From Heliomicrobium modesticaldum Ice1 (GTDB taxonomy: Bacteria; Bacillota; Desulfitobacteriia; Heliobacteriales; Heliobacteriaceae), in contig NC_010337.2 in the NCBI RefSeq assembly GCF_000019165.1, forward strand, positions 661,501 to 725,500: a stretch of DNA of 64,000 nt, written 5' to 3'. The notes beneath the pieces are model-generated. The model did not search any database and was not told the DNA's origin. It worked only from the letters and a program-made list of their open reading frames with translations. Made by a program: the position numbers and the translations under genes. Below, in pieces: positions 1 to 64,000 of the stretch; the first letter of the stretch is position 1; the number at the start of each line of letters is the position of its first letter.

Positions 1-40
1 GATTCACTCTTGCGGCATACCCCTTCGATTGTCCCAGCAG

Positions 41-69
41 ATTGTATCTATCAAGGGATGCCAACTCAA
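41..69 (-). promoter_or_regulatory. Candidate sigma-A promoter for the gene beyond the left edge
   Basis: Reading the minus strand, TTGAGT (64-69) and TACAAT (41-46) are separated by 17 bp. It lies just downstream of pgk and points out of the window, so it would fire the next glycolytic gene (tpiA would be expected by family synteny, but it is not visible). Positions 1-121 contain no convincing gene. Confidence 0.35.
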
Positions 70-121
70 TCACCGGTTGAGGGCTCGATCAAGCCGGCTC
101 GATCCATCGCTGCCTCACTCG

Positions 122-1309
122 TCAAGACTTATCGCTTAAGGCCGCGACGCCGGGCAGTTCGCGCCCTTCCAGGAACTCCAGCGATGCGCCGCCCCCCGTG
201 GACACATGGGTCATCTGATCGGCCAAACCGGCTTTTTCCACGGCAGCCACAGAATCGCCGCCGCCGATGATCGACAGGCCCTGCACCTTGGCCATCGCCT
301 TGGCTACGCCCAGGGTGCCCCGGTCAAAGGGCGCTATCTCAAAGGCGCCCATCGGTCCGTTCCAGAGAACTGTCCGGGCTTTTGCCAAGGCCTGTTCAAA
401 GAGGGCGATGCTCTCAGGGCCGATGTCGAGGGCCGCCTTGTCAGCCGGAATGGCGTCGGCAGGGACGACGGCCGTGGGCACGCCGGCAGCCAGCGTCTCC
501 GCGACGACCACATCGACGGGCAGCAGGAAACGAACGCCGGAGGCCTTTGCCTTGTTCAACAGTTGTCGGGCTGTGTCGGCCTTGTCTTTTTCACAGAGCG
601 ATCTGCCCACTTCCCGCCCGAGGGCGTAGAAGAAGGTGTTGGCCATCCCGCCGCCGATGATCAGCGTGTCCACCTTGGTGAGGAGGTTGTCGATGACAGC
701 GATCTTATCGGCCACCTTGGCGCCGCCCATGATGGCCACAAAAGGACGCTCAGGCGATGCCAAGGCCTTGCCCATGATGGAGATCTCCTTGTCCATCAGG
801 AATCCGGCAACGGCAGGCAGGTAGGCGGCGACGCCGGCCGTAGAGGCGTGGGCGCGGTGGGCCGTGCCGAAGGCGTCATTCACGTAGACATCCGCCAGCG
901 CGGCCAGCTTGCGGGCAAAGGCAGGGTCGTTTTGCTCCTCTTCGAGGTAAAAACGGACATTCTCCAGCAAGACCACATCGCCGGCTTCCATCGCCCGGAC
1001 AGCAGCCTCCGTCTCAGGGCCGATGCAATCATCGAGCTTCTTCACGGGACGTCCGAGCAGTTCAGCCAGACGAATCCCGACGGCCGTCAGGCGGTACTTG
1101 TCGTTCACCTTCCCCTTGGGACGGCCAAAATGGGAGGCCAAGATCACCTTGGCCCCTTCTTGAATCAGATATTGAATGGTCGGGAGGGCGGCCCGGATGC
1201 GGGTGTCATCGGTGATCACACCAGCCTCGTTGACGGGAACATTGAAATCGACGCGCACGAGGACGCCTTTTCCCCGCACATCGATATCGCGCACAGTCTG
1301 TTTGTTCAA
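122..1309 (-). CDS. pgk: Phosphoglycerate kinase
   Basis: Transfers the acyl phosphate of 1,3-bisphosphoglycerate to ADP, the first ATP-yielding step of lower glycolysis, in the cytoplasm. The 395-residue product has the family's usual length. The N-terminal substrate motif RVDFNVP lies at residues 19-25, and the C-terminal nucleotide-domain motifs GGGDS and STGGGAS are intact. I choose the TTG at 1309: it has GGAGG 8 bases upstream and gives the family-typical start MNKQTVRD. An in-frame TTG at 1330 would add seven unusual residues and lose that ribosome site. The gene follows gap by 149 bp and is the last member visible of the rapZ-to-pgk minus-strand run. A GC-rich hairpin sits just before its ribosome site. 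Confidence 0.96.
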
Positions 1310-1334
1310 CGCCCAAACCTCCACCGTCAATTTC

Positions 1335-1355
1335 CCGGCGGGGGCGCCCCGCCGG
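1335..1355 (-). repeat. Strong GC hairpin in the gap-pgk spacer
   Basis: Nine-base perfect arms (1335-1343 and 1347-1355, CCGGCGGGG type) enclose a 3-base loop. The hairpin ends about 25 bases before the pgk start and has no T-tract, so it is not a normal terminator. It could be an mRNA-stability or processing element that sets the gap:pgk expression ratio; that role is inference. A second smaller inverted repeat (GCCCG/CGGGC) lies near 1423-1438. Confidence 0.55.
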
Positions 1356-1458
1356 TTCGATCGATTTACGTTGCTTCGCTATCGGAACGGCGCCTCAAGA
1401 TCGCCTTCTTTGCTCGCAGCCGCCCGACGCCGGGCGGAACGAGGCCGCTTCGGGGCGA

Positions 1459-2466
<1,008 letters not shown>

Positions 2467-2626
2467 TCAATAAATCCCCCTTATTCCAAAGCAAAGTTCT
2501 CAGGTTGTACTACCCTTTTAGTCTATTCCACATTCGCTACTTAATTCCTTCCAGCACAATCTGACAACTGTCAACTTTAACCTTCGTGTAATGTCCTTTG
2601 CCGCCCTCCTTTGTCAAGGCCTGCTT

Positions 2627-3928
2627 TCACCGATACCGCCTGCGCTGCGCCGTCGGCGGGATGCCTAACTCCTCGCGGTATTTGGCCACTGTCCGCCGCG
2701 ATAGGGGAATGCCCTGTTCGTGCAGCGACTCGGCGATCTGCTGGTCACTCAGCGGATGATGTTTATCCTCCCCATCGATCAGTTGCCGGATCAGGGGCTT
2801 GATCGCGCCGGCCGTCGCCTTCTCCTCACCGGTGGCGGTGCGAACACCGCTGCCGAAGAAAAACTTCAGTTCAAAGATGCCCCTCGGCGTCTGGGCGTAT
2901 TTTCCCGCCACAGATCGGCTCACCGTCGACTCGTGAACGCCTGTCTTCAGGGCCACATCGCGCAGGGTCATCGGCTTTAAGCCCGCAAGCCCCTGCTCTA
3001 AAAAGGGGCGCTGCCGTTCGACGATGGCGCTGACGACCTTATGTAAGGTCAATCGGCGCTGTTCGATAGCGCGGATCAGCGAAAGGGCGGAATGGAGCCG
3101 CTCCTCCACATAGGCTTTTGCCTCCCCCGGCGCGCCTTCCTCGTTGAGGATGTGGCGGTAGGTCCGGTTGATGGTCAATCGGGGAAGGAGGCCGTCATTG
3201 ACAAGGACCAGATACTCCCCATCGATCTGTTCAATGATCACGTCGGGCAGGATCGGTCGGTTATCCCCCTCCCTGCCAAAGGGAGTGCCGGGTTTGGGTG
3301 CGAGCTCTTTGAGCCGGTCCACCATGGCCTGGACCTCGCCGACGGTCACCTTCAGCCGTTGAGCGATGCGGTGAAGGCGCCCGGCGGCCACATCGGGCAG
3401 GTGGTCCTCCAAGATCCGCTCCAGATGGGGCGTCAACTTCCCCTGCCGGCAAAGCTGGATGCGCAAGCATTCCGCAAGGTCGCGGGCGCCCACCCCCGGC
3501 GGGTCGAAAGACTGGATCGTCGCCAACACCTCGCCGACGATCTCCTCGCCGACGCCCGTCGCCGCCGCAATCTCAGCAGGGTCGCTGCGCAGGTAGCCTT
3601 TGTCGTCAATATTGCCGATGATGTACCGGCCGACAGAGCGGCGCAAGCCGTCGGACAAGGCGAGACCCAGTTGCAATTCCAGGTGTTCCTGCAGGGTCGG
3701 CCCTTCTGCCTGTATCTCCCGCCCAAAGGGAGACTCCCTTCGCTCGGCCATCTCCCGCTCCCGGGGGGGATCCGGGGACTCCAGCAAGGGGTTTTGAACC
3801 AGCTCCCTTCCTATGAAGAGGGATAATTCCAGGGTGTTCATCTGCAGGATAGCGAGCGCTTGACGCAGTTCGGGCGTCATGACCAACCTTTGCGACTGTT
3901 CGATCTGTTGTCCCAATCCGACTTGCAT
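2627..3928 (-). CDS. rpoN: RNA polymerase sigma-54 factor
   Basis: Alternative sigma factor that recognises -24/-12 promoters and needs an AAA+ activator to open DNA. The 433-residue protein is slightly short for the family but complete. It has the Gln/Leu-rich region I (QRLVMTPELRQALAILQ) at the N-terminus, the core-binding and helix-turn-helix regions in the middle, and the diagnostic RpoN box RRTVAKYR at residues 411-418. The ATG at 3928 has a GGGGGGTGAT ribosome site. It lies 43 bp behind an acyltransferase gene and 160 bp ahead of gap, an unusual position for rpoN. A matching activator (24030-25580) and a -24/-12 promoter (25700-25715) occur in the same window. Confidence 0.95.
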   Translation of the reverse strand: MQVGLGQQIEQSQRLVMTPELRQALAILQMNTLELSLFIGRELVQNPLLESPDPPREREMAERRESPFGREIQAEGPTLQEHLELQLGLALSDGLRRSVGRYIIGNIDDKGYLRSDPAEIAAATGVGEEIVGEVLATIQSFDPPGVGARDLAECLRIQLCRQGKLTPHLERILEDHLPDVAAGRLHRIAQRLKVTVGEVQAMVDRLKELAPKPGTPFGREGDNRPILPDVIIEQIDGEYLVLVNDGLLPRLTINRTYRHILNEEGAPGEAKAYVEERLHSALSLIRAIEQRRLTLHKVVSAIVERQRPFLEQGLAGLKPMTLRDVALKTGVHESTVSRSVAGKYAQTPRGIFELKFFFGSGVRTATGEEKATAGAIKPLIRQLIDGEDKHHPLSDQQIAESLHEQGIPLSRRTVAKYREELGIPPTAQRRRYR

Positions 3929-3971
3929 CGGCCATCACCCCCCGGTGCTGTCTATGCCTGTTGCCTCGCCC

Positions 3972-4475
3972 TCACTCCGGGAGTGTCGGGTAGGCGGGCT
4001 GGCGGATCACCCGAGCGGGAACGCCGGCCACGAAGGTGTTGGGCGGCACGTCGGCCGTCACGACGGCGCCGGCGGCCACGATGGCATAGTCGCCGATGGA
4101 CACGCCCGGGAGGATGGTGCTGTTGGCGCCGATGACCACCCCGTCGCCGATGCGCACCTCGCCCAGGCGGTACTCCCGCAGCAGGTACTCATGGGCCAGG
4201 ATGGTCGTATTATAGCCGATCACGCAGTCGTTGCCGATGGTGATCAACTCCGGGTGGAGGATATCCATCATCACCATGAAAGCCACCGAGGCGTCCTTGC
4301 CCACGCGCATGCCCAGCAAGCGGTAGAGCCGGTTCTTCCACTCCAAAAAGGGGACATAGCGGGCCAGCAGGATGATCAAGACATTGCGAAAGACCCGCCA
4401 GAAGGGAACATGGCTGTATACATGCCGGAGGGAGTTCTTGCCATGCACGGGATAGGCGACGGTGCGGCGAGCCAC
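3972..4475 (-). CDS. Left-handed beta-helix acyltransferase
   Basis: A 167-residue protein of the hexapeptide-repeat acyltransferase superfamily, which use acetyl-CoA or similar donors and work as trimers. Residues about 75-155 show the repeating pattern of the left-handed beta helix ([43 protein letters not shown]), ending in the common [10 protein letters not shown] cap. A hydrophobic stretch ([15 protein letters not shown], about residues 28-42) may associate with the membrane. The acceptor substrate cannot be told from sequence; a sugar or envelope precursor is plausible. The GTG start at 4475 follows GGGAGGATTGAGCC, and the ribosome site overlaps the whiA stop, so the two are translationally coupled. 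Confidence 0.8.
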
Positions 4476-4478
4476 GGC

Positions 4479-5438
4479 TCAATCCTCCCTCGGCACGCCG
4501 CCCTGCCGGGAAAAGGCCTCGGCCAGGCTCTCCAGCCTGCGCAGGCGGTGGTTGACGCCTGATTTGCCTACAGGCGGGTTGAGCATCTGGCCCAGTTCCT
4601 TCAAGCTGGCGTCCGGATACTGGAGGCGCAGTTCGGCGACTTCCCGCAGCTGGGACGGCAGATTGGCGAAGCCGATGCGGTTTTGCACAAACCGGATCAT
4701 CTCCGTCTGCCGCAAGGCGGCGTCGACAGTCTTGTTCAAGTTGGCTGTTTCACAGTTGACGAGGCGGTTGACCTGGTTGCGCATCCCTTTGACGATGCGC
4801 ACATTTTCGAAGTTGAGCAGCGCCGAATGGGCGCCGATGATGCTCAGCATCTCTACGATCTGTTCGCTCTCCTTCAGGTAGACGATGAACCATCCCTTGC
4901 GCTGGCTCACTTTAGCCGTTAAGCCAAACCGGTGCAGCAGTTCCGAGAGGATCCGGGCATGGGTCTCGTCATTGGTGATGATCTCCAGGTGGTAGGTTCC
5001 CTCTGGGCTGTTGACGGAACCGCCGCCGAGGAAAGCCCCGCGCAGGTAGGCGCGCCGGCAACACTGCCGTTTGAGCAGTTCCGATGGGGGCTCGAAGGAA
5101 AAACCGCCTTGGCTGTCGGTGATGCCCATTTCCTGAAGGACATCCCTGCCGCCGATGCGCGCCGGCAGGGAGATGACGTAGACGTTGCTCTTTTTCAACC
5201 GTCGCTTTCGGCGGACGAGGATCTGCGTCTGTACACCGAAGACGGCTTTGATCAGGCGGAAGATCTTGCGGGCCGAGCTGGCGCTCTCGGTGGAGACCGT
5301 CAGGGAAAGGCCCTGTTCGCCGCTGATCTGCAAGGAGCCGTCCATCCGAAAAAGCGCCGCCAATTCCGCCAGTTGGCAACAGCGGCGGCGTGGTTGGATC
5401 CGGGCCAGTTCTTCCTTCGTTTCTACAGAAAAAGACAT
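4479..5438 (-). CDS. whiA: DNA-binding protein WhiA
   Basis: WhiA joins a LAGLIDADG homing-endonuclease-like N-terminal domain to a C-terminal helix-turn-helix. In Actinobacteria it controls sporulation septation and in Bacillus it affects cell division and chromosome segregation. The product is 319 residues and starts [14 protein letters not shown], the canonical beginning. The C-terminal half shows the conserved [11 protein letters not shown] region and the HTH ending in [12 protein letters not shown]. The ATG at 5438 follows AGGAGTGGGTGGAAG; the reading frame is open 48 codons further upstream, but that part overlaps yvcK and has no family similarity. It sits 22 bp behind yvcK in the usual rapZ-yvcK-whiA order. 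Confidence 0.95.
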
Positions 5439-5460
5439 GTTGCTTCCACCCACTCCTGCG

Positions 5461-6834
5461 CTAGCCTTCCACACGGTTTTGCCATGACCGGTGCAGGGGC
5501 GACCGGGCCAGCTTGCGTCGATACAGTAAGCGATCCACGATCCCCACCCGGCGCTGCCGTTCCTTCGCCCGAAACACCACATTCATGATCGCCAGGGCCA
5601 GCCGCGCCGGGTCATGGCGAACAAAGTTCTCCTTATTGATGAGACGGGCGCGGATGACCTTGCAGCCCTGCTTTTCCAGATACTTACTGTCGATGATGAC
5701 AGGCTTTTGGTTTTTTTCTTCGTATTTGCGAAGGAGCGCCTTCGAGATCGGCTCGGTGTTGACGATGATGGCATCGACCAGTTTTCCGCCACAATGGCGA
5801 TGGATCGCCGCCACGTGACGGGAGGCGGTATAGCCGTCTGTCTCCCCCGGCTGGGTCATCACATTGCAGACATAGATCTTCGGCGCTCCTGTCCTGCGCA
5901 AGGCCTGGACGATGCCATCTACAAGCAGGTTGGGAATGACACTGGTAAAAAGGCTGCCCGGGCCGAGGATGATCGCGTCAGCCTCATCGATCGCCTGCAG
6001 TGTCTGCGGCAGCGGTTCACAATTGGGAGGATCCAGGTATACACGGCGAATCCCCTCTCCATCTGCCGTGATGGCCGTTTCCCCACGCAGGTGGGTGCCG
6101 TCAAGCCTTTCGGCGCAGAGGACGACATTGTGCAGCGTCGACGGCAGGACACGGCCGCGGATAGCCAGGATGCGGCTCATCAGATCGACAGCCTTCTCAA
6201 AGCCGCCAGCCGTCTGAGCTGCTCCGGCGAGCAACAGGTTGCCCAGGTTGTGTCCGGTCAACCCGTCCCCCTGGACGAAGCGGTAGTTGAGCACGCGGTC
6301 CATGTCAGATTCCGTATCGGCCAGGGCGACGAGACAGTTGCGGATATCGCCGGGGGCGACCATGCCCAGTTCATCGCGCAACCGTCCCGAACTGCCGCCG
6401 TCGTCGGAAACGGTGACAATGGCCGTCAGGTTCGACGTGTACTCCTTCAAGCCGCGCAACAGCACCGAGAGCCCTGTCCCGCCGCCGATGACGACGATCT
6501 TCGGCCCCCGTTCCAGCGAGCGGCGGCGGTAGAGCACCTCCACCAGCCGGGCGTCCATCTCCGGCGCCAGCACCTCAAAGATGGAGCGGACCATGGCCAT
6601 AAAGCCGTAGATGTGCAGGAAAAGCCCGATCAGGAAAATCAAGGCCCCCAGACCAGCCATCGTCCGATAATCGTAGGCGCGGGACAACTGGCGCAGGCTG
6701 TTTTCCAAGTATCCGAAAAACTCGCCGTCAAAAAACAGCGAGACGCTCGTCCCCGTCAAGATCAGCCCGAAAAAGGAGAGCGCCATCCAGCGCTTCACCT
6801 TTAGTCCGGGGTAGAACCACATGAGCCACTTCAC
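5461..6834 (-). CDS. yvcK: YvcK/CofD-family gluconeogenesis factor with membrane anchor
   Basis: YvcK binds UDP-sugars and is needed for growth on gluconeogenic carbon sources and for normal cell shape in Bacillus. The 457-residue protein carries the family fold from about residue 110: [21 protein letters not shown], and [12 protein letters not shown]. Unlike the 317-residue Bacillus protein, it has an N-terminal extension of about 100 residues with two hydrophobic segments (roughly 17-35 and 60-82), so it is probably membrane-anchored. Similar long forms are known in other Firmicutes. The gene overlaps rapZ by 4 bp (ATGA), a sign of translational coupling. Confidence 0.93.
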
Positions 6835-7736
6835 GCGCTCTCGCCGCCTCCTCGGTCTTTGTCGATATCCCTGTGTTTGACGGTGATGGCGTAGTCCTCA
6901 TCGACCAGCGCCGCCGCCAGACGATTGGCTAAGGTGACCGAGCGGTGTTTTCCGCCGGTACAGCCGATACCGACGACCAGGTGGCTTTTGCCCTCCTTGG
7001 TGTAATGTGGCAGCAGAAAACGCAGCAGCGAGTAGTACTTGCGCATAAAGACCTTGGTCGTCGGCGACGAAAGCACGTACTCCTGAACCGGTTCATCGTT
7101 GCCGGTCAGGTTGCGCAACGCCGGCTCATAGAAAGGATTCGGCAAAAAGCGCACATCCATCAGCAGATCGGCGTCGCGAGGTGTGCCGTACTTGTATCCG
7201 AAGGAGACGATGGTGATCCGCAACTGAGAATGGCGGGCATCCTTGCCGAAGAGCTCGAAGACCTGATTCTTCAATTGCCGGGCCGAGAGGTCTGACGTGT
7301 CGATCACCTTGTCGGCCCGCCCCCGCAGGTCAGCCAGCATCTGCCGCTCCAGCTGGATGCTGTCGAAGATGCGGGCGTCACCGGAGAGGGGGTGGCGACG
7401 GCGCGATTCCTTGTAGCGGCGGATGAGCACCTCGTCGGAAGCCTCCAGAAAGAGGATCTCGCACCGGATCCCCTGGGCGCCGAGCTGGTGCAGGCCATCG
7501 CTCAAGGAATCGAAAAACTCGCCGCCCCGGATGTCGATGACCAGGGCGATCTTGTTGATCTTGCCCTTCGAGTGGACAATCAGCTCACCGAACTTGGGCA
7601 GCAGGTTGGGGGGCAGGTTGTCTACGCAAAAAAAGCCGAGATCCTCCAAGGCGCGGATGGCCTGTGACTTGCCGGCGCCGGAGAGACCGGTGATGATGAC
7701 CATCTGAATGGCGGACTTATCGAATCCCTTCTCCAT
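6831..7736 (-). CDS. rapZ: RNase adapter protein RapZ (nucleotide-binding YvcJ)
   Basis: A P-loop ATPase/GTPase. In Enterobacteria RapZ controls amino-sugar synthesis by guiding small RNAs to RNase E; in Bacillus YvcJ affects competence and carbon metabolism. The 301-residue product has Walker A GLSGAGKS at residues 17-24, a DIRG motif near residue 70, and the C-terminal signature GCTGGKHRSV. Length and motif order match the family. The ATG at 7736 follows AGGGGG. It is the first gene of the rapZ-yvcK-whiA-acyltransferase-rpoN-gap-pgk run, and a promoter-like sequence lies 57 bp upstream. Confidence 0.96.
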   Translation of the reverse strand: MEKGFDKSAIQMVIITGLSGAGKSQAIRALEDLGFFCVDNLPPNLLPKFGELIVHSKGKINKIALVIDIRGGEFFDSLSDGLHQLGAQGIRCEILFLEASDEVLIRRYKESRRRHPLSGDARIFDSIQLERQMLADLRGRADKVIDTSDLSARQLKNQVFELFGKDARHSQLRITIVSFGYKYGTPRDADLLMDVRFLPNPFYEPALRNLTGNDEPVQEYVLSSPTTKVFMRKYYSLLRFLLPHYTKEGKSHLVVGIGCTGGKHRSVTLANRLAAALVDEDYAITVKHRDIDKDRGGGESA

Positions 7737-7792
7737 GGCGACCCCCTACATTTCGCGCGGATCTGGCGCTGTGTTTTGGATTGCTACAAGTA

Positions 7793-7801
7793 ATTGTATC
7801 A
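7793..7801 (-). promoter_or_regulatory. Extended -10 promoter of the rapZ operon
   Basis: On the minus strand the sequence TGATACAAT is an extended -10 (TGn plus TACAAT). No good -35 hexamer is seen at 17 bp, which fits the extended type. It would start transcripts about 50 bases before rapZ and could serve the whole seven-gene run. Confidence 0.5.
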
Positions 7802-7860
7802 CACATCACCGCGCAAGGTTCACCGCTCTTCTGAGCAGACGGCGGCCGGGGGGCGCCTGT

Positions 7861-9357
7861 TCATCTCCCGTACAGTTTCGTCAAATAGGCCAGTTTGGAG
7901 ACGGTTGATTCCGGCAGTTGATCCCACTGGAAGCGCCAGAGCCAGTTCCCTTCCGGGCTGCCGGGATAATTCATCCGATGCTCCGTCCCAAGGCCCAGCA
8001 CGTCCTGCATGGGGACGATGAACGCGTCCGCCACAGAGGCCAGGCCGAGGCGGATGAAATCCCAGACGATGTCGCTGCCGTCGACGTTCATGTATTCCAA
8101 GGCCTTTTTCCGATCCTCCGGCGAAGCCGATTGAAACCAGCCCAAGGTCGTGTCATTGTCATGGGTGCCCGTATAGACGACACAGTGCTGACGGTAGCGA
8201 TAGGGAATGAAGTCGTTCCCATGTTCATCGCCCGAGTCAAAGGCGAACTGCAGCAGCTTGATCCCCGGAAAACCGAACTGCTCCCGCAGCTCGATCACCT
8301 CGTCGGTGATCAGCCCCAGGTCTTCGACGATGATGGGGAGGTCGCCAAGGGCCGCTTCCAAGGCCGTGAAGAGGTCAGCGCCCGGCCCCTTGCGCCAGCG
8401 CCCCTTTTTTGCCGTCTCTTCCCCGTAAGGGATGGCGTAATAGGACGCAAAGCCGCGGAAATGATCGATGCGCACAATGTCGACAAGGCTCAAGGCGTGA
8501 CGGAGGCGGCGGATCCACCAGGCGTAGCCTGTCTGTTCGATCCGCTCCCAGTCATAGACGGGATTGCCCCACAGCTGGCCATTTTCATTGAAGTAATCGG
8601 GCGGCACACCGCCCACCTCCCGGGGCCGGAAACGCTCATCGAGCTGGAAGATGTCCCGCTGCCCCCACGTGTCGGCGCTGTCCATAGCCACATAGATGGG
8701 CAGGTCGCCGATGATGCGGATCCCTCGGCGGTTGGCGTACTGGCGGATCTGGCGCCACTGCCGGAAAAAGAGATACTGGACGAAGCGGTGAAAATCGATC
8801 TCCTTCGCCTGCTCTCGGCGGAAGCGGGCGAGCGCCTCGGCCTCGGGACGGGCGTATTCAGCCGGCCAGTCAAGCCAGGACTGTTCGCCAAAGCGCCCTT
8901 TCAGCGCCCGGTAGAGGGCGTATGCTTCCAGCCAGTCCCGCTGCGCTTCGCAGAACCGGTGGAACTCCGTTGAGTCACAGGCGAGGCGGAGAAACCGTTC
9001 ATAAGCCTTGCGGAGAAAGCGCTCGCTCTCCCCTTCAGCCCGTTCAAAATCAGCCTTCTGCGGCGATGACGGCGATTCCGGCGGAAGGTCGTCCTTTTCC
9101 AGCAGCCCTTCTTCCAAGAGCAGCTCCGGGCTGATCAGGAGGGGGTTGCCGGCGAAGGCGGAAAGGGCGGAATAGGGGGAATGGCCGAAGCCGGTCGGTC
9201 CCAGCGGCAGCACCTGCCAGAGCGACTGGCCCGATGCCTCCAGGAAATCGACGAATCGACGCGCCTCCCAGCCGAGCGTGCCCGAGCCGTGGCGGCCGGG
9301 CAGCGAGGTCGGGTGCAGGAGCACCCCGCTGGAACGTCGGGGAAACAGGGTGCTCAT
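7861..9357 (-). CDS. malQ: 4-alpha-glucanotransferase (amylomaltase)
   Basis: Moves alpha-1,4-glucan segments between maltodextrins and releases glucose, in cytoplasmic starch, glycogen or maltodextrin use. The 498-residue GH77 protein starts MSTLFPRRSSGVLLHPTSLPG. It shows the nucleophile region DIVRIDHFRGF, the acid/base region IVEDLG and the stabilising TGTHDNDT. The ATG at 9357 follows AGGGAAAAAGG and overlaps the stop of the upstream amylase gene by 4 bp. Longer readings upstream would run through that gene and lack similarity. The pair forms a two-gene alpha-glucan unit. Confidence 0.95.
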   Translation of the reverse strand: MSTLFPRRSSGVLLHPTSLPGRHGSGTLGWEARRFVDFLEASGQSLWQVLPLGPTGFGHSPYSALSAFAGNPLLISPELLLEEGLLEKDDLPPESPSSPQKADFERAEGESERFLRKAYERFLRLACDSTEFHRFCEAQRDWLEAYALYRALKGRFGEQSWLDWPAEYARPEAEALARFRREQAKEIDFHRFVQYLFFRQWRQIRQYANRRGIRIIGDLPIYVAMDSADTWGQRDIFQLDERFRPREVGGVPPDYFNENGQLWGNPVYDWERIEQTGYAWWIRRLRHALSLVDIVRIDHFRGFASYYAIPYGEETAKKGRWRKGPGADLFTALEAALGDLPIIVEDLGLITDEVIELREQFGFPGIKLLQFAFDSGDEHGNDFIPYRYRQHCVVYTGTHDNDTTLGWFQSASPEDRKKALEYMNVDGSDIVWDFIRLGLASVADAFIVPMQDVLGLGTEHRMNYPGSPEGNWLWRFQWDQLPESTVSKLAYLTKLYGR

Positions 9358-10883
9358 CCTTTTTCCCTCATTTCTAAAATCAGCGATTGCAATGGCCGCA
9401 AATAGACGGCCACCCTCCGGTCTTGCACCGGATAAGGCGCTATCGGGATCGGCGGCCCTTCCGCAAGGAGGTCGACCAGTTCGCCGCCGCCGGCGGCGCA
9501 AGCCTGCAAAACCTCCGGCGGCAATTCCCATTCCACCCATTCCCCCGGCGGCTCGGCGTTAAAGTTGATGATCACGATGGCCATCGCCTCCCCCTCCCGC
9601 CTGAGGAAGGCCGTCACCTTCCGGCTGCTGACAGGGAGGAAGCGGATCTCATCGCTGTGAAGGAAGCCTTTGGCGCTGCGGATGGCCAGGACATGGCGGT
9701 ACCAAGACTCGAGGGAGGCGTTGGCCGAAAAGTCGATGGGCGAAAAGGTCGCTTCAAAGTTGCCTTCAAAAAGGGGCGGTCGGATCGAGGCGCCGTTCTC
9801 CTGCCCGGCGTAGAGCATGGGTACCCCCGGCAGGGTCAAGGCCAGGAGCACAGGCGGCTTAGCGCGTTCGATCCCGCCATAGGTGACGACGGTGCGCGGC
9901 TCGTCATGGTTTTCCGTGTAGCGCACCATCCGGTGCCCCGGCAGGTAACGGCTGTTCTCCCACTCGATCTTGTTGCGAATATATTGCACCTCATAATAAG
10001 GGTCGTTGTGCCGAACATCTTTATGCAAGCTTTTCAGCTGATTGTAGAGTTCGAAGGCATAGATGCCGTCGAATCCGGCGGCCAACAGCTCGGCCATTCG
10101 TTCATAGGCCTCGGCGATGAAGACGACATCCGCCTTGATCGCTTTGACGCGCGGGATCGTCTCGCGCCAAAAGTCGAGCGGCACCCAGTGGGCAAAATCG
10201 CAGCGGTAGCCGTCAATATCGAACTCGCGGACCCAGTGCTCCAGGACGCCGGCCATGAACTGCCACAGGGCCCGACGGTTCTCGTCGTGGCCATAGACGA
10301 GCCGGTGGGCGTTCGGTTTTCCCTCGACCGGGATCCCGTAATTCAGATCGGCCGTGTCCCACCAGTCCGGCGAGGGCGCAAGGGGACGCGAATCGTCATC
10401 CCACAAAAACCACTCAGGATGATAGCCGCCTTTTTCGGGGGGGTTGGCAGGATCGAGGAGGACATTGTCAGGGGCGCAGTGATTGCCCACGAAATCGAGA
10501 AGCACCCGCAAGCCGTTGCCATGAGCTTCTCTCACCAGTTCACGGAACTGTTGCCGGGCAGCTTCGGCCAATGCAGCCTCGCTCCGCAGTCCCCTTGCGC
10601 TGTCCCTGCTCCCATCACAGCCCTTCCCTTCCCATTCCGCCAGTTCCGGCGCGACAGCCAGGTAATCGCGAACCGCATAGGGAGAGCCGGAAAGGCCTTT
10701 GCGGTATTTCTGCGTGATCGGGTGAATGGGCAGCAGGTACAAGGTGTTGACGCCGAGCGATTTGATCCGCGGCAAATCTCGTTGAATGTCGCGCAGCGTG
10801 CCGAAGCGCCGATCCGTCATCCCATAGACCCTCGGGTAGATCTGATAGATGATGGCAGATGTGAACCATTTGGGCCTTCCCAT
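9354..10883 (-). CDS. GH13-family alpha-amylase / alpha-glucosidase
   Basis: Glycoside hydrolase family 13 (beta/alpha)8 barrel, 509 residues. The four classic regions are visible: DFVGNHCAPD (region I), GYRCDFAHW with the nucleophile Asp (II), FIAEAYE with the acid/base Glu (III), and YTENHDEPR (IV). There is no signal peptide, so it is probably cytoplasmic and acts on imported maltodextrin or stored glycogen. The ATG at 10883 has AAGGAG 9 bases upstream. The frame stays open upstream to 11078, but that stretch is only a translated 44-bp tandem repeat. It overlaps malQ by 4 bp. Exact specificity (alpha-amylase, neopullulanase-like or other) cannot be decided here. Confidence 0.9.
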   Translation of the reverse strand: MGRPKWFTSAIIYQIYPRVYGMTDRRFGTLRDIQRDLPRIKSLGVNTLYLLPIHPITQKYRKGLSGSPYAVRDYLAVAPELAEWEGKGCDGSRDSARGLRSEAALAEAARQQFRELVREAHGNGLRVLLDFVGNHCAPDNVLLDPANPPEKGGYHPEWFLWDDDSRPLAPSPDWWDTADLNYGIPVEGKPNAHRLVYGHDENRRALWQFMAGVLEHWVREFDIDGYRCDFAHWVPLDFWRETIPRVKAIKADVVFIAEAYERMAELLAAGFDGIYAFELYNQLKSLHKDVRHNDPYYEVQYIRNKIEWENSRYLPGHRMVRYTENHDEPRTVVTYGGIERAKPPVLLALTLPGVPMLYAGQENGASIRPPLFEGNFEATFSPIDFSANASLESWYRHVLAIRSAKGFLHSDEIRFLPVSSRKVTAFLRREGEAMAIVIINFNAEPPGEWVEWELPPEVLQACAAGGGELVDLLAEGPPIPIAPYPVQDRRVAVYLRPLQSLILEMREKG

Positions 10884-10928
10884 GGGATCACACTCCTTGT
10901 CTGTTATCTTCGACCAGATTCCAGCAAT

Positions 10929-11061
10929 ATCCTTCCCAATCCTATGAATCGATTCCGCCGGAGAAAGAGAAAAATCCTTCCCACTCCATGGATCGATTCC
11001 GCCGGAGAAAGAGAAAAATCCTTCCCACTCCATGGATCGATTCCGCCGGAGAAAGAGAAAA
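10929..11061. repeat. Three tandem copies of a 44-45 bp unit
   Basis: Copies begin at 10929, 10974 and 11018. The second and third are nearly identical; the first differs at a few bases. The unit includes ATCGATTCCGCCGGAGAAAG. It lies between the amylase gene and the terminator of the YvlD-like gene, in the amylase leader. Its function is unknown; it could be a regulator-binding array or simple slippage. Confidence 0.9.
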
Positions 11062-11093
11062 CAGGGCATTTCCCGCAAGGATTACCCTGTTTT
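11058..11093 (-). terminator. Terminator after the YvlD-like gene
   Basis: Nine-base arms AAAACAGGG (11058-11066) and CCCTGTTTT (11085-11093) pair on the minus strand, directly after the stop at 11101. The downstream arm and following bases are T-rich. Confidence 0.65.
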
Positions 11094-11100
11094 CCGGCAA

Positions 11101-11445
11101 TCATGTGTTCGAAAACTTCCAGCTCAGAAGTGTGCTGAACAGGGAAAGCAGCAGTGCGCCGAAAAAAGCGGCGCCAAAACCGGACACCTCGAAGCCTCGG
11201 ACAAGCCCGCTGACCATCCAGAGCATGAGCCCGTTGATGACCAACGTGAAGGTTCCCAGTGTGAGCAGGTTGATCGGCAAGGTCAGCACCAAGATGATCG
11301 GACGGATGACAGCATTGACAACCCCGAGAAGCAGCGCGGCAAACAAAGCGGGGACGATCCCGGCGACTTTAATCCCCGGAATGAACAGCGCCGCCAGAAC
11401 CAAGGCCAACGTATTGAAGAGCCATCGCAGGATCAGAGAATTCAT
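11101..11445 (-). CDS. YvlD-like four-helix membrane protein (phage holin 4 family)
   Basis: A 114-residue, very hydrophobic protein of the YvlD / phage-holin-4-2 family (Pfam PF04020). Four transmembrane helices can be drawn at about residues 5-25, 28-50, 55-78 and 88-108, with the conserved VVNAVIRPI and LPINLLTLGTF segments between them. Bacillus YvlD belongs to an envelope-stress operon; the biochemical role is unknown and a holin function is not implied. It starts ATG with GGGAGGG upstream. It follows uvrC by 56 bp in the same direction and is closed by a terminator. Confidence 0.85.
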   Translation of the reverse strand: MNSLILRWLFNTLALVLAALFIPGIKVAGIVPALFAALLLGVVNAVIRPIILVLTLPINLLTLGTFTLVINGLMLWMVSGLVRGFEVSGFGAAFFGALLLSLFSTLLSWKFSNT

Positions 11446-11501
11446 CTCATCGTTTCCCTCCCGACACAGTTGGGGCGCCGGCTGGGATACCGGCGCTGTG
11501 G

Positions 11502-13409
11502 TCAGACACTTTTTTCAGCATTCCCTGCTTGCCCGTTTTCCCTTAGCGGCTTCAGCGCTGACAGCACCTGTTCGGCCAGCGCCTCCGTCATACCCTCCAC
11601 AGCGGCCAGCTGGGCAACCGTAGCGGCAGCGATCGCCTTCACCGAGCCGAAGTGACGCAGGAGCGCCGTCCGGCGCTTCGGGCCGATCCCGGCGATGCCG
11701 TCCAGGGCGGAGGCCGTCTGCGCCCGAGTGCGCAGTTGCCGATGGTAGGTGATGGCGAAGCGGTGGGCCTCGTCGCGGATGCGCTGGATCAAATAGAGTG
11801 CCCGCGAGCCCCTTGGGAGGATGATCGGATCAGGGTTGCTTTCGTGGAAGAGCCACTCATTCTCTTTCGCCAGGCCATAGGTGGCGATATTGTCATAGCC
11901 GGTTCTGGCCATGGCCTCTCGAGCTGAGCTGAGTTGGCCCTTACCGCCGTCGACGATGACCAGGTCAGGCAGGGTGGCGAACTTGGCGCTCATCGGGTCG
12001 AGATGACCGGCGTCGACCTCCCGGGCCTCCTCGCGGGCCCGGTTGAAGCGCCGCGTGAGCACCTCCGCCATGGAGGCGAAGTCGTTGGGCCCCTCCACCG
12101 TCTTGATGCGAAAGCGACGGTAATCGCTCTTTTTCGGCGCGCCGCCCTCGAAGACGACCATGGAGGCCACTGATTCCTTGCCCATCGTGTTGGAAATGTC
12201 GAAGCACTCGATCCGCCAGGGAGGCTCATCGAGGCCGAGGTAGCGCTGCAGGTCGAGGACAGCCTCTTCCGTCATCGATTTCTTCCGCTGCTGCTCATTC
12301 TGCAGTTGCTCCAAGGTGAGCAGCGCATTTTTGGCGACCATCTCAACGAGCTTGAGCTTGTCGCCGCGCTTGGGCACGCGGAGTTCTACCCGTCCCTGCC
12401 GTTTTTCCCGCAAAAACCGGTTGATCAGTTCCTCCTCCTCGGCCGATTCGAGCGGTTCCTGGAGCAGGATCTCCCGGGGCACGAAATCGCTGCGGCTGTA
12501 ATACTGCTTGACGAAGGCGGTGATCACCTCGGAGCGGTCCATCTCGTCGGTGCCTTCGAGGATGTAGTGTTCCCGGCCGAGCAGTTTGCCGCCGCGGATG
12601 AAAAAGATCTGGACACAGACCTGGTTGAAGCCGCGGGCCATGGCGATCACATCCTGATCGGCCAGATCGGTGGAAAAAACCTTCTGCTTCTCCATCACCT
12701 GATCCAGCGCCCGGATGCGATTGCGCAGCGTCGCCGCCCGCTCGAACTCAAGGTTCTCGGCGGCTTCTTCCATCTCCCCTTGAAGGCGCTTGCGCAGTTC
12801 CTCTTCTTTCCCTTCGAGAAAGGCGACGATGCTGCCGATGAGGGCCATGTACTCCCGGCGAGGGACGCGGCCGGCGCAAGGGGCCAAGCAGCGGCCGATG
12901 TGGTGGTTGAGGCAGGGCCGCTGGCGCCGATCCGGCTCGCGGCGGGAACAGGTCCGGAGGGGAAAAAGGGTGCGCAGCAGTTCCACCGTCTCCCGGACGG
13001 CCCCGGCCGAGGTGTAGGGACCGAAGTACTTGGCGCCGTCCTTCTCCAGCCGCCGCGTGATCAAGAGCCGGGGATAGGTCTCCTGCAAGGTCACCTTCAG
13101 ATACGGGTAGGTTTTGTCATCGCGCAGCATAATGTTGTAGCGCGGTTTATGTTCCTTGATCAGGTTGCACTCCAGGATCAGCGCTTCCAGCTCCGAGTCG
13201 GTGACAATCGTCTCCAGGTCGCAGATACGCGCCACCAGGGCCTGGGTCTTCGCATTCAGGTTGCGCGACGATTGGAAGTAGGAGCGCACCCGGTTTTTCA
13301 GGTTGATCGCCTTGCCCACATAGATCACCTGGCCGGCCTCGTCCTTATACAGGTAAACGCCGGGCTTCTCGGGCAGGCTTTTCAGCTTTTCCTGCAAAGC
13401 GATATGCAA
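11502..13409 (-). CDS. uvrC: Excinuclease ABC subunit C
   Basis: Makes the two incisions around damaged DNA after UvrB loading in nucleotide excision repair. The 635-residue protein begins with the GIY-YIG nuclease (PGVYLYKD, VIYVGKA, residues about 15-35). A UVR motif lies at about 205-240, the RNase H-like second nuclease in the middle, and a helix-hairpin-helix pair at the C-terminus (LDGIAGIGPKRRTALL). The start is TTG at 13409 with GAGGTGA 7 bases upstream. uvrA and uvrB lie 2-8 kb away on the same strand but as separate units. Confidence 0.96.
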   Translation of the reverse strand: MHIALQEKLKSLPEKPGVYLYKDEAGQVIYVGKAINLKNRVRSYFQSSRNLNAKTQALVARICDLETIVTDSELEALILECNLIKEHKPRYNIMLRDDKTYPYLKVTLQETYPRLLITRRLEKDGAKYFGPYTSAGAVRETVELLRTLFPLRTCSRREPDRRQRPCLNHHIGRCLAPCAGRVPRREYMALIGSIVAFLEGKEEELRKRLQGEMEEAAENLEFERAATLRNRIRALDQVMEKQKVFSTDLADQDVIAMARGFNQVCVQIFFIRGGKLLGREHYILEGTDEMDRSEVITAFVKQYYSRSDFVPREILLQEPLESAEEEELINRFLREKRQGRVELRVPKRGDKLKLVEMVAKNALLTLEQLQNEQQRKKSMTEEAVLDLQRYLGLDEPPWRIECFDISNTMGKESVASMVVFEGGAPKKSDYRRFRIKTVEGPNDFASMAEVLTRRFNRAREEAREVDAGHLDPMSAKFATLPDLVIVDGGKGQLSSAREAMARTGYDNIATYGLAKENEWLFHESNPDPIILPRGSRALYLIQRIRDEAHRFAITYHRQLRTRAQTASALDGIAGIGPKRRTALLRHFGSVKAIAAATVAQLAAVEGMTEALAEQVLSALKPLRENGQAGNAEKSV

Positions 13410-13522
13410 GGAGAGTTCACCTCAAGCGTATGATAACACACTTCAGGGGAAGCACAAATTTCCGTCATACCTGTTTCTTCATTATATTTTTTACAATGGT
13501 CGTCCTGCAAGCAAGAAGGATC

Positions 13523-13552
13523 TTGACATACCGTTCACGAATATGGCAAATA
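13523..13552 (+). promoter_or_regulatory. Candidate pgi promoter
   Basis: A perfect -35 TTGACA lies at 13523-13528. The best -10 at 17-18 bp spacing (GCAAAT or CAAATA) is weak, so the exact -10 is uncertain. It sits about 60 bp before the pgi start in an AT-richer gap. Confidence 0.4.
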
Positions 13553-13586
13553 CTTCTATTATTCACCAAACGAAGGGGGTTTTTCC

Positions 13587-14930
13587 TTGTCTTCTCTCCG
13601 ACTGGACCTCGCCTACGCCACCGTCGAATCGGCCATCAGCACCATGGAGGATCCCATTCGCCAGGCCCATGACCTGCTGCATAACAGGACCGGCGCCGGT
13701 AGCGAATTCACCGGCTGGCTGCAACTGCCAAAAACCTATGACCGCGCCGAGTTCGCGCGCATCATCGACGCTGCCGACCGTATCAGAGCCTCTTCCGATG
13801 TGCTGCTCGTCATCGGCATCGGCGGTTCCTACCTGGGCGCCCGGGCGGCCATCGACATGCTCAGCCACAGCTTCCACAACCAGCTTCCCCGCTCGCGCCG
13901 ACCCGGCTGCGCCGTCCTCTTCGCCGGTCACAACATCAGTTCCGCCTACCTGAGCGACCTCTTCGACATCCTCGACGGCAAGGATGTCTCCGTCAACGTC
14001 ATCTCCAAGTCGGGCACGACGACCGAACCGGCCATCGCCTTTCGCCTGATCCGCCGGTGGATGGAAAAAAAGTACAGCCCCGACGAGGTTCGCCGGCGCA
14101 TCTTCGCCACCACCGACCGGGCCAAAGGCGCCCTTAAACGCCTCGCCGATGAACAGGGCTATGAGACCTTCGTCGTTCCCGACGATGTAGGGGGGCGCTT
14201 CTCCGTCCTCACCACCGTGGGCCTGCTGCCCATCGCCGCCGCCGGCATCGACATCACCGCCTTGTTGGCCGGCGCCCGCGACGCCATGGCCGAGTATGCC
14301 AATCCCTCACTGGCGACCAACGCCTGCTACCGCTACGCCGCCGCCCGCAACCTCCTCTACCGACAGGGAAAACAGGTGGAACTCTTCGTCGCCTATGAGC
14401 CGTCGCTCCAGCACCTGGCCGAATGGTGGAAACAACTCTACGGCGAGAGCGAAGGCAAAGAAGGCAAGGGCATCTTCCCGGCATCGGTTCTCTTTTCGAC
14501 AGACCTGCATTCGATGGGGCAATACATTCAAGAGGGCCAGCGCATGCTGATGGAGACAGTCGTCCGCTTTGACAAGCCCCGGCGGGAATTGACCATCCCC
14601 CCGGCGGAAGACGACAGCGACGGCCTCAACTTCCTCGCCGGCAAGACCGTCGATTTTGTCAACCAGAAGGCCTTCGCCGGCACCCTGCTCGCCCATGTGG
14701 ACGGCCAAGTCCCCAACATGATCATCTCCGTCCCGGAACAGAACGCCTACCACTTGGGCCAGCTCTTCTACTTCTTTGAAAAAGCCTGCGGCGTCAGCGG
14801 CTACCTGCTCGGCGTCAACCCCTTCGACCAGCCGGGCGTCGAGTCCTACAAGCGCAACATGTTCGCCTTGCTCGGCAAGCCCGGCTTCGAGAAGGAAAAA
14901 GCCGCCTTGGAGGCGCGTTTGCCCCGGTAG
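13587..14930 (+). CDS. pgi: Glucose-6-phosphate isomerase
   Basis: Interconverts glucose-6-phosphate and fructose-6-phosphate in the cytoplasm, joining alpha-glucan breakdown to glycolysis. The 447-residue product is the short Firmicute-type form. Motifs seen are [11 protein letters not shown], the sugar-phosphate-binding SKSGTTTEP, and the C-terminal [12 protein letters not shown]. The start is TTG at 13587 with GAAGGGGG upstream. It lies alone between uvrC and a decayed gene and is not in an operon with gap/pgk. Confidence 0.96.
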
Positions 14931-14936
14931 CGGTTG

Positions 14937-15175
14937 CAAGCCGTTCCGATAAGAGCGACGGCCACCGCTGCCATCGGCGCCGTCGTCATCTTCGACGCCA
15001 TGGCCATCGGCCGCTCTGCCGGCGAGCACGCGAGAACGAGCAACTGGCTCCTCGTCTTTTCGCAGATCCGCCGCGGCAAAAAGGTCCCTTGGCAAGAGCG
15101 GCCCGGCCATTCTCCTCCGGAGGTCTCACCGGCGCCGTCTTGGGGCTGCTCGTCGCTTGGGCCTTCGGCCGATGA
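14937..15175 (+). pseudogene. Decayed DUF212 (YuiD-like, divergent PAP2) gene
   Basis: Starting right after pgi, one frame encodes AAIGAVVIFDAMAIGRSAGE followed by an HARTSNWLL stretch and, further on, GHSPPEV. The family's second half normally reads like a MYD-x-x-GVRRxAG motif, a conserved Ala/Asn helix, and LGHTPxEVLAGALLG. Here one base is missing after GHSPPEV: the C-terminal piece TGAVLGLLVAWAFGR then stop appears in the next frame, ending at 15175. The N-terminal half with its membrane helices is absent. I read this as a 5'-truncated, frameshifted remnant. It could be a sequencing indel in part, but the missing 5' half argues for real decay. Confidence 0.55.
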
Positions 15176-15231
15176 TGGTCAGCCTGCGCTATTTGTGAAA
15201 GAAATATCTACCAAGTTCCGAGCGACTGCCT

Positions 15232-15237
15232 TATAAT
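15232..15237 (+). promoter_or_regulatory. -10 element upstream of the 92-residue protein
   Basis: A perfect TATAAT lies 48 bp before the next start codon. The matching -35 (TACCAA at 15209-15214) is poor. Confidence 0.35.
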
Positions 15238-15284
15238 AGAAGATGACAGGTAAGAGGAAGCGCTCCGGAACGAGGTGAGTCCTC

Positions 15285-15563
15285 ATGGATCGGTTGACAG
15301 AGATCTTTCTGGCCCTCCGCTCGGCCTTCACGGAACCGCTGGAGGAGAAGATCCGCTTTGAATCGTTACATGTTGAACTGACATCGGCCGAGTTCTTTTA
15401 CCTGGCCATCACCGCCTACTTCATCGGCGGCATGGTCATCGGCTATCTCTGGGCAAAAAGCAAGTACGCGCCGAGCCGACAGACCTCCTCAACAGATGGG
15501 GCGAAACCATCTTATCTGGACTCCGGCGAAAACCCCTCCGATGGCAATCGCATAGATGAATAA
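15285..15563 (+). CDS. Small single-pass membrane protein, unknown function
   Basis: A 92-residue protein I do not recognise. It has an acidic/amphipathic N-terminus, one transmembrane helix at about residues 38-56 (YLAITAYFIGGMVIGYLWA), then a polar tail rich in Ser, Asp and Asn. ATG at 15285 follows GAGGTGAG. A strong terminator follows, so it is a single-gene unit. Confidence 0.7.
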   Translation: MDRLTEIFLALRSAFTEPLEEKIRFESLHVELTSAEFFYLAITAYFIGGMVIGYLWAKSKYAPSRQTSSTDGAKPSYLDSGENPSDGNRIDE

Positions 15564-15571
15564 GCGTAAAA

Positions 15572-15598
15572 GCGAAAGCGGTGGTAAGCCGCTTTCGC
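15572..15598 (+). terminator. Bidirectional terminator between two convergent genes
   Basis: Ten-base arms GCGAAAGCGG (15572-15581) and CCGCTTTCGC (15589-15598), 7-base loop, followed by CTCCTTTT. It can also stop uvrA transcripts from the other side. Confidence 0.8.
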
Positions 15599-15636
15599 CT
15601 CCTTTTACGAGCGCGATTTGTCAGATAAGCCGTGAT

Positions 15637-18474
15637 TTATAGCGCGCTCCCCGGCTTCCGCTGCAAAACCTTTTTCAAAAACCGCCCCGTATGGGAGGCG
15701 GCGACCTGCGTGATCTCCTCGGGTGTCCCGGCGGCCACGACAGTGCCGCCGCCGTCTCCGCCTTCGGGGCCCAGGTCGACGATGTAGTCGGCCGTCTTGA
15801 TCACATCCAGGTTGTGCTCGATGACGAGCACCGTGTCACCGGCGTCGACAAGCCGCTGCAACACGCCGAGCAGCCGGTCAATGTCGGCGATGTGCAGGCC
15901 CGTCGTCGGCTCGTCGAGGATGTAGAAGGTCTTGCCGTTGGAACGGCGCGACAGCTCCGTCGCCAACTTGACCCGCTGGGCCTCGCCGCCGGAGAGGGTC
16001 GTCGCCGGCTGGCCGAGGCGGATATAGCCGAGCCCCACGTCTTGGAGCGTCTGCAGCTTGCGGGCGACCTTGGGGATGTTTCGGAAAAACGCTAATGACT
16101 CGTCGACAGTCATGTCGAGGACGTCGGCGATGGAGCAGCCCTTGTAGCGGACCTCCAACGTCTCCCGGTTGTAGCGCTTGCCCTTGCAGACCTCGCAGGG
16201 TACGTAGACATCGGGCAAAAAGTGCATCTCGATCTTGATGATGCCGTCACCCTTGCAGGCCTCGCAGCGGCCGCCGCGCACGTTAAAGGAGAAGCGGCCC
16301 GGGCGGTAGCCGCGCATTTTCGACTCCGCTGTCTGCGAGAACAGGTCCCGGATGGCGTCGAAGACGCCGGTGTACGTGGCCGGGTTGGAGCGGGGCGTTC
16401 GGCCGATGGGCGACTGGTCGATGTCGATCACCTTGTCCAGGTGCTCCAAGCCCCGGATCGCCCGGTGCGCCCCCGGTTTGCTCCGGGCGCCGTTCAGTTG
16501 CGACGCCAGGGCCTTGTGCAGGATCTCATTGACGAGGGTCGACTTGCCTGAGCCGGAGACGCCGGTCACACAGATGAAGACCCCCAAGGGAAAAGAGACA
16601 TCGATCTCCTTCAGGTTGTTCTCACAGGCGCCGAGCACCTCGATCCACTTGCCGTTCGGTTCGCGGCGCTTTTCCGGCACCGGGATGAACTTGCGCCCCG
16701 ACAGGTACTGGCCAGTCAGGGAGCGGGGCTCCTCCATGATCACCGACAGCGGCCCCTCGGCGATGATCTGACCGCCATGGGCGCCGGCGCCGGGGCCGAT
16801 ATCGATGATGTGGTCAGCTGCCAGCATGGTGTCCTCGTCATGCTCGACGACGATCAGCGTATTGCCCAGATCGCGGAGCCGCTGCAACGTGGCCAGCAAC
16901 CGCTCGTTGTCGCGCTGGTGCAGGCCGATGGAGGGCTCGTCCAGGATGTAAAGGACGCCCATCAGGCCCGAACCGATCTGGGTGGCCAGGCGGATGCGCT
17001 GGGCCTCGCCGCCGGAGAGGCTGCCGGCCGGGCGGGCCAGCGTCAGGTAGGTCAGTCCCACGTTGACGAGGAAGCCAAGGCGCTCGCGGATCTCTTTTAC
17101 GATCTGGCGGGCGATGATCATCTCCCGCTCACTCAGGTCCAAGTCGGTGAAGAAGCGCAGGGCAGCCGCGACGGACATCTCCGTCACCTCGTGGATATTC
17201 TTCCCGCCCACAAGCACAGCCAGGCTCTCCGGCTTCAGACGGGCGCCTTTGCAAGCCGGGCAGGGTTTCTGGGTCATGTACTCCTCGATCTCCTCGCGGG
17301 ACCAGTCGGACTGGGTCTCCTTGTAGCGCCGCTCCAGGTTGGTGACGACGCCTTCATAGGTCGTCTCGAAGCTGCGCCGCTCGCCGTCGTAGTTGGTGAA
17401 CTGAAGGCGGATCTTCTCCTTGCTCCCGCCGTAGAGGATCAGCTTCTGGATCTCCGGCGGGAGATCCTTGAAAGGCGTCTCGGTGGAAAAGCCGTGCAAC
17501 TCAGCCAGGGCCTTCAGCATCTGGGGGATGTAGGCCGAGTTCATCCGCGCCCAGGGGACGATCGCCCCTTCATCGATGCTCTTCGTCGGATCGGGCACGA
17601 CAAGGTCCGGGTCGACCTCCATCTGCACGCCCAGGCCGGTGCAGTGCGGGCAGGCGCCATAGGGGGCGTTGAAGGAGAAGATGCGCGGCTCGATCTCGCC
17701 GACGGAGATGCCGCAGTCGGCGCAGGCGAAGTTCTGGGAGAAGATGAATTCCTTTTCGCCCATGAAGTCGACGACGGCCAACCCCTCGGAGAGGTTCAGC
17801 GCCGTCTCCAGCGAATCAGCCAAGCGGGTGGCGATGTCGGCCTTGAGGATGATGCGATCGACGACGATCTCGATGGTGTGCTTCTTGTTCTTCTCCAGCT
17901 TCACCTCTTCAGTGGCGTCCATCACCTGGCCGTTGACGCGCATGCGCACATAGCCGTTTTTGCGGATATCTTCGATGACCTTGACGTGTTCGCCCTTTTT
18001 ACCGCGCACCAGCGGCGCCAGGATCTGCAGCCGCGTCCCCTCCGGATGGGCCAGGATCTGGTCCACCATCTGCTCTACCGTCTGCTGGCGGATCGGCCGG
18101 CCGCACTTGGGACAATGAGGCCGGCCTACCCGGGCGAAGAGCAGGCGCAGGTAGTCGTAGATCTCTGTCACCGTGCCGACGGTGGAACGGGGATTCTTCG
18201 AGGTCGTCTTCTGGTCGATGGAGATAGCCGGCGACAACCCTTCGATGTAGTCCACATCCGGCTTATCCATCTGGCCGAGAAACTGGCGGGCATAAGCCGA
18301 CAGGGATTCTACGTAGCGGCGCTGCCCCTCGGCATAGATCGTGTCAAAGGCGAGAGAGGACTTCCCCGAGCCGGAGAGGCCGGTGACGACGACCAACCGA
18401 TCCCGTGGGATGTCCACATCGATGTTTTTCAGGTTATGGGCGCGGGCCCCGCGGACCCGGATCTGATCCATCAT
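15637..18474 (-). CDS. uvrA: Excinuclease ABC subunit A
   Basis: Damage-recognition ATPase of nucleotide excision repair; it scans DNA as a dimer and hands damage to UvrB. The 945-residue protein has two ABC ATPase halves: Walker A GLSGSGKS at 33-40 and GVSGSGKS in the second half, with signatures LSGGEAQRI and LSGGEAQRV. Zinc-binding Cys motifs ([30 protein letters not shown]) are visible. The start is one of two adjacent ATGs (18474 or 18471). The upstream region has an extended -10 promoter and two tandem GC hairpins. Confidence 0.97.
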
Positions 18475-18510
18475 AGCCTTCCGGCTTCCCCCTTCGGTTC
18501 CGTCAAAAAG

Positions 18511-18573
18511 TGCGATGGCGGGCGCCGGCCCGCTCTTCTTCTGCGATAGCGGGTGCCGGCCCGCTCTTTTTCA
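18511..18573. repeat. Two tandem 31-bp hairpin units in the uvrA leader
   Basis: Copies start at 18511 and 18542 and differ at few bases. Each contains a GCGGG...CCCGC hairpin followed on the plus strand by a T-rich run. They lie between the uvrA promoter and its start codon, so the uvrA transcript would carry both hairpins in its leader. Confidence 0.85.
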
Positions 18574-18582
18574 CTGTTTCTG

Positions 18583-18611
18583 ATTATAGCACAAAGGGGC
18601 GCCCTTGCCGA
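18583..18611 (-). promoter_or_regulatory. uvrA promoter
   Basis: Minus-strand extended -10 TGCTATAAT (perfect TATAAT at 18583-18588) with a 17-bp spacer to TCGGCA (18606-18611, 4 of 6 matches). No clear Gram-positive LexA box (CGAAC-N4-GTTCG) was seen nearby. Confidence 0.6.
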
Positions 18612-18752
18612 TGGATCGTCCTCCCCCTCTCCGACACTTTTCGGAACCGCTCAGAACCGTCCGGCCCCAGACAGACCTTTTTTCCCCGTCATTGTTACCT
18701 TCCATTTTCTCCCTGAATATATATACACAAACTGGAAGAAGGGGAGAGCGGC

Positions 18753-19082
18753 ATGCGCTGTAAGCCCAAACCGCCTTACGACGATGGGGACTGCGGTTTC
18801 CACACCCATGATTACCACTTCGAGTCGTGCCTGAGTGAAGGCCACCGGCACATGCTGAGCGGTCAGACAGAACCATCTGTCAACAAGCGAGACCACGCCC
18901 ACCGGTACGCCGGGGTCACCTCCTTCAACGACAACCATGTCCACTACTACTGCGGGTGCACCGGTCCCGCCATCTACCGGCCCGGTTGCGGCCACTACCA
19001 CTGCATGGAGGGAACCACCACCTGCGACGACGGTCACGTTCACCGCTACGAAGACAAGACCTGCAACAGGAGCAAACTGTGA
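18753..19082 (+). CDS. YmaF-like His/Cys-rich protein
   Basis: A 109-residue protein resembling the YmaF family (Pfam PF12788), of unknown function. It contains repeated HxH and GH pairs (FHTHDYHF, EGHRHML, DHAHRY, NHVHYYC, GHYHC, GHVHRY), each heading a short beta-like unit, plus six Cys. This pattern suggests metal binding, which is inference. There is no signal peptide or membrane helix. ATG at 18753 follows AAGGGGAGAG. It stands alone between uvrA and uvrB on the opposite strand and ends in a strong terminator. Confidence 0.8.
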   Translation: MRCKPKPPYDDGDCGFHTHDYHFESCLSEGHRHMLSGQTEPSVNKRDHAHRYAGVTSFNDNHVHYYCGCTGPAIYRPGCGHYHCMEGTTTCDDGHVHRYEDKTCNRSKL

Positions 19083-19095
19083 GTTTTGAGCCGGC

Positions 19096-19145
19096 AAAAA
19101 GCCCCATCCTCTCCGTTGAAGGGAGCAGATGGGGCAGCTTTTTCT
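19096..19145 (+). terminator. Terminator after the YmaF-like gene
   Basis: Arms GCCCCATC (19101-19108) and GATGGGGC (19128-19135) extended by AAAAA and CTTTTT, ending in a T run. A small further inverted repeat (TATGCTG/CAGCATA) lies near 19202-19218. Confidence 0.8.
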
Positions 19146-19238
19146 CTGTCATCGCCATGCTGGCGGGGACAAGGCATTCAGCCGAACAAGGCAAAAGGTG
19201 GTATGCTGCAGCAGCATAGCCTTATGATAGCCCTGCGA

Positions 19239-21731
19239 TTATCCCTTTTTCCGCCCCCGCGGGCGGGAAGGCCCGGCTGAAGGAGGGAAAAAGTCCAATC
19301 CCGGATCCTGCGGCGCTTGGCTTTTTCCTCGGCCACGCCCTTTTGCCCGAGCGGTGCCGTTGCCGTCGTTGGCGCTGGGCTTGCGTCCGCCCCGTGCGGC
19401 CTTCGCCGCTCCCGTCGCCGCTCCTGAAGCCATGCCGCCTCCTGTCTTGCTCTTCGCCGGCGCAGCCCCCTTCAGTTCAATGATCACGTCCCGCAGGAGG
19501 GCGGCTCGTTCAAAGTCCAGCTCCTTGGCCGCCTGCCGCATCTCCCCTTCCAGGTCGGCGATCAATGCAGCCAATTGTTCCGGCGCCATCGCCTCCGATG
19601 AAGCCACCCTTTCCGGCGCAGCGGCCTCAAAGCCCTCCTCTGGCGGCAGACCCTCGGCCACTCGATCGGCTGATCGGTCAGAAGAGACCTCATAAGTTCC
19701 TGCGCCGCCGCCATGGCCACCTTCGCGGAGGACCCTTGCGCCGTCATCTCCCGCATAGCCTGTGCCGTAAGCGCCCTCGCCAGGCGCCGCCGCTTGCGTT
19801 GTCCAAGCATCGACGGCGCTTTCGGCGCCTTTTTTCCCTGTCCGCTTTTTCAGGAAAGCCGCCGCCCGAGCGAGCACGCCGCCGCCCGTTGTAGCGGCGC
19901 CGGCGGCCTCCTTGCGGTCGCCGCCGGAGATGGTCATCTCGATAACGTTGCGGACCGCCTTTTTGACGGTCTGGGGTGTGATGCCCTGTTGCTCATTGTA
20001 GGCGATCTGGATGGCGCGGCGGCGATTCGTCTCATCGATGGCTTTCTGCATCGACCGGGTGAGCCTATCGCCGTACATGATCACCGTGCCCTCCACATTG
20101 CGGGCCGCCCGGCCGATGGTCTGGATGAGGGAGCGATCGGAGCGGAGGAAGCCCTCTTTGTCGGCGTCGAGGATGGCCACAAGGCCCACCTCGGGCAGGT
20201 CAAGGCCCTCCCGCAGCAGGTTGATGCCGACGAGGACGTCGAACTCGCCTAGGCGCAGGTCCCGGATGATCTGCATGCGCTCAATAGCGTCCACATCGGA
20301 GTGCATCCAGCGGACGCGGACGCCCACATTGCGCAGATAGGCAGTCAGGTCCTCGGCCATCTTCTTCGTCAGCGTCGTCACCAGGACGCGCTGGTCTTTC
20401 TTGATGCGCTCGCGGATCTCGCCGAGGAGGTCGTCGATTTGCCCCTTCACGGGACGCACGTCGATGACCGGGTCGATGAGGCCTGTGGGACGGATGATCT
20501 GCTCCACCACCTGCTCGCTCCGCTGCAACTCGTAATCGGCCGGCGTGGCCGACACGAAGACGACCTGGTTGAGCATCTGCTCGAACTCGTGGAACTTAAG
20601 GGGCCGGTTGTCGGCCGCCGAGGGCAGGCGGAAGCCATGTTCGATCAAGGTCATCTTGCGCGAACGGTCCCCCTGGTACATGGCGCCGACTTGCGGGATG
20701 GTCACATGGGACTCGTCGACCATGAGCAGGAAATCTTTTGGAAAGAAGTGCATGAGCGTATAGGGCGGCTCGCCGGGCGGGCGGAAGGTGAGGTGGCGCG
20801 AGTAGTTCTCGATGCCGGTGCAAAAACCCATCTCCCGCAGCATCTCGATATCGTAGCGGGTTCTTTGGGCCAGCCGCTGCGCCTCTACGAGCTTGCCCTG
20901 CTCCTTGAACCAGGCGAGCCGCTCCTCCAGCTCCGCTTCGATGTTGGCGATGGACAACTCCAGTTTGTCCCAGTTGGTCACATAGTGGGTGTTCGGAAAG
21001 ATGGAGATATGATAGCGCTCGCCGTAGACCTCGCCGGTGAGGGTGTCGATCTCGCTGATGCGCTCCAACTCGTCGCCGAAAAACTCGAGGCGCACGGCCC
21101 GGTCCGAGTAGGAGGCGGGGAAGACCTCGACGACGTCGCCGCGCACCCGGAAGGTCCCGCGGGTGAAGTTGATGTTGTTGCGGCTGTACTGGATGTCGAC
21201 GAGACGGCGCAGGACGGCGTCGCGATCATAGATCTGACCCTTGCGCAGGGAGATCATCTGATCGAGGTACTCCTCCGGCGAACCGAGGCCGTAGATGCAG
21301 GAGACGGAGGCGACGATGATCACGTCGCGCCGCTCGATCAAGGCGGCTGTGGCGGCGTGGCGCAATTTATCGATCTCGTCGTTGATCGAGGCATCCTTTT
21401 CAATATACGTGTCCGATTGCGGCACGTAAGCCTCCGGCTGATAGTAATCGTAGTAGCTGACGAAGTACTCGACGGCGTTGTCCGGGAAGAATTCCTTGAA
21501 CTCGGCACAGAGTTGGGCAGCCAGGGTCTTGTTATGGGCCAGCACCAGGGTGGGGCGCTGCACCTTTTCGATGACCGAGGCCATGGTGAAGGTCTTGCCC
21601 GTCCCCGTCGCCCCCAGCAGCGTCTGGTATCTCATGCCTTTTTCGATGCCTTCGACCAAGCGGGCGATGGCCTGGGGCTGGTCCCCTTTCGGGACGAATT
21701 CACTCTTCAGTTGAAACAACCGTTGTTCCAT
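19239..21731 (-). CDS. uvrB: Excinuclease ABC subunit B with unusual long C-terminal region
   Basis: DEAD-like helicase that verifies damage and recruits UvrC. At 830 residues it exceeds the usual 655-680. The core (about 1-602) is normal: Walker A GATGTGKT, the beta-hairpin region with [16 protein letters not shown], and helicase motif [11 protein letters not shown]. Residues about 603-716 are a Gly/Ala/Glu-rich low-complexity linker in place of the usual short one. The UVR domain that contacts UvrC follows (717-755, [20 protein letters not shown]). A last 75-residue tail is Gly/Lys/Arg-rich. No frameshift explains the insert. Start ATG at 21731; an extended -10 promoter lies about 60 bp upstream. 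Confidence 0.94.
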
Positions 21732-21786
21732 ATTGCGACCAACCTCCAGTTTCCAAAAAAGCAGGCCCCTATCAACCTAACGATTT

Positions 21787-21795
21787 ATTATATCA
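21787..21795 (-). promoter_or_regulatory. uvrB promoter (extended -10)
   Basis: Minus-strand TGATATAAT, a perfect extended -10, as in uvrA. The -35 position (GGGCGC) does not match. Confidence 0.5.
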
Positions 21796-21853
21796 GACGC
21801 AAGCCTTCCGCGCCCAACCTTATCCTGTCGGTGATCAACCGATTTTCTGACAT

Positions 21854-21866
21854 CTTCGTATCGAAG
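21854..21866. promoter_or_regulatory. 13-bp palindrome upstream of uvrB
   Basis: CTTCGTATCGAAG, perfect 5-base arms around TAT, about 60 bp upstream of the uvrB -10. It is a plausible operator, but it is not the canonical LexA box. Confidence 0.3.
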
Positions 21867-21993
21867 GGTCGCCTGGGCGCTCGTGTCTTGCAGGATTTGC
21901 AGAATGAGAAGTGGAATAGGATAGGAAAAACCGCGCCGGATAGCAGACTCTGATCCCGTTATCCTGATCGGCTTCCACTAAGGGAGGATGTTT

Positions 21994-22296
21994 GTGAGCA
22001 AAAACAAACCGAACAGCAAAGCATCATCGCAAAAAGAGACCGCCGCGACAGCGACCGCTCCGGCGACGACGACGGTCAAGAAGTACGGGCCCGACAACCC
22101 GAACGAGGAGCTGCTCAAATCGCCTGCCGTCAAACTGGTGGCCATCGCCTTCGGCACCGCCGTCTCCTACATCGTCGGCCGCATGGTCCAAGGGGGCGGT
22201 CCCCAGGAGGTGCCGCTCGGTCTCTACGCCGCCGGCTTTTTCCTGTCCACCTCTCTCTTTCTCTTTGTCCGTTCGCTGTTGAAGAAAAAGAAGTGA
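21994..22296 (+). CDS. Small two-helix membrane protein, unknown function
   Basis: About 100 residues. It has a Thr/Ala/Lys-rich flexible N-terminus, then two hydrophobic helices (about residues 48-63 and 73-93) and a lysine-rich end. No family recognised. The preferred start is GTG at 21994, because AAGGGAGG ends 7 bases upstream; the in-frame ATG at 21988 would abut the ribosome site. It ends 70 bp before a clean terminator. Confidence 0.7.
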   Translation: MSKNKPNSKASSQKETAATATAPATTTVKKYGPDNPNEELLKSPAVKLVAIAFGTAVSYIVGRMVQGGGPQEVPLGLYAAGFFLSTSLFLFVRSLLKKKK

Positions 22297-22366
22297 AGCC
22301 GCCTGCCTCGTTTTTTGCGCCCTCCTTTGAAGGCCAAAGCGAAGCGCCGGGGACGGTAAAGGGAAA

Positions 22367-22400
22367 GGCAGGAAGAACGCGCTTCCTGCCTCGTCTTTTT
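22367..22400 (+). terminator. Rho-independent terminator
   Basis: Perfect arms GGCAGGAAG (22367-22375) and CTTCCTGCC (22382-22390), 6-base loop, then TCGTCTTTTT. Confidence 0.85.
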
Positions 22401-22500
22401 CCGCACGCTGCGGCGTCTTCGGGCCGCCACGGCATTTGTTATCGCCAATAGGGTGGCGCCGCCACGTCCGGCCTATGCTACAGGTATCCCGTCTCGGCGC

Positions 22501-22596
22501 TTATTTCGATGCTTTCGCACCTTTGGCCGTTTTTTCGGCCTGTTTATCCAGTTCCTTCATGTCGACCACAGGGGACACATCAGGTGTCTCTATCAC
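22501..22596 (-). CDS. Possible 31-residue basic peptide
   Basis: A short minus-strand frame with GTG at 22596 behind GGGGTGATC encodes a peptide ending MKELDKQAEKTAKGAKASK. The lysine/alanine-rich composition and low GC at third positions look coding, unlike the usual antisense shadows here. It fills the otherwise empty 22401-22629 gap upstream of the histidine kinase gene. Nothing is known about it; it may be chance. Confidence 0.25.
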   Translation of the reverse strand: MIETPDVSPVVDMKELDKQAEKTAKGAKASK

Positions 22597-22629
22597 TCTT
22601 TGATCACCCCGCTGCGAAGGAGGAACGCC

Positions 22630-24030
22630 ATGACCGCTTCTCTGCCGCTGCCGGTGCGCCTGCTCCTGTCCTTGCTGGCGGCGACTGCCGCGATTCTGCT
22701 GGCTGCTTCCTATTACAATTACCAGCGTTCCATGGAGGTCAAAAGGGTGCTGTTGCAAAACAAAGCCGCCGGCATCGCCCAGACGATAGAGGCACTGGCG
22801 CGCAAGAGCCCGAGCCGCACCCCTGAGGAACTGCAATCGCTCATCGCCGCTTGGCCTGACGATCCCGACCTCTTCGACCTGACCGTCTTTGACCGCAACG
22901 GCATGATCATCGCCCATCGTGATCCGGCGCGTTTGGGGAAAGAGGACGTCGCCTCCTTGTTTCTCGTCCGGCAGGTTTTGGCAGAACAGCAAATGTCTTT
23001 CCGCTACCTAAAAGGGCACACGCCGTCTGCTTCCTCCACCGGCGCGGCCTCTGGTATACCGGAATCGCCCAACCATACCCCACCGGCTTCGCCCCTTTTT
23101 GAGGCCTTTCTCCCCCTGCATCTGGGAGGCTTTGACGGGGAAGGCCCGCGCATGGCCGGCGATTACCAGCCCCGGTTCAAGGTGCTCCGGGTCCAACTCC
23201 GGGAAAGCGCCGCCGGCGACGTGAGTCGCGCCGCCTTGTGGCAGCTCTTTCTCATCGGCCTGGTCCTGTTGGGAACACTGACTGTGACGGCCTATCTGGT
23301 GCAAACCCTGCGCCGCTACTTCACCCTGGAGGCACAAGCCCGCGAACAGGCCCGGATGGCCTCCCTCGGCCAGGTCGCCACCTGGGTCGCCCACGAGGTG
23401 CGCAATCCCCTCGGCGCCATCAAGGGGCTCTTGCAACTGATTCAGGAAACCATAGAGGAACGAGACCCCGATGGGCAGTCACGGCGCTACTGCGAAACAG
23501 CCGTCAGGGAATCGGAACGTCTCGAACGTTTTGTCGGCGACCTGCTCGCCTACAGCCGCCTGCCCCAACCGACGATCACGGAATGGCCGCTGGCCAACCT
23601 GGTTCAGGAAATCACCGCTTTGCTGGAACCGGAACTCGCCAGACAAGATGCCGCCATTGTGACGCAGATCGAACCGCCGGGATTGATCGTCCGGGCCGAC
23701 CGGGAGCAGATGCACCGCCTCTTGCTCAACCTGATCCAAAACGCCCTGGCGGCGATGCCGTCAGGCGGGGATATTCACCTGCGCGCCCTTTCCAGCCCCA
23801 CAGAAGAAGGCCTGTCGATCATCGTAGAGGACGAAGGGATCGGTCTGCCCCCCGGAGCGGAACACCGCCTCTTTGAGCCCTTTTTCACGACTCGCGAAAA
23901 AGGCAGCGGTTTGGGGCTGGCGATCTGCCGCGATATCGCCAACCGTCACGGCGGGACGATCCGCGCCGAAGGCGCCCCGGGGGGCGGCGCCCGCTTCATC
24001 GTCAACCTGCCGGAAAAGGGGGAGCTGTGA
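22630..24030 (+). CDS. Sensor histidine kinase (NtrB/ZraS-like)
   Basis: Membrane sensor that autophosphorylates and passes the phosphate to the next gene's product. The 466-residue protein has a transmembrane helix at about 10-27, an extracytoplasmic sensor region of roughly 165 residues, a second helix at about 200-220 (LFLIGLVLLGTLTVTAYLV), then the HisKA box with phospho-acceptor His255 (HEVRNPLGA) and an HATPase domain (NLIQNAL, DEGIGLP, GSGLGLAI). ATG at 22630 follows AAGGAGGA; the open frame upstream has no ribosome site. The stop overlaps the regulator start, so the pair is coupled. The signal sensed is unknown; the regulated neighbour suggests redox. Confidence 0.9.
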   Translation: MTASLPLPVRLLLSLLAATAAILLAASYYNYQRSMEVKRVLLQNKAAGIAQTIEALARKSPSRTPEELQSLIAAWPDDPDLFDLTVFDRNGMIIAHRDPARLGKEDVASLFLVRQVLAEQQMSFRYLKGHTPSASSTGAASGIPESPNHTPPASPLFEAFLPLHLGGFDGEGPRMAGDYQPRFKVLRVQLRESAAGDVSRAALWQLFLIGLVLLGTLTVTAYLVQTLRRYFTLEAQAREQARMASLGQVATWVAHEVRNPLGAIKGLLQLIQETIEERDPDGQSRRYCETAVRESERLERFVGDLLAYSRLPQPTITEWPLANLVQEITALLEPELARQDAAIVTQIEPPGLIVRADREQMHRLLLNLIQNALAAMPSGGDIHLRALSSPTEEGLSIIVEDEGIGLPPGAEHRLFEPFFTTREKGSGLGLAICRDIANRHGGTIRAEGAPGGGARFIVNLPEKGEL

Positions 24031-25580
24031 TGGAAAGGCCACTCAGACTGCTTGTCGCCGATGATGAGGAAGCTATGCGCCTCTTTCTCTCGGCTGCGCT
24101 GGAGCGCGCCGGACACCGGGTCGATGCGGTGGAAGACGGGCAGTCGGCATTAGAAAAGATCGTCGCGGCCGAGCGAAGCAAGGCGCCCTATGCATTGGCC
24201 CTCATCGATCTGCAGATGCCCCGCCTCCCCGGCATGGACCTGTTAAGCCACATCCGCCGGGAGTGGCCTCGCCTGCCTGTCATCATTTTGACGGCGCACG
24301 GCTCCATTCCTACGGCGGTGGAAGCCATGAAACTCGGCGCCGCCGATTTCCTGGTCAAACCCCTGCCCAGCCCCGGCCATCTAAGGGCGGCTGTGAGCCG
24401 CGTTTTGGCACAGAGCGCCCTGAACGCTGCCGCTGGGCACAACGATGCCGACCGTGACGCTGTCCGGAGTGACACCGACCCGGTTGGCATCGCCATGACG
24501 CCGCTTGGTCCACCTACCGCGCCGGCTGCATCCCCTTCCGGGAAAGTCTCCGCCCAACGGGAAAGCGGCCGCCTGTCGACGCCTGCCGGCGGCGTTGAAG
24601 CCCTGCGCAGGCCAAACCCCGAATTAGCCGTAAATGACCTGATCGCCTGCGACCCCGCCACCTGCGCCGTCCTGGAACAGGCGCGCCTCGTCGCCGAGAC
24701 AGACACGACGGTCCTGCTCCTCGGCGAGAGCGGCGTAGGCAAGGAGGTTTTCGCCGGCGTCATCCATCGCCTCAGCAAACGCTCGGCCGGCCCCTTTGTG
24801 GCGGTCAATTGCGCCGCCCTGCCGACGTCGTTGATCGAGAGTGAACTCTTCGGCCATGAACGAGGCGCCTTCACCGGCGCCCATACGATGAAGATCGGCC
24901 GCTTTGAACAGGCCACCGGCGGCACCCTATTCCTCGATGAGATCGGTGAGCTGGAAGCGACGGTGCAAGCGAAACTGCTGCGCGTGCTCCAAGAGAAGCG
25001 TTTTGAACGCATCGGCGGGACCCGTTCCATCGCCGCCGACTGCCGGATCATCGCAGCGACCAACCGCGACCTCAAGGCCGCCGTGCAGGAGCGCCAGTTC
25101 CGGTCTGATCTGTACTACCGCCTAGCCGTCTTTCCCATCGAAATCCCGCCCCTCTGCCGGCGTCCCGCCGACATCCTGCCGCTGGCCACCCACTTTCTCA
25201 CCCGCTTCGCCGGCAAAAACGGTCGCGACCTGCCCCAGCTGACCGAGGCGGCTCTGGCCGCCCTGCAGGAACATCCCTGGCCGGGCAATGTGCGCGAGCT
25301 GGCCAACGCCATTGAACGGGCGCTGATCCTCTGCGCCGGAGGGCCCATTGAGCCGCGCCACCTGGGACTCGCCCACCGGGAAAAGGCGAGAGCTGATCAA
25401 GGGGTGAAGGCGCTGGCCGATTCGACCGACGACGGGATCCTGAAACAGCAGGAGCGGGACACGATCCTCCGTGTCCTGGCCGCCAACGGCAACAACCGCC
25501 AGAAAACGGCCCAGCAGTTAGGTATCAGCGTGCGCACCCTCCGCAACAAGTTGAAGGAGTACCGCATCCAGACGGACTGA
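24030..25580 (+). CDS. Sigma-54-dependent response regulator (NtrC family)
   Basis: Transcription activator, 516 residues. A receiver domain (acidic pair DD at 11-12, phospho-acceptor Asp60 in LIDLQMP, Thr in ILTAHG, Lys in LVKP) is joined by a long Pro/Ala/Ser-rich linker (about 125-205) to an AAA+ domain with Walker A GESGVGKE (about 232-239) and the sigma-54 contact loop GAFTGA (about 279-284). A Fis-type helix-turn-helix (RQKTAQQLGISVRTLRNKL) ends the protein. GAFTGA means it can work only with sigma-54, encoded by rpoN in this window. Start ATG 24030 overlaps the kinase stop; a GTG at 24027 is the alternative. The target is probably the -24/-12 promoter just downstream. Confidence 0.94.
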   Translation: MERPLRLLVADDEEAMRLFLSAALERAGHRVDAVEDGQSALEKIVAAERSKAPYALALIDLQMPRLPGMDLLSHIRREWPRLPVIILTAHGSIPTAVEAMKLGAADFLVKPLPSPGHLRAAVSRVLAQSALNAAAGHNDADRDAVRSDTDPVGIAMTPLGPPTAPAASPSGKVSAQRESGRLSTPAGGVEALRRPNPELAVNDLIACDPATCAVLEQARLVAETDTTVLLLGESGVGKEVFAGVIHRLSKRSAGPFVAVNCAALPTSLIESELFGHERGAFTGAHTMKIGRFEQATGGTLFLDEIGELEATVQAKLLRVLQEKRFERIGGTRSIAADCRIIAATNRDLKAAVQERQFRSDLYYRLAVFPIEIPPLCRRPADILPLATHFLTRFAGKNGRDLPQLTEAALAALQEHPWPGNVRELANAIERALILCAGGPIEPRHLGLAHREKARADQGVKALADSTDDGILKQQERDTILRVLAANGNNRQKTAQQLGISVRTLRNKLKEYRIQTD

Positions 25581-25629
25581 CAGCGGCAGCGGCATTTTTT
25601 TCTCCTTCGGCGGCAAAAAGTTCCCCCAC

Positions 25630-25648
25630 TGACACCGTCATTCGCGAA
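25630..25648. promoter_or_regulatory. Possible activator-binding palindromes
   Basis: TGACACCGTCA (25630-25640) and TTCGCGAA (25641-25648) are adjacent perfect palindromes about 55-70 bp upstream of the -24 element, a usual place for an enhancer of an NtrC-type activator. Confidence 0.35.
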
Positions 25649-25663
25649 AGCTCAGCCTTTTCA

Positions 25664-25684
25664 CCCGCCACGATGGCGGGTTTT
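25664..25684 (+). terminator. Terminator after the response regulator
   Basis: Seven-base arms CCCGCCA (25664-25670) and TGGCGGG (25674-25680), loop CGA, then TTTT. It separates the two-component operon from the sigma-54 promoter that begins 16 bp later. Confidence 0.75.
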
Positions 25685-25699
25685 CTCATTCTACTCCTG

Positions 25700-25715
25700 T
25701 TGGCACGCTTTTTGC
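25700..25715 (+). promoter_or_regulatory. Sigma-54 (-24/-12) promoter
   Basis: TTGGCACG (25700-25707), CTTT, TTGC (25712-25715): the GG and GC pairs are exactly 12 bases apart, matching the consensus TTGGCACG-N4-TTGC. It lies 42 bp before the NapH-like gene's ATG and directly downstream of a sigma-54 activator gene. Confidence 0.88.
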
Positions 25716-25756
25716 GTGTATAGATCGGCAAAGGCAATACAAAGGAGGCATGCCCT

Positions 25757-26605
25757 ATGACCCGAAAATCGATCCTGCACCCGTCGCGCCGGGTAACCCT
25801 GGTCCGCTGGCTCTCGCTGCTCTTCTTCGTGGGACTCACATCCTATATCGGCCTGCGCCACCAGATCGTCGGCGGAGGACCGCAGGGGGCGGCGCCGTTA
25901 GACACCTTTTGCATCTTCGGCGGCATCGAAACCCTGTGGTCCTATGCCACGACGGGCAAGTTTCTCGCCAAAACGAACATGGCCAACCTGGTGCTCCTCG
26001 CGGCGGGGATGCTCCTCCTTCTCGTCACCGGCGCCGGTTTTTGCGGCTGGATCTGCCCTCTCGGCGCCATCCAGGAATGGCTGGGCGGTCTCGGCAAAAA
26101 GCTCTTCGGCAAAACCTTCACCGTCCCGCCCAGCGTCGACCGTCCGCTGCGCGCCCTTCGCTACCTCTTTCTCGCCCTCATCCTCTACATGACCATCGCC
26201 GACAACAAGCTCTGGTTTGAACCTTATGACCCCTTCAAGGTGCTCTTCCACTTCGACTTTGAAACGACCACATCCATCGTCGTCCTGGCGCTCTTTGTCG
26301 CCTTCTCCCTCCCCATAGAACGTTTCTGGTGCCGCTATCTCTGCCCCCTCTCAGCCGTCTACAGCCTGGTGAGCCCCTTGAGCATCTTCAAGCTCAAGCG
26401 CCAACCCCACGCCTGCATCGGCTGCGGTGTGTGCACCCTAAACTGCCCGATGGGCATCGATGTGCAGCACTGCGGAACCATCCCTGACGGGCGATGCATC
26501 AAGTGCCTGCAATGCATGGAATCATGCCCGAAACCGGATGCCCTTGTGCTGGAAGCAGGAAAGTCCCGACCCGCAACATCGATTCCCCCATCCCTGTCCC
26601 GGTGA
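25757..26605 (+). CDS. NapH/YccM-like membrane 4Fe-4S protein
   Basis: A 282-residue integral membrane electron-transfer protein. Four to five helices span roughly 15-35, 72-92, 132-150, 165-185 and 190-210. Two Cys-Pro loops of the NapH type (GFCGWICPLG and CRYLCPLS) face one side. The C-terminus carries two 4Fe-4S motifs, CIGCGVCTLNCPMG and CIKCLQCMESCPKP. Such proteins pass electrons between the quinone pool and soluble partners. No nap, nos or mau gene is nearby, so the partner is unknown. ATG at 25757 follows AAAGGAGG. A sigma-54 promoter lies just upstream. Confidence 0.88.
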   Translation: MTRKSILHPSRRVTLVRWLSLLFFVGLTSYIGLRHQIVGGGPQGAAPLDTFCIFGGIETLWSYATTGKFLAKTNMANLVLLAAGMLLLLVTGAGFCGWICPLGAIQEWLGGLGKKLFGKTFTVPPSVDRPLRALRYLFLALILYMTIADNKLWFEPYDPFKVLFHFDFETTTSIVVLALFVAFSLPIERFWCRYLCPLSAVYSLVSPLSIFKLKRQPHACIGCGVCTLNCPMGIDVQHCGTIPDGRCIKCLQCMESCPKPDALVLEAGKSRPATSIPPSLSR

Positions 26606-26661
26606 ATTTCTCCGGCAACGGTCTTGGAGAGATGTTTTCACAATTAAGGAGGAAAAAGGCG

Positions 26662-26979
26662 ATGCGCATCAAACCGCTTCATTACGGACTGCTTGTACTG
26701 GCCCTCTTCTGGGGCGTCATCGGCGGCGCCATGGCCAGCAACCTGTGGGTGACGAAACAGTCGCTGCCCCCGGTCGGAACGGTCACTTCGACGGAAGAGA
26801 TCAAAGGCTGGATGACGCTGGAGCAGATCGGCGAAACCCTCTCGCTGCCGACGCCGGAGGTGATCCGCCGTCTGGGCCTGCCCCCGGAAAGCGATCCGAA
26901 CAAGAAATTGAAGGACCTCGCCGCCGAACAGGGCAAGACGCCTGACCAATTAAAAGAGGGTCTGCTCGACCACAAATAA
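26662..26979 (+). CDS. Small membrane-anchored protein cotranscribed with the ferredoxin protein
   Basis: A 105-residue protein with one N-terminal hydrophobic helix (about residues 7-27) followed by a short VTKQSLPPVGTV linker and a compact domain (TLEQIGETLSLPTPEVIRRLGL then LKDLAAEQGKTPDQLKEGL). That domain looks like two small helical units and resembles short tail domains attached to some membrane redox proteins; I know no function for it. ATG at 26662 follows AAGGAGGAAAAAGG. It starts 56 bp after the NapH-like gene, so it is probably in the same sigma-54 unit. Confidence 0.75.
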   Translation: MRIKPLHYGLLVLALFWGVIGGAMASNLWVTKQSLPPVGTVTSTEEIKGWMTLEQIGETLSLPTPEVIRRLGLPPESDPNKKLKDLAAEQGKTPDQLKEGLLDHK

Positions 26980-27024
26980 AGTCCTGATTTTGCCCATACT
27001 AGCTCCTGCAAAGGAGTGGAGCCC

Positions 27025-27306
27025 ATGACAGATCGTGATGTGACGGAAGGCTTTCCGTCGCCTTCCCATCCTCTCCGGTTCGTTCAGCCGGGCCGGGAAG
27101 GCGCGAGCCAGGCCTTGTCCCCCGATGAGGAAGGGCAGAACCGGCAAAGCCGCGCAGCGGCGTGGTCAGTCGACCGATTCAGGTCATTGTCCTCCGATGA
27201 GGAAGGGCAAATCACCCGGGAGAGCGGCAGCGAGATACAGTCCTGGGGCGACTTTGCCTTGCAAAGGGAACTGCACCGGTCAAGCGACGATGATCTGCTG
27301 ACATGA
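27025..27306 (+). CDS. Hypothetical charged protein with a DEEGQ repeat
   Basis: A 93-residue, hydrophilic, Ser/Asp/Glu/Arg-rich protein without recognised domains. The motif DEEGQ preceded by LS occurs twice (about 32 and 58), reflecting a short duplicated DNA segment. ATG at 27025 has AAAGGAG 9 bases upstream, and a strong terminator follows, which supports expression. It lies 45 bp after the small membrane protein, so it may be third in that unit. It could also be non-coding sequence with a chance open frame. Confidence 0.45.
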   Translation: MTDRDVTEGFPSPSHPLRFVQPGREGASQALSPDEEGQNRQSRAAAWSVDRFRSLSSDEEGQITRESGSEIQSWGDFALQRELHRSSDDDLLT

Positions 27307-27340
27307 TCTCCCGTGAACACACCATGCTCCTCCCATGAAC

Positions 27341-27386
27341 GTAAAAAGAGCCGGCGAGCCCTGAAGGCCGCTCCGGCTCTTTTTAC
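27341..27386. terminator. Bidirectional terminator between convergent genes
   Basis: Fourteen-base perfect arms (27341-27354 and 27373-27386; GTAAAAAGAGCCGG type) with A-run and T-run ends, so it works in both directions. Confidence 0.9.
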
Positions 27387-27390
27387 CTTA

Positions 27391-27633
27391 TTAGCGATAG
27401 CCCCTGCCGTAACCGTACCCGAAACCTGCCCAGAAGGGAAGGGTCAATGCCAAGACGGAGATAGCAAAAAAGGGATAGAAGAAAAGGCCGGGGTTGCTGG
27501 AATAAAACCAGACACCGTTGGGCGTGACCCGTTGGATCCTGCCACGGAGCACCCTCCCGCAATTCAGCCGCATCTGAGCCGGTTTCCCGCAATGGGGAGA
27601 GACGGTGCGATAGCATACTGGCCGCAAGATCAT
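27391..27633 (-). CDS. Small protein with a Gly/Tyr-rich hydrophobic tail
   Basis: An 80-residue protein starting at ATG 27633 with GAGGAGGAAG upstream. The first half (VCYRTVSPHCGKPA, CGRVLRGRIQRV, PNGVWFY) has the look of a small beta-barrel, similar to short SM-like proteins seen in Clostridia and Bacilli. The second half is a hydrophobic segment (FFYPFFAISVLALTLPFW) ending GFGYGYGRGYR. It may be membrane- or spore-associated; that is inference. It is divergent from the transporter gene and ends 5 bp before a bidirectional terminator. Confidence 0.7.
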   Translation of the reverse strand: MILRPVCYRTVSPHCGKPAQMRLNCGRVLRGRIQRVTPNGVWFYSSNPGLFFYPFFAISVLALTLPFWAGFGYGYGRGYR

Positions 27634-27810
27634 GTTGCGCTTCCTCCTCTTGTTGGCAATTTTTGGATATTATATTCTATGCCCATCTTCACCTTTGCGA
27701 TCCCTCTTTTGACCGGATATCAACAATCAGCGGCTGTAAAGGGCGCCCTCTTTCGCCGATCAAAAAAATAAAGTTGTCGTCTATACGGTGCGCGCGAAAA
27801 TCGTTCTGCC

Positions 27811-27832
27811 TATAATCATAGTATCTGGATAC
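27811..27832 (+). promoter_or_regulatory. Transporter -10 and palindromic operator
   Basis: TATAAT at 27811-27816 is followed by the palindrome GTATCTGGATAC (27821-27832), which would cover the transcription start. The -35 is poor. A repressor site is a reasonable reading. Confidence 0.4.
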
Positions 27833-27856
27833 CATACAGGGGTAAGGAGGATTCTC

Positions 27857-28849
27857 ATGGGCAAAACGGCGCTGTTTTGGCCTTCCAAGAACCCGGTGCT
27901 CAGCATACCGATCACATTGGCGCTTGGGTTCACGGCCGGTCTGTTTGTAGACACGAGCAGCCTCGGCAACTTTATTCTCATCTGCACTTTTTTGATGATC
28001 TACCCGACCATGATCGGCGTCAAACTGAAAGAGGCCTTCGACTTCAGCCATGCCAAGGTCGTCGGCATCTCCCTGATCATCAACTTCCTGCTCATCCCGC
28101 TTTTAGCCTGGGGTCTGGGTACGACCTTCCTCTCAGGCGATCCGTCCATGATGGCCGGCCTAGCCATCGCCGGCCTGCTGCCGACGAGCGGCATGACCAT
28201 CTCCTGGACGATGATGTTCAAGGGCAACGTGCCGGCCGCCATCAAAATGACCGCCCTCAGCCTGATCATCGGGTCTATCCTGGCGCCCTTTTACCTCCTC
28301 ATCATGGTCGGCAAATACGTGCCCATCGACCTGATGAAGACCTTCACCACTATCGCTGTCATCGTCTTCCTGCCCCTGGTGCTGGGGCATGTGACATTCC
28401 TCCAGTTAAAAAAGAAGTACAGCCAGGAACACTTCCAGAAGGTGATCAAACCCTACCTGCCGGCGGTCAGCTTCTGGGCCATGCTGGCCATCATCTTCGC
28501 CTCCATCTCCATGAAATCGAAAATGGTGCTCGCCCGCCCCGACCTGCTCGGCGGCATCTTGCTCGCCTTAGCGGTCTTCTACCTGATCAACTTCACCTTG
28601 AGCACCGTCATCGCCCGCCTCTTCCTCAACCGCGCCGACGGCGTCGCCCTGATCTACGGGACAGTGATGCGCAACCTCTCCATCGCCCTCGGCCTCGCCA
28701 TCACCGCCTTCGGCCCCCAGGCCGCCCTCGTCGTCACCCTCGCCTTCATCCTGCAGGTCCAGGCGGCCGCTTGGTACGGCAAGATGGCCGACCGCTTCGG
28801 CTTCTTCGGCAAGACACCATCAGACAGCTTGGCTGTAAAACAGGCATAG
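27857..28849 (+). CDS. BASS/ACR3-superfamily membrane transporter
   Basis: A 330-residue protein with about ten transmembrane helices, of the bile acid:sodium symporter / ACR3 arsenite permease superfamily. Typical features are the TFLMIYPTMIGVKLKE segment early on, TSGMTISWTMMF in the middle and the conserved VMRNLSIALGLAI in the second half. It lacks the Cys of ACR3 pumps that I would expect near the middle, and no arsR or arsC is adjacent, so arsenite export is not supported over transport of an organic anion. ATG at 27857 follows AAGGAGG. A strong terminator follows. Confidence 0.82.
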   Translation: MGKTALFWPSKNPVLSIPITLALGFTAGLFVDTSSLGNFILICTFLMIYPTMIGVKLKEAFDFSHAKVVGISLIINFLLIPLLAWGLGTTFLSGDPSMMAGLAIAGLLPTSGMTISWTMMFKGNVPAAIKMTALSLIIGSILAPFYLLIMVGKYVPIDLMKTFTTIAVIVFLPLVLGHVTFLQLKKKYSQEHFQKVIKPYLPAVSFWAMLAIIFASISMKSKMVLARPDLLGGILLALAVFYLINFTLSTVIARLFLNRADGVALIYGTVMRNLSIALGLAITAFGPQAALVVTLAFILQVQAAAWYGKMADRFGFFGKTPSDSLAVKQA

Positions 28850-28862
28850 GGGATATCCCATC

Positions 28863-28889
28863 AAAGGCCGCGGTCACACTGCGGCCTTT
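28863..28889 (+). terminator. Terminator after the transporter gene
   Basis: Perfect arms AAAGGCCGC (28863-28871) and GCGGCCTTT (28881-28889) with a 9-base loop. Confidence 0.85.
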
Positions 28890-28934
28890 CTATTACCCGC
28901 CTGTGGCATCACCATTTTTTGTTTTCCTGAAGAT

Positions 28935-28979
28935 GAAAGCCCGGGGCACCTCTCGAACAGAGCGGCGCTCCGGGCTTTC
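28935..28979 (-). terminator. Terminator of the unknown 103-residue gene
   Basis: Ten-base arms GAAAGCCCGG (28935-28944) and CCGGGCTTTC (28970-28979), lying 5 bp past that gene's stop. Confidence 0.7.
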
Positions 28980-28984
28980 GTCTC

Positions 28985-29296
28985 TTATTGGCAATGCACA
29001 AGCAGTGTCTGTTTCTCTTCACAAGCCTGCTTGCAGCGGATTTGTCGCTTCCATCGCTTTGCCCGCTGCTGATTCGGCACAGCTTTTTGGGGCAATTCCG
29101 CCCCTGTTTTGCTGTTCTTCTCATATAGGATCACCTTTTTTGTGATCTTACTTCGATAAAGGGCAACGACAAGCTTGTCCACTTTGACGGATTGACAAAG
29201 CACACGGTTGTCGTCATGGCCATACCGTTCTGCCAAGCGTTTCATAAGCTGTCGGGCAATGGTGTAGCGTTGAAAAAGCGAGAGCGTTACCGCCAT
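28985..29296 (-). CDS. Unknown basic protein divergent from the XRE-ImmA pair
   Basis: A 103-residue lysine/arginine-rich protein that I do not recognise. The N-terminal 60 residues are compact (MAVTLSLFQRYTIARQLMKR, then KVDKLVVALY, KKVILYEKN); the remainder is polar and charged with scattered Cys. No signal peptide or membrane helix. ATG at 29296 has the strong site GAGGAGGGGAG. The region is clearly more AT-rich than the chromosome around it. Its promoter contains the inverted repeat that the neighbouring XRE regulator probably binds, so it may be the regulated effector of this locus. Confidence 0.65.
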   Translation of the reverse strand: MAVTLSLFQRYTIARQLMKRLAERYGHDDNRVLCQSVKVDKLVVALYRSKITKKVILYEKNSKTGAELPQKAVPNQQRAKRWKRQIRCKQACEEKQTLLVHCQ

Positions 29297-29399
29297 CTTC
29301 TCCCCTCCTCACCCTGGTTTTACAACCTGCCATACCTCCGCAGTCCCTTTTGCTGTTGTAAATTATTTCCATTGACAAAATTCACTGTAATAGAAGATC

Positions 29400-29490
29400 A
29401 TTCGTTACAAGAATTTCTTATCCTTAGTATAATAACGTTTTTCGTTATTTTCAAGCATTTTTCATCACCATCTCTCAATATTCGTTACAA
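29400..29490. promoter_or_regulatory. Operator array: three TTCGTTA sites at 40-bp spacing
   Basis: TTCGTTA starts at 29401, 29441 and 29481, exactly 40 bp apart. The outer two lie in identical 11-mers ATTCGTTACAA (29400-29410, 29480-29490). The middle one is half of the perfect inverted repeat AATAACG-TTTTT-CGTTATT (29431-29449). The sites would face the same side of the helix (about four turns). Confidence 0.75.
29426..29454 (-). promoter_or_regulatory. Promoter of the unknown 103-residue gene
   Basis: Minus strand: -35 TTGAAA (29449-29454), 17 bp, -10 TATACT (29426-29431). The inverted-repeat operator occupies the spacer. On the plus strand TATAAT (29428-29433) with TTACAA at 17 bp overlaps it and may serve the XRE gene, giving face-to-face promoters under one operator. 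Confidence 0.65.
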
Positions 29491-29541
29491 TCCTGTTGCC
29501 GTGTGTACCTCTCCAGTAAAATATTGAAGAGGTGACTTGCT

Positions 29542-29901
29542 GTGGATTCCATTGGCAATCGGATCAAACATCTGCGCAAACAACGCGGCCTTACACAGCC
29601 ACAACTTGCGAAACTGCTCAACGTATCGCCTCAAGTGATCTCCAATTGGGAGCGCGGCTATACGCCAACCATCGCCCCTGAGTCCATCGATAAACTGGCC
29701 AGCATCCTGGAAACGACAAGCGACTTTCTGTTGGGTCGCAGTACCGCTAGCATCTCTTCTTCCCTCGAAGCATTGGAGAAAAGCTGGCCCGAAGGCATCA
29801 AGGTATTGCGCCGCGCCAACGAGAAGCTTACGCCAGAAAAAAAACGGGTGATCCTGGAATTGATCGACACCTATGTCCGCACGGAGGGGAATCACGATTG
29901 A
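29542..29901 (+). CDS. XRE-family transcriptional regulator
   Basis: A 119-residue Cro/C1-type repressor. The helix-turn-helix spans residues about 5-60 (IKHLRKQRGLTQPQLAKLLN, VSPQVISNWERG), with the typical DKLASILETTSDFLLG ending. The C-terminal 50 residues are helical and may dimerise. GTG at 29542 follows AGAGGTGA. It overlaps the ImmA-like gene, a pairing seen in ICEBs1 (ImmR-ImmA), phages, and the DdrO-IrrE radiation response, in which the metalloprotease cuts the repressor. The likely operator is the TTCGTTA array upstream. Confidence 0.9.
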   Translation: MDSIGNRIKHLRKQRGLTQPQLAKLLNVSPQVISNWERGYTPTIAPESIDKLASILETTSDFLLGRSTASISSSLEALEKSWPEGIKVLRRANEKLTPEKKRVILELIDTYVRTEGNHD

Positions 29902-30643
29902 AAAATTACCTTCACTCCCTAGAGAAGCACTGATTCACCGGCTGCGCCATCTTCGAAAACTCCGCCGCAAGGGCAGTCACCCTTGCCAGCCACCCGGTGC
30001 TTACCTGCTTGTTCGGCAAGCAAAGCCGTCGTTTTTTTTCGATAGTATACAAAGCTACGCCGAAAGAAAGGCTCAGCTTCCCCAAGCCGTCGCTCCCCCA
30101 CTGATCCCGCTTCGGCCTCGTTGCAACCGCTCCCGAATGATCGCCCGCCACTTTCGAGGTTCTTCGGCCCTCCCACTGGGCTTTGACCCCACCTGCCATG
30201 CCTTGTCTCAACAAGCACGGCTTTTCTGGGACAAGCGCGTCGACGATGGCATCACCTTCTACCACTCCCATAGTGGCAGCTACACGGTCATTCTCAACCC
30301 GTCACTGCCCCGTGGCCGTTTGCACTGGACCATGGCACACGAACTCGGCCACATCCTGCTCGGCCATTTCACCGACTATAACACGAATCGGCTGACGGCC
30401 CATGAAGAAAAAATCCTTGACCGAGAAGCCGATGAATTTACGAAAGAATTCCTAATGCCTGCAGCCACCGTTATCGGCGCAGTGAGAAGACCGCTCACAG
30501 TAGCCAAGATCGGACGCGTGAAGAACCTGTTTCAGGTATCTTGGGAAGCCACGGGGAATCGCCTGATCGAACTTGCCTTGATCCACCCGCTCGAACTGCA
30601 CCGGCTATACCATCATCATCAGAAACAACTGCACCGGGAATGA
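29873..30643 (+). CDS. ImmA/IrrE-family metallopeptidase
   Basis: A 256-residue putative zinc protease (COG2856) expected to cleave the neighbouring XRE repressor. The zinc motif HELGH is at residues 156-160, with the third ligand region EADEFTKEFLMP about 35 residues later. The N-terminal 90 residues are basic and poorly conserved. The start is unsure: ATG 29873 lies inside the XRE gene and has no good ribosome site, whereas GGAGG at 29882 points to an ATT codon at 29897 in the same frame, a rare start that would make translation dependent on coupling. A 25-bp repeat and a terminator follow the stop. Confidence 0.85.
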   Translation: MSARRGITIEKLPSLPREALIHRLRHLRKLRRKGSHPCQPPGAYLLVRQAKPSFFFDSIQSYAERKAQLPQAVAPPLIPLRPRCNRSRMIARHFRGSSALPLGFDPTCHALSQQARLFWDKRVDDGITFYHSHSGSYTVILNPSLPRGRLHWTMAHELGHILLGHFTDYNTNRLTAHEEKILDREADEFTKEFLMPAATVIGAVRRPLTVAKIGRVKNLFQVSWEATGNRLIELALIHPLELHRLYHHHQKQLHRE

Positions 30644-30731
30644 GCCAGGCCCTTGCCTGCATGGAAGGCAGCGATGTCAAAGCGCATCAGCTACGGTACT
30701 GGCTCAAGCCAGGCCCTTGCCTGCATGGAAG
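30643..30731. repeat. 25-bp direct repeat after the ImmA-like stop
   Basis: Two exact copies at 30643-30667 and 30707-30731, 64 bp apart; the first begins on the last base of the stop codon. Confidence 0.9.
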
Positions 30732-30734
30732 CCA

Positions 30735-30768
30735 GACGGACCGATCCCCCTTCGGACCGTCTTTTTTT
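30735..30768 (+). terminator. Terminator of the XRE-ImmA operon
   Basis: Stem GACGG(A)CC / GG(A)CCGTC with one internal mismatch, followed by seven T. From here to 30936 I see only a leader for the SLH gene, with no clear promoter. Confidence 0.75.
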
Positions 30769-30936
30769 GCTCTCCTACAGACAATATAGAGGCGCTCCCT
30801 TGGAAGCAGGGAAACTTTTTTCGCCACATCATCGTCCATATATTGCATTTAATAAGGCCTCTGCCATCGGACACAGGATTTTCTTCTTGAGATGTCGAAA
30901 AATCAGGAAGCAAAAGCAACCAAAGGAGGGTATTCT

Positions 30937-33561
30937 TTGCGAAGACGACTTATCAGTGCTTGCGTGGCCCTCTCCATCGTGCTGTCACCAACTGCCGGGC
31001 TGGCTGCCGTAAGGCAGTTCGGAGATGTGAGCACCGTCATGCCCGAGTACCGACCGATCATGAAGCTTTCCGCCCAGGGCACCATCAAGGGAAGAGGCGA
31101 CGGCAACTTCGGGCCTTCCGATCCTGTGAAACAGTTAGAAGCGCTCGTCATGGTCCAACGCTTTTTTGGGATGGAGGCGACGGCAACTGCCGCAGCTTCC
31201 CGACTGACGCCGGACATGGAGAAGAAATTCGGCGGCAACGTGCCGGCCTGGGGAAAAGGCTATCTTGTCACCGCCGTCAATCAGAATCTGCTCGACGCCA
31301 ATGAATACTTCCCATGGCATCAGGGGGCCACACGGGCCTGGGTCGCCCGTCTCCTGGTGCGACTGCTCAACAAAGAACAAGAGGCCCAAAGCCGTATGAA
31401 CGCCCCCCTCACCTTCGCCGACGCGACCTTGATCCCCGCCTCCCTCCGCGGCCATATCGCCGTCGCCACCGACCTTGGGCTTATCCGTGGGCGAGAAAAT
31501 GGATGCTTTGATCCCAACAGCATCGTGACCCGCGGGGAGATGGCGATCTTCCTCGACCGAGCAGAGCGGAAAATGGATCGGTTGCCTCCGGGGATCGATG
31601 AAGCCACCTTTATCAGCGGACGCGACGCCATCCTTTCGGTGCTGGATGAAGAAAACCGCCTCAGTTCATTGACCCTCGACGCCAACGCCCGGATCTTTGG
31701 CACCGAGAGAGCAGTCGCCCTCAGTGACCTCAACCCCCAGGACAAGATCCGTTACATCCAAGATGGAGACAAGGTTGTGTACCTTGAGGTGGTCCAAGGC
31801 AGCGGTCAAAAGGCAAATGTGCTGCGCGGCGAGGTGATCGCCTCCCTCCCAGAGCAGGGACTGCTCACCCTGAAAGATGACGCCGGCAAACCCTTCACCT
31901 ATTCCCTTGCCACCAGCGTCAGCGTCATCGATCTAGCGGGGCAAATGCTCTCAACAAGTCACGTTGGCCCCGGCAGCAAAGCCCAACTCCGGCTCAACAA
32001 CGAAGGGAAAATCGCTGAAATCCTTCTGGAAAGTGTCGGACAACAGGGTTTGTACGGAACGATCGTTGACATAAACCTTACGGCAAAACTGCTTATTCTC
32101 TCCGACGGCGCCAATCATTATTCCTCTTACTACCTGGCCGATAACACCACCGTTGAATACAACGGGAAACGCTTCGCCTCCCTGGAGGATCTGGCAAAGG
32201 GCGACCTGGTCAGTGTCGAAGTTGACGGCAGCTATGTGGTCAACAAAATCATACTGCAAAAACCGAAGAGCACAGTGACCGTCAAAGGAACCGTCAGCCT
32301 GATCAGCAGAGACAGCCGGTTGGTGACGATCAAGGGCGACGACGGTCAGCTGTATGCCTTCGAACTGCCGGAAACAACGGCCCTTCAGTTCTCAGACGGC
32401 ACATCAGCGGCCATTGAAAACCTTTATCTGCAGGATACTGTGACTTTGCAATTGGAGAACGGCACCGTCAAAAAACTGGTCATCGTCCGCGCAGGCAACA
32501 CGAAGGGATTGACAGGGAAGATCGCCTCCATCGACGCGAACCGCCGCTTGCTGATCGTCAAGGATGCGCGAGATCGCCTTCAATCCTATGAGATCAACGA
32601 TCCCGTCATCTTGGATATCGAAGGGAACACCAAACCGACAATCAGCAACCTGGGCATTGACACATCGATCGAGTTTGAATTGAATGCAGATAACAAAATC
32701 ACCTATATCAAGTCCAAAAACACCATCGAGGGCGTCGTCACCCGTGTTGACGCCGATCGTCACCTCATCACCCTCCGCGACGCAGCCGGGACGGAAAAGA
32801 TATACACCGTTGAAACGAACGCAGAATGCCAGATTTTCCGGCGCTCCGGTGAGGATCTGGATGATATCGACGTTGATGATCGAGTGAAGGTGCGGGTTTC
32901 AGGCGACAAAATCAACCGGATCCAAGTACACACGCAGCTGACCGGCGAGATCATCGACAAAACCTCGGAGCGCATCTACATAAAAGATATCGACAACAAC
33001 GAACGTTCTTACACGGTGAACAGCACTTTGAAACTGATAGTGCCCAACATCATCAAGCCGAGTTTGTCTGATGTCACTATCCGCCAGTGGGCTGTCGTTT
33101 CCTACTGGGGCGATGAACCTTACCAGATCGCTGTACAGACACCGGTTGCCGGCGAGGTCACCGGCGTCGATACAGGTCGCGATAAACTGGTCATCCGCCA
33201 GTATGACGGTTCCAGCCGCACGTTAGAAAAGGCAAGCCCTTTCAAGGTCGATAAGGGAGGAACAACCTCTTACGGACTATCCGCTATCAGCATCGGCGAT
33301 CGCATTCAAGCATTTACCGATGAGCAAAACCGGATCATGAGGGCTTTTGTGGCCAGTAAGGTATCGGGCAAGATCGACGGCATCAACCGGACCACCAAGG
33401 ATATATACATCGGGACGACAGTGGGTTACCACATCGACAGCAACACGATCATCACCCTGAACGGTGTGCGCAAGAACTTCGACGATATCCAACAGAAGCA
33501 GAGCGCAACCATCTACTACACTGGCGGTTACAACGCCATCGAGGTCAATCTATCCAACTAA
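30937..33561 (+). CDS. SLH-domain envelope protein with tandem beta repeats
   Basis: An 874-residue exported protein. Signal peptide: MRRRLISACVALSIVLS to about residue 25. SLH-type modules (GTIKGRGDGNFGPSDPV, LIRGRENGCFDPNSIVTRGE) lie in about residues 28-210 and would bind cell-wall polymer. The rest, about 215-874, is at least eight degenerate 65-75-residue beta repeats with the pattern G-I-x-x-I-D, L-x-I-x-D-x-x-G, then a turn and a GD-x-V strand. I choose TTG at 30937, with AAAGGAGGG 6 bases upstream; an ATG at 30892 lacks a ribosome site and would bury the signal peptide. Likely surface-layer or wall-linked; ligand unknown. Confidence 0.88.
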   Translation: MRRRLISACVALSIVLSPTAGLAAVRQFGDVSTVMPEYRPIMKLSAQGTIKGRGDGNFGPSDPVKQLEALVMVQRFFGMEATATAAASRLTPDMEKKFGGNVPAWGKGYLVTAVNQNLLDANEYFPWHQGATRAWVARLLVRLLNKEQEAQSRMNAPLTFADATLIPASLRGHIAVATDLGLIRGRENGCFDPNSIVTRGEMAIFLDRAERKMDRLPPGIDEATFISGRDAILSVLDEENRLSSLTLDANARIFGTERAVALSDLNPQDKIRYIQDGDKVVYLEVVQGSGQKANVLRGEVIASLPEQGLLTLKDDAGKPFTYSLATSVSVIDLAGQMLSTSHVGPGSKAQLRLNNEGKIAEILLESVGQQGLYGTIVDINLTAKLLILSDGANHYSSYYLADNTTVEYNGKRFASLEDLAKGDLVSVEVDGSYVVNKIILQKPKSTVTVKGTVSLISRDSRLVTIKGDDGQLYAFELPETTALQFSDGTSAAIENLYLQDTVTLQLENGTVKKLVIVRAGNTKGLTGKIASIDANRRLLIVKDARDRLQSYEINDPVILDIEGNTKPTISNLGIDTSIEFELNADNKITYIKSKNTIEGVVTRVDADRHLITLRDAAGTEKIYTVETNAECQIFRRSGEDLDDIDVDDRVKVRVSGDKINRIQVHTQLTGEIIDKTSERIYIKDIDNNERSYTVNSTLKLIVPNIIKPSLSDVTIRQWAVVSYWGDEPYQIAVQTPVAGEVTGVDTGRDKLVIRQYDGSSRTLEKASPFKVDKGGTTSYGLSAISIGDRIQAFTDEQNRIMRAFVASKVSGKIDGINRTTKDIYIGTTVGYHIDSNTIITLNGVRKNFDDIQQKQSATIYYTGGYNAIEVNLSN

Positions 33562-33565
33562 GTTG

Positions 33566-33607
33566 GTCTGAATTCCCCCTATCGCCCTGAATTTGTCTGA
33601 ATTCCCC
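33566..33607. repeat. 13-bp repeat after the SLH gene
   Basis: GTCTGAATTCCCC occurs at 33566-33578 and 33595-33607; the second copy forms the left arm of the terminator. Confidence 0.8.
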
Positions 33608-33627
33608 GTTTCACCGGGGAATTTTTT
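33600..33627 (+). terminator. Terminator of the SLH gene
   Basis: Arms AATTCCCCG (33600-33608) and CGGGGAATT (33615-33623), then a T run. Confidence 0.85.
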
Positions 33628-33642
33628 CTCTTTTTTTATTCC

Positions 33643-33670
33643 TTTACATACATGTTGAATATGCTATTCT
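33643..33670 (+). promoter_or_regulatory. Promoter of the dynamin-like gene
   Basis: TTTACA (33643-33648), 16 bp, TATTCT (33665-33670). The leader then has a hairpin with arms GAAGGAA (33685-33691) and TTCCTTC (33701-33707) and a small AATAC/GTATT hairpin (33717-33730). Confidence 0.55.
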
Positions 33671-33751
33671 AAATGAGCGAGAAAGAAGGAACGCCACGGC
33701 TTCCTTCGGGTTATTCAATACTTTTGTATTTTGTCAAGTAGGTGCGTGAAA

Positions 33752-36700
33752 TTGACGACAAACCCTCTCCCGGCATCGGCGATCATCCCGATGCTGATCG
33801 AACGGCTGCAGACCCTGGCCGACCGCTTTCGCCAAAGCCGCGACGAGCACGCCGCCTACGCCGCCGAAACCCTGATCGGCAAACTGCGCCGACGGCAGTT
33901 GCGCATCGCCTTCTGCGGCCACGTCTCCGGCGGAAAATCGGCGCTGATCAACGCCCTGATCGGCGATGACATCTTGCCGACGAGCCCCATCCCATCGAGT
34001 GCCAACATCGTCACTGTCCGCTCCGGACCCGCCTCTGCCAGGGCGCGGCTCAAAAGCGGCGAAACAGTCGAACTGGACCTCTTCGCCAACCTTTCAGGGG
34101 TGCAGGAACACTGCCTCGACGGCACTGACACCCACTCCGTCGATATCGCCATTCCCATCGACCTCTTCGGATGCGCTGTCGACCTCGTCGACACGCCCGG
34201 CGTCGATTCAGCAGAGGCGGCCCGCCGTCTCGCCGAAGATCCCGCCATCGTCGCCGCCGACGTCATCTTTTACGTCATGGACTACAACCACGTCCAGTCC
34301 GAGATCAACTTCTCTTTCACCAAACGCCTCAAGGAACGGGGCAAGCCGGTCTTCCTGATCGTCAACCAGATCGACAAGCACTGCGACTTTGAACTCGACT
34401 TCGACTACTTTCGGCGCAGTTCCGCCGCCAGTTTCGCCGCCTGGGACATCCAGCCCGAGGGGATCTTTTTCACCAGCCTTTCCGACCCGTCCCATCCGGA
34501 GAACGAACTTCCCCGCCTGAAGGCGCGCCTTCGGGATCTCTTCCGCCATGAAGAAGAACTGCTTGTGGCCTCTGTCCTGCCGGCGACCCGGCAGTTGATC
34601 GACGACCATTGCCGGCGTCTCGCTGAGGCCGACCGGGAGGAACGCCAGCGGCTGCAAGCCCTCCTGGATGCGGCGGAAGACCTGGAAGAGGCGCTGCAAA
34701 GCTACGGACAGGTCAGCCGCCGGATCGATGAACTGCAGCGCGCGCCCCAGCGGCTTAAGGAGGAACTGGACCGGGAGATCCGACGGGTCGTGGAAAACGC
34801 CCGCATCACCCCCCACACCACATCGGAACTGGCCCGCCGCTACCTGGAAAGCCGCAGCTCCGGCTTCAAGGTGGGCTTCCTTTTTTCCAGCGAAAAGACA
34901 AAAAAGGAAATCGCTACTCGGCTTGCGGCGGTCTATGCCGATTTTCGCCAGCATGTTTCCACGCAGTTGGAGTGGCACCTGCGCGACGTCCTCGCCCGGG
35001 TAGCCGAAAGGCACGGGGTGACCGACGGCGAATACATTCAGCGCGCCAACAGCCTCACCGTCCATTGGGGCGCCGACCTGCTCGCCCGGTTGGTCCGCGA
35101 AGGCGCTGTCGTCGGCAACGAGTACGTCCACAACTATACCCGCGACATCGCCGCCGAGGTGAAGTCCCTTTACCGCCGGGAAGCCCTGGCCCTGGCCGAA
35201 GAGGCCGTCCAGCTGGCAAAAAGGGCCGCAGCCCGGCAAATTGAGCAATTGACGCGCCAGCTGGAGCCCCTGCAACCGCTGGTTGACGCGATCAAAACGC
35301 TGGATAAGATGGAGCAGGCAGAGCGAAAAAGCCGCAACGAGTTGCTGGCCGCCTTGCATCGCGGTCTACCGGAGGTCGTGCCGATGGAATCGCTGCTCTC
35401 CCCCCCGCCAGAGACTGCAGACAGCGCGGCAGGGGGAACGGGCGGCACCGCTGCTGCCGTGAGCGGGACGGCGCCCGATCCCCTGGCTGGCCTGGGTCAG
35501 GCGCTTCGCGAACAATCGGCACCAGAACGCGCCGCCTCCGGCCGTTCGGATTTTGACCTAGCCGCCGACTTGCTCGCTGCGCCTGCGCTCAATGCCGCGA
35601 CCGGCCTATCCGATGGCGCCACGCCACCGATCCTGCAGCACACGGCGCAGCGCTTGCGCCGTTGCGCCGCCGCCGTGGCGCCCCTGCCCGGCTTCGCCCA
35701 TATCGCCGAAGAGCTCGCCAGCCGGGCCGAACGGCTGGAGAAAAATATTTTTACCGTCGCCCTCTTCGGCGCCTTCAGCGCCGGCAAATCGTCGGTGGCC
35801 AACGCCCTTCTCGGCCGCCCGGTGCTGCCCGTCTCGCCCAACCCGACGACAGCGGCCATCAACAAGATCCTCCCACCGAACGAAGAGAACCCCCATGGCA
35901 CAGTGCGCGTCCGCCTGAAGACAGCCGCCGACATCGAGAGCGACGTTCTCCATTCCCTCAGCGCCTGCGATGTGGCCGCCTCGAACATGGCCGAGGCGCT
36001 GCGGCGGCTCCATGAGATCTCCCCCGGCGACATCCACCCGACAGCCAAGCCCCACTACTCCTTTCTCCGGGCCGTCGCCCGCGGGATCGGCGCCGTCGAG
36101 AGCCGCCTGGGCGAAGAACAGATCATCGACCTGGACGCCTTCCAGGACTATGTGGCCAGTGAGGAAAAAGCCTGTTTCGTCGAGTGGATCGAGCTGTACT
36201 ATCGGTGCCCCCTCACCGCCCGCGGCGTCATGCTCGTCGACACACCCGGCGCCGACTCGATCAACGCCCGCCACACCGGCGTCGCCTTCGACTACATTAA
36301 AAAGGCCGACGCCATCCTCTTTGTCACCTACTTCAACAGCGCCTTTTCCCATGCCGACCGCGACTTCCTCTTCCAACTGGGTCGGGTGAAAGACAGCTTC
36401 GGTCTGGACAAGATGTTCTTCCTGATCAACGCCGCCGACCTGGCCCGCAGCGCCGGCGAGCTGGCCGAGGTGCAACGCCATGTGGCCGAACGGATCACCG
36501 CCTGCGGCATCAGCAAACCCCGCCTCTACACCGTCTCCAGCCAGACGGCGCTGCTGGCCCGCCTGGGCGAACTGGGGCTGTTGACGGCTTCCCAGAAGAA
36601 GACCTACCGGCAGCGGACAAATTCGCTCGCCGCTGTGCGAAAAGCTGGGACCGCCAGAGAGGGCATTGGCGGAATCGGGGGCGGAATCGGGGCCGGTATC

Positions 36701-37807
36701 GAAGGCGGTATCGAAGGCGGTATCGAAGGCAGTATCGAAGGCAGTATCGAAGGCAGTATCGAAGGCAGTATCGAAGGCAGTATCGCTGACAGCGCTGGAC
36801 TGCTCCCTTGGTCGGCAGCTTTTTCCCTCTCCGGCTATGACCGTTTTGAAGCCGACTTCTACGGCTTTACCCTCCATGAGCTGACTCAGATCGCCGTCTC
36901 CGCCGCTGAGGGGGACATACAGCGCTGTCTTGCCGGTTTAGACGATATGATCGAAGCGGCCCGCCTGGACGCGTCGGCGCGCCGGCGCCAACGGGTCGCC
37001 TGTGAGACCTCCCGTCTCGAGGCGGAACGGGCCGTCAGCGCCGTCAGCGTCGACGCTGACGGCGATCTCCTGGACAAAGAAGCCGATGAATTGATCTATT
37101 ACGTCAACCAGCGGATCTTCTACCGCTTTGGCGATCTCTACGACCGCTACTTCAACCCGTCTGTCCTCCAGGACTCACGAGGCAACATCACGAAACAAAG
37201 CATGCAGCACTGCCTGGAGGAACTGCTGCAGACCCTGGAGAAAGAACTGGCCCAGGAGATCCGGGCTACGTCGTTGCGCCTGGAGCAGTTCGTTCACAAG
37301 CGCGCCGGCCAGTACCGGAACAAGCTGGCCCAGTCCATCGGGGCCATCGACTCCCGCTGCGCCCTGCCGGCCTATGAGCCGGTGGCCTTGCCGGCACTGG
37401 AAATACCGGAGCAGCTCTCCCTCTCCCGCTCTGAAGCCCTCCGCGTCTTGCCCAACGGGTTCGGCAACCCCAAGGACTTCTTCGAAGGTTCCGGCCGCAA
37501 CCGCCTCCGGTCACAACTGGAGGAGAGCCTCCGCACCCCCGTGCAGAATTACCTGTCCGATGCATCCGTCGTGGTCAAGGCCATTTACGCCCCCCTGCTG
37601 GCGCAACGGCTGGAAGAAGCGCGGCACCGTGCCCTACAGGCCGTCGCCGACCACTACGCCGGCCTCCTGGCGGCGCTCGATGCGGATTTTGACCTGGCTG
37701 CTGCGGAAGGGATCCGCGCTGACCTGGCAATGCACGCTGGCCTCGGCGATGAAAGCCGGTTTCGGCAGCCTGCGACAGCGACGGCTGCGACCAGCGCCTG
37801 GAGATGA
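33752..37807 (+). CDS. Double dynamin-like GTPase (DynA/YpbR type)
   Basis: A 1351-residue bacterial dynamin with two fused GTPase units, as in Bacillus DynA, which tethers and repairs membranes. Unit 1: P-loop GHVSGGKS (about 56-63), switch DTPGVDS, NQID. Unit 2: P-loop GAFSAGKS (about 672-679), DTPGADS (about 829-835), and INAADLA for G4. Long helical stalk segments follow each GTPase. At about 981-1012 a GIEG/SIEG repeat, coded by a 12-bp minisatellite, interrupts unit 2. No transmembrane helix is obvious. TTG at 33752 has the best-spaced ribosome site (GGTG); TTG 33731 or GTG 33746 are alternatives. Confidence 0.88.
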   Translation: MTTNPLPASAIIPMLIERLQTLADRFRQSRDEHAAYAAETLIGKLRRRQLRIAFCGHVSGGKSALINALIGDDILPTSPIPSSANIVTVRSGPASARARLKSGETVELDLFANLSGVQEHCLDGTDTHSVDIAIPIDLFGCAVDLVDTPGVDSAEAARRLAEDPAIVAADVIFYVMDYNHVQSEINFSFTKRLKERGKPVFLIVNQIDKHCDFELDFDYFRRSSAASFAAWDIQPEGIFFTSLSDPSHPENELPRLKARLRDLFRHEEELLVASVLPATRQLIDDHCRRLAEADREERQRLQALLDAAEDLEEALQSYGQVSRRIDELQRAPQRLKEELDREIRRVVENARITPHTTSELARRYLESRSSGFKVGFLFSSEKTKKEIATRLAAVYADFRQHVSTQLEWHLRDVLARVAERHGVTDGEYIQRANSLTVHWGADLLARLVREGAVVGNEYVHNYTRDIAAEVKSLYRREALALAEEAVQLAKRAAARQIEQLTRQLEPLQPLVDAIKTLDKMEQAERKSRNELLAALHRGLPEVVPMESLLSPPPETADSAAGGTGGTAAAVSGTAPDPLAGLGQALREQSAPERAASGRSDFDLAADLLAAPALNAATGLSDGATPPILQHTAQRLRRCAAAVAPLPGFAHIAEELASRAERLEKNIFTVALFGAFSAGKSSVANALLGRPVLPVSPNPTTAAINKILPPNEENPHGTVRVRLKTAADIESDVLHSLSACDVAASNMAEALRRLHEISPGDIHPTAKPHYSFLRAVARGIGAVESRLGEEQIIDLDAFQDYVASEEKACFVEWIELYYRCPLTARGVMLVDTPGADSINARHTGVAFDYIKKADAILFVTYFNSAFSHADRDFLFQLGRVKDSFGLDKMFFLINAADLARSAGELAEVQRHVAERITACGISKPRLYTVSSQTALLARLGELGLLTASQKKTYRQRTNSLAAVRKAGTAREGIGGIGGGIGAGIEGGIEGGIEGSIEGSIEGSIEGSIEGSIADSAGLLPWSAAFSLSGYDRFEADFYGFTLHELTQIAVSAAEGDIQRCLAGLDDMIEAARLDASARRRQRVACETSRLEAERAVSAVSVDADGDLLDKEADELIYYVNQRIFYRFGDLYDRYFNPSVLQDSRGNITKQSMQHCLEELLQTLEKELAQEIRATSLRLEQFVHKRAGQYRNKLAQSIGAIDSRCALPAYEPVALPALEIPEQLSLSRSEALRVLPNGFGNPKDFFEGSGRNRLRSQLEESLRTPVQNYLSDASVVVKAIYAPLLAQRLEEARHRALQAVADHYAGLLAALDADFDLAAAEGIRADLAMHAGLGDESRFRQPATATAATSAWR
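36695..36790 (+). repeat. 12-bp minisatellite inside the dynamin gene
   Basis: Three GGTATCGAAGGC and four AGTATCGAAGGC units in perfect register, then one degenerate unit (AGTATCGCTGAC). Copy changes keep the frame. Confidence 0.95.
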
Positions 37808-37811
37808 TGCA

Positions 37812-37858
37812 AACAGCCCCGGATGACGTCCGAAACTCAGGCGTCTTCCGGGGCTGTT
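37812..37858. terminator. Inverted repeat between the convergent dynamin and HemAT genes
   Basis: Twelve-base perfect arms (37812-37823 and 37847-37858) with an inner GACG/CGTC pair. T-tracts are weak, but its position right after the dynamin stop and its symmetry suit a bidirectional terminator. Confidence 0.6.
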
Positions 37859-37897
37859 GAATCGTTTCCACCGAAACTGTTGAATCGTTTCCACCGA
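37854..37897. repeat. 21-bp tandem repeat near the HemAT stop
   Basis: Two exact copies (37854-37874, 37877-37897) containing TTGAATCGTTTCCACC, period 23 bp. Confidence 0.9.
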
Positions 37898-37911
37898 GGC
37901 AGTTGGCTCGT

Positions 37912-39222
37912 CTACTGTTTGATTTCCTGGGCCATCATCGCCAGTTCCTCTGCCGAGTGGGCCACTGACTCAGATGCGTTTTCGATCTCATGGGCCGTCG
38001 TGCTGAGCGTGACAACCTCATCGGAAATCTGCCGCATCTGTTCCTGATTGAGGGCGATCGACTGGATGATCTGGGAAAAGCCCTGGACCACCTTGTCTAC
38101 CAGTTCATTGACACGCTCCATCGATTTGGCGTTCTGCTCCATCGACCCGCTCACATCAGCCGTATGGTGGCGCGACTGCTGGATCATCTCGGCGATCTCT
38201 TTCACCGACTGCTCCGAGCTGCCCGCCAGCTTCTTCACTTCCTGGGCGACGACGTTGAAGCCGCGGCCCTGTTCCCCGGCTCGGGCCGATTCGATGGCGG
38301 CGTTCAACGCCAACAGGTTGGTCTGAGAGGCGATGCCCTGGATGACCTCGGCGATGGAGGAGATCTTCTCGGAGCTCACATCGAGGGCGGCGATCTTCTG
38401 CTTCATATCCAGCATCAGTTGGGAAAGCTCTCGGATGGCTTGAACAGCCTCCTTCAGTTGTCCTTCGCCGCCTTTGGCCAGGGTGACGACCTCGGCGGAG
38501 TGCTTGGCCGCCTCGGTCACGTTCCGGGTGATCCGTTCCACCGACGTGGACATGTGCGCTGCCGAAGCGGCTGTCTCCTCCGCCGTGGCGGCCAGGCTCT
38601 GGCTGGCGTCGTTGACCTGCTGCTGCAGCGATGTCAGGTCGTTCAGGATCCTCTCCAACTCTTCTTTCTTTGACAAACCGGATGTGTAGCTCTCGATATA
38701 GCTGCTCATGGCCAGTTGCTGATCCAGGTTGGTGATCGTCAACAGCGCCGTCACCGCTTGTTTGGCCCGTTCCTTGTCCTTGTAGGCGTCCATGATTTTG
38801 GGGATCAAGAAGTTGTAGTGCAATTGGTAAGCTGATGTAAACCAATAGGGCGGCAGGGCGATGCGGTCATGGGCCTTGCCGATCTTGTAGCGCTCGAACA
38901 CATAGTTGTCATCGATCTTCATCGGCGCCAGGCTGAGGATATAGTTCCGCATGGTCTTTTTCAGCCGGTCGACGGTGGTGGTGCGGTCGATAAACTCGCG
39001 CATCTCCGCCATGGCGCCGAGGTGGCCGTAGAAGGCCTCCACGGCCGCATCAACGTTCTGTTCCAGGATGGGCCTGATTTCCTGCAGGAGTTCCAACTGC
39101 TCAGGCGTCAGCTTGATGAAACGGACAGACAGTTGAAAGGAAGGATCTTGCAGCGAGATCGTCGGTTTCGGTCCCCTGTAGGGGCGGGGCTCTGATTCAT
39201 CTGCCGATTTGCGCCAAAACAT
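37912..39222 (-). CDS. hemAT: Globin-coupled methyl-accepting chemotaxis protein (HemAT)
   Basis: Soluble oxygen-sensing chemoreceptor, 436 residues. An N-terminal sensor globin (about 25-185) contains the probable proximal heme ligand His118 in KIGKAHDRI, as in Bacillus HemAT. A helical linker leads to the MCP signalling domain, whose hairpin tip reads like [20 protein letters not shown] and [14 protein letters not shown], the CheA/CheW contact. No transmembrane helices are present, as in other HemATs. ATG at 39222 follows GAGGAGGG. The 5' leader has a sigma-28-like -10 and a candidate structured RNA. It converges with the dynamin gene. Confidence 0.93.
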
Positions 39223-39294
39223 ATGAGAACCCTCCTCGTATGTTCAATGAAACAAGTCAGTGAAAACAAAGAATGCCCGTCATTAAGGCAACAA

Positions 39295-39383
39295 GCCGGT
39301 AACGGCCATGCCACCAGGCGGCTGAAGGCAACTCCGCTTAGCCGTAGCTTTTCGCGATCTTCTCTCGGATTCCTGCAACCGAC
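39295..39383 (-). ncRNA. Candidate structured leader RNA upstream of hemAT
   Basis: On the minus strand a closing helix GUCGGU/ACCGGC (39378-39383 with 39295-39300) encloses an arm formed by GCUAC/GUGGC (39344-39348 with 39310-39314) capped by GCGG/CCGC (39334-39337 with 39318-39321). The single-stranded GCGAAAAGCTACGGCTAAG resembles the conserved core of c-di-GMP-I (GEMM) riboswitches, which often precede chemoreceptor genes, but the GNRA arm is not convincing. Identity is therefore uncertain. Confidence 0.35.
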
Positions 39384-39399
39384 CGCCCCTCGTGATAAA

Positions 39400-39407
39400 A
39401 TATCGCC
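39400..39407 (-). promoter_or_regulatory. Possible sigma-28 (SigD) -10 element of hemAT
   Basis: Minus-strand GGCGATAT matches the flagellar-sigma -10 consensus GCCGATAT at 7 of 8 bases. The -35 (TGGA against TAAA at 15 bp) is poor. Motility genes such as MCPs commonly use this promoter type. Confidence 0.35.
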
Positions 39408-39571
39408 TTTTCGTGACCATTCTCCAAAACGCTTGAGATGAGGGAATGATCGACTTTTTTATCAAAGATGCGCAGGCGCTGCGGGATGCGCTATCCTCGG
39501 CATTTTATTTGTATTATACTAAAGATATGAAGCTAGACCTAGAAGTATAAACGCTAGCGGAGGTTTCCCAG

Positions 39572-40201
39572 ATGAAAATGTTGAAGATCCCTGAACCGAC
39601 CGTAGTCCGGCTCTCTCTCTACTCTCGTTTTTTGAACCAGGCGAGCAGCAAAGGCATTGACATAATCTCCTCCGACGAGATCGGCGCCGCCGTCGGCATC
39701 CCGTCGGCCCAAGTCCGCAAGGATCTCTCCTATTTCGGTGAGTTCGGCATCCGCGGCGTCGGCTACCGCGTCCGGGAACTCTGTTCCCAGGTGGATAAAC
39801 TCCTCTGTGTCAACCAGACCTGGCCGGTCATCATCATCGGCGCCGGTCACCTGGGCTTGGCCATGTCCGGGTACAGGGGGCTGCAGGATCGCGGCTTCGA
39901 CGTGATCGCCCTCTTCGACGCCAACCCGGCCAAGCAAGGCGAGCTGCCCAACGGCCTGTCCGTCCTGCCCATGGAGAGATTGGCCGAGACGGTGCGGGAG
40001 AAGGATATCCGCATCGGCATCATCACCGTCCCCGCCGACGCGGCCCAGCAGGTGGCCGAAGCGCTCATTGCGGCGGGCATCACCGCCATCATCAACTTCG
40101 CGCCCACGGTCCTCAACGTCCCGCCCGAGGTGAAGGTCCGCAACATCGACTTGACGGTAAACCTGGAGGTGCTCAGCTTCAACCTAGGGATGCGGGGATA
40201 A
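39572..40201 (+). CDS. rex: Redox-sensing transcriptional repressor Rex
   Basis: Homodimeric repressor that leaves DNA when NADH rises, controlling fermentation and respiration genes. The 209-residue protein has an N-terminal winged helix (SSDEIGAAVGIPSAQVRKDL, residues about 33-52, then YFGEFG) and a Rossmann domain with GAGHLG at 90-95. The C-terminal swapped helix is present. ATG at 39572 follows AGCGGAGG. A TATACT-like -10 is at 39515-39520. I do not see the Rex box TTGTGAA-N4-TTCACAA in its own promoter. It ends the accessory block and converges on minJ. Confidence 0.95.
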   Translation: MKMLKIPEPTVVRLSLYSRFLNQASSKGIDIISSDEIGAAVGIPSAQVRKDLSYFGEFGIRGVGYRVRELCSQVDKLLCVNQTWPVIIIGAGHLGLAMSGYRGLQDRGFDVIALFDANPAKQGELPNGLSVLPMERLAETVREKDIRIGIITVPADAAQQVAEALIAAGITAIINFAPTVLNVPPEVKVRNIDLTVNLEVLSFNLGMRG

Positions 40202-40217
40202 TCGAACCTTTCGCGAG

Positions 40218-40254
40218 CCGGCATCGTTTTCGACACGGTGCCGGTTTTGTTTTA
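40218..40254 (+). terminator. Terminator of rex
   Basis: Arms CCGGCA (40218-40223) and TGCCGG (40239-40244) followed by TTTTGTTTT. Confidence 0.75.
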
Positions 40255-40256
40255 AA

Positions 40257-41549
40257 CTACCTCCTCCCTCGCCACAGCCCCAGCAACCACGCCAGCGGCC
40301 TCGCCAATATCCCCCCCGTCTCCAACTTCACCAACGGTGGCTCTTCCGGATCAGGCGCGGCGATCAGGCCGAGCGGCTCCTTCCAGCCCTTGACGACACT
40401 CCCCCGCTTCCATACAGTCCCCTGCCCGCCAGGCAGGTACTCCACATCCACATCGCTGGGCGACCAGGACAGGGCGATGGCCATATCCCGCTTAGACAAG
40501 ACCGTCATGCCGTTGATCCGCCCCACCACGTCGCCGGCGCGCAGGCCGAGGCGGTCTGCCGGCGATCCGGCGCCGATGTCGAGGACCCGCAGCCCTCGCA
40601 GGGAAGGGGTGAAGATCGGCACTCCCTTCATCTCCCGCCGCCGGCTCCAGAGGATCAGCGCCTCATGGCCGAGGGGGCCGAAGAGCGCCGGGAGGGCGGC
40701 CAGAGCCGGGACGTTAGAGGCGACGACAGCCAGGGCGAGCAGGATGGCGCTGTAGAGAGCGAGGTGCGCCGCCGAGCGGCGGGCGTGCGCCGCCGGCAAG
40801 CGGGTGACGGCCAGGTCGCCGTAGCCGAGAAGGGCGACGATGGGCAAGGGAAAGAGGACGGCGATCTCCTTGGCCGCGTCGTAGTCGAAGGGGGGCTGCG
40901 CGATCAGCGGCCACCAGTCCGGCGTGGCGATCTCCTGCCAGGGCAGTCCGCTATCTACAGGGACCGGCAGCAGGGTCAGCACCAGCAGCGGGATGGGCCA
41001 GAAACTCTGCAGGTTGAAGGCACCTACCGTCATCCCCTTGCGGTGGGCGATAAAGACAGGCAGGCGGCTCAGGTGGCCCGAGAGGTAGATCAGCAAAGCT
41101 TCCACCAGGTGCAAGATGGCGACGAGCCCCATGATCTGCGCTGCGCTGACCTCACGCCAGCCCATGAACAAGGCGGCTAGGGAGATCAAGCCGCCCGCGT
41201 AGGCGTAGCACATGTAGCGCACGTTGATCAGGGCCAGCAGCAGCGCCACTGGCAGGAGGTAGATAAAGCCGGCCGCCACGATGGTGATCCCGAAAAAGAG
41301 CATCAGCAATGAGCCGAAAAAACCGGCGATGACGCCGTAGACGGCCGAGTAGAGGACGGGCCGCCACCAGCCCTCCCGTTCCAATTGGAACAACTCCGCT
41401 TTCAACCGGCTCTGGCGCCGGTAGAGGAGGGCAATGATGAAAAGGAATACCCAAAAAGACGGGTATTCCTGCGGTTGCAAGAGGAGGACTTCCATCGCCT
41501 CCAGGACCAGTCGGATCAGATCCCAAGGTGCCATCGGGGTGATCGCCAA
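40257..41549 (-). CDS. PDZ-domain polytopic membrane protein (MinJ-like)
   Basis: A 430-residue protein with about eight transmembrane helices in the first 300 residues and a single cytoplasmic or membrane-proximal PDZ domain at about 320-400 (LRVLDIGAGSPADRLGLRAGDVVGRINGMTV). This layout and its place downstream of the ctp protease gene match Bacillus MinJ, the bridge between DivIVA and MinD in division-site selection; sequence similarity to MinJ proper is low, so the role is inferred. The start is TTG 41549 or ATG 41534; neither has a well-spaced ribosome site. Confidence 0.75.
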   Translation of the reverse strand: MAITPMAPWDLIRLVLEAMEVLLLQPQEYPSFWVFLFIIALLYRRQSRLKAELFQLEREGWWRPVLYSAVYGVIAGFFGSLLMLFFGITIVAAGFIYLLPVALLLALINVRYMCYAYAGGLISLAALFMGWREVSAAQIMGLVAILHLVEALLIYLSGHLSRLPVFIAHRKGMTVGAFNLQSFWPIPLLVLTLLPVPVDSGLPWQEIATPDWWPLIAQPPFDYDAAKEIAVLFPLPIVALLGYGDLAVTRLPAAHARRSAAHLALYSAILLALAVVASNVPALAALPALFGPLGHEALILWSRRREMKGVPIFTPSLRGLRVLDIGAGSPADRLGLRAGDVVGRINGMTVLSKRDMAIALSWSPSDVDVEYLPGGQGTVWKRGSVVKGWKEPLGLIAAPDPEEPPLVKLETGGILARPLAWLLGLWRGRR

Positions 41550-41677
41550 CCTTTAGTTTTTTGTGAAAAGCCCTTTTCATCATCGCTTGCGACCTGACGG
41601 GGTCAGGAACGTTGTGTTGAACCGATCATCACACAGACAAAGCGGCAGCGCTCCGCCGCGGCATCAGTCATGAACGA

Positions 41678-42901
41678 TTATCTCATCATCGTTCGAAGCG
41701 TTTCCAGGCCTTTGTCGAACTGCACATCGGCTTCCTCCCCGCCGTGGGCAGAGGCGCCGTTCGCTTTTTCCGCTTCCACCTTCACATCAGGCTCGATGCC
41801 GATCTTGTGGATGTCGTTACCTTTCGGCGTCAGGTACTTGGCCGTCGTCAGTTTGACGCCGGCGCCGCCGCTCAGTTCGATCAGGGACTGGACGACACCC
41901 TTGCCGAAGGTCTTCGTCCCCACGAGGGCGCCGGTGCCGCTGTCTTTGATGGCGCCGGCGACAATCTCCGAGGCGCTGGCCGAGCCGCCGTTGATCAGCA
42001 CTACGACGGGGATGTTGATGTACTCGCGCGTCGTCTCGTAGTTTTCGCTGCGGCCTTCACGATCGACCACCGAGACGACCCGCCCTTTGGGAACGAAGTG
42101 GGAAGCGATGTTGACGGCCGCCCGCAGTTCACCGCCGGGGTTGTCGCGCAGATCCATGATGATCCCTTTAACTTTTTTATCCTTAAAGTCCTGGATCGCC
42201 CGGTCTACCTCGCTGGAGGCGGTCATGTTGAACTGACTGATGCGCAGGACGCCCACATGGCTGTCTTTTTTGGCGATCTCGGCGGTGACCACGGGGATAT
42301 TGACCTTTTCTCGGTTGATCTTGAATTCAAGGAGGCTCTTGGAGGCTTCCCGGAAGACGGTCAGGTTCACCTCCGTCCCTTCCGGTCCCTTGATCTTCGA
42401 TACGGCCACATCGACATCCATGTCGGCCACGTCTTCGCCGTTGACCTTGACGATCACATCGCCAGACTTGAGGCCGGCCCGCTCGGCCGGACCGCCTTTG
42501 ATCGGCGACACGACGACCATCTGGTTCGTGTCTTTTTTGTTGATATAGACACCGATCCCGGTGAAGGCGCCTTCGATCTGCTCAGTGAGGTGCTTGTATT
42601 CCTTCGGTTCCATATAGACCGAGTAGGGATCTTTTAAGGCGGCCACCATGCCCTTCATGGCGCCGTTGACCAGGTCGTTGACTGACACCGGTTCGAGGTA
42701 TTCCGTGGTCACCAGCCGGACGACCTTGATCAGATTGCCCACGTTCTGGGCGTCGCCCAGCGCAGCCATGGCCAGGGAACCGGTCAGGAGGAGGCTGCTG
42801 AGGAGGACGAGAACAATAAAGAGGATAGGGCCACTTCGACGACCGGCCAATGCGTTCAACCACCTTACATGTTTTTCCGCTTCTCTCCACTCTATTCGCA
42901 T
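41678..42901 (-). CDS. ctpA: Carboxy-terminal processing protease (S41 family)
   Basis: Serine protease that trims exported or membrane proteins; the Bacillus relatives CtpA/CtpB act in the envelope and in sigma-K activation. The 407-residue product has one N-terminal transmembrane anchor (about 24-46), a PDZ domain (about 105-190, FTGIGVYI and AERAGLKSGDVIVKVNG), and the catalytic Ser in NGGSASASE with Lys in GTKTFGKG. ATG at 42901 has AAAAGG 6 bases upstream; the frame is open to 42979 but that part overlaps the upstream gene. It lies 22 bp behind the EnvC-like gene. Confidence 0.92.
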   Translation of the reverse strand: MRIEWREAEKHVRWLNALAGRRSGPILFIVLVLLSSLLLTGSLAMAALGDAQNVGNLIKVVRLVTTEYLEPVSVNDLVNGAMKGMVAALKDPYSVYMEPKEYKHLTEQIEGAFTGIGVYINKKDTNQMVVVSPIKGGPAERAGLKSGDVIVKVNGEDVADMDVDVAVSKIKGPEGTEVNLTVFREASKSLLEFKINREKVNIPVVTAEIAKKDSHVGVLRISQFNMTASSEVDRAIQDFKDKKVKGIIMDLRDNPGGELRAAVNIASHFVPKGRVVSVVDREGRSENYETTREYINIPVVVLINGGSASASEIVAGAIKDSGTGALVGTKTFGKGVVQSLIELSGGAGVKLTTAKYLTPKGNDIHKIGIEPDVKVEAEKANGASAHGGEEADVQFDKGLETLRTMMR

Positions 42902-42923
42902 GGACGGCCTTTTATGCAGGGAA

Positions 42924-44099
42924 TCAGCCGCCGATGTAGGGCATGGGGTTGGTATGGTTTCCGTTGACGCGGACTTCAAAGTGCAGGTGCGGTCCCGTGC
43001 TCCAACCGGTCGAGCCGACCTGCCCGATGATATCGCCCTTCTGCACCGTCTGGCCGTCGCTCACATTGATCACCGACATGTGGCCGTAGAGGGTGGCCGT
43101 TCCGCCGCCATGGTCGATGATCACCGTGTTGCCATAGGCGCCGTAGTAGCCGGCCATAGCGACGACGCCCGTCTGGGCGGCATGGATCGGCGTGCCCGTG
43201 GGAGCCGGGAAGTCGACGCCCGTGTGAAAACGCGCCTTCTTCAAGACGGGGTGGATGCGGTTGCCGTAGGGGGACGAGACTGCGGTGTTGTTGGGCACGG
43301 GGTGGGCCATCGGGCCGCTGCCCATCTTGGGCCGGTTCTGCTTCATCTGCAGGGAGCGGATGACGGCCTCCAGCTGGCGAGAGGCCGCTTCCTCTTCATC
43401 GAGCATCCGCTCGATCGATTCCTTTTCATTGACCACCTGGGCGAGCACCTGCTGGGTCTCCTGGGCCTGCTGGGCCAGGAGCACCTTCTGGGCCGCCGTC
43501 TGTTCCCGCAGCTGGGCCAGTTCGGCGCGCCGCCTCTCCAGTTCGGCCTTGCGCTCCGCGATCCGCTTCTCCTCAGCCTCAATCTTCGCGATCAAGCGGG
43601 CGTCGCTCTCGACGATCTTTTCCATGAGGTCCATGCGGGTTAAAAAGTCGGTGAAACTGCTCGCTTGCAGGATCACATCGAGGTAGGAGACGCTGCCATT
43701 GATGTACATATCCTTCAGGCGCGTCTTCAAGGCCTCGGTCTGGGACGCCTGGCGCTTCTGGGCGTCGGCGATCTCTCTTTCCGCCGTCCCGATGCGCCCC
43801 TCCACATCCTTCACCTTGCGGTTCAGGTCGTAGAGCGCCACCTCCGTCCGGTTCATCTCGCTTTTGACTGCTGCCAATTTTCCCAACACGCCCTGATGCT
43901 GTCGCTCTTTTTCCTTCAGTTCGCGCCGGGTTTTTTCGATCATGCTCCGCACTTCGTCCAGTTCCTGTTGCTTGCTCTGCAGTTCATCGGCCACGGCCGC
44001 ATTCAGGGGAAACAGGCGGACGCCGGGCGTCGCGATGCCCAGCAGAAGGGCGGTCGCCAGCCCGGCCGACAAGCCGCGGATAAGCAGGCGCTGTCGCAT
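42924..44099 (-). CDS. EnvC/NlpD-like murein hydrolase activator, M23 domain
   Basis: A 391-residue exported protein. Signal peptide about 1-37, two long coiled-coil stretches (about 38-110 and 150-255), and a C-terminal M23/LytM domain with HTGVDFPAPTGTPI and HLHFEVRVNG. The zinc ligands His and Asp of HxxxD and the final HxH are present, so it could be an active endopeptidase rather than only an activator. In this gene order FtsEX transmits ATP-driven movement to the coiled coil to open the cell wall during division. ATG at 44099 follows AAGGAGAG. Confidence 0.9.
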   Translation of the reverse strand: MRQRLLIRGLSAGLATALLLGIATPGVRLFPLNAAVADELQSKQQELDEVRSMIEKTRRELKEKERQHQGVLGKLAAVKSEMNRTEVALYDLNRKVKDVEGRIGTAEREIADAQKRQASQTEALKTRLKDMYINGSVSYLDVILQASSFTDFLTRMDLMEKIVESDARLIAKIEAEEKRIAERKAELERRRAELAQLREQTAAQKVLLAQQAQETQQVLAQVVNEKESIERMLDEEEAASRQLEAVIRSLQMKQNRPKMGSGPMAHPVPNNTAVSSPYGNRIHPVLKKARFHTGVDFPAPTGTPIHAAQTGVVAMAGYYGAYGNTVIIDHGGGTATLYGHMSVINVSDGQTVQKGDIIGQVGSTGWSTGPHLHFEVRVNGNHTNPMPYIGG

Positions 44100-44140
44100 C
44101 GGTTCTCTCCTTCCCGTTTTCGACAATTTCCGTGAGAAGC

Positions 44141-45022
44141 CTATACCTTCAAAAACTTGCGCAAGGAGATGCTGCTGCCCAGGGCGCCGATGAAGACGCC
44201 TGAGGCCAAGAGGATCTGGCTGATGGTCAGCAAAAAGCCGCTATCGGCCCGCAGGGGGACAAAGGGCAGTGATGTGCGCACATATTCGGCCACAGGCGTA
44301 TACAGTGCGTAGACCAAGACGATGGCTAACAGAGAGCCGATCAGCCCCAAGAAGGTGCCTTCCAGCAAAAAGGGCCAGCGAATGAACCAGTTGGTGGCGC
44401 CGACGAATTTCATGATGTTGATCTCGCGGCGGCGGGCGAAGACGGTCAAGCGGATCGTCGTCGAGATCAGGAAGACGGCGGCCAGGCCGATCAGGCCCAT
44501 CACCGACAGTCCGACGATACGCACCCACTGGGTCAGCCGGAGCAGCCGCTCTACGACGCCCTGGCCGTATTTGACCAGTTCCACCCCGGGAATCTTGCCG
44601 AATTCGTCGGCGAGGGAAGCCACATCGTTGGGATCCTTCGCCTTCACCCGAAACTGATCCGGGAAGGGGTTGTCTTCCCCGAGGGCGCGCAACAGCTCCG
44701 GCCGCACCTGCTTGCGCATGGCGGACATGGCTTCCTGTTTTGAGACAAAGATCACCTCGGCCACGCGGCTGTTGCCGCGCAGCCTGTCGGCCACGGCCTG
44801 GGTCTGCTTGGCGTCGATGTCGTTTTTCAGGGACAAGACGATCTCCAGATCCGACTCGATGGCAGCGGCGGCGTAGTGGCTGTTCATCACCAGCAGCAGG
44901 GAGATGCCGAGGATCAAGAGGGAGATGGCCACCGTCGAGATCGAGGCGACGCTCATCCAGCCGTTTTGCCACATGGAACGGAAGGCTTCCCGGAAGAAGT
45001 AGCCGAAGGTCTGCACTTTCAT
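44141..45022 (-). CDS. ftsX: Cell division protein FtsX
   Basis: Membrane subunit of the FtsEX complex, 293 residues with four helices (about 22-46, 165-190, 215-240, 262-285) and a 110-residue extracytoplasmic loop after the first. Typical are RREINIMKFVGATNWFIR and the N-terminal FFREAFRSMWQNGWMS. Start ATG 45022 overlaps the ftsE stop by 4 bp. The EnvC-like partner gene follows after 41 bp. Confidence 0.95.
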   Translation of the reverse strand: MKVQTFGYFFREAFRSMWQNGWMSVASISTVAISLLILGISLLLVMNSHYAAAAIESDLEIVLSLKNDIDAKQTQAVADRLRGNSRVAEVIFVSKQEAMSAMRKQVRPELLRALGEDNPFPDQFRVKAKDPNDVASLADEFGKIPGVELVKYGQGVVERLLRLTQWVRIVGLSVMGLIGLAAVFLISTTIRLTVFARRREINIMKFVGATNWFIRWPFLLEGTFLGLIGSLLAIVLVYALYTPVAEYVRTSLPFVPLRADSGFLLTISQILLASGVFIGALGSSISLRKFLKV

Positions 45023-45717
45023 CGGGGCAACCCCCGCTCCTGCTCATAACTGCCCCGTTCCTCGTCGCGGACAATGCGGCCGCCCTCGATGGCGATGACC
45101 CGTTTGCGCATGCTGTCGACGATGTCTTTGGCGTGGGTGGCCATGATGATGGTGGTGCCGCGACGGTTGATCTCCAGCAAAAGGTTCATGATCTCCTGGG
45201 CCGTCTCCGGGTCCAGGTTACCTGTCGGCTCATCGGCGATGATCAGCATGGGGTCGTTGACGATGGCCCGGGCGATGGAGACGCGCTGCTGCTCGCCGCC
45301 GGAGAGCTGATTCGGCAGCAGGTCAGATTTTTTGCCGAGGCCCACCATTTCGAGCACCTGGGGCACCCGCTGGCGGATGCGCTTCGACGACGCTTCGACG
45401 ATCTCCATGGCGAAGGCCACATTGTCATAGACGCTCTTATTGGGGAGCAGGCGAAAGTCCTGGAAGACGACGCCGATCTGGCGGCGCAGGTAGGGAACCT
45501 CCGACTCGCGCATGCGCACGAGAGACCGGCCGTCAAAGAGGATCTGGCCGCGCGTCGGCACCTCTTCCCGGAAGATCAGCTTGATAAAGGTCGATTTCCC
45601 TGCACCCGAAGGGCCGACGAGAAAGACGAAGCTCCCCTTCTGTATGCGAACGTTTACGTCAACAAGCGCCTGTACCCCATTGGCATAGGTCTTTGAGACG
45701 TTAAACATCTGTATCAT
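45019..45717 (-). CDS. ftsE: Cell division ATP-binding protein FtsE
   Basis: ABC ATPase of FtsEX. The product of about 232 residues has Walker A GPSGAGKST, Q-loop VFQDFRLL, signature LSGGEQQRV, Walker B LIIADEPTGNLD and the switch His in MATHAKD. I use ATG 45717, giving the family-type start MIQMFNVSKTY. Its ribosome site is poor: the only G-rich stretch (45730-45734) is 12 bases away and is buried in a stable hairpin. The frame is open to 45753 without a better start. Confidence 0.93.
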   Translation of the reverse strand: MIQMFNVSKTYANGVQALVDVNVRIQKGSFVFLVGPSGAGKSTFIKLIFREEVPTRGQILFDGRSLVRMRESEVPYLRRQIGVVFQDFRLLPNKSVYDNVAFAMEIVEASSKRIRQRVPQVLEMVGLGKKSDLLPNQLSGGEQQRVSIARAIVNDPMLIIADEPTGNLDPETAQEIMNLLLEINRRGTTIIMATHAKDIVDSMRKRVIAIEGGRIVRDEERGSYEQERGLPR

Positions 45718-45720
45718 AAA

Positions 45721-45747
45721 AACAACAACCCCCATCGGGAGGTTGTT
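45721..45747 (-). promoter_or_regulatory. Hairpin covering the ftsE ribosome site
   Basis: Minus strand: AACAACC(T)CCC pairs with GGGGGTTGTT around a GAT loop, followed by GTTTTT and then ATG. It combines features of an intrinsic terminator with sequestration of the only G-rich ribosome site of ftsE. Confidence 0.6.
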
Positions 45748-45753
45748 CGACAA

Positions 45754-45787
45754 AAAAGCGTCATATCCTCTTTCGGGTTACGCTTTT
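45754..45787 (-). terminator. Terminator of the transketolase pair
   Basis: Arms AAAAGCGT (45754-45761) and ACGCTTTT (45780-45787); on the minus strand a T6 run follows. It lies between the transketolase stop and ftsE. Confidence 0.7.
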
Positions 45788-45822
45788 CGCCCAAAAAGGG
45801 ATAAATTCCCACCGGTATTCGC

Positions 45823-46764
45823 CTATCCTTTCCGCGCCATCGCCCGCCGGGCGGCGTCGGCGACAGCTTCGGCCGTCAGGCCATACTTCTTCAGCAGCAG
45901 ATCCGGTTTGCCCGACTCGCCGAAGGTATCTTTGAGACCGACCCGCTCCAGGGGAACGGGCTGCCCTTCGCCGAGGACTTCGGCGACAGCCGAGCCTAGG
46001 CCGCCGATGACGGAGTGCTCCTCCGCCGTGACGACGCAACCGGTCCGAACAGCAGAATCCAGGATCGACTCGGCGTCGATGGGCTTGATCGTGTGGATGT
46101 TCAGCACCTCCGCCTCGATCGCCTCGGCGGCCAGCGCTGCCGCCGCCTCCAGGGCGATGCTGACCATGAGGCCCGTAGCGATGAGGGAGACATCCCTCCC
46201 CTGGCGCAGGGTGACGGCTTTGCCGGGGGTGAATCGATAGCTCTCTTCATCGTTGATGACCGGCACGCCCAGGCGGCCCAGGCGGATGTAGACAGGGCCC
46301 TCGTGCTCAGCGGCCCAGCGGATGGCCCCTTCCGTCTCGGGGCCGTCGGCCGGCACGATGACAGTCATGTTAGGCAGCACCCGCATGAGGGCGATATCCT
46401 CCACCGTCTGGTGGGAGGCGCCGTCTTCGCCGACGGTGATGCCGGCGTGGGTGGCGGCGATCTTCACGTTCAGCTTCGGGTAGGCGATGGAGTTGCGGAT
46501 CTGTTCAAAAGCCCGTCCGGTGGCGAACATGGCGAAGGTGCTGGCGAAGGGGATCTTGCCGACAGCAGCCAACCCGGCGGCGGTCCCCATCAGGTTCTGC
46601 TCGGCGATGCCCATGTCGAAGAAGCGTTCCGGGTAGACTTTGGCAAAGTCGATGGTCTTTGTCGATTTGGCCAGGTCGGCGTCGAGGACGACCAGGTCGG
46701 CCTTCTCCCCGCCCAATCGGGCCAAGGCGCGCCCGTAGGCGTCACGGGTGGCGATCTTTTTCAT
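45823..46764 (-). CDS. Transketolase, C-terminal subunit
   Basis: Second half of a split transketolase (pyrimidine-binding and C-terminal domains), 313 residues. It contains DADLAKSTKT, RFFDMGIAEQNL (with the Glu that activates thiamine diphosphate) and the family's THAGITVGEDGASHQ loop. Together with the next-upstream gene it transfers two-carbon units between sugar phosphates in the pentose-phosphate pathway. ATG at 46764 follows GGGAGGCAG, 13 bp after the N-subunit stop. Confidence 0.93.
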   Translation of the reverse strand: MKKIATRDAYGRALARLGGEKADLVVLDADLAKSTKTIDFAKVYPERFFDMGIAEQNLMGTAAGLAAVGKIPFASTFAMFATGRAFEQIRNSIAYPKLNVKIAATHAGITVGEDGASHQTVEDIALMRVLPNMTVIVPADGPETEGAIRWAAEHEGPVYIRLGRLGVPVINDEESYRFTPGKAVTLRQGRDVSLIATGLMVSIALEAAAALAAEAIEAEVLNIHTIKPIDAESILDSAVRTGCVVTAEEHSVIGGLGSAVAEVLGEGQPVPLERVGLKDTFGESGKPDLLLKKYGLTAEAVADAARRAMARKG

Positions 46765-46777
46765 CAGGCTGCCTCCC

Positions 46778-47596
46778 TCACTGTAATTCTTTCAGGGCGA
46801 TGGCGGCTTCTTCGGCGTTGGGCGCCGTGCCGTGCCAGCCGACCTGGTCTTCCATGAAGGAAACGCCCTTGCCCTTGACTGTGTGGGCGACGATGCAGGT
46901 GGGACGTCCCGTCGCGGCTTTCGCCCTTTCGATGGCCTCCAGGATGGCCGGCATGGCATGGCCGTCGATCTCGATGACGTTCCAGCCGAAGGCCCGAAAC
47001 TTATCGACGATAGGGTAGCTGGACATGACCTCTTTGACAGGGCCGTCGATCTGCAGGCCGTTGTCGTCGATGAAGATGGCCAGCTTGTCAAGCTTATAGT
47101 GGGCGGCGGCCATGGCGGCCTCCCAGACCTGGCCCTCCTGCAGTTCCCCGTCGCCGAGGAGCGCCCAGACGCGGGCGTCTTTTTTATCGAGGCGCAGGCC
47201 CAGAGCCATGCCGACGGCGGCGGACAAGCCCTGACCGAGCGAACCTGTCGACATGTCGACGCCGGGCACTTTTTTCATGTCCGGGTGCCCTTGCAGGAAG
47301 TGGCCCGTCTGGCGCAACCCCTTCAGTTCCTCTGCAGGGAAAAAGCCGCGCTCCGCCAAGGCGGCGTACAGGACGGGGGCGGCATGGCCCTTGCCTAAGA
47401 CAAAGCGGTCCCGGTCGGGCCACCGGGGGTTCTGGGGATCGATGCGCATCTCTTTGAAAAACAGCGCCGTCACCATATCGGCTGCCGAGAGGGATCCGCC
47501 GGGATGGCCGCTGCCGGCTGCGTGGGTCATGGCGATGATGTGACGGCGGATCTGCCTGGCTGTCGCTTCCAGGCGCTGTATGATGGCTTCACTCAT
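46778..47596 (-). CDS. Transketolase, N-terminal subunit
   Basis: Thiamine-diphosphate-binding half of the split enzyme, 272 residues. Visible are [33 protein letters not shown] and the cofactor motif [13 protein letters not shown] followed by [11 protein letters not shown]. Split transketolases are usual in Clostridia and Archaea. ATG at 47596 has AAGGGAG upstream; the frame extends to 47698 without support. A GATTGC/GCAATC inverted repeat (47637-47650) lies in its leader and could be an operator. Confidence 0.93.
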
Positions 47597-47737
47597 CTGC
47601 GATACTCCCTTCTGACAATCCTGACAAGCAAATCGCGATTGCAAGCAATCTCGACAATATTCTGCACCATTTGAGCCAAATCCTGCGTCCTTTGGCACGA
47701 AAAAACGAAAAAGGCATGAACTTTACGCACGAATAAG

Positions 47738-47771
47738 AAAAGCCCGCCTCCGCTCCGGAGACAGGGCTTTT
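47738..47771 (-). terminator. Terminator of prfB
   Basis: Arms AAAAGCCC (47738-47745) and GGGCTTTT (47764-47771). On the minus strand the hairpin is followed by a CTTATTC tail. It lies 55 bp after the prfB stop. Confidence 0.75.
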
Positions 47772-47825
47772 CGCACCTTGCTGTGAGTATGGATGGGGAG
47801 GGATCTGCGCCCGGGCCGATCTGCC

Positions 47826-48939
47826 TTACAGCCTGTTATCTTGTTTCGTCGACCAGACCAGATAGGCCGAGATGAACTCGTCCAGTTCGCCGTCCATGAC
47901 GGCATGAACATTGCCCACCTCGGTGTTGGTCCGATGGTCCTTGACCAGGTTGTAAGGGTGAAAGACGTAGGAGCGGATCTGGCTGCCGAAGGCGATGTCC
48001 TGCTGGTCGCCCTTCAACCGGTTGACCTCGGCCTCCTGCTCCTGCCGCTGGCGTTCGAAGAGCTTCGCCTGCAGCATGCGCATGGCCGTGGCCCGGTTCT
48101 GGATCTGGGAGCGCTCGCTCTGGCAGGCAACCACGATCCCGGTGGGGATATGGGTGATGCGGACAGCCGACTCAGTCTTGTTGACGTGCTGACCGCCGGC
48201 GCCGCCGGCACGGAAGGTGTCCACCTTCAGGTCTTCCGGACGGATCTGAATCTCGGCGCCGTCGCTGACCTCGGGCAGCACCTCCAATGAGGCGAAGGAG
48301 GTATGGCGGCGGCCCGAGGAATCGAAGGGAGAGATGCGCACCAGGCGGTGGACGCCCATCTCGCCTTTCAGGTAGCCGTAGGCGTTCTCGCCGACCACAG
48401 AGAGGGTGGCCGATTTTATCCCCGCCTCATCGCCGGGGAGGGAGTCGAGGAGTTCCACCTTATAGCCCCGCTTCTCGCCCCAGCGGATGTACATGCGCAG
48501 GAGCATCTCGTTCCAGTCCATCGCTTCAGTGCCGCCGGCGCCGGCATGGAGGGTGAGCAGGGCGTTGTTGCGATCATAGGGGCCGTTGAGCAGCAGTTCC
48601 AGATGCCAGCGGTCCAGTTCGGCCGTGATCGTCTGGATCCCTGCCTCGATCTCAGCCAGGATTTCGGCGTCGTTCTCCTCGGCGCCCAACTCGCGCAGGA
48701 CGCAGAGGTCTTCCCATTGGCTGCGCAGATCCCGGTAGGCCTTGACCTTGTCCTTCAGACCCGTCAGTTCCTGCATCGTCTTCTGGGCTCGTTCCGTATC
48801 GTCCCAAAAGCCGGGTTCCTGGATCATCTGCTCCAGTTCGGCGATGCGTTCCTCTTTGACCGCCAGGTCAAAGTGAATCCCTCAGTTCGTCCAGCCGGGT
48901 CTCCAGGAGCCCCAGCTCTCGTTTCACTTCGCTAAACAC
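47826..48939 (-). CDS. prfB: Peptide chain release factor 2, with programmed +1 frameshift
   Basis: Releases peptides at UGA and UAA codons. The gene has two frames. Frame 0 starts at GTG 48939 (AAAGGA upstream) and runs 23 codons to CTT TGA C (CTT 48871-48873, TGA 48868-48870). Slipping +1 past one base gives GAC and continues to the stop at 47826, for about 370 residues in all, the normal RF2 length. An AGGGA ribosome-like element precedes the slip site. The body has the codon-recognition tripeptide SPF and the catalytic GGQ ([14 protein letters not shown]). The UGA slip is the classical autoregulation by RF2 supply. It follows secA by 122 bp. Confidence 0.95.
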
Positions 48940-49061
48940 GGGAAATCGTTCCTTTCGCGACGATGATGTCCTGTTGTGATGATGTCCTGTTATTTCGAGG
49001 TTAGCATCTCAGTAAATCAAGTTGTATTGGCTCCGGCCGCTAAGGGCTGCGCAGGCTTACC

Positions 49062-51593
<2,532 letters not shown>

Positions 51594-51695
51594 GAAAATG
51601 ACCCCTTTCAGATATCCGACAGGCCGGCGCCTCCTAAGCATTCCCACCAAGCGCCGTCCTATCGGGCCGTTTCCGATTCGCTCGTAAACAGTACT

Positions 51696-51725
51696 ATTGT
51701 AGCATCGGGAGGTCCGGCGATGCAA
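51696..51725 (-). promoter_or_regulatory. secA promoter
   Basis: Minus strand TTGCAT (51720-51725), 18 bp, TACAAT (51696-51701), about 100 bp before the TTG start. Confidence 0.55.
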
Positions 51726-51746
51726 TGGAAGGCGCACGGGCCCATG

Positions 51747-51769
51747 AAAAAGGGCGCCTTGCAGGCGCC
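51747..51769 (-). terminator. Terminator of hpf
   Basis: Arms GGCGCCT (51753-51759) and AGGCGCC (51763-51769), then CTTTTTC on the minus strand, just upstream of the secA promoter. Confidence 0.75.
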
Positions 51770-51834
51770 TCAGTTGGCATTCGGTTAGGTTATCGGCACG
51801 GGGAGTGGTTCTGTGCCCTTTCATCCGGGATCGG

Positions 51835-52359
51835 TCAGTCGAACTCCGGTTCGATCAGGCCGTAGTTGCCATCCTTGCGCAGGTAGACTACGTTGACCTG
51901 CTCCGTTTCGGCGTTGGAGAAGACGAAAAAGCTGTGGCCGATCAGGTTCATCTGCATGATCGCTTCATCGACGGGCATCGGCTTCAAAGCAAATCGCTTG
52001 GAACGGACCACTCGAGGCTCTGTGGCGCCGTTCTTCTCTGCAGCGGCAAATTCCTTGAACCCCTGCCCTTTCAGGCGCCGGGACAGTTTCGTTTTATAGG
52101 CGTCGACCTGTTTTTCCAGTTTTTCAAAGACCAGATCGATGGCGGCATACATATCGGGATGGGATTCTTCGGCCCGCAGGAGCAGGTCGCCTGCCGGAAC
52201 GGTCACCTCCACCTTGGCCATGTCCCCTTCGACAGCCAGAGTCGTCCGGGCGCCACCGATGTTGTGGAAGTACTTCTCCAGCTTGGACAGACGTTTGACC
52301 ACATACTCCTTCAGGGCGTTGGTGACCTCGATGTTTTTGCCACGAACTTGGATGTTCAT
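51835..52359 (-). CDS. hpf: Ribosome hibernation promoting factor, long form
   Basis: Binds the ribosomal decoding centre and dimerises 70S particles into inactive 100S during starvation. The 174-residue protein has the S30AE/YfiA domain (about 1-100) and the separate C-terminal dimerisation domain (about 115-174, [22 protein letters not shown], then GHSFFVF and [16 protein letters not shown]) of the long Firmicute type. ATG at 52359 follows GAAGGAG. The hpf-secA-prfB order is conserved in Bacilli. Confidence 0.95.
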
Positions 52360-52480
52360 TCAACATCATCTCCTTCTCGTTGTGGCCGGTTCTTATCGGT
52401 ACTATTCCCCGGAGAACACTGAAAATCCTGCCCTTATAAGCGGAAAAAACAGAAGATTGTCTGCATTATCTTTCGCAGGA

Positions 52481-54424
52481 TCAACTGCCCCTATCGGGAG
52501 ATTGCAGCACCGCCATGGTTCGTTCCACTTGCGCCAAGATCGCGCCGGAACGGCGACCCACTTCTATAAAAAAGAGCTGCCCTCGCATCAGATCATGGGC
52601 GAGAGCCTCCCTTTTGTCCGTCACATCGGCCAGGATCGCCGATTGTTCCAACTGATTGACAATAGGCCGGAAGGCAAGCCGCAAAAAGCCCATCGCCTCA
52701 TGATCCCCTTCTATCTGCCGGCGGATCTTATCGAGCTTGCGATAGTATTGGGCAAAGGGCTTGTCAATATCCACCCTGCTCGTCACGAAGCGCTGATACT
52801 TTGCTATCAGCTCCTGCCCTTTTTCGCATCCCTCTAGGATCCGCCGCAGGTGGCCATGCAGATTTTTCAGCTTTTTTACAATCTGGGCGTCCCGCTGCGC
52901 CGCCCCCTGCGAGGCCGCTTGGACCCCCTGGAGAAAGGCGGCCGCAATCGCTTGGTCGGAGGCATTCCTTCCCTGACTGGCTTTCGTCTCCCTCAGCTGC
53001 CCTATCACCGCGGCCAGCGTTGCCACCTCTGTGCCGGGGATGCCGATGCCGCCTTCTGTAGCATTGATATAGCGCCGATCAGGATGCCCCTTAATGAACC
53101 AGCGAAACCACTCGCGAAAGGCAAGCCAGGTCTCCTGCGTATAGGTCTTCTGCCCATAGATGTCGTCCATCTCGATGTAGCGGCTCATGCCGGCTTCGTC
53201 TACAGCGCTGTCGAAGGCGGAACCGGAGATATGGGAGTGATTTCCCGTAAAAGCCAGATCCTGGCCGACGAAAACGATGGGATCGCAACCAGAGCGATAG
53301 GCCAAGACGAGGCCCAGATTAGCCACAGAAGCGCCGACGTTGACAGAAGCGGCGGCCACGTCTACCGCGCCGTCGAGGATGCCGTAGAGCTCCGCCTTGT
53401 CATAAGCCAAAAGGGCGAAGCGCTTTCCTCCGCCTCCGTAGGCCTTCAAAATGGGGGGATAGAGGGTTGCGTCAAAGACGAGCGGCACGTCATCAACAGC
53501 GAGGCCTTGAAAATGGCTGTAGTTGGGCGCTCCTCCATCGATGGACAAGAGGAGATGCGGGCGGATGCCGCGCTGTTGCAGGACGCGCAATGTCGGCGCC
53601 GTAGCGATCAAGAGGCCGTAACGAGCGAATTCGCGGAGGCCTTCCAGGTTCTTCTCCAGCGATGGTCCGGCAGCGATGACGACGGCCGGCAGGGCCGGGA
53701 AGCGCCCATAGAGGTGCTGAACGGGACATGCAGAGAGCACCGCAGGCAGGTTCTGCAAGAAGTTCAGCGTCCAGGTCAGGCTGAAGTAGTTCTCAGTCGC
53801 CACAGCGATCTGCTGGGTCTGGAAGTACTCCTGCAGCGCCCCTTTCACCTGGTCGTAGTAGCCGTCAAAAAGGGCTGTCAGATAATGAAACTCATAGAGT
53901 TGCGCCGTCAGGGCATCGCTGGCCGAAAGGTTCAACCGGTGCATGATGGGGCCGACAGAGGCCGCATCTACATCGATGGCGAAGCGGATGCGGCTGTCTG
54001 CGAGGACGTGCCGCAGATCCACCGTCCACAGGGCCAGCCAGAAGAGGTCGATCGATCGCTCGAAGACCACCATTTTCCCTTGGCTGGGAATGATCTGCCG
54101 GAGCACTTCGATCGTATAACCCAGGCCAAAACCGAAAACGACAAGCAGGCTGGAAGGCGCTCCCGCCACCTCAGCGACCCATTCCCGGGCTTGTTTACAG
54201 GGGTCGACCGGAGAAAGCAAAAACAGGCGCTCCCGACCGGTGTCGACCAACAGCGTCAGGTCGCCACTTTGCGCCGGTTCCACCTGAAAGGGCTGGTTAT
54301 AGGGCGGCTTATACCGGGCCATCCGTTCCGCCAAAGGCGGTTGCACCGTCGCCAAGGCCTGTATATTCCCGGCAAAGATCTCGTCAGACAGGTACTGCAC
54401 ATAGGGCGGCAGGCGCCGTTGCAA
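52481..54424 (-). CDS. DUF115 / Maf-type motility accessory protein
   Basis: A 647-residue cytoplasmic protein of the DUF115 (6-hydroxymethylpterin diphosphokinase MptE-like) family. In flagellated bacteria members called Maf transfer pseudaminic or legionaminic acid to flagellin. Seen here are the family blocks VFGFGLGY, VVIAAGPSLEKNLEGL, SIDGGAPNY, and CDPIVFVGQDLAFTGNHSH, followed by a helical C-terminal third. TTG at 54424 follows AAGGAGG. It starts 20 bp after a polar amino-acid ABC ATPase gene, probably in the same transcript, and lies 3-6 kb from pseF/pseC/pseG, which supports the flagellin-glycosylation role. Confidence 0.82.
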   Translation of the reverse strand: MQRRLPPYVQYLSDEIFAGNIQALATVQPPLAERMARYKPPYNQPFQVEPAQSGDLTLLVDTGRERLFLLSPVDPCKQAREWVAEVAGAPSSLLVVFGFGLGYTIEVLRQIIPSQGKMVVFERSIDLFWLALWTVDLRHVLADSRIRFAIDVDAASVGPIMHRLNLSASDALTAQLYEFHYLTALFDGYYDQVKGALQEYFQTQQIAVATENYFSLTWTLNFLQNLPAVLSACPVQHLYGRFPALPAVVIAAGPSLEKNLEGLREFARYGLLIATAPTLRVLQQRGIRPHLLLSIDGGAPNYSHFQGLAVDDVPLVFDATLYPPILKAYGGGGKRFALLAYDKAELYGILDGAVDVAAASVNVGASVANLGLVLAYRSGCDPIVFVGQDLAFTGNHSHISGSAFDSAVDEAGMSRYIEMDDIYGQKTYTQETWLAFREWFRWFIKGHPDRRYINATEGGIGIPGTEVATLAAVIGQLRETKASQGRNASDQAIAAAFLQGVQAASQGAAQRDAQIVKKLKNLHGHLRRILEGCEKGQELIAKYQRFVTSRVDIDKPFAQYYRKLDKIRRQIEGDHEAMGFLRLAFRPIVNQLEQSAILADVTDKREALAHDLMRGQLFFIEVGRRSGAILAQVERTMAVLQSPDRGS

Positions 54425-54444
54425 TGCTCCCAGCTCCTCCTTGA

Positions 54445-55176
54445 TTACAGGACCTTGCTTAAGAAAGCGCGCGTTCGCTCCTGCTGGGCTTGGCCAAACA
54501 ACTGTTCCGGCGTGCCCTCCTCGACGATGACGCCCTCATCCATGAAAATAACCCGGTCGCCGACCTCGCGGGCGAATCCCATCTCATGGGTCACCACGAC
54601 CATCGTCATCCCCTCACGGGCGAGATCCTTCATGACATTGAGCACCTCGCCGACCATTTCCGGATCGAGGGCAGAGGTGGGCTCATCGAAGAGCATGATC
54701 TTCGGCCGCATGGCCAGCGCCCGCGCAATGGCCACCCGCTGCTGCTGACCGCCGGACAACTGCTCCGGATAGGCCTGCTCCTTCTCGGACAAGCCCACCT
54801 TGGCCAACAGCTCTCGCGCCAAGCTCTCGGCCTCGCCTTTTGCCATCTTGCGCACCTGCACCGGCGCCAAGGTGATGTTCTGCAACACCGTCATATGGGG
54901 AAACAGGTTGAAGCGTTGGAAGACCATGCCCACTTCGGCACGGACCCGGTTGATATCGGTCTCCTTGTGCGTCAGCAGGATCTCATCAACGGTGATATAT
55001 CCCTCTGTCGGTTCCTCCAAGTGGTTGATACAACGCAGGAGGGTGCTCTTCCCCGAACCGGAAGGCCCGATAATGCAGACGACTTCCCGTTCCTGCACTT
55101 TCATGTCCACACCGCGCAGGACATGGAGGGCGCCAAACTTCTTATGCAAACCTTTGATCTCAATCATCGCCGCCAT
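54445..55176 (-). CDS. glnQ: Polar amino-acid ABC transporter ATPase
   Basis: Energy subunit of a GlnQ/ArtP-type importer, about 243 residues. Walker [11 protein letters not shown]-loop [10 protein letters not shown], signature LSGGQQQRV, Walker [13 protein letters not shown] and switch His in VTHEMGF are intact. ATG 55176 lies 7 bases after AAGGGG; an ATG at 55182 would abut that site. The permease gene is 89 bp upstream and the binding protein gene precedes it. Confidence 0.92.
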
Positions 55177-55265
55177 CAGCATTCCCCTTGCCTATAGGTT
55201 TTATCGAAGACAGGTACACCCTTACAAAAGCCCTCAACCAGCGGCGCCCCTTGCGCCACAGCAAC

Positions 55266-55931
55266 TCAGCGGTGCGACTTTACAGACAACTTCTGCTCAT
55301 ACCAGGCGACAAGGCGGCTGAAAAGCAGCGTCAAGGTCAGGTAGATGGCCGCCACCGGCAGCCAGGCTTCCCAGACCCGCGCCGTAGAGCCAAGGACCGT
55401 CCGGCCTGCCATGGTCAGTTCCGGCAGTGAGATGACCGAGACGAGCGAGGAGTCCTTCAGCATGGCGATAAACTCATTGCCCAGAGGGGGGATGACACGG
55501 CGAAAAGCCTGCGGCAGGATGACAAAACGCATCGCCTGGCCATAGCTCATCCCCAGGGAACGAGAGGCCTCCATCTGGCCTTTGTCGATGGACTGGATCC
55601 CGGCGCGAAAGATTTCTGCCACATAAGCACCCGAGTTGACACTCAAGGCGATCAGGCCTGATGTCATCGCCGGCAGGGATTGTCCAATCAGTTTAGGTGC
55701 GCCCAGGTGAACGATAAAGATCTGCACCAACAGCGGCGTGCCACGGATGACATCGGTGTAGATGGCCGCCACCCATCGCAAAAGCCTCCAGTGAGAAAGG
55801 CGGGCCAAGGCGATAAAAAGGCCGATCACCGTACCGATCATGACGGAAATGGCCGTGACCTTCACCGTCGTCCAGCCGCCCATCAGGAACAAGTCGGCAT
55901 AGTCCTGTACAATCTTCCATTTGAAGTCCAT
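55266..55931 (-). CDS. Polar amino-acid ABC transporter permease
   Basis: Membrane subunit of the HisMQ/GlnP family, 221 residues with five helices. The EAA loop (EASRSLGMSYGQAMRFVILPQAFRR region, about 130-155) that contacts the ATPase is clear. ATG at 55931 has GGAGGAG about 13 bases upstream. A terminator-like hairpin in the 191-bp gap from the binding-protein gene would lower permease expression relative to the binding protein, a common arrangement. Confidence 0.92.
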   Translation of the reverse strand: MDFKWKIVQDYADLFLMGGWTTVKVTAISVMIGTVIGLFIALARLSHWRLLRWVAAIYTDVIRGTPLLVQIFIVHLGAPKLIGQSLPAMTSGLIALSVNSGAYVAEIFRAGIQSIDKGQMEASRSLGMSYGQAMRFVILPQAFRRVIPPLGNEFIAMLKDSSLVSVISLPELTMAGRTVLGSTARVWEAWLPVAAIYLTLTLLFSRLVAWYEQKLSVKSHR

Positions 55932-56015
55932 TTTTCTGACCGGCTCCTCCAGTATGATTTACCTATCGAACAAGGCTCGATCGCTTCTTCGACACTTCCG
56001 AAAGCAAAAAGAAAA

Positions 56016-56045
56016 GGCGCAGCAGGCTGTTCCTCCTGATACGCC
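56016..56045 (-). terminator. Attenuating hairpin between binding protein and permease genes
   Basis: Nested arms GGCG/CGCC (56016-56019, 56042-56045) and CAGG/CCTG (56023-56026, 56035-56038), followed on the minus strand by TTTTCTTTTTG. Confidence 0.55.
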
Positions 56046-56122
56046 TATACTATACACTACCTGACCTTTTCAGCCAACTTATTTCTATCGTAAAAGTAAC
56101 CTTTCGACCGGATTCCCTCAGT

Positions 56123-56926
56123 CTACTTACCTGTCAGGTACTTTTCGGAGATCTCTTTAATTTTCCCGCTCTTTTCCAGCTTATCCAGGGCATCGTTGAC
56201 CTGCTTCAGCAGCTCCGTCTCCCCCTTGCGCACAGCAATTCCGTATTCTTCCTTCTCGAAGCTTGCGTCATCGATCAAGGTCATCTTCGCGTTGGGGTTG
56301 TTCTTGAGGAAGTGCTGCACCACCGGCTTGTCCGCCACAACAACATCGACGTCGCCATTGCTCAGCATGTTCATGGCCATGGGCGTCGTGTCGTAGCGGA
56401 AGATCTTGTCGCTTTTCTCACCGAGGAGTTTTTCCACCACATACTGACCGGTCGTAGAGTTCTGAACGCCCACCTTCAATCCCTTGATGTCGTCAAACTT
56501 CTTGACCGGCGAGCCTTCCTTGACGGCAATGGCCTGCACCGCAACGAAATAGGGCTTGGAGAAGTCGATAGACTCCTTGCGTTTTTCCGTGATCGTCATG
56601 GCCGAGATCAGCATGTCCACGTTTTTGTTCGTCAGGGCGGCGATGATGCCATCAAAAGGCGTGTCGATCAGTTCAATGTCAGCGTTCAGCTCCTTACCGA
56701 CGGCTTTGATCAGGTCGATGTCAAAGCCGACGATCTCGCCTTTTTCGTCCTTCCATTCAAAGGGGGCGTAAGCGGCGTCAGTGGCCACCTTGATCGTCTT
56801 CTTCGCAGACGACTTGTCACCGGTCGGCGCTTGGGCCGCCTTCTCACCGCCGCCACAGCCTGCCGCCGTGATCAGCATCCCCAGGGCCAGCATCCCCATC
56901 AGCCCGGTTTTTACCCATTTTTTCAC
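56123..56926 (-). CDS. Amino-acid-binding lipoprotein of the ABC importer
   Basis: Solute-binding protein family 3, 267 residues. A lipoprotein signal peptide ends in ITAAGC (Cys about residue 24), so the protein is anchored outside the membrane. The binding domain shows DAAYAPFEWKDEKGEIVGFDID, SAMTITEKRKE and the hinge region VGVQNSTTGQYV. The ligand could be glutamine, arginine or another polar amino acid. GTG at 56926 follows GAGGAGG. It heads the transporter-DUF115 operon. Confidence 0.92.
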   Translation of the reverse strand: MKKWVKTGLMGMLALGMLITAAGCGGGEKAAQAPTGDKSSAKKTIKVATDAAYAPFEWKDEKGEIVGFDIDLIKAVGKELNADIELIDTPFDGIIAALTNKNVDMLISAMTITEKRKESIDFSKPYFVAVQAIAVKEGSPVKKFDDIKGLKVGVQNSTTGQYVVEKLLGEKSDKIFRYDTTPMAMNMLSNGDVDVVVADKPVVQHFLKNNPNAKMTLIDDASFEKEEYGIAVRKGETELLKQVNDALDKLEKSGKIKEISEKYLTGK

Positions 56927-56970
56927 TGAAAAAGTCCTCCTCTGCTCAAATAAGCGCTACAATTGCATTA

Positions 56971-56999
56971 ATTGTACAGCTTGATGAATAAAAAAACAA
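56971..56999 (-). promoter_or_regulatory. Promoter of the amino-acid transporter operon
   Basis: Minus strand TTGTTT (56994-56999), 17 bp, TACAAT (56971-56976), 45 bp before the GTG start. Confidence 0.6.
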
Positions 57000-57027
57000 T
57001 ATAAGATTAAGATTCCTATCCTTCGCT

Positions 57028-57122
57028 TTCAGTCGCTTGCGCTGCCGCCACAAGCGCCCGGTGACAATAGTTCCCGCCCCCCTCGGCAGCAGCAACCTTC
57101 AGTCGCTTGCGCTGCCGCCACA
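57028..57122. repeat. 25-bp repeat duplicating the 3' end of pseG
   Basis: Exact copies at 57028-57052 and 57098-57122, 70 bp apart. The upstream-in-gene copy encodes the last residues (CGGSASD) and the stop of pseG; the other is its downstream duplicate. No gene is seen in 57000-57098. Confidence 0.9.
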
Positions 57123-58214
57123 GGCGACCTGTGCGCAGGCATCGCGGAGGATCTCGTCACAACAGCGCCGCGCTCCCTGCCCGTCAACCAGCCGCCTGCC
57201 TCGTTCTGCGGCAGCTTGCGCCCTGTCCGGATCGTCCAAAAGAGCCGCCAACTGCCGCGCCACCTCATCAACAGGCAGCGGCGCCGGCAGCAACGTCCTG
57301 CCAGCGTTGCCGCCTGTCGTATCCGCTCTGTCGTCAAGGCGATCGACGGCAAAGAGCGGCACTGCCGCCTGCCGGCGACAGACGGTCAAGGCTGCCGGCA
57401 CCTGATTGTCGGCCTGTATAACCACGGCAGCGGGAACGCCGGCAGCCAGCAGTTCCTGCAGGGTTACTCCCGCAGCCGTAACGGCCAGATCCGCTGTCGG
57501 AAGGAGTGTGGCCATGTCGGCAGGCGGGCGATAGGGCCGAAACCAAGCGACGCGGCCATAGGCTGCGGGAAAATCCATGTAGGGGCCGATGATGACGTGG
57601 GCCTCAAAAAGACGCCCTGTCGCAGCCACCTGTTCCAGCGCCTGCAGCGTTCGCGGCAGGTGACCCAAGGGATCGCCGCCGCCCAAGGTGACGACGATCT
57701 GTCCTATCGCGCCTCGGCGCCTTTTTTGCTCCCGCAACAGACCAACAGCCGTCACAGCGCGGCGAAGCGGCGTATAGGCAGGGCCCAGAAGCGCCCTCCC
57801 CGGCCGGAGGAAGCGGTAGCGCTCCCCGGACGCCGCCAGTCCCGCATTGATCACCAATTGACAGTCCATCGGAAAACTGTTTTTATCATCCAGATAGACC
57901 ACAAAAAGACCGGCCGAGCGAAGCGCTCCCAGCGTCTGCGGCAGGATCCGGTAGGAATCGACGACCAAGATGGACGCCCCCTGCGCCAAGAGCCAAGCGG
58001 CCCAGCTCTCCGGCGCCGCGTCGAGAGAGCCCGTCCCTTGCGGCTGCCGCCAGAGAAAAAGGCCTTTTGTCAGCGCTTCGACGGCCCCATCGCGCCGGCC
58101 GACAGCGAGCACCCGATAACCCCGCTCAGCAAAAGCCTCAGCCAAAGCAGCACTGCGCATGGCATGGCCAAGCCCAACGCCGGGGCCGGCATCAAAATAA
58201 AAGGCGACTGGCAA
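57099..58214 (-). CDS. pseG: UDP-2,4-diacetamido-2,4,6-trideoxy-altropyranose hydrolase
   Basis: PseG removes UDP from the third intermediate of pseudaminic-acid synthesis, a sugar used to decorate flagellin. The 371-residue glycosyltransferase-B-fold protein shows the N-terminal FDAGPGVGLGHAMRS, in which the GxGHxxR segment carries the catalytic His. Further family blocks are VVDSYRIL, VTLGGGDPLG and the acceptor-site TAAGVTLQELLAAGVPA. TTG at 58214 follows GGGGAGGG. It is last in the pseF-pseC-pseG run. pseB, pseH and pseI are not in the window. Confidence 0.85.
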   Translation of the reverse strand: MPVAFYFDAGPGVGLGHAMRSAALAEAFAERGYRVLAVGRRDGAVEALTKGLFLWRQPQGTGSLDAAPESWAAWLLAQGASILVVDSYRILPQTLGALRSAGLFVVYLDDKNSFPMDCQLVINAGLAASGERYRFLRPGRALLGPAYTPLRRAVTAVGLLREQKRRRGAIGQIVVTLGGGDPLGHLPRTLQALEQVAATGRLFEAHVIIGPYMDFPAAYGRVAWFRPYRPPADMATLLPTADLAVTAAGVTLQELLAAGVPAAVVIQADNQVPAALTVCRRQAAVPLFAVDRLDDRADTTGGNAGRTLLPAPLPVDEVARQLAALLDDPDRAQAAAERGRRLVDGQGARRCCDEILRDACAQVACGGSASD

Positions 58215-58260
58215 AAAAGCCGTCCCTCCCCTCTCTTCGACAAGCCGAAAGGCTCAGCGC

Positions 58261-58434
58261 CAGTTCGCCCCTCCTTCGCGGAGGGCGGCCCCCAGCTCAG
58301 CGGCAGTTCGCCCCTCCTTCGCGGAGGGCGGCGCTCCAGCTCAGCGCCAGTTCGCCCCTCCTTCGCGGAGGGCGGCCCCCAGCTCAGCGCCAGTTCGCCC
58401 CTCCTTCGCGGAGGGCGGCGCTCCAGCTCAGCGG
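58261..58434. repeat. Four tandem 43-44 bp units with internal hairpin
   Basis: Units start at 58261, 58304, 58348 and 58391. Each has a CCCTCC-TTCGC-GGAGGG hairpin and ends with the CAGCTCAGCG segment that is the pseC stop region (TGA on the minus strand) in the last unit. They fill the pseC-pseG spacer, so the transcript would carry four hairpins between the two genes. Confidence 0.95.
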
Positions 58435-59625
58435 CAGATCTTTTCTATCCCTTCCCGCAGGACAGCGATCACCCGCTCCTGCTGCCCATCGGTCAGGCCA
58501 TAGTAGAGGGGCAGCGAAAGGGCCTGGCGATAATGCTGCTCCGCCACGGGACAAAGACCCGGCCCGGTAACCGAGGCGCTGATAGTAAGGATGGCGGTAG
58601 ACGGGCAGGTAGTGAACATTCACAAGGATCCCTCGTGCCCGCAGATGATCGAAGAGCTGTTTGCGCCGGAAGCCGTCGCCATCGTCGCGCAAGCCGATCA
58701 CATAGAGATGCCAGGCTGAAAGACAATCAGCGCGGCGGCCGGGCAACCGGATTTGCCCCTTAAGATCCGCCAGCGCCTCGTCATAGCGGGCGGCCAGCTC
58801 CCGCCGGCGCCGGAGAAAGCGATCCAGCTTGGCCAGCTGACTCATCCCCAGCGCTGCCTGGATATCGGTCAAGCGATAGTTGTAACCGAGTTCCTGCATC
58901 TCATAATACCATCCGCCGTCATCGCTCCCCAGCTCATCGCGCAGACGGGTGATGCCGTGGGAACGGAACCGACGCAACCGCCGCGCCAATTCCTGATCGG
59001 CTGTCACCACCATCCCCCCTTCACCGGTGGCGATATGTTTGACTGGATGAAAGGAAAAACAGGTCAGGGGAGAAAGGGCGCCCACCGGTTTTCCCCGGTA
59101 CTCCGCCCCCAGGGCATGGGCGCCGTCTTCGATGACGATAAGGCCCCAGCGGGCGGCCACCTGATGAATGGTCTCCATCGAAGCCGGCAAGCCGGCGAAG
59201 TGAACGGCCACAATGGCTTTAGTGCGGCGAGAGATGCAGCTCTCCAGCCTATTCCCATTGAGGTTTCCCGTGTCAAGCTCCACATCGGCAAAAACCGGCT
59301 TCGCCCCAAGGTAAAGGGCTGCGTTGGCTGTCGCCGCAAAGGTGTTGGCCGGCACGATCACCTCATCACCGGGGCCGATGCCTGCCGCCGCATAGGCGCC
59401 GTGCAGGGCCGCCGTCCCAGACGAAAAGGCGACGCCATAGGGCGCCTGCACCTGCTGAGCCAAACGAGACTCAAAAGCATCCACAACCGGCCCGGTCGTC
59501 AGGTAATCGCCGCGCAGCACAGCCGCGACAGCGGCCACATCATCGTCATCGATCCATTGACGGGCATAGGGGATCGGGCCGTCGACGTCTTTGCCGTTGC
59601 TCATCGGAGATGTTGCGCCTCCCAT
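58428..59625 (-). CDS. pseC: PseC-type aminotransferase, frameshifted near the 3' end
   Basis: PLP-dependent DegT/DnrJ-family enzyme (UDP-4-amino-4,6-dideoxy-altrosamine transaminase) of pseudaminic-acid synthesis. Motifs include FSSGTAALHGAY, the PLP Asp region VIEDGAHALGA and the Schiff-base Lys in SFHPVKHIATGEGG. Up to about 58570 the frame is normal and reaches RLGYRAG. Then similarity jumps frame: the expected end (LCPVAEQHYR, SLPLYYGLTD, EGIEKICR) is read in another frame to a TGA at 58428-58430. Without correction the protein would end at 58384 with a foreign tail. ATG 59625 follows AAGGGGAGG and overlaps pseF by 25 bp. Confidence 0.8.
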
Positions 59626-60380
59626 CGGTCATCCTCCCCTTGCGGCAGCAACTCCTCGTCACTGACAGCTTTCTGCCGGACAGACTGATTCAAGAGCGCC
59701 CACTGGGGATGCTCGTCCAGCCAGGCAAGCACCTCCGGCACAGCGATGATCCGGCCGGGACGGTAAAAGCGCTCGTAGATCTCAGCCAAGAGTTGATAGT
59801 CCAGAGGCTCGTCTACACAGAGCCGGTACCGGCTTCGCCGGTATGGTCCGGGGAGCTGCCAGGAGCCGGTGCGAAAAAGACCGGAGTGATACAGATGAAA
59901 AGTGACATGTTCCCGCGCCGCCGGGTAGCGGCCCTGGCGATGGGCCCTTTCCAAAGCCTCCCGCGTAAAGACCTCCGTATCAAGACCGCGCGGCCCGCCT
60001 TCTACAGACAGGTAGTCGAGCGAGCGGTTGCGGAATTCGCCGATCGCCGCTCCCACCACATCGGGGTCGATCAGAGGGCAATCAGCGGTGATGCGGACAA
60101 TCACCGCTGCATCCACCTTTTGGGCACAGCCCACATAGCGAGCAAGGACATCGGTCTCACTGCCGCGGAAAACAAAGACACCCCATTGGCGCGCCGCGTC
60201 GGCGATGGGATCATCAGCCGTCCCATCACCGGTAGCAACCGCCAGTACCTGGGCCTCCCGTACCCGTTTTAACCGTTCCAGCGTATGCCACAAGGCCGGC
60301 TGCCCGGCCAGCGGCGCCAACACCTTGCCGGGCAGCCGGGTCGACCCCATACGCGCTTGCACGATGATGGCCGTCGACAT
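59601..60380 (-). CDS. pseF: CMP-sugar synthetase-like cytidylyltransferase (PseF/SpsF type)
   Basis: A 259-residue protein starting MSTAIIVQARMGSTRLPGK, the nucleotide-binding signature of this cytidylyltransferase family. Later blocks are VRITADCPLIDP and the metal/sugar region LDTEVFTREALE with CVDEPLDY. Family members activate pseudaminic acid with CTP (PseF) or act in spore-coat polysaccharide synthesis (SpsF); the pseC and pseG neighbours favour the first. ATG 60380 has AGGAGG upstream; the frame extends to 60443 without support. Its stop overlaps pseC. Confidence 0.82.
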   Translation of the reverse strand: MSTAIIVQARMGSTRLPGKVLAPLAGQPALWHTLERLKRVREAQVLAVATGDGTADDPIADAARQWGVFVFRGSETDVLARYVGCAQKVDAAVIVRITADCPLIDPDVVGAAIGEFRNRSLDYLSVEGGPRGLDTEVFTREALERAHRQGRYPAAREHVTFHLYHSGLFRTGSWQLPGPYRRSRYRLCVDEPLDYQLLAEIYERFYRPGRIIAVPEVLAWLDEHPQWALLNQSVRQKAVSDEELLPQGEDDRWEAQHLR

Positions 60381-60537
60381 CAGCGGAACACCTCCTGATT
60401 TTATCGATTCATCCAAACCGCGGTCAGCCGACGGCAGCGTCATGCCCCCACCGCCAGATCCTTTGCAGACATGACCTCCAGCAACGTTCGATCAGGCGCT
60501 CCCGGCTTTTTGGGGCTTTTTTTAGCCGGTGCAAATC

Positions 60538-60813
60538 TCAACCGGGTAGGGTGCCGTTTCCGCAACACTTTTTATACTTCTTACCGCTGCCGCATGGGCA
60601 AGGATCATTGCGTCCAATCTTTGGCCCGGCAACTGCCGGTCTCGCAGGATTCAAGACGCGTTCCAAATCAGAGAGATCTTCGGGCTTATCGGGTTCGAAG
60701 GCGATGATGTAATGTAACCCTCTTTCATTACATATCTCCATAATCTCCATGCCGCGTTTCTCCGTCGCTACACGAAGGACGAGCGGTCTTTTCGGCGTTC
60801 CCAGTTTATCCAA
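60538..60813 (-). CDS. Small SEC-C zinc-motif protein
   Basis: A 91-residue protein. The first 60 residues resemble the short domain of the PBPRA1643 SWIM/SEC-C family ([27 protein letters not shown]). The C-terminal zinc motif [19 protein letters not shown] is identical to the tail of SecA in this window. Function unknown; the motif may bind zinc and ribosomal or SecB-like partners. Start TTG 60813 with AAAGGA about 11 bases upstream, so start confidence is moderate. A CCGGCT/AGCCGG inverted repeat (60502-60529) lies downstream. Confidence 0.78.
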
Positions 60814-61025
60814 TTAAATGCAATTCCTTTCTTAAGATGGTTTTTCGAACAAGCCCCATCAGCCCCTGTTGTACCCCGTTTTCAACTCCCCCTCCAGTCT
60901 CCTCTATGATAGTATTTTCCTATGACATCGACAATCCAGTATCTTTACCGTTCCTCAAGGGGCCCGCTTCAGATCACGATAATAAAAACATCGATATCTA
61001 CGCCATCGGAAGGGATGGATTCGGA

Positions 61026-64000
61026 ATGCGCATCCAGTCACCCTCTACGGGGACCACACGCTCGGACATGGAACAACCCCTTGAACTCCGACAAGGAGAC
61101 GTATATACGGGAACAATCAAAAAAATCACCGCTTCTCAAGAGGGAATCGTTCAGATCCGCGGCCAGGAGCAACAGGTCCGCTTTGAGGGCGCCTTGCCAA
61201 AAAGCGACCGTTTTACTCTGCAAGTTACCGCCGTCGATGGCGACGTAGCCCGGATCAAAGTCATTGAGGATCTGCCATCCGGCGCTGCCGCCACTCGTCA
61301 CAGCGAAGGCAACATCGGCCGTCTCCTGCGGACCTTCGGCGTATCGCCTTCTGAAGAACTCTCTCAAGCCGCCCGGCAGATCATCGAGCGCGGACGCCCC
61401 TTGACCCAGGAAACGGTGCAAGAACTGAACGCGTTTTTTGAAAAAACACCGGGCCCTGCAGCGGACAAGATCGACACGGTCCAGGCACTGCTCCGCAAAA
61501 ACCTGGAGATCACGGCCCCCCAGTTGAAAGCCGTCCATGAAGCCTTACACGGCCGCCCCATCGGCCAGGTGCTCACCGACTTGGTCAAGCAACTGGATCC
61601 AACATGGCAACTGCCTGCCACCGTCCGCCAAGAACCCGACCTGGCCAAAGCGATCCGGCAACTCCAGTCGACCGTCGCCGCCAACAGAGACATCGCGACA
61701 GATCTCGCGAGCAAGGTGCAGCAGCAACTGGACAGCGCCCGCCAACTGCAACAACAAGGCTACGAGAGCTTAGCCCGGGAAAACCTCGCCCGTTCACTGG
61801 AACAACTGGCCCGGCAGCTGCCTGACCGCACCGCTGCCCCGGCAGCTGCGACCGATCATGCCCAAACATTGCAAACCCAACCCATGCAACCGCCACAAGG
61901 TGCGCCGACACCGGCAGCTTTCGCCGCAGCCTTTGCCGCCCCGACAACCCAGCCCCAACCAGCCCCGCCAGCACAACAACCGCCAACAACGCCCGCCGCC
62001 CTTCCGTCGGCCATCGTTCCACCAACCACCACGCCGACAGCCGCCACAACAGCTGCTACAACAGCCGCCACAGCAGCCGCTACAGCAACTGCCACAACAG
62101 CCGCCACAGCAGCCACTACAACAGCTGCAACAACCGCCACAGCAGCTAACACAGCAGCCGCCACAACAGCCACTACAACAGCTGCCACAACAGCTGCCAC
62201 AGCAATTGCCACAACAGCCACTACAACAGCTGCAGCAACCGCCACGGCAGCTACCACAGCAGCCGCCACAACAGCCGCCACAACAGCCACTACAACAGCT
62301 GCCACAGCAACAGAACAGATCGCCCAAGTCCTTTCCAGGCTCTCTCCCCACAGCCCGATCAACGAAGTGATCGAGACAGTTCAGGAACTCTCCCGCCAGT
62401 GGGCTGCCGACGATAAAATTCCCCGCCCTGCGATCACCACCCTGGAGCGATCCCTTTCGGAGGCTCGCATCTACGCCGCCATGGGCCGCCAGTCGGACAG
62501 CTTGGAACGGCTGCAGCAGGCGCTCTCTGCGACAGCGAAAGCCATTGCCCCGACCGTCCCTGCCACCACCACTCCCCCGACTACCGCCACACCTACGACT
62601 TCCACCAATCCCACCACCACCACCACTCCCACCACTCCCCCGGCTTCGGCGCAAGTAGGAGCAACCCGTCCGTCGCTCCCTCAAGGCATCCTCACCGATG
62701 CCGCCGCCACAGTCCGCCAAGAACCCGACCTGGCCAAAGCGATCCGGCAACTCCAGTCGACCGTCGCCGCCAACAGAGACATCGCGACAGATCTCGCGAG
62801 CAAGGTGCAGCAGCAACTGGACAGCGCCCGCCACCTGCAACAACAAGGCTACGAAAGCTTAGCCCGGGAAAACCTCGCCCGTTCACTGGAACAACTGGCC
62901 CGGCAGCTGCCTGACCGCACCGCTGCCCCGGCAGCTGCGACCGGTCAAGCCCAAACATTGCAAACTCAACCCATGCAACCGCCGCAAGGTGCGCCGACAC
63001 CGGCAGCTTCCACCGCAGCCTTTGCCGCCCCGACAACCCAGCCCCAACCAGCCCCGCCAGCACAACAACCGCCAACAACGCCCGCCGCCCTTCCGTCGGC
63101 CATCGTTCCACCAACCACCACGCCGACAGCCGCTACAACAGCCGCTACAACAGCCACAACAGCCACTACAACAGCCGCAGCAACCGCCACAGCAGCTGCC
63201 ACAACAGCCACTACAACAGCTGCCACAACAGCCACTACAGCAGCCGCCACAGCAGCCACTACAACAGCCGCCACAACAGCCACTACAACAGCCGCAGCAA
63301 CCGCCACAGCAGCTGCCACAACAGCCACTACAACAGCTGCCACAACAGCCACTACAGCAGCCGCCACAGCAACAGAACAGATCGCCCAAATCCTCTCCAA
63401 TCTCTCTCCCCACAGCCCGATCAACGAAGTGATTTCGGCCACACAAACCCTCTCGCGTCAACTCTCTACCGGAACCCCGAAAGAAGGTGCCCTCGCCTCC
63501 TCCTTAAACCGCGCCCTATCAGAAGCCCAGATCCTCGCCACTATCGGCCAAGAACAAAAAGGCAAAGAGCGGCTCAGCCAAGGACTGACCCAAACACTCC
63601 ATGCCCTGCTGCGACTTGCCCCTACCCCCTCTCCGTCCAGCGCCGCCCCCTCCCCTATGACCGACAAGGCCACGACCTTGCCAACCCCACCTACAGCGGG
63701 TACCTTTGATCCCCCAGAAGCCCCGCTCCCTCCTGCACCATTAACCGAAGAAAACGATAGCACCGCCATCGTCAACAAAGCCTATAAAGACGCCCTCGCA
63801 ATGGGCGGCATCGCATTGCCTGCCAAAAACTACATGATCACCGAGATCACCCGCCAACTCAACCAGGCCGCCCAAGACTTTCGGGACCTCAAGCGAGAAG
63901 TCACCCGCAACATCGACAACATCCGCCAGATCGTACAGAATCATCGCAACAACGTCTTGCCCATGGTCAAACCTCTGCTTGAATCGACGATCGACCTCTT
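61026..64000 (+). CDS. FliK-like hook-length control protein, 3' end outside window
   Basis: One frame stays open from ATG 61026 to the window end: 991 residues, no stop. The N-terminus has a small beta domain (LRQGDVYTGTIKKI, VQIRGQEQQVRFEG, DRFTLQVTAV) typical of clostridial FliK-like proteins. A helical module follows (LLRTFGVSPSEELSQAARQI, LRKNLEITAPQLKAVHEAL). Residues about 200-435 and 563-800 are two copies of one unit: a conserved helix, a Pro/Gln linker and an Ala/Thr-only array. The last visible part (YMITEITRQLNQAAQDFRDL, then KREVTRNIDNI) is again helical. FliK measures hook length, so length variation could matter. GGAAGGG lies 11 bases upstream of the ATG. Confidence 0.72.
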   Translation, partial: MRIQSPSTGTTRSDMEQPLELRQGDVYTGTIKKITASQEGIVQIRGQEQQVRFEGALPKSDRFTLQVTAVDGDVARIKVIEDLPSGAAATRHSEGNIGRLLRTFGVSPSEELSQAARQIIERGRPLTQETVQELNAFFEKTPGPAADKIDTVQALLRKNLEITAPQLKAVHEALHGRPIGQVLTDLVKQLDPTWQLPATVRQEPDLAKAIRQLQSTVAANRDIATDLASKVQQQLDSARQLQQQGYESLARENLARSLEQLARQLPDRTAAPAAATDHAQTLQTQPMQPPQGAPTPAAFAAAFAAPTTQPQPAPPAQQPPTTPAALPSAIVPPTTTPTAATTAATTAATAAATATATTAATAATTTAATTATAANTAAATTATTTAATTAATAIATTATTTAAATATAATTAAATTAATTATTTAATATEQIAQVLSRLSPHSPINEVIETVQELSRQWAADDKIPRPAITTLERSLSEARIYAAMGRQSDSLERLQQALSATAKAIAPTVPATTTPPTTATPTTSTNPTTTTTPTTPPASAQVGATRPSLPQGILTDAAATVRQEPDLAKAIRQLQSTVAANRDIATDLASKVQQQLDSARHLQQQGYESLARENLARSLEQLARQLPDRTAAPAAATGQAQTLQTQPMQPPQGAPTPAASTAAFAAPTTQPQPAPPAQQPPTTPAALPSAIVPPTTTPTAATTAATTATTATTTAAATATAAATTATTTAATTATTAAATAATTTAATTATTTAAATATAAATTATTTAATTATTAAATATEQIAQILSNLSPHSPINEVISATQTLSRQLSTGTPKEGALASSLNRALSEAQILATIGQEQKGKERLSQGLTQTLHALLRLAPTPSPSSAAPSPMTDKATTLPTPPTAGTFDPPEAPLPPAPLTEENDSTAIVNKAYKDALAMGGIALPAKNYMITEITRQLNQAAQDFRDLKREVTRNIDNIRQIVQNHRNNVLPMVKPLLESTIDL
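61622..63430 (+). repeat. In-frame 1.09-kb tandem duplication with Ala/Thr minisatellites
   Basis: The segment starting at 61622 recurs 1089 bp later (62711), nearly identical for about 420 bp. Each copy leads into a codon array of GCN/ACN: 62037-62310 in copy A and 63126-63372 in copy B, B being 27 bp shorter. Copy B holds an internal 117-bp tandem (63174 and 63291). After the arrays the copies share ATEQIAQ and SPHSPINEV, then diverge. All steps are multiples of three. Confidence 0.92.

Follow-up and report, generated by a model that had tools for sequence, protein, structure and literature searches.

The 64,000-nucleotide stretch of the Heliomicrobium modesticaldum Ice1T genome analysed here (the window) carries a group of minus-strand genes for flagellin sugar modification. 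Its central member is an open reading frame at 58384-59625 (413 aa, frame 0), which in a profile search matched the PseC model TIGR03588 with 446.3 bits over model positions 2-345. The model has 380 positions and a curated cut-off of 423.5 bits, so that the frame-0 ORF alone scored as a PseC, the UDP-4-amino-4,6-dideoxy-N-acetyl-beta-L-altrosamine transaminase. The invariant residues of the family are kept in it, and within the conserved core K196, which we take to be the catalytic PLP lysine, was the same in all 24 aligned sequences. On the same strand lie a pseG-like hydrolase gene (57099-58214; TIGR03590, 114 bits against a cut-off of 153.55), a gene for a Maf/PseD-like flagellin modification protein (52481-54424; NF050051, 97.6 bits against a cut-off of 670) and, adjoining pseC, a cytidylyltransferase-like gene (59601-60443). 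The last is a candidate pseF, which matched KdsB-like NCBIfam models below their cut-offs and did not match any Pse model. The assignment of these genes to a pseudaminic-acid set in the original prediction is supported by PseC, PseH and PseI, all above their model cut-offs; the PseG, PseB and Maf/PseD-like proteins of H. modesticaldum matched theirs below the cut-offs.

The PseC similarity does not end with frame 0. An overlapping minus-strand ORF in the next frame (58428-58619) matched positions 344-378 of the 380 in the PseC model (E 4e-6). A whole-genome PseC search returned the same two pieces, split across two frames, and tblastn with either of two congeners (G003 and G004) gave an identical split. 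Because the second piece begins in the family model where the first one ends and tblastn agrees, chance is not an issue here. Aligned with the DNA of both congeners, the deposited gene has exactly one extra base (a one-base gap in each of them), which falls within 58563-58567, on the minus strand ACCGGGCC, and is not assignable to a single position because it is ambiguous within the short C and G runs there. The deposited pseC thus carries a true one-base frame break near its 3' end. The main part in frame 0, with K196, occupies 58571-59625, and the C-terminal part, conserved in relatives, continues in the next frame over 58428-58562 to the normal stop at 58428-58430. Counted from 58571, the proper frame runs for 47 codons to its stop and frame 0 for 62; frame 0 would be translated into an out-of-frame tail of nearly 60 codons (58384-58562). 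In the deposited sequence, then, the C-terminal end of PseC is not in the same reading frame as the rest. A frame switch near 58560-58572, followed by an intact ending with its own stop, had been predicted from the letters alone, and both parts of that prediction were borne out; the description of the site as G-rich holds only loosely, as the runs there are just two or three bases long.

No other genome compared here shares the break; it is confined to this record. PseC was found above the cut-off in five of nine family genomes, H. modesticaldum itself being counted among the nine, and in each of the other four carriers (G002, the congeners G003 and G004, and G006) the gene lies in one open frame. 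Among 80 relatives from a genome collection (the best 80 of the 267 entries encoding one), all 80 continue in frame for 41-61 codons past the position of the break and so differ from the window pseC, the C-terminal end of which is in another frame. A stop inside the match was flagged in five of these best 80, in every case before the start codon. A backup PseC replacing the broken copy was considered and rejected, since the search of the whole H. modesticaldum genome revealed no second PseC at E <= 0.001.

The state of the 3' piece bears on the age of the lesion. The parts before and after the break were compared separately, each in its own frame. Against G003, G004 and Heliobacterium mobile (41, 41 and 42 codons, respectively) the 3' piece had pS values of 0.85, 0.63 and 0.83 and pN values of 0.28, 0.27 and 0.22 (Fisher P = 1e-7, 5e-4 and 1e-9). 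Its dN to the same three genomes (0.35, 0.33 and 0.26) did not exceed the span of values among the intact relatives themselves (0.18, 0.42 and 0.34). By these substitution patterns the tail is still under purifying selection and has not decayed. We detected no other lesion in pseC: there is a single one-base difference and no stop codon elsewhere in the gene. The further lesions and relaxed constraint of a pseudogene by accumulated decay are therefore lacking, and the view of the original prediction that the gene looks functional in all other respects is upheld by its score above the PseC cut-off, the invariant residues and this single difference. As the tail remains conserved when read in the proper frame, the frame break is either very young or absent from the organism, and tail conservation does not tell these two apart. 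In this the pseC break is an ordinary finding of an already known kind, the isolated single-base frameshift in one genome record, due to an error or to a recent pseudogene; like other members of that class it involves one base in an otherwise intact, private gene, and we see no difference between the class and the present case.

The explanation that we prefer, while giving it about an even chance of being right, is a base-calling error. By this account pseC, encoding the aminotransferase step of pseudaminic-acid synthesis, would be a normal, unbroken gene throughout the lineage, and the deposited Ice1T sequence would be one base too long near the 3' end of the gene, most likely because a short GC-rich stretch was miscalled or wrongly resolved in the consensus. 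The extra base would then be absent from the organism. This reading is supported by the single difference in pseC, the purifying selection on the tail, the 80 in-frame relatives, the lack of a backup PseC and the open frames of the remaining Pse genes, and the flagellar motility tabulated for Ice1T (PMC9147875) fits a working Pse pathway if pseudaminic acid is needed for motility here, although motility is no proof that it is being made. The quality of the record argues in the opposite direction. To judge it, a frameshift census filtered by strand was made over two sampled parts of the genome (203,499 and 160,000 bases; 363 kb), of which the first was chosen for holding the window, so that the sample is not random. 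The queries were conserved ORFs from G003 and G004 (110 and 142, respectively, in part one, 185 and 149 in part two) and overlap between the two congeners in the genes tested. When the rows were judged by eye, no isolated frameshift other than that of pseC was found in the 363 kb sampled. The only internal frame breaks in real genes were those of pseC and of a radical-SAM-like gene, and the remaining rows either opened a stop-to-stop ORF with a short first piece or sat at gene edges. The absence of other isolated frameshifts indicates that the record is fairly clean and errors in it rare. A hairpin at the break site as a sequencing trap was rejected, because the fold (-8.4 kcal/mol, z -0.70) was weak and not above shuffles, leaving no special trap visible. 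The literature searched on modesticaldum yielded no independent sequence of the pseC locus; Table 1 of PMC7143216 gives the Ice1T genome as 3,075,407 bp with 70 transposases and 8 putative pseudogenes. The break is of consequence chiefly for annotation: a single base would make the sole PseC of the model heliobacterium count as broken and its pseudaminic-acid pathway as incomplete.

A real, very recent one-base insertion in the sequenced Ice1T culture, halting the pathway at the aminotransferase step, is a serious candidate as well, to which we give somewhat less than an even chance. PseC would then end in an unrelated tail in place of its final 45 or so residues. Such a mutation would agree with the otherwise clean record, with the fact that pseC is probably dispensable in culture, and with the rearranged surroundings, where there are transposase genes and, about 23 kb away, a truly decayed radical-SAM-like gene. 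The structure predicted by AlphaFold for the frame-0 product from the 24-sequence alignment points the same way. Its core was mostly at a confidence of 80-98, weaker at 221-250 (71, 55, 59) and at the N-terminus, whereas the block means from residue 351 on were 67, 61, 54, 37, 42, 71 and 67, so that the replacement tail, mostly of low predicted confidence, is probably not a proper C-terminal end. On the other hand, since there is neither a second lesion nor relaxation in the tail, a real mutation could only be a very recent one; none of the other Pse genes was seen to be broken, and Ice1T is listed with flagellar motility. Should the insertion be genuine, flagellin glycosylation may have been lost from the Ice1T reference culture. 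The present evidence does not separate a base-calling error from a real recent null mutation, and with either the break looks like an ordinary event and not a genetic switch. Of the three options raised originally, a sequencing indel and fresh inactivation thus both stand, and a phase-variable switch has become unlikely in view of the short runs and the in-frame relatives.

Such a switch, turning flagellin glycosylation on and off by slipped-strand mispairing, has a precedent in Campylobacter jejuni, where the flagellin glycosylation locus includes such cases as Cj1295 with its 8 or 9 Gs (PMC3068675). The kind of pathway and the one-base frame change are shared with pseC, but the pseC site has no homopolymer tract. 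Base runs at 58558-58567 are only 2-3 long, which makes switching driven by slippage unlikely; the long simple-sequence tract of a contingency gene is missing from the frame change, the longest run in pseC (C6) lies elsewhere in the gene, and the 203 kb counted contain no G or C run above 7. The relatives, too, are uniformly in frame (the best 80 of 267 and the four family genomes). We therefore rejected phase variation, the tracts being too short, and consider it very improbable. Least probable of all is programmed +1 ribosomal frameshifting: in its favour, both frames are open and conserved before and beyond the site, but by eye the junction has neither a stop codon nor a recognised shift site, frame 0 reads on through dozens of codons without a stop, and no relative with an intact gene needs such a shift, so this was rejected as well. 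The broader proposal that the two pseC frames are either joined in translation or reversibly switched at the short GC motif, and so tune flagellin glycosylation in Ice1T, is in our view highly improbable; if true, it would amount to an uncommon form of control that works with no homopolymer tract.

Several other features of the region were recorded. A tandem array of 43/44-bp units (58252-58437; 4.3 copies, with a hairpin-like core) fills the gap between pseC and pseG and overlaps the last pseC codons, and the out-of-frame tail runs into it. It has only local copies in the genome and is absent from the aligned G003 and G004 sequence. The array was rejected as a cause of the break: save for the last few codons it sits downstream of where the gene properly stops, and its fold does not clearly stand out from that of shuffled sequence (z -1.49; 16 of 200 shuffles did equally well). 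At 57028-57125, about 25 to 30 bases of the pseG end are duplicated just downstream.

Compared with G003 and G004, the order of the Pse genes has been rearranged in part. Unlike in these congeners, the candidate pseF is parted from the remaining Pse cluster by an 8.4-kb segment. This segment contains an ORF at 60837-64000, continuing to C1:726620, of 1459 aa from stop to stop and rich in Ala/Thr/Pro repeats, for which no match appeared in the congener stretches compared. Outside the window, the gene that we take by its motif to be radical-SAM-like (C1:743305-744596) has several in-frame stops and a frameshift, and is open in G004 (C5:101281-102759). Near it are two 551-aa ORFs of equal size and layout, one at 739683-741335, which Pfam identifies as a DDE transposase, and the other at 746833-748485. 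PseI (C1:734719-735909), also outside the window, carries about 30 additional residues in frame as a glycine-rich loop, which is nearly absent in G003 and present with a different sequence in G004. Finally, the window pseC is slightly closer to that of H. mobile (72% aa) than to those of the two congeners (69 and 67%), a similarity that may hint at exchange in the glycan region.
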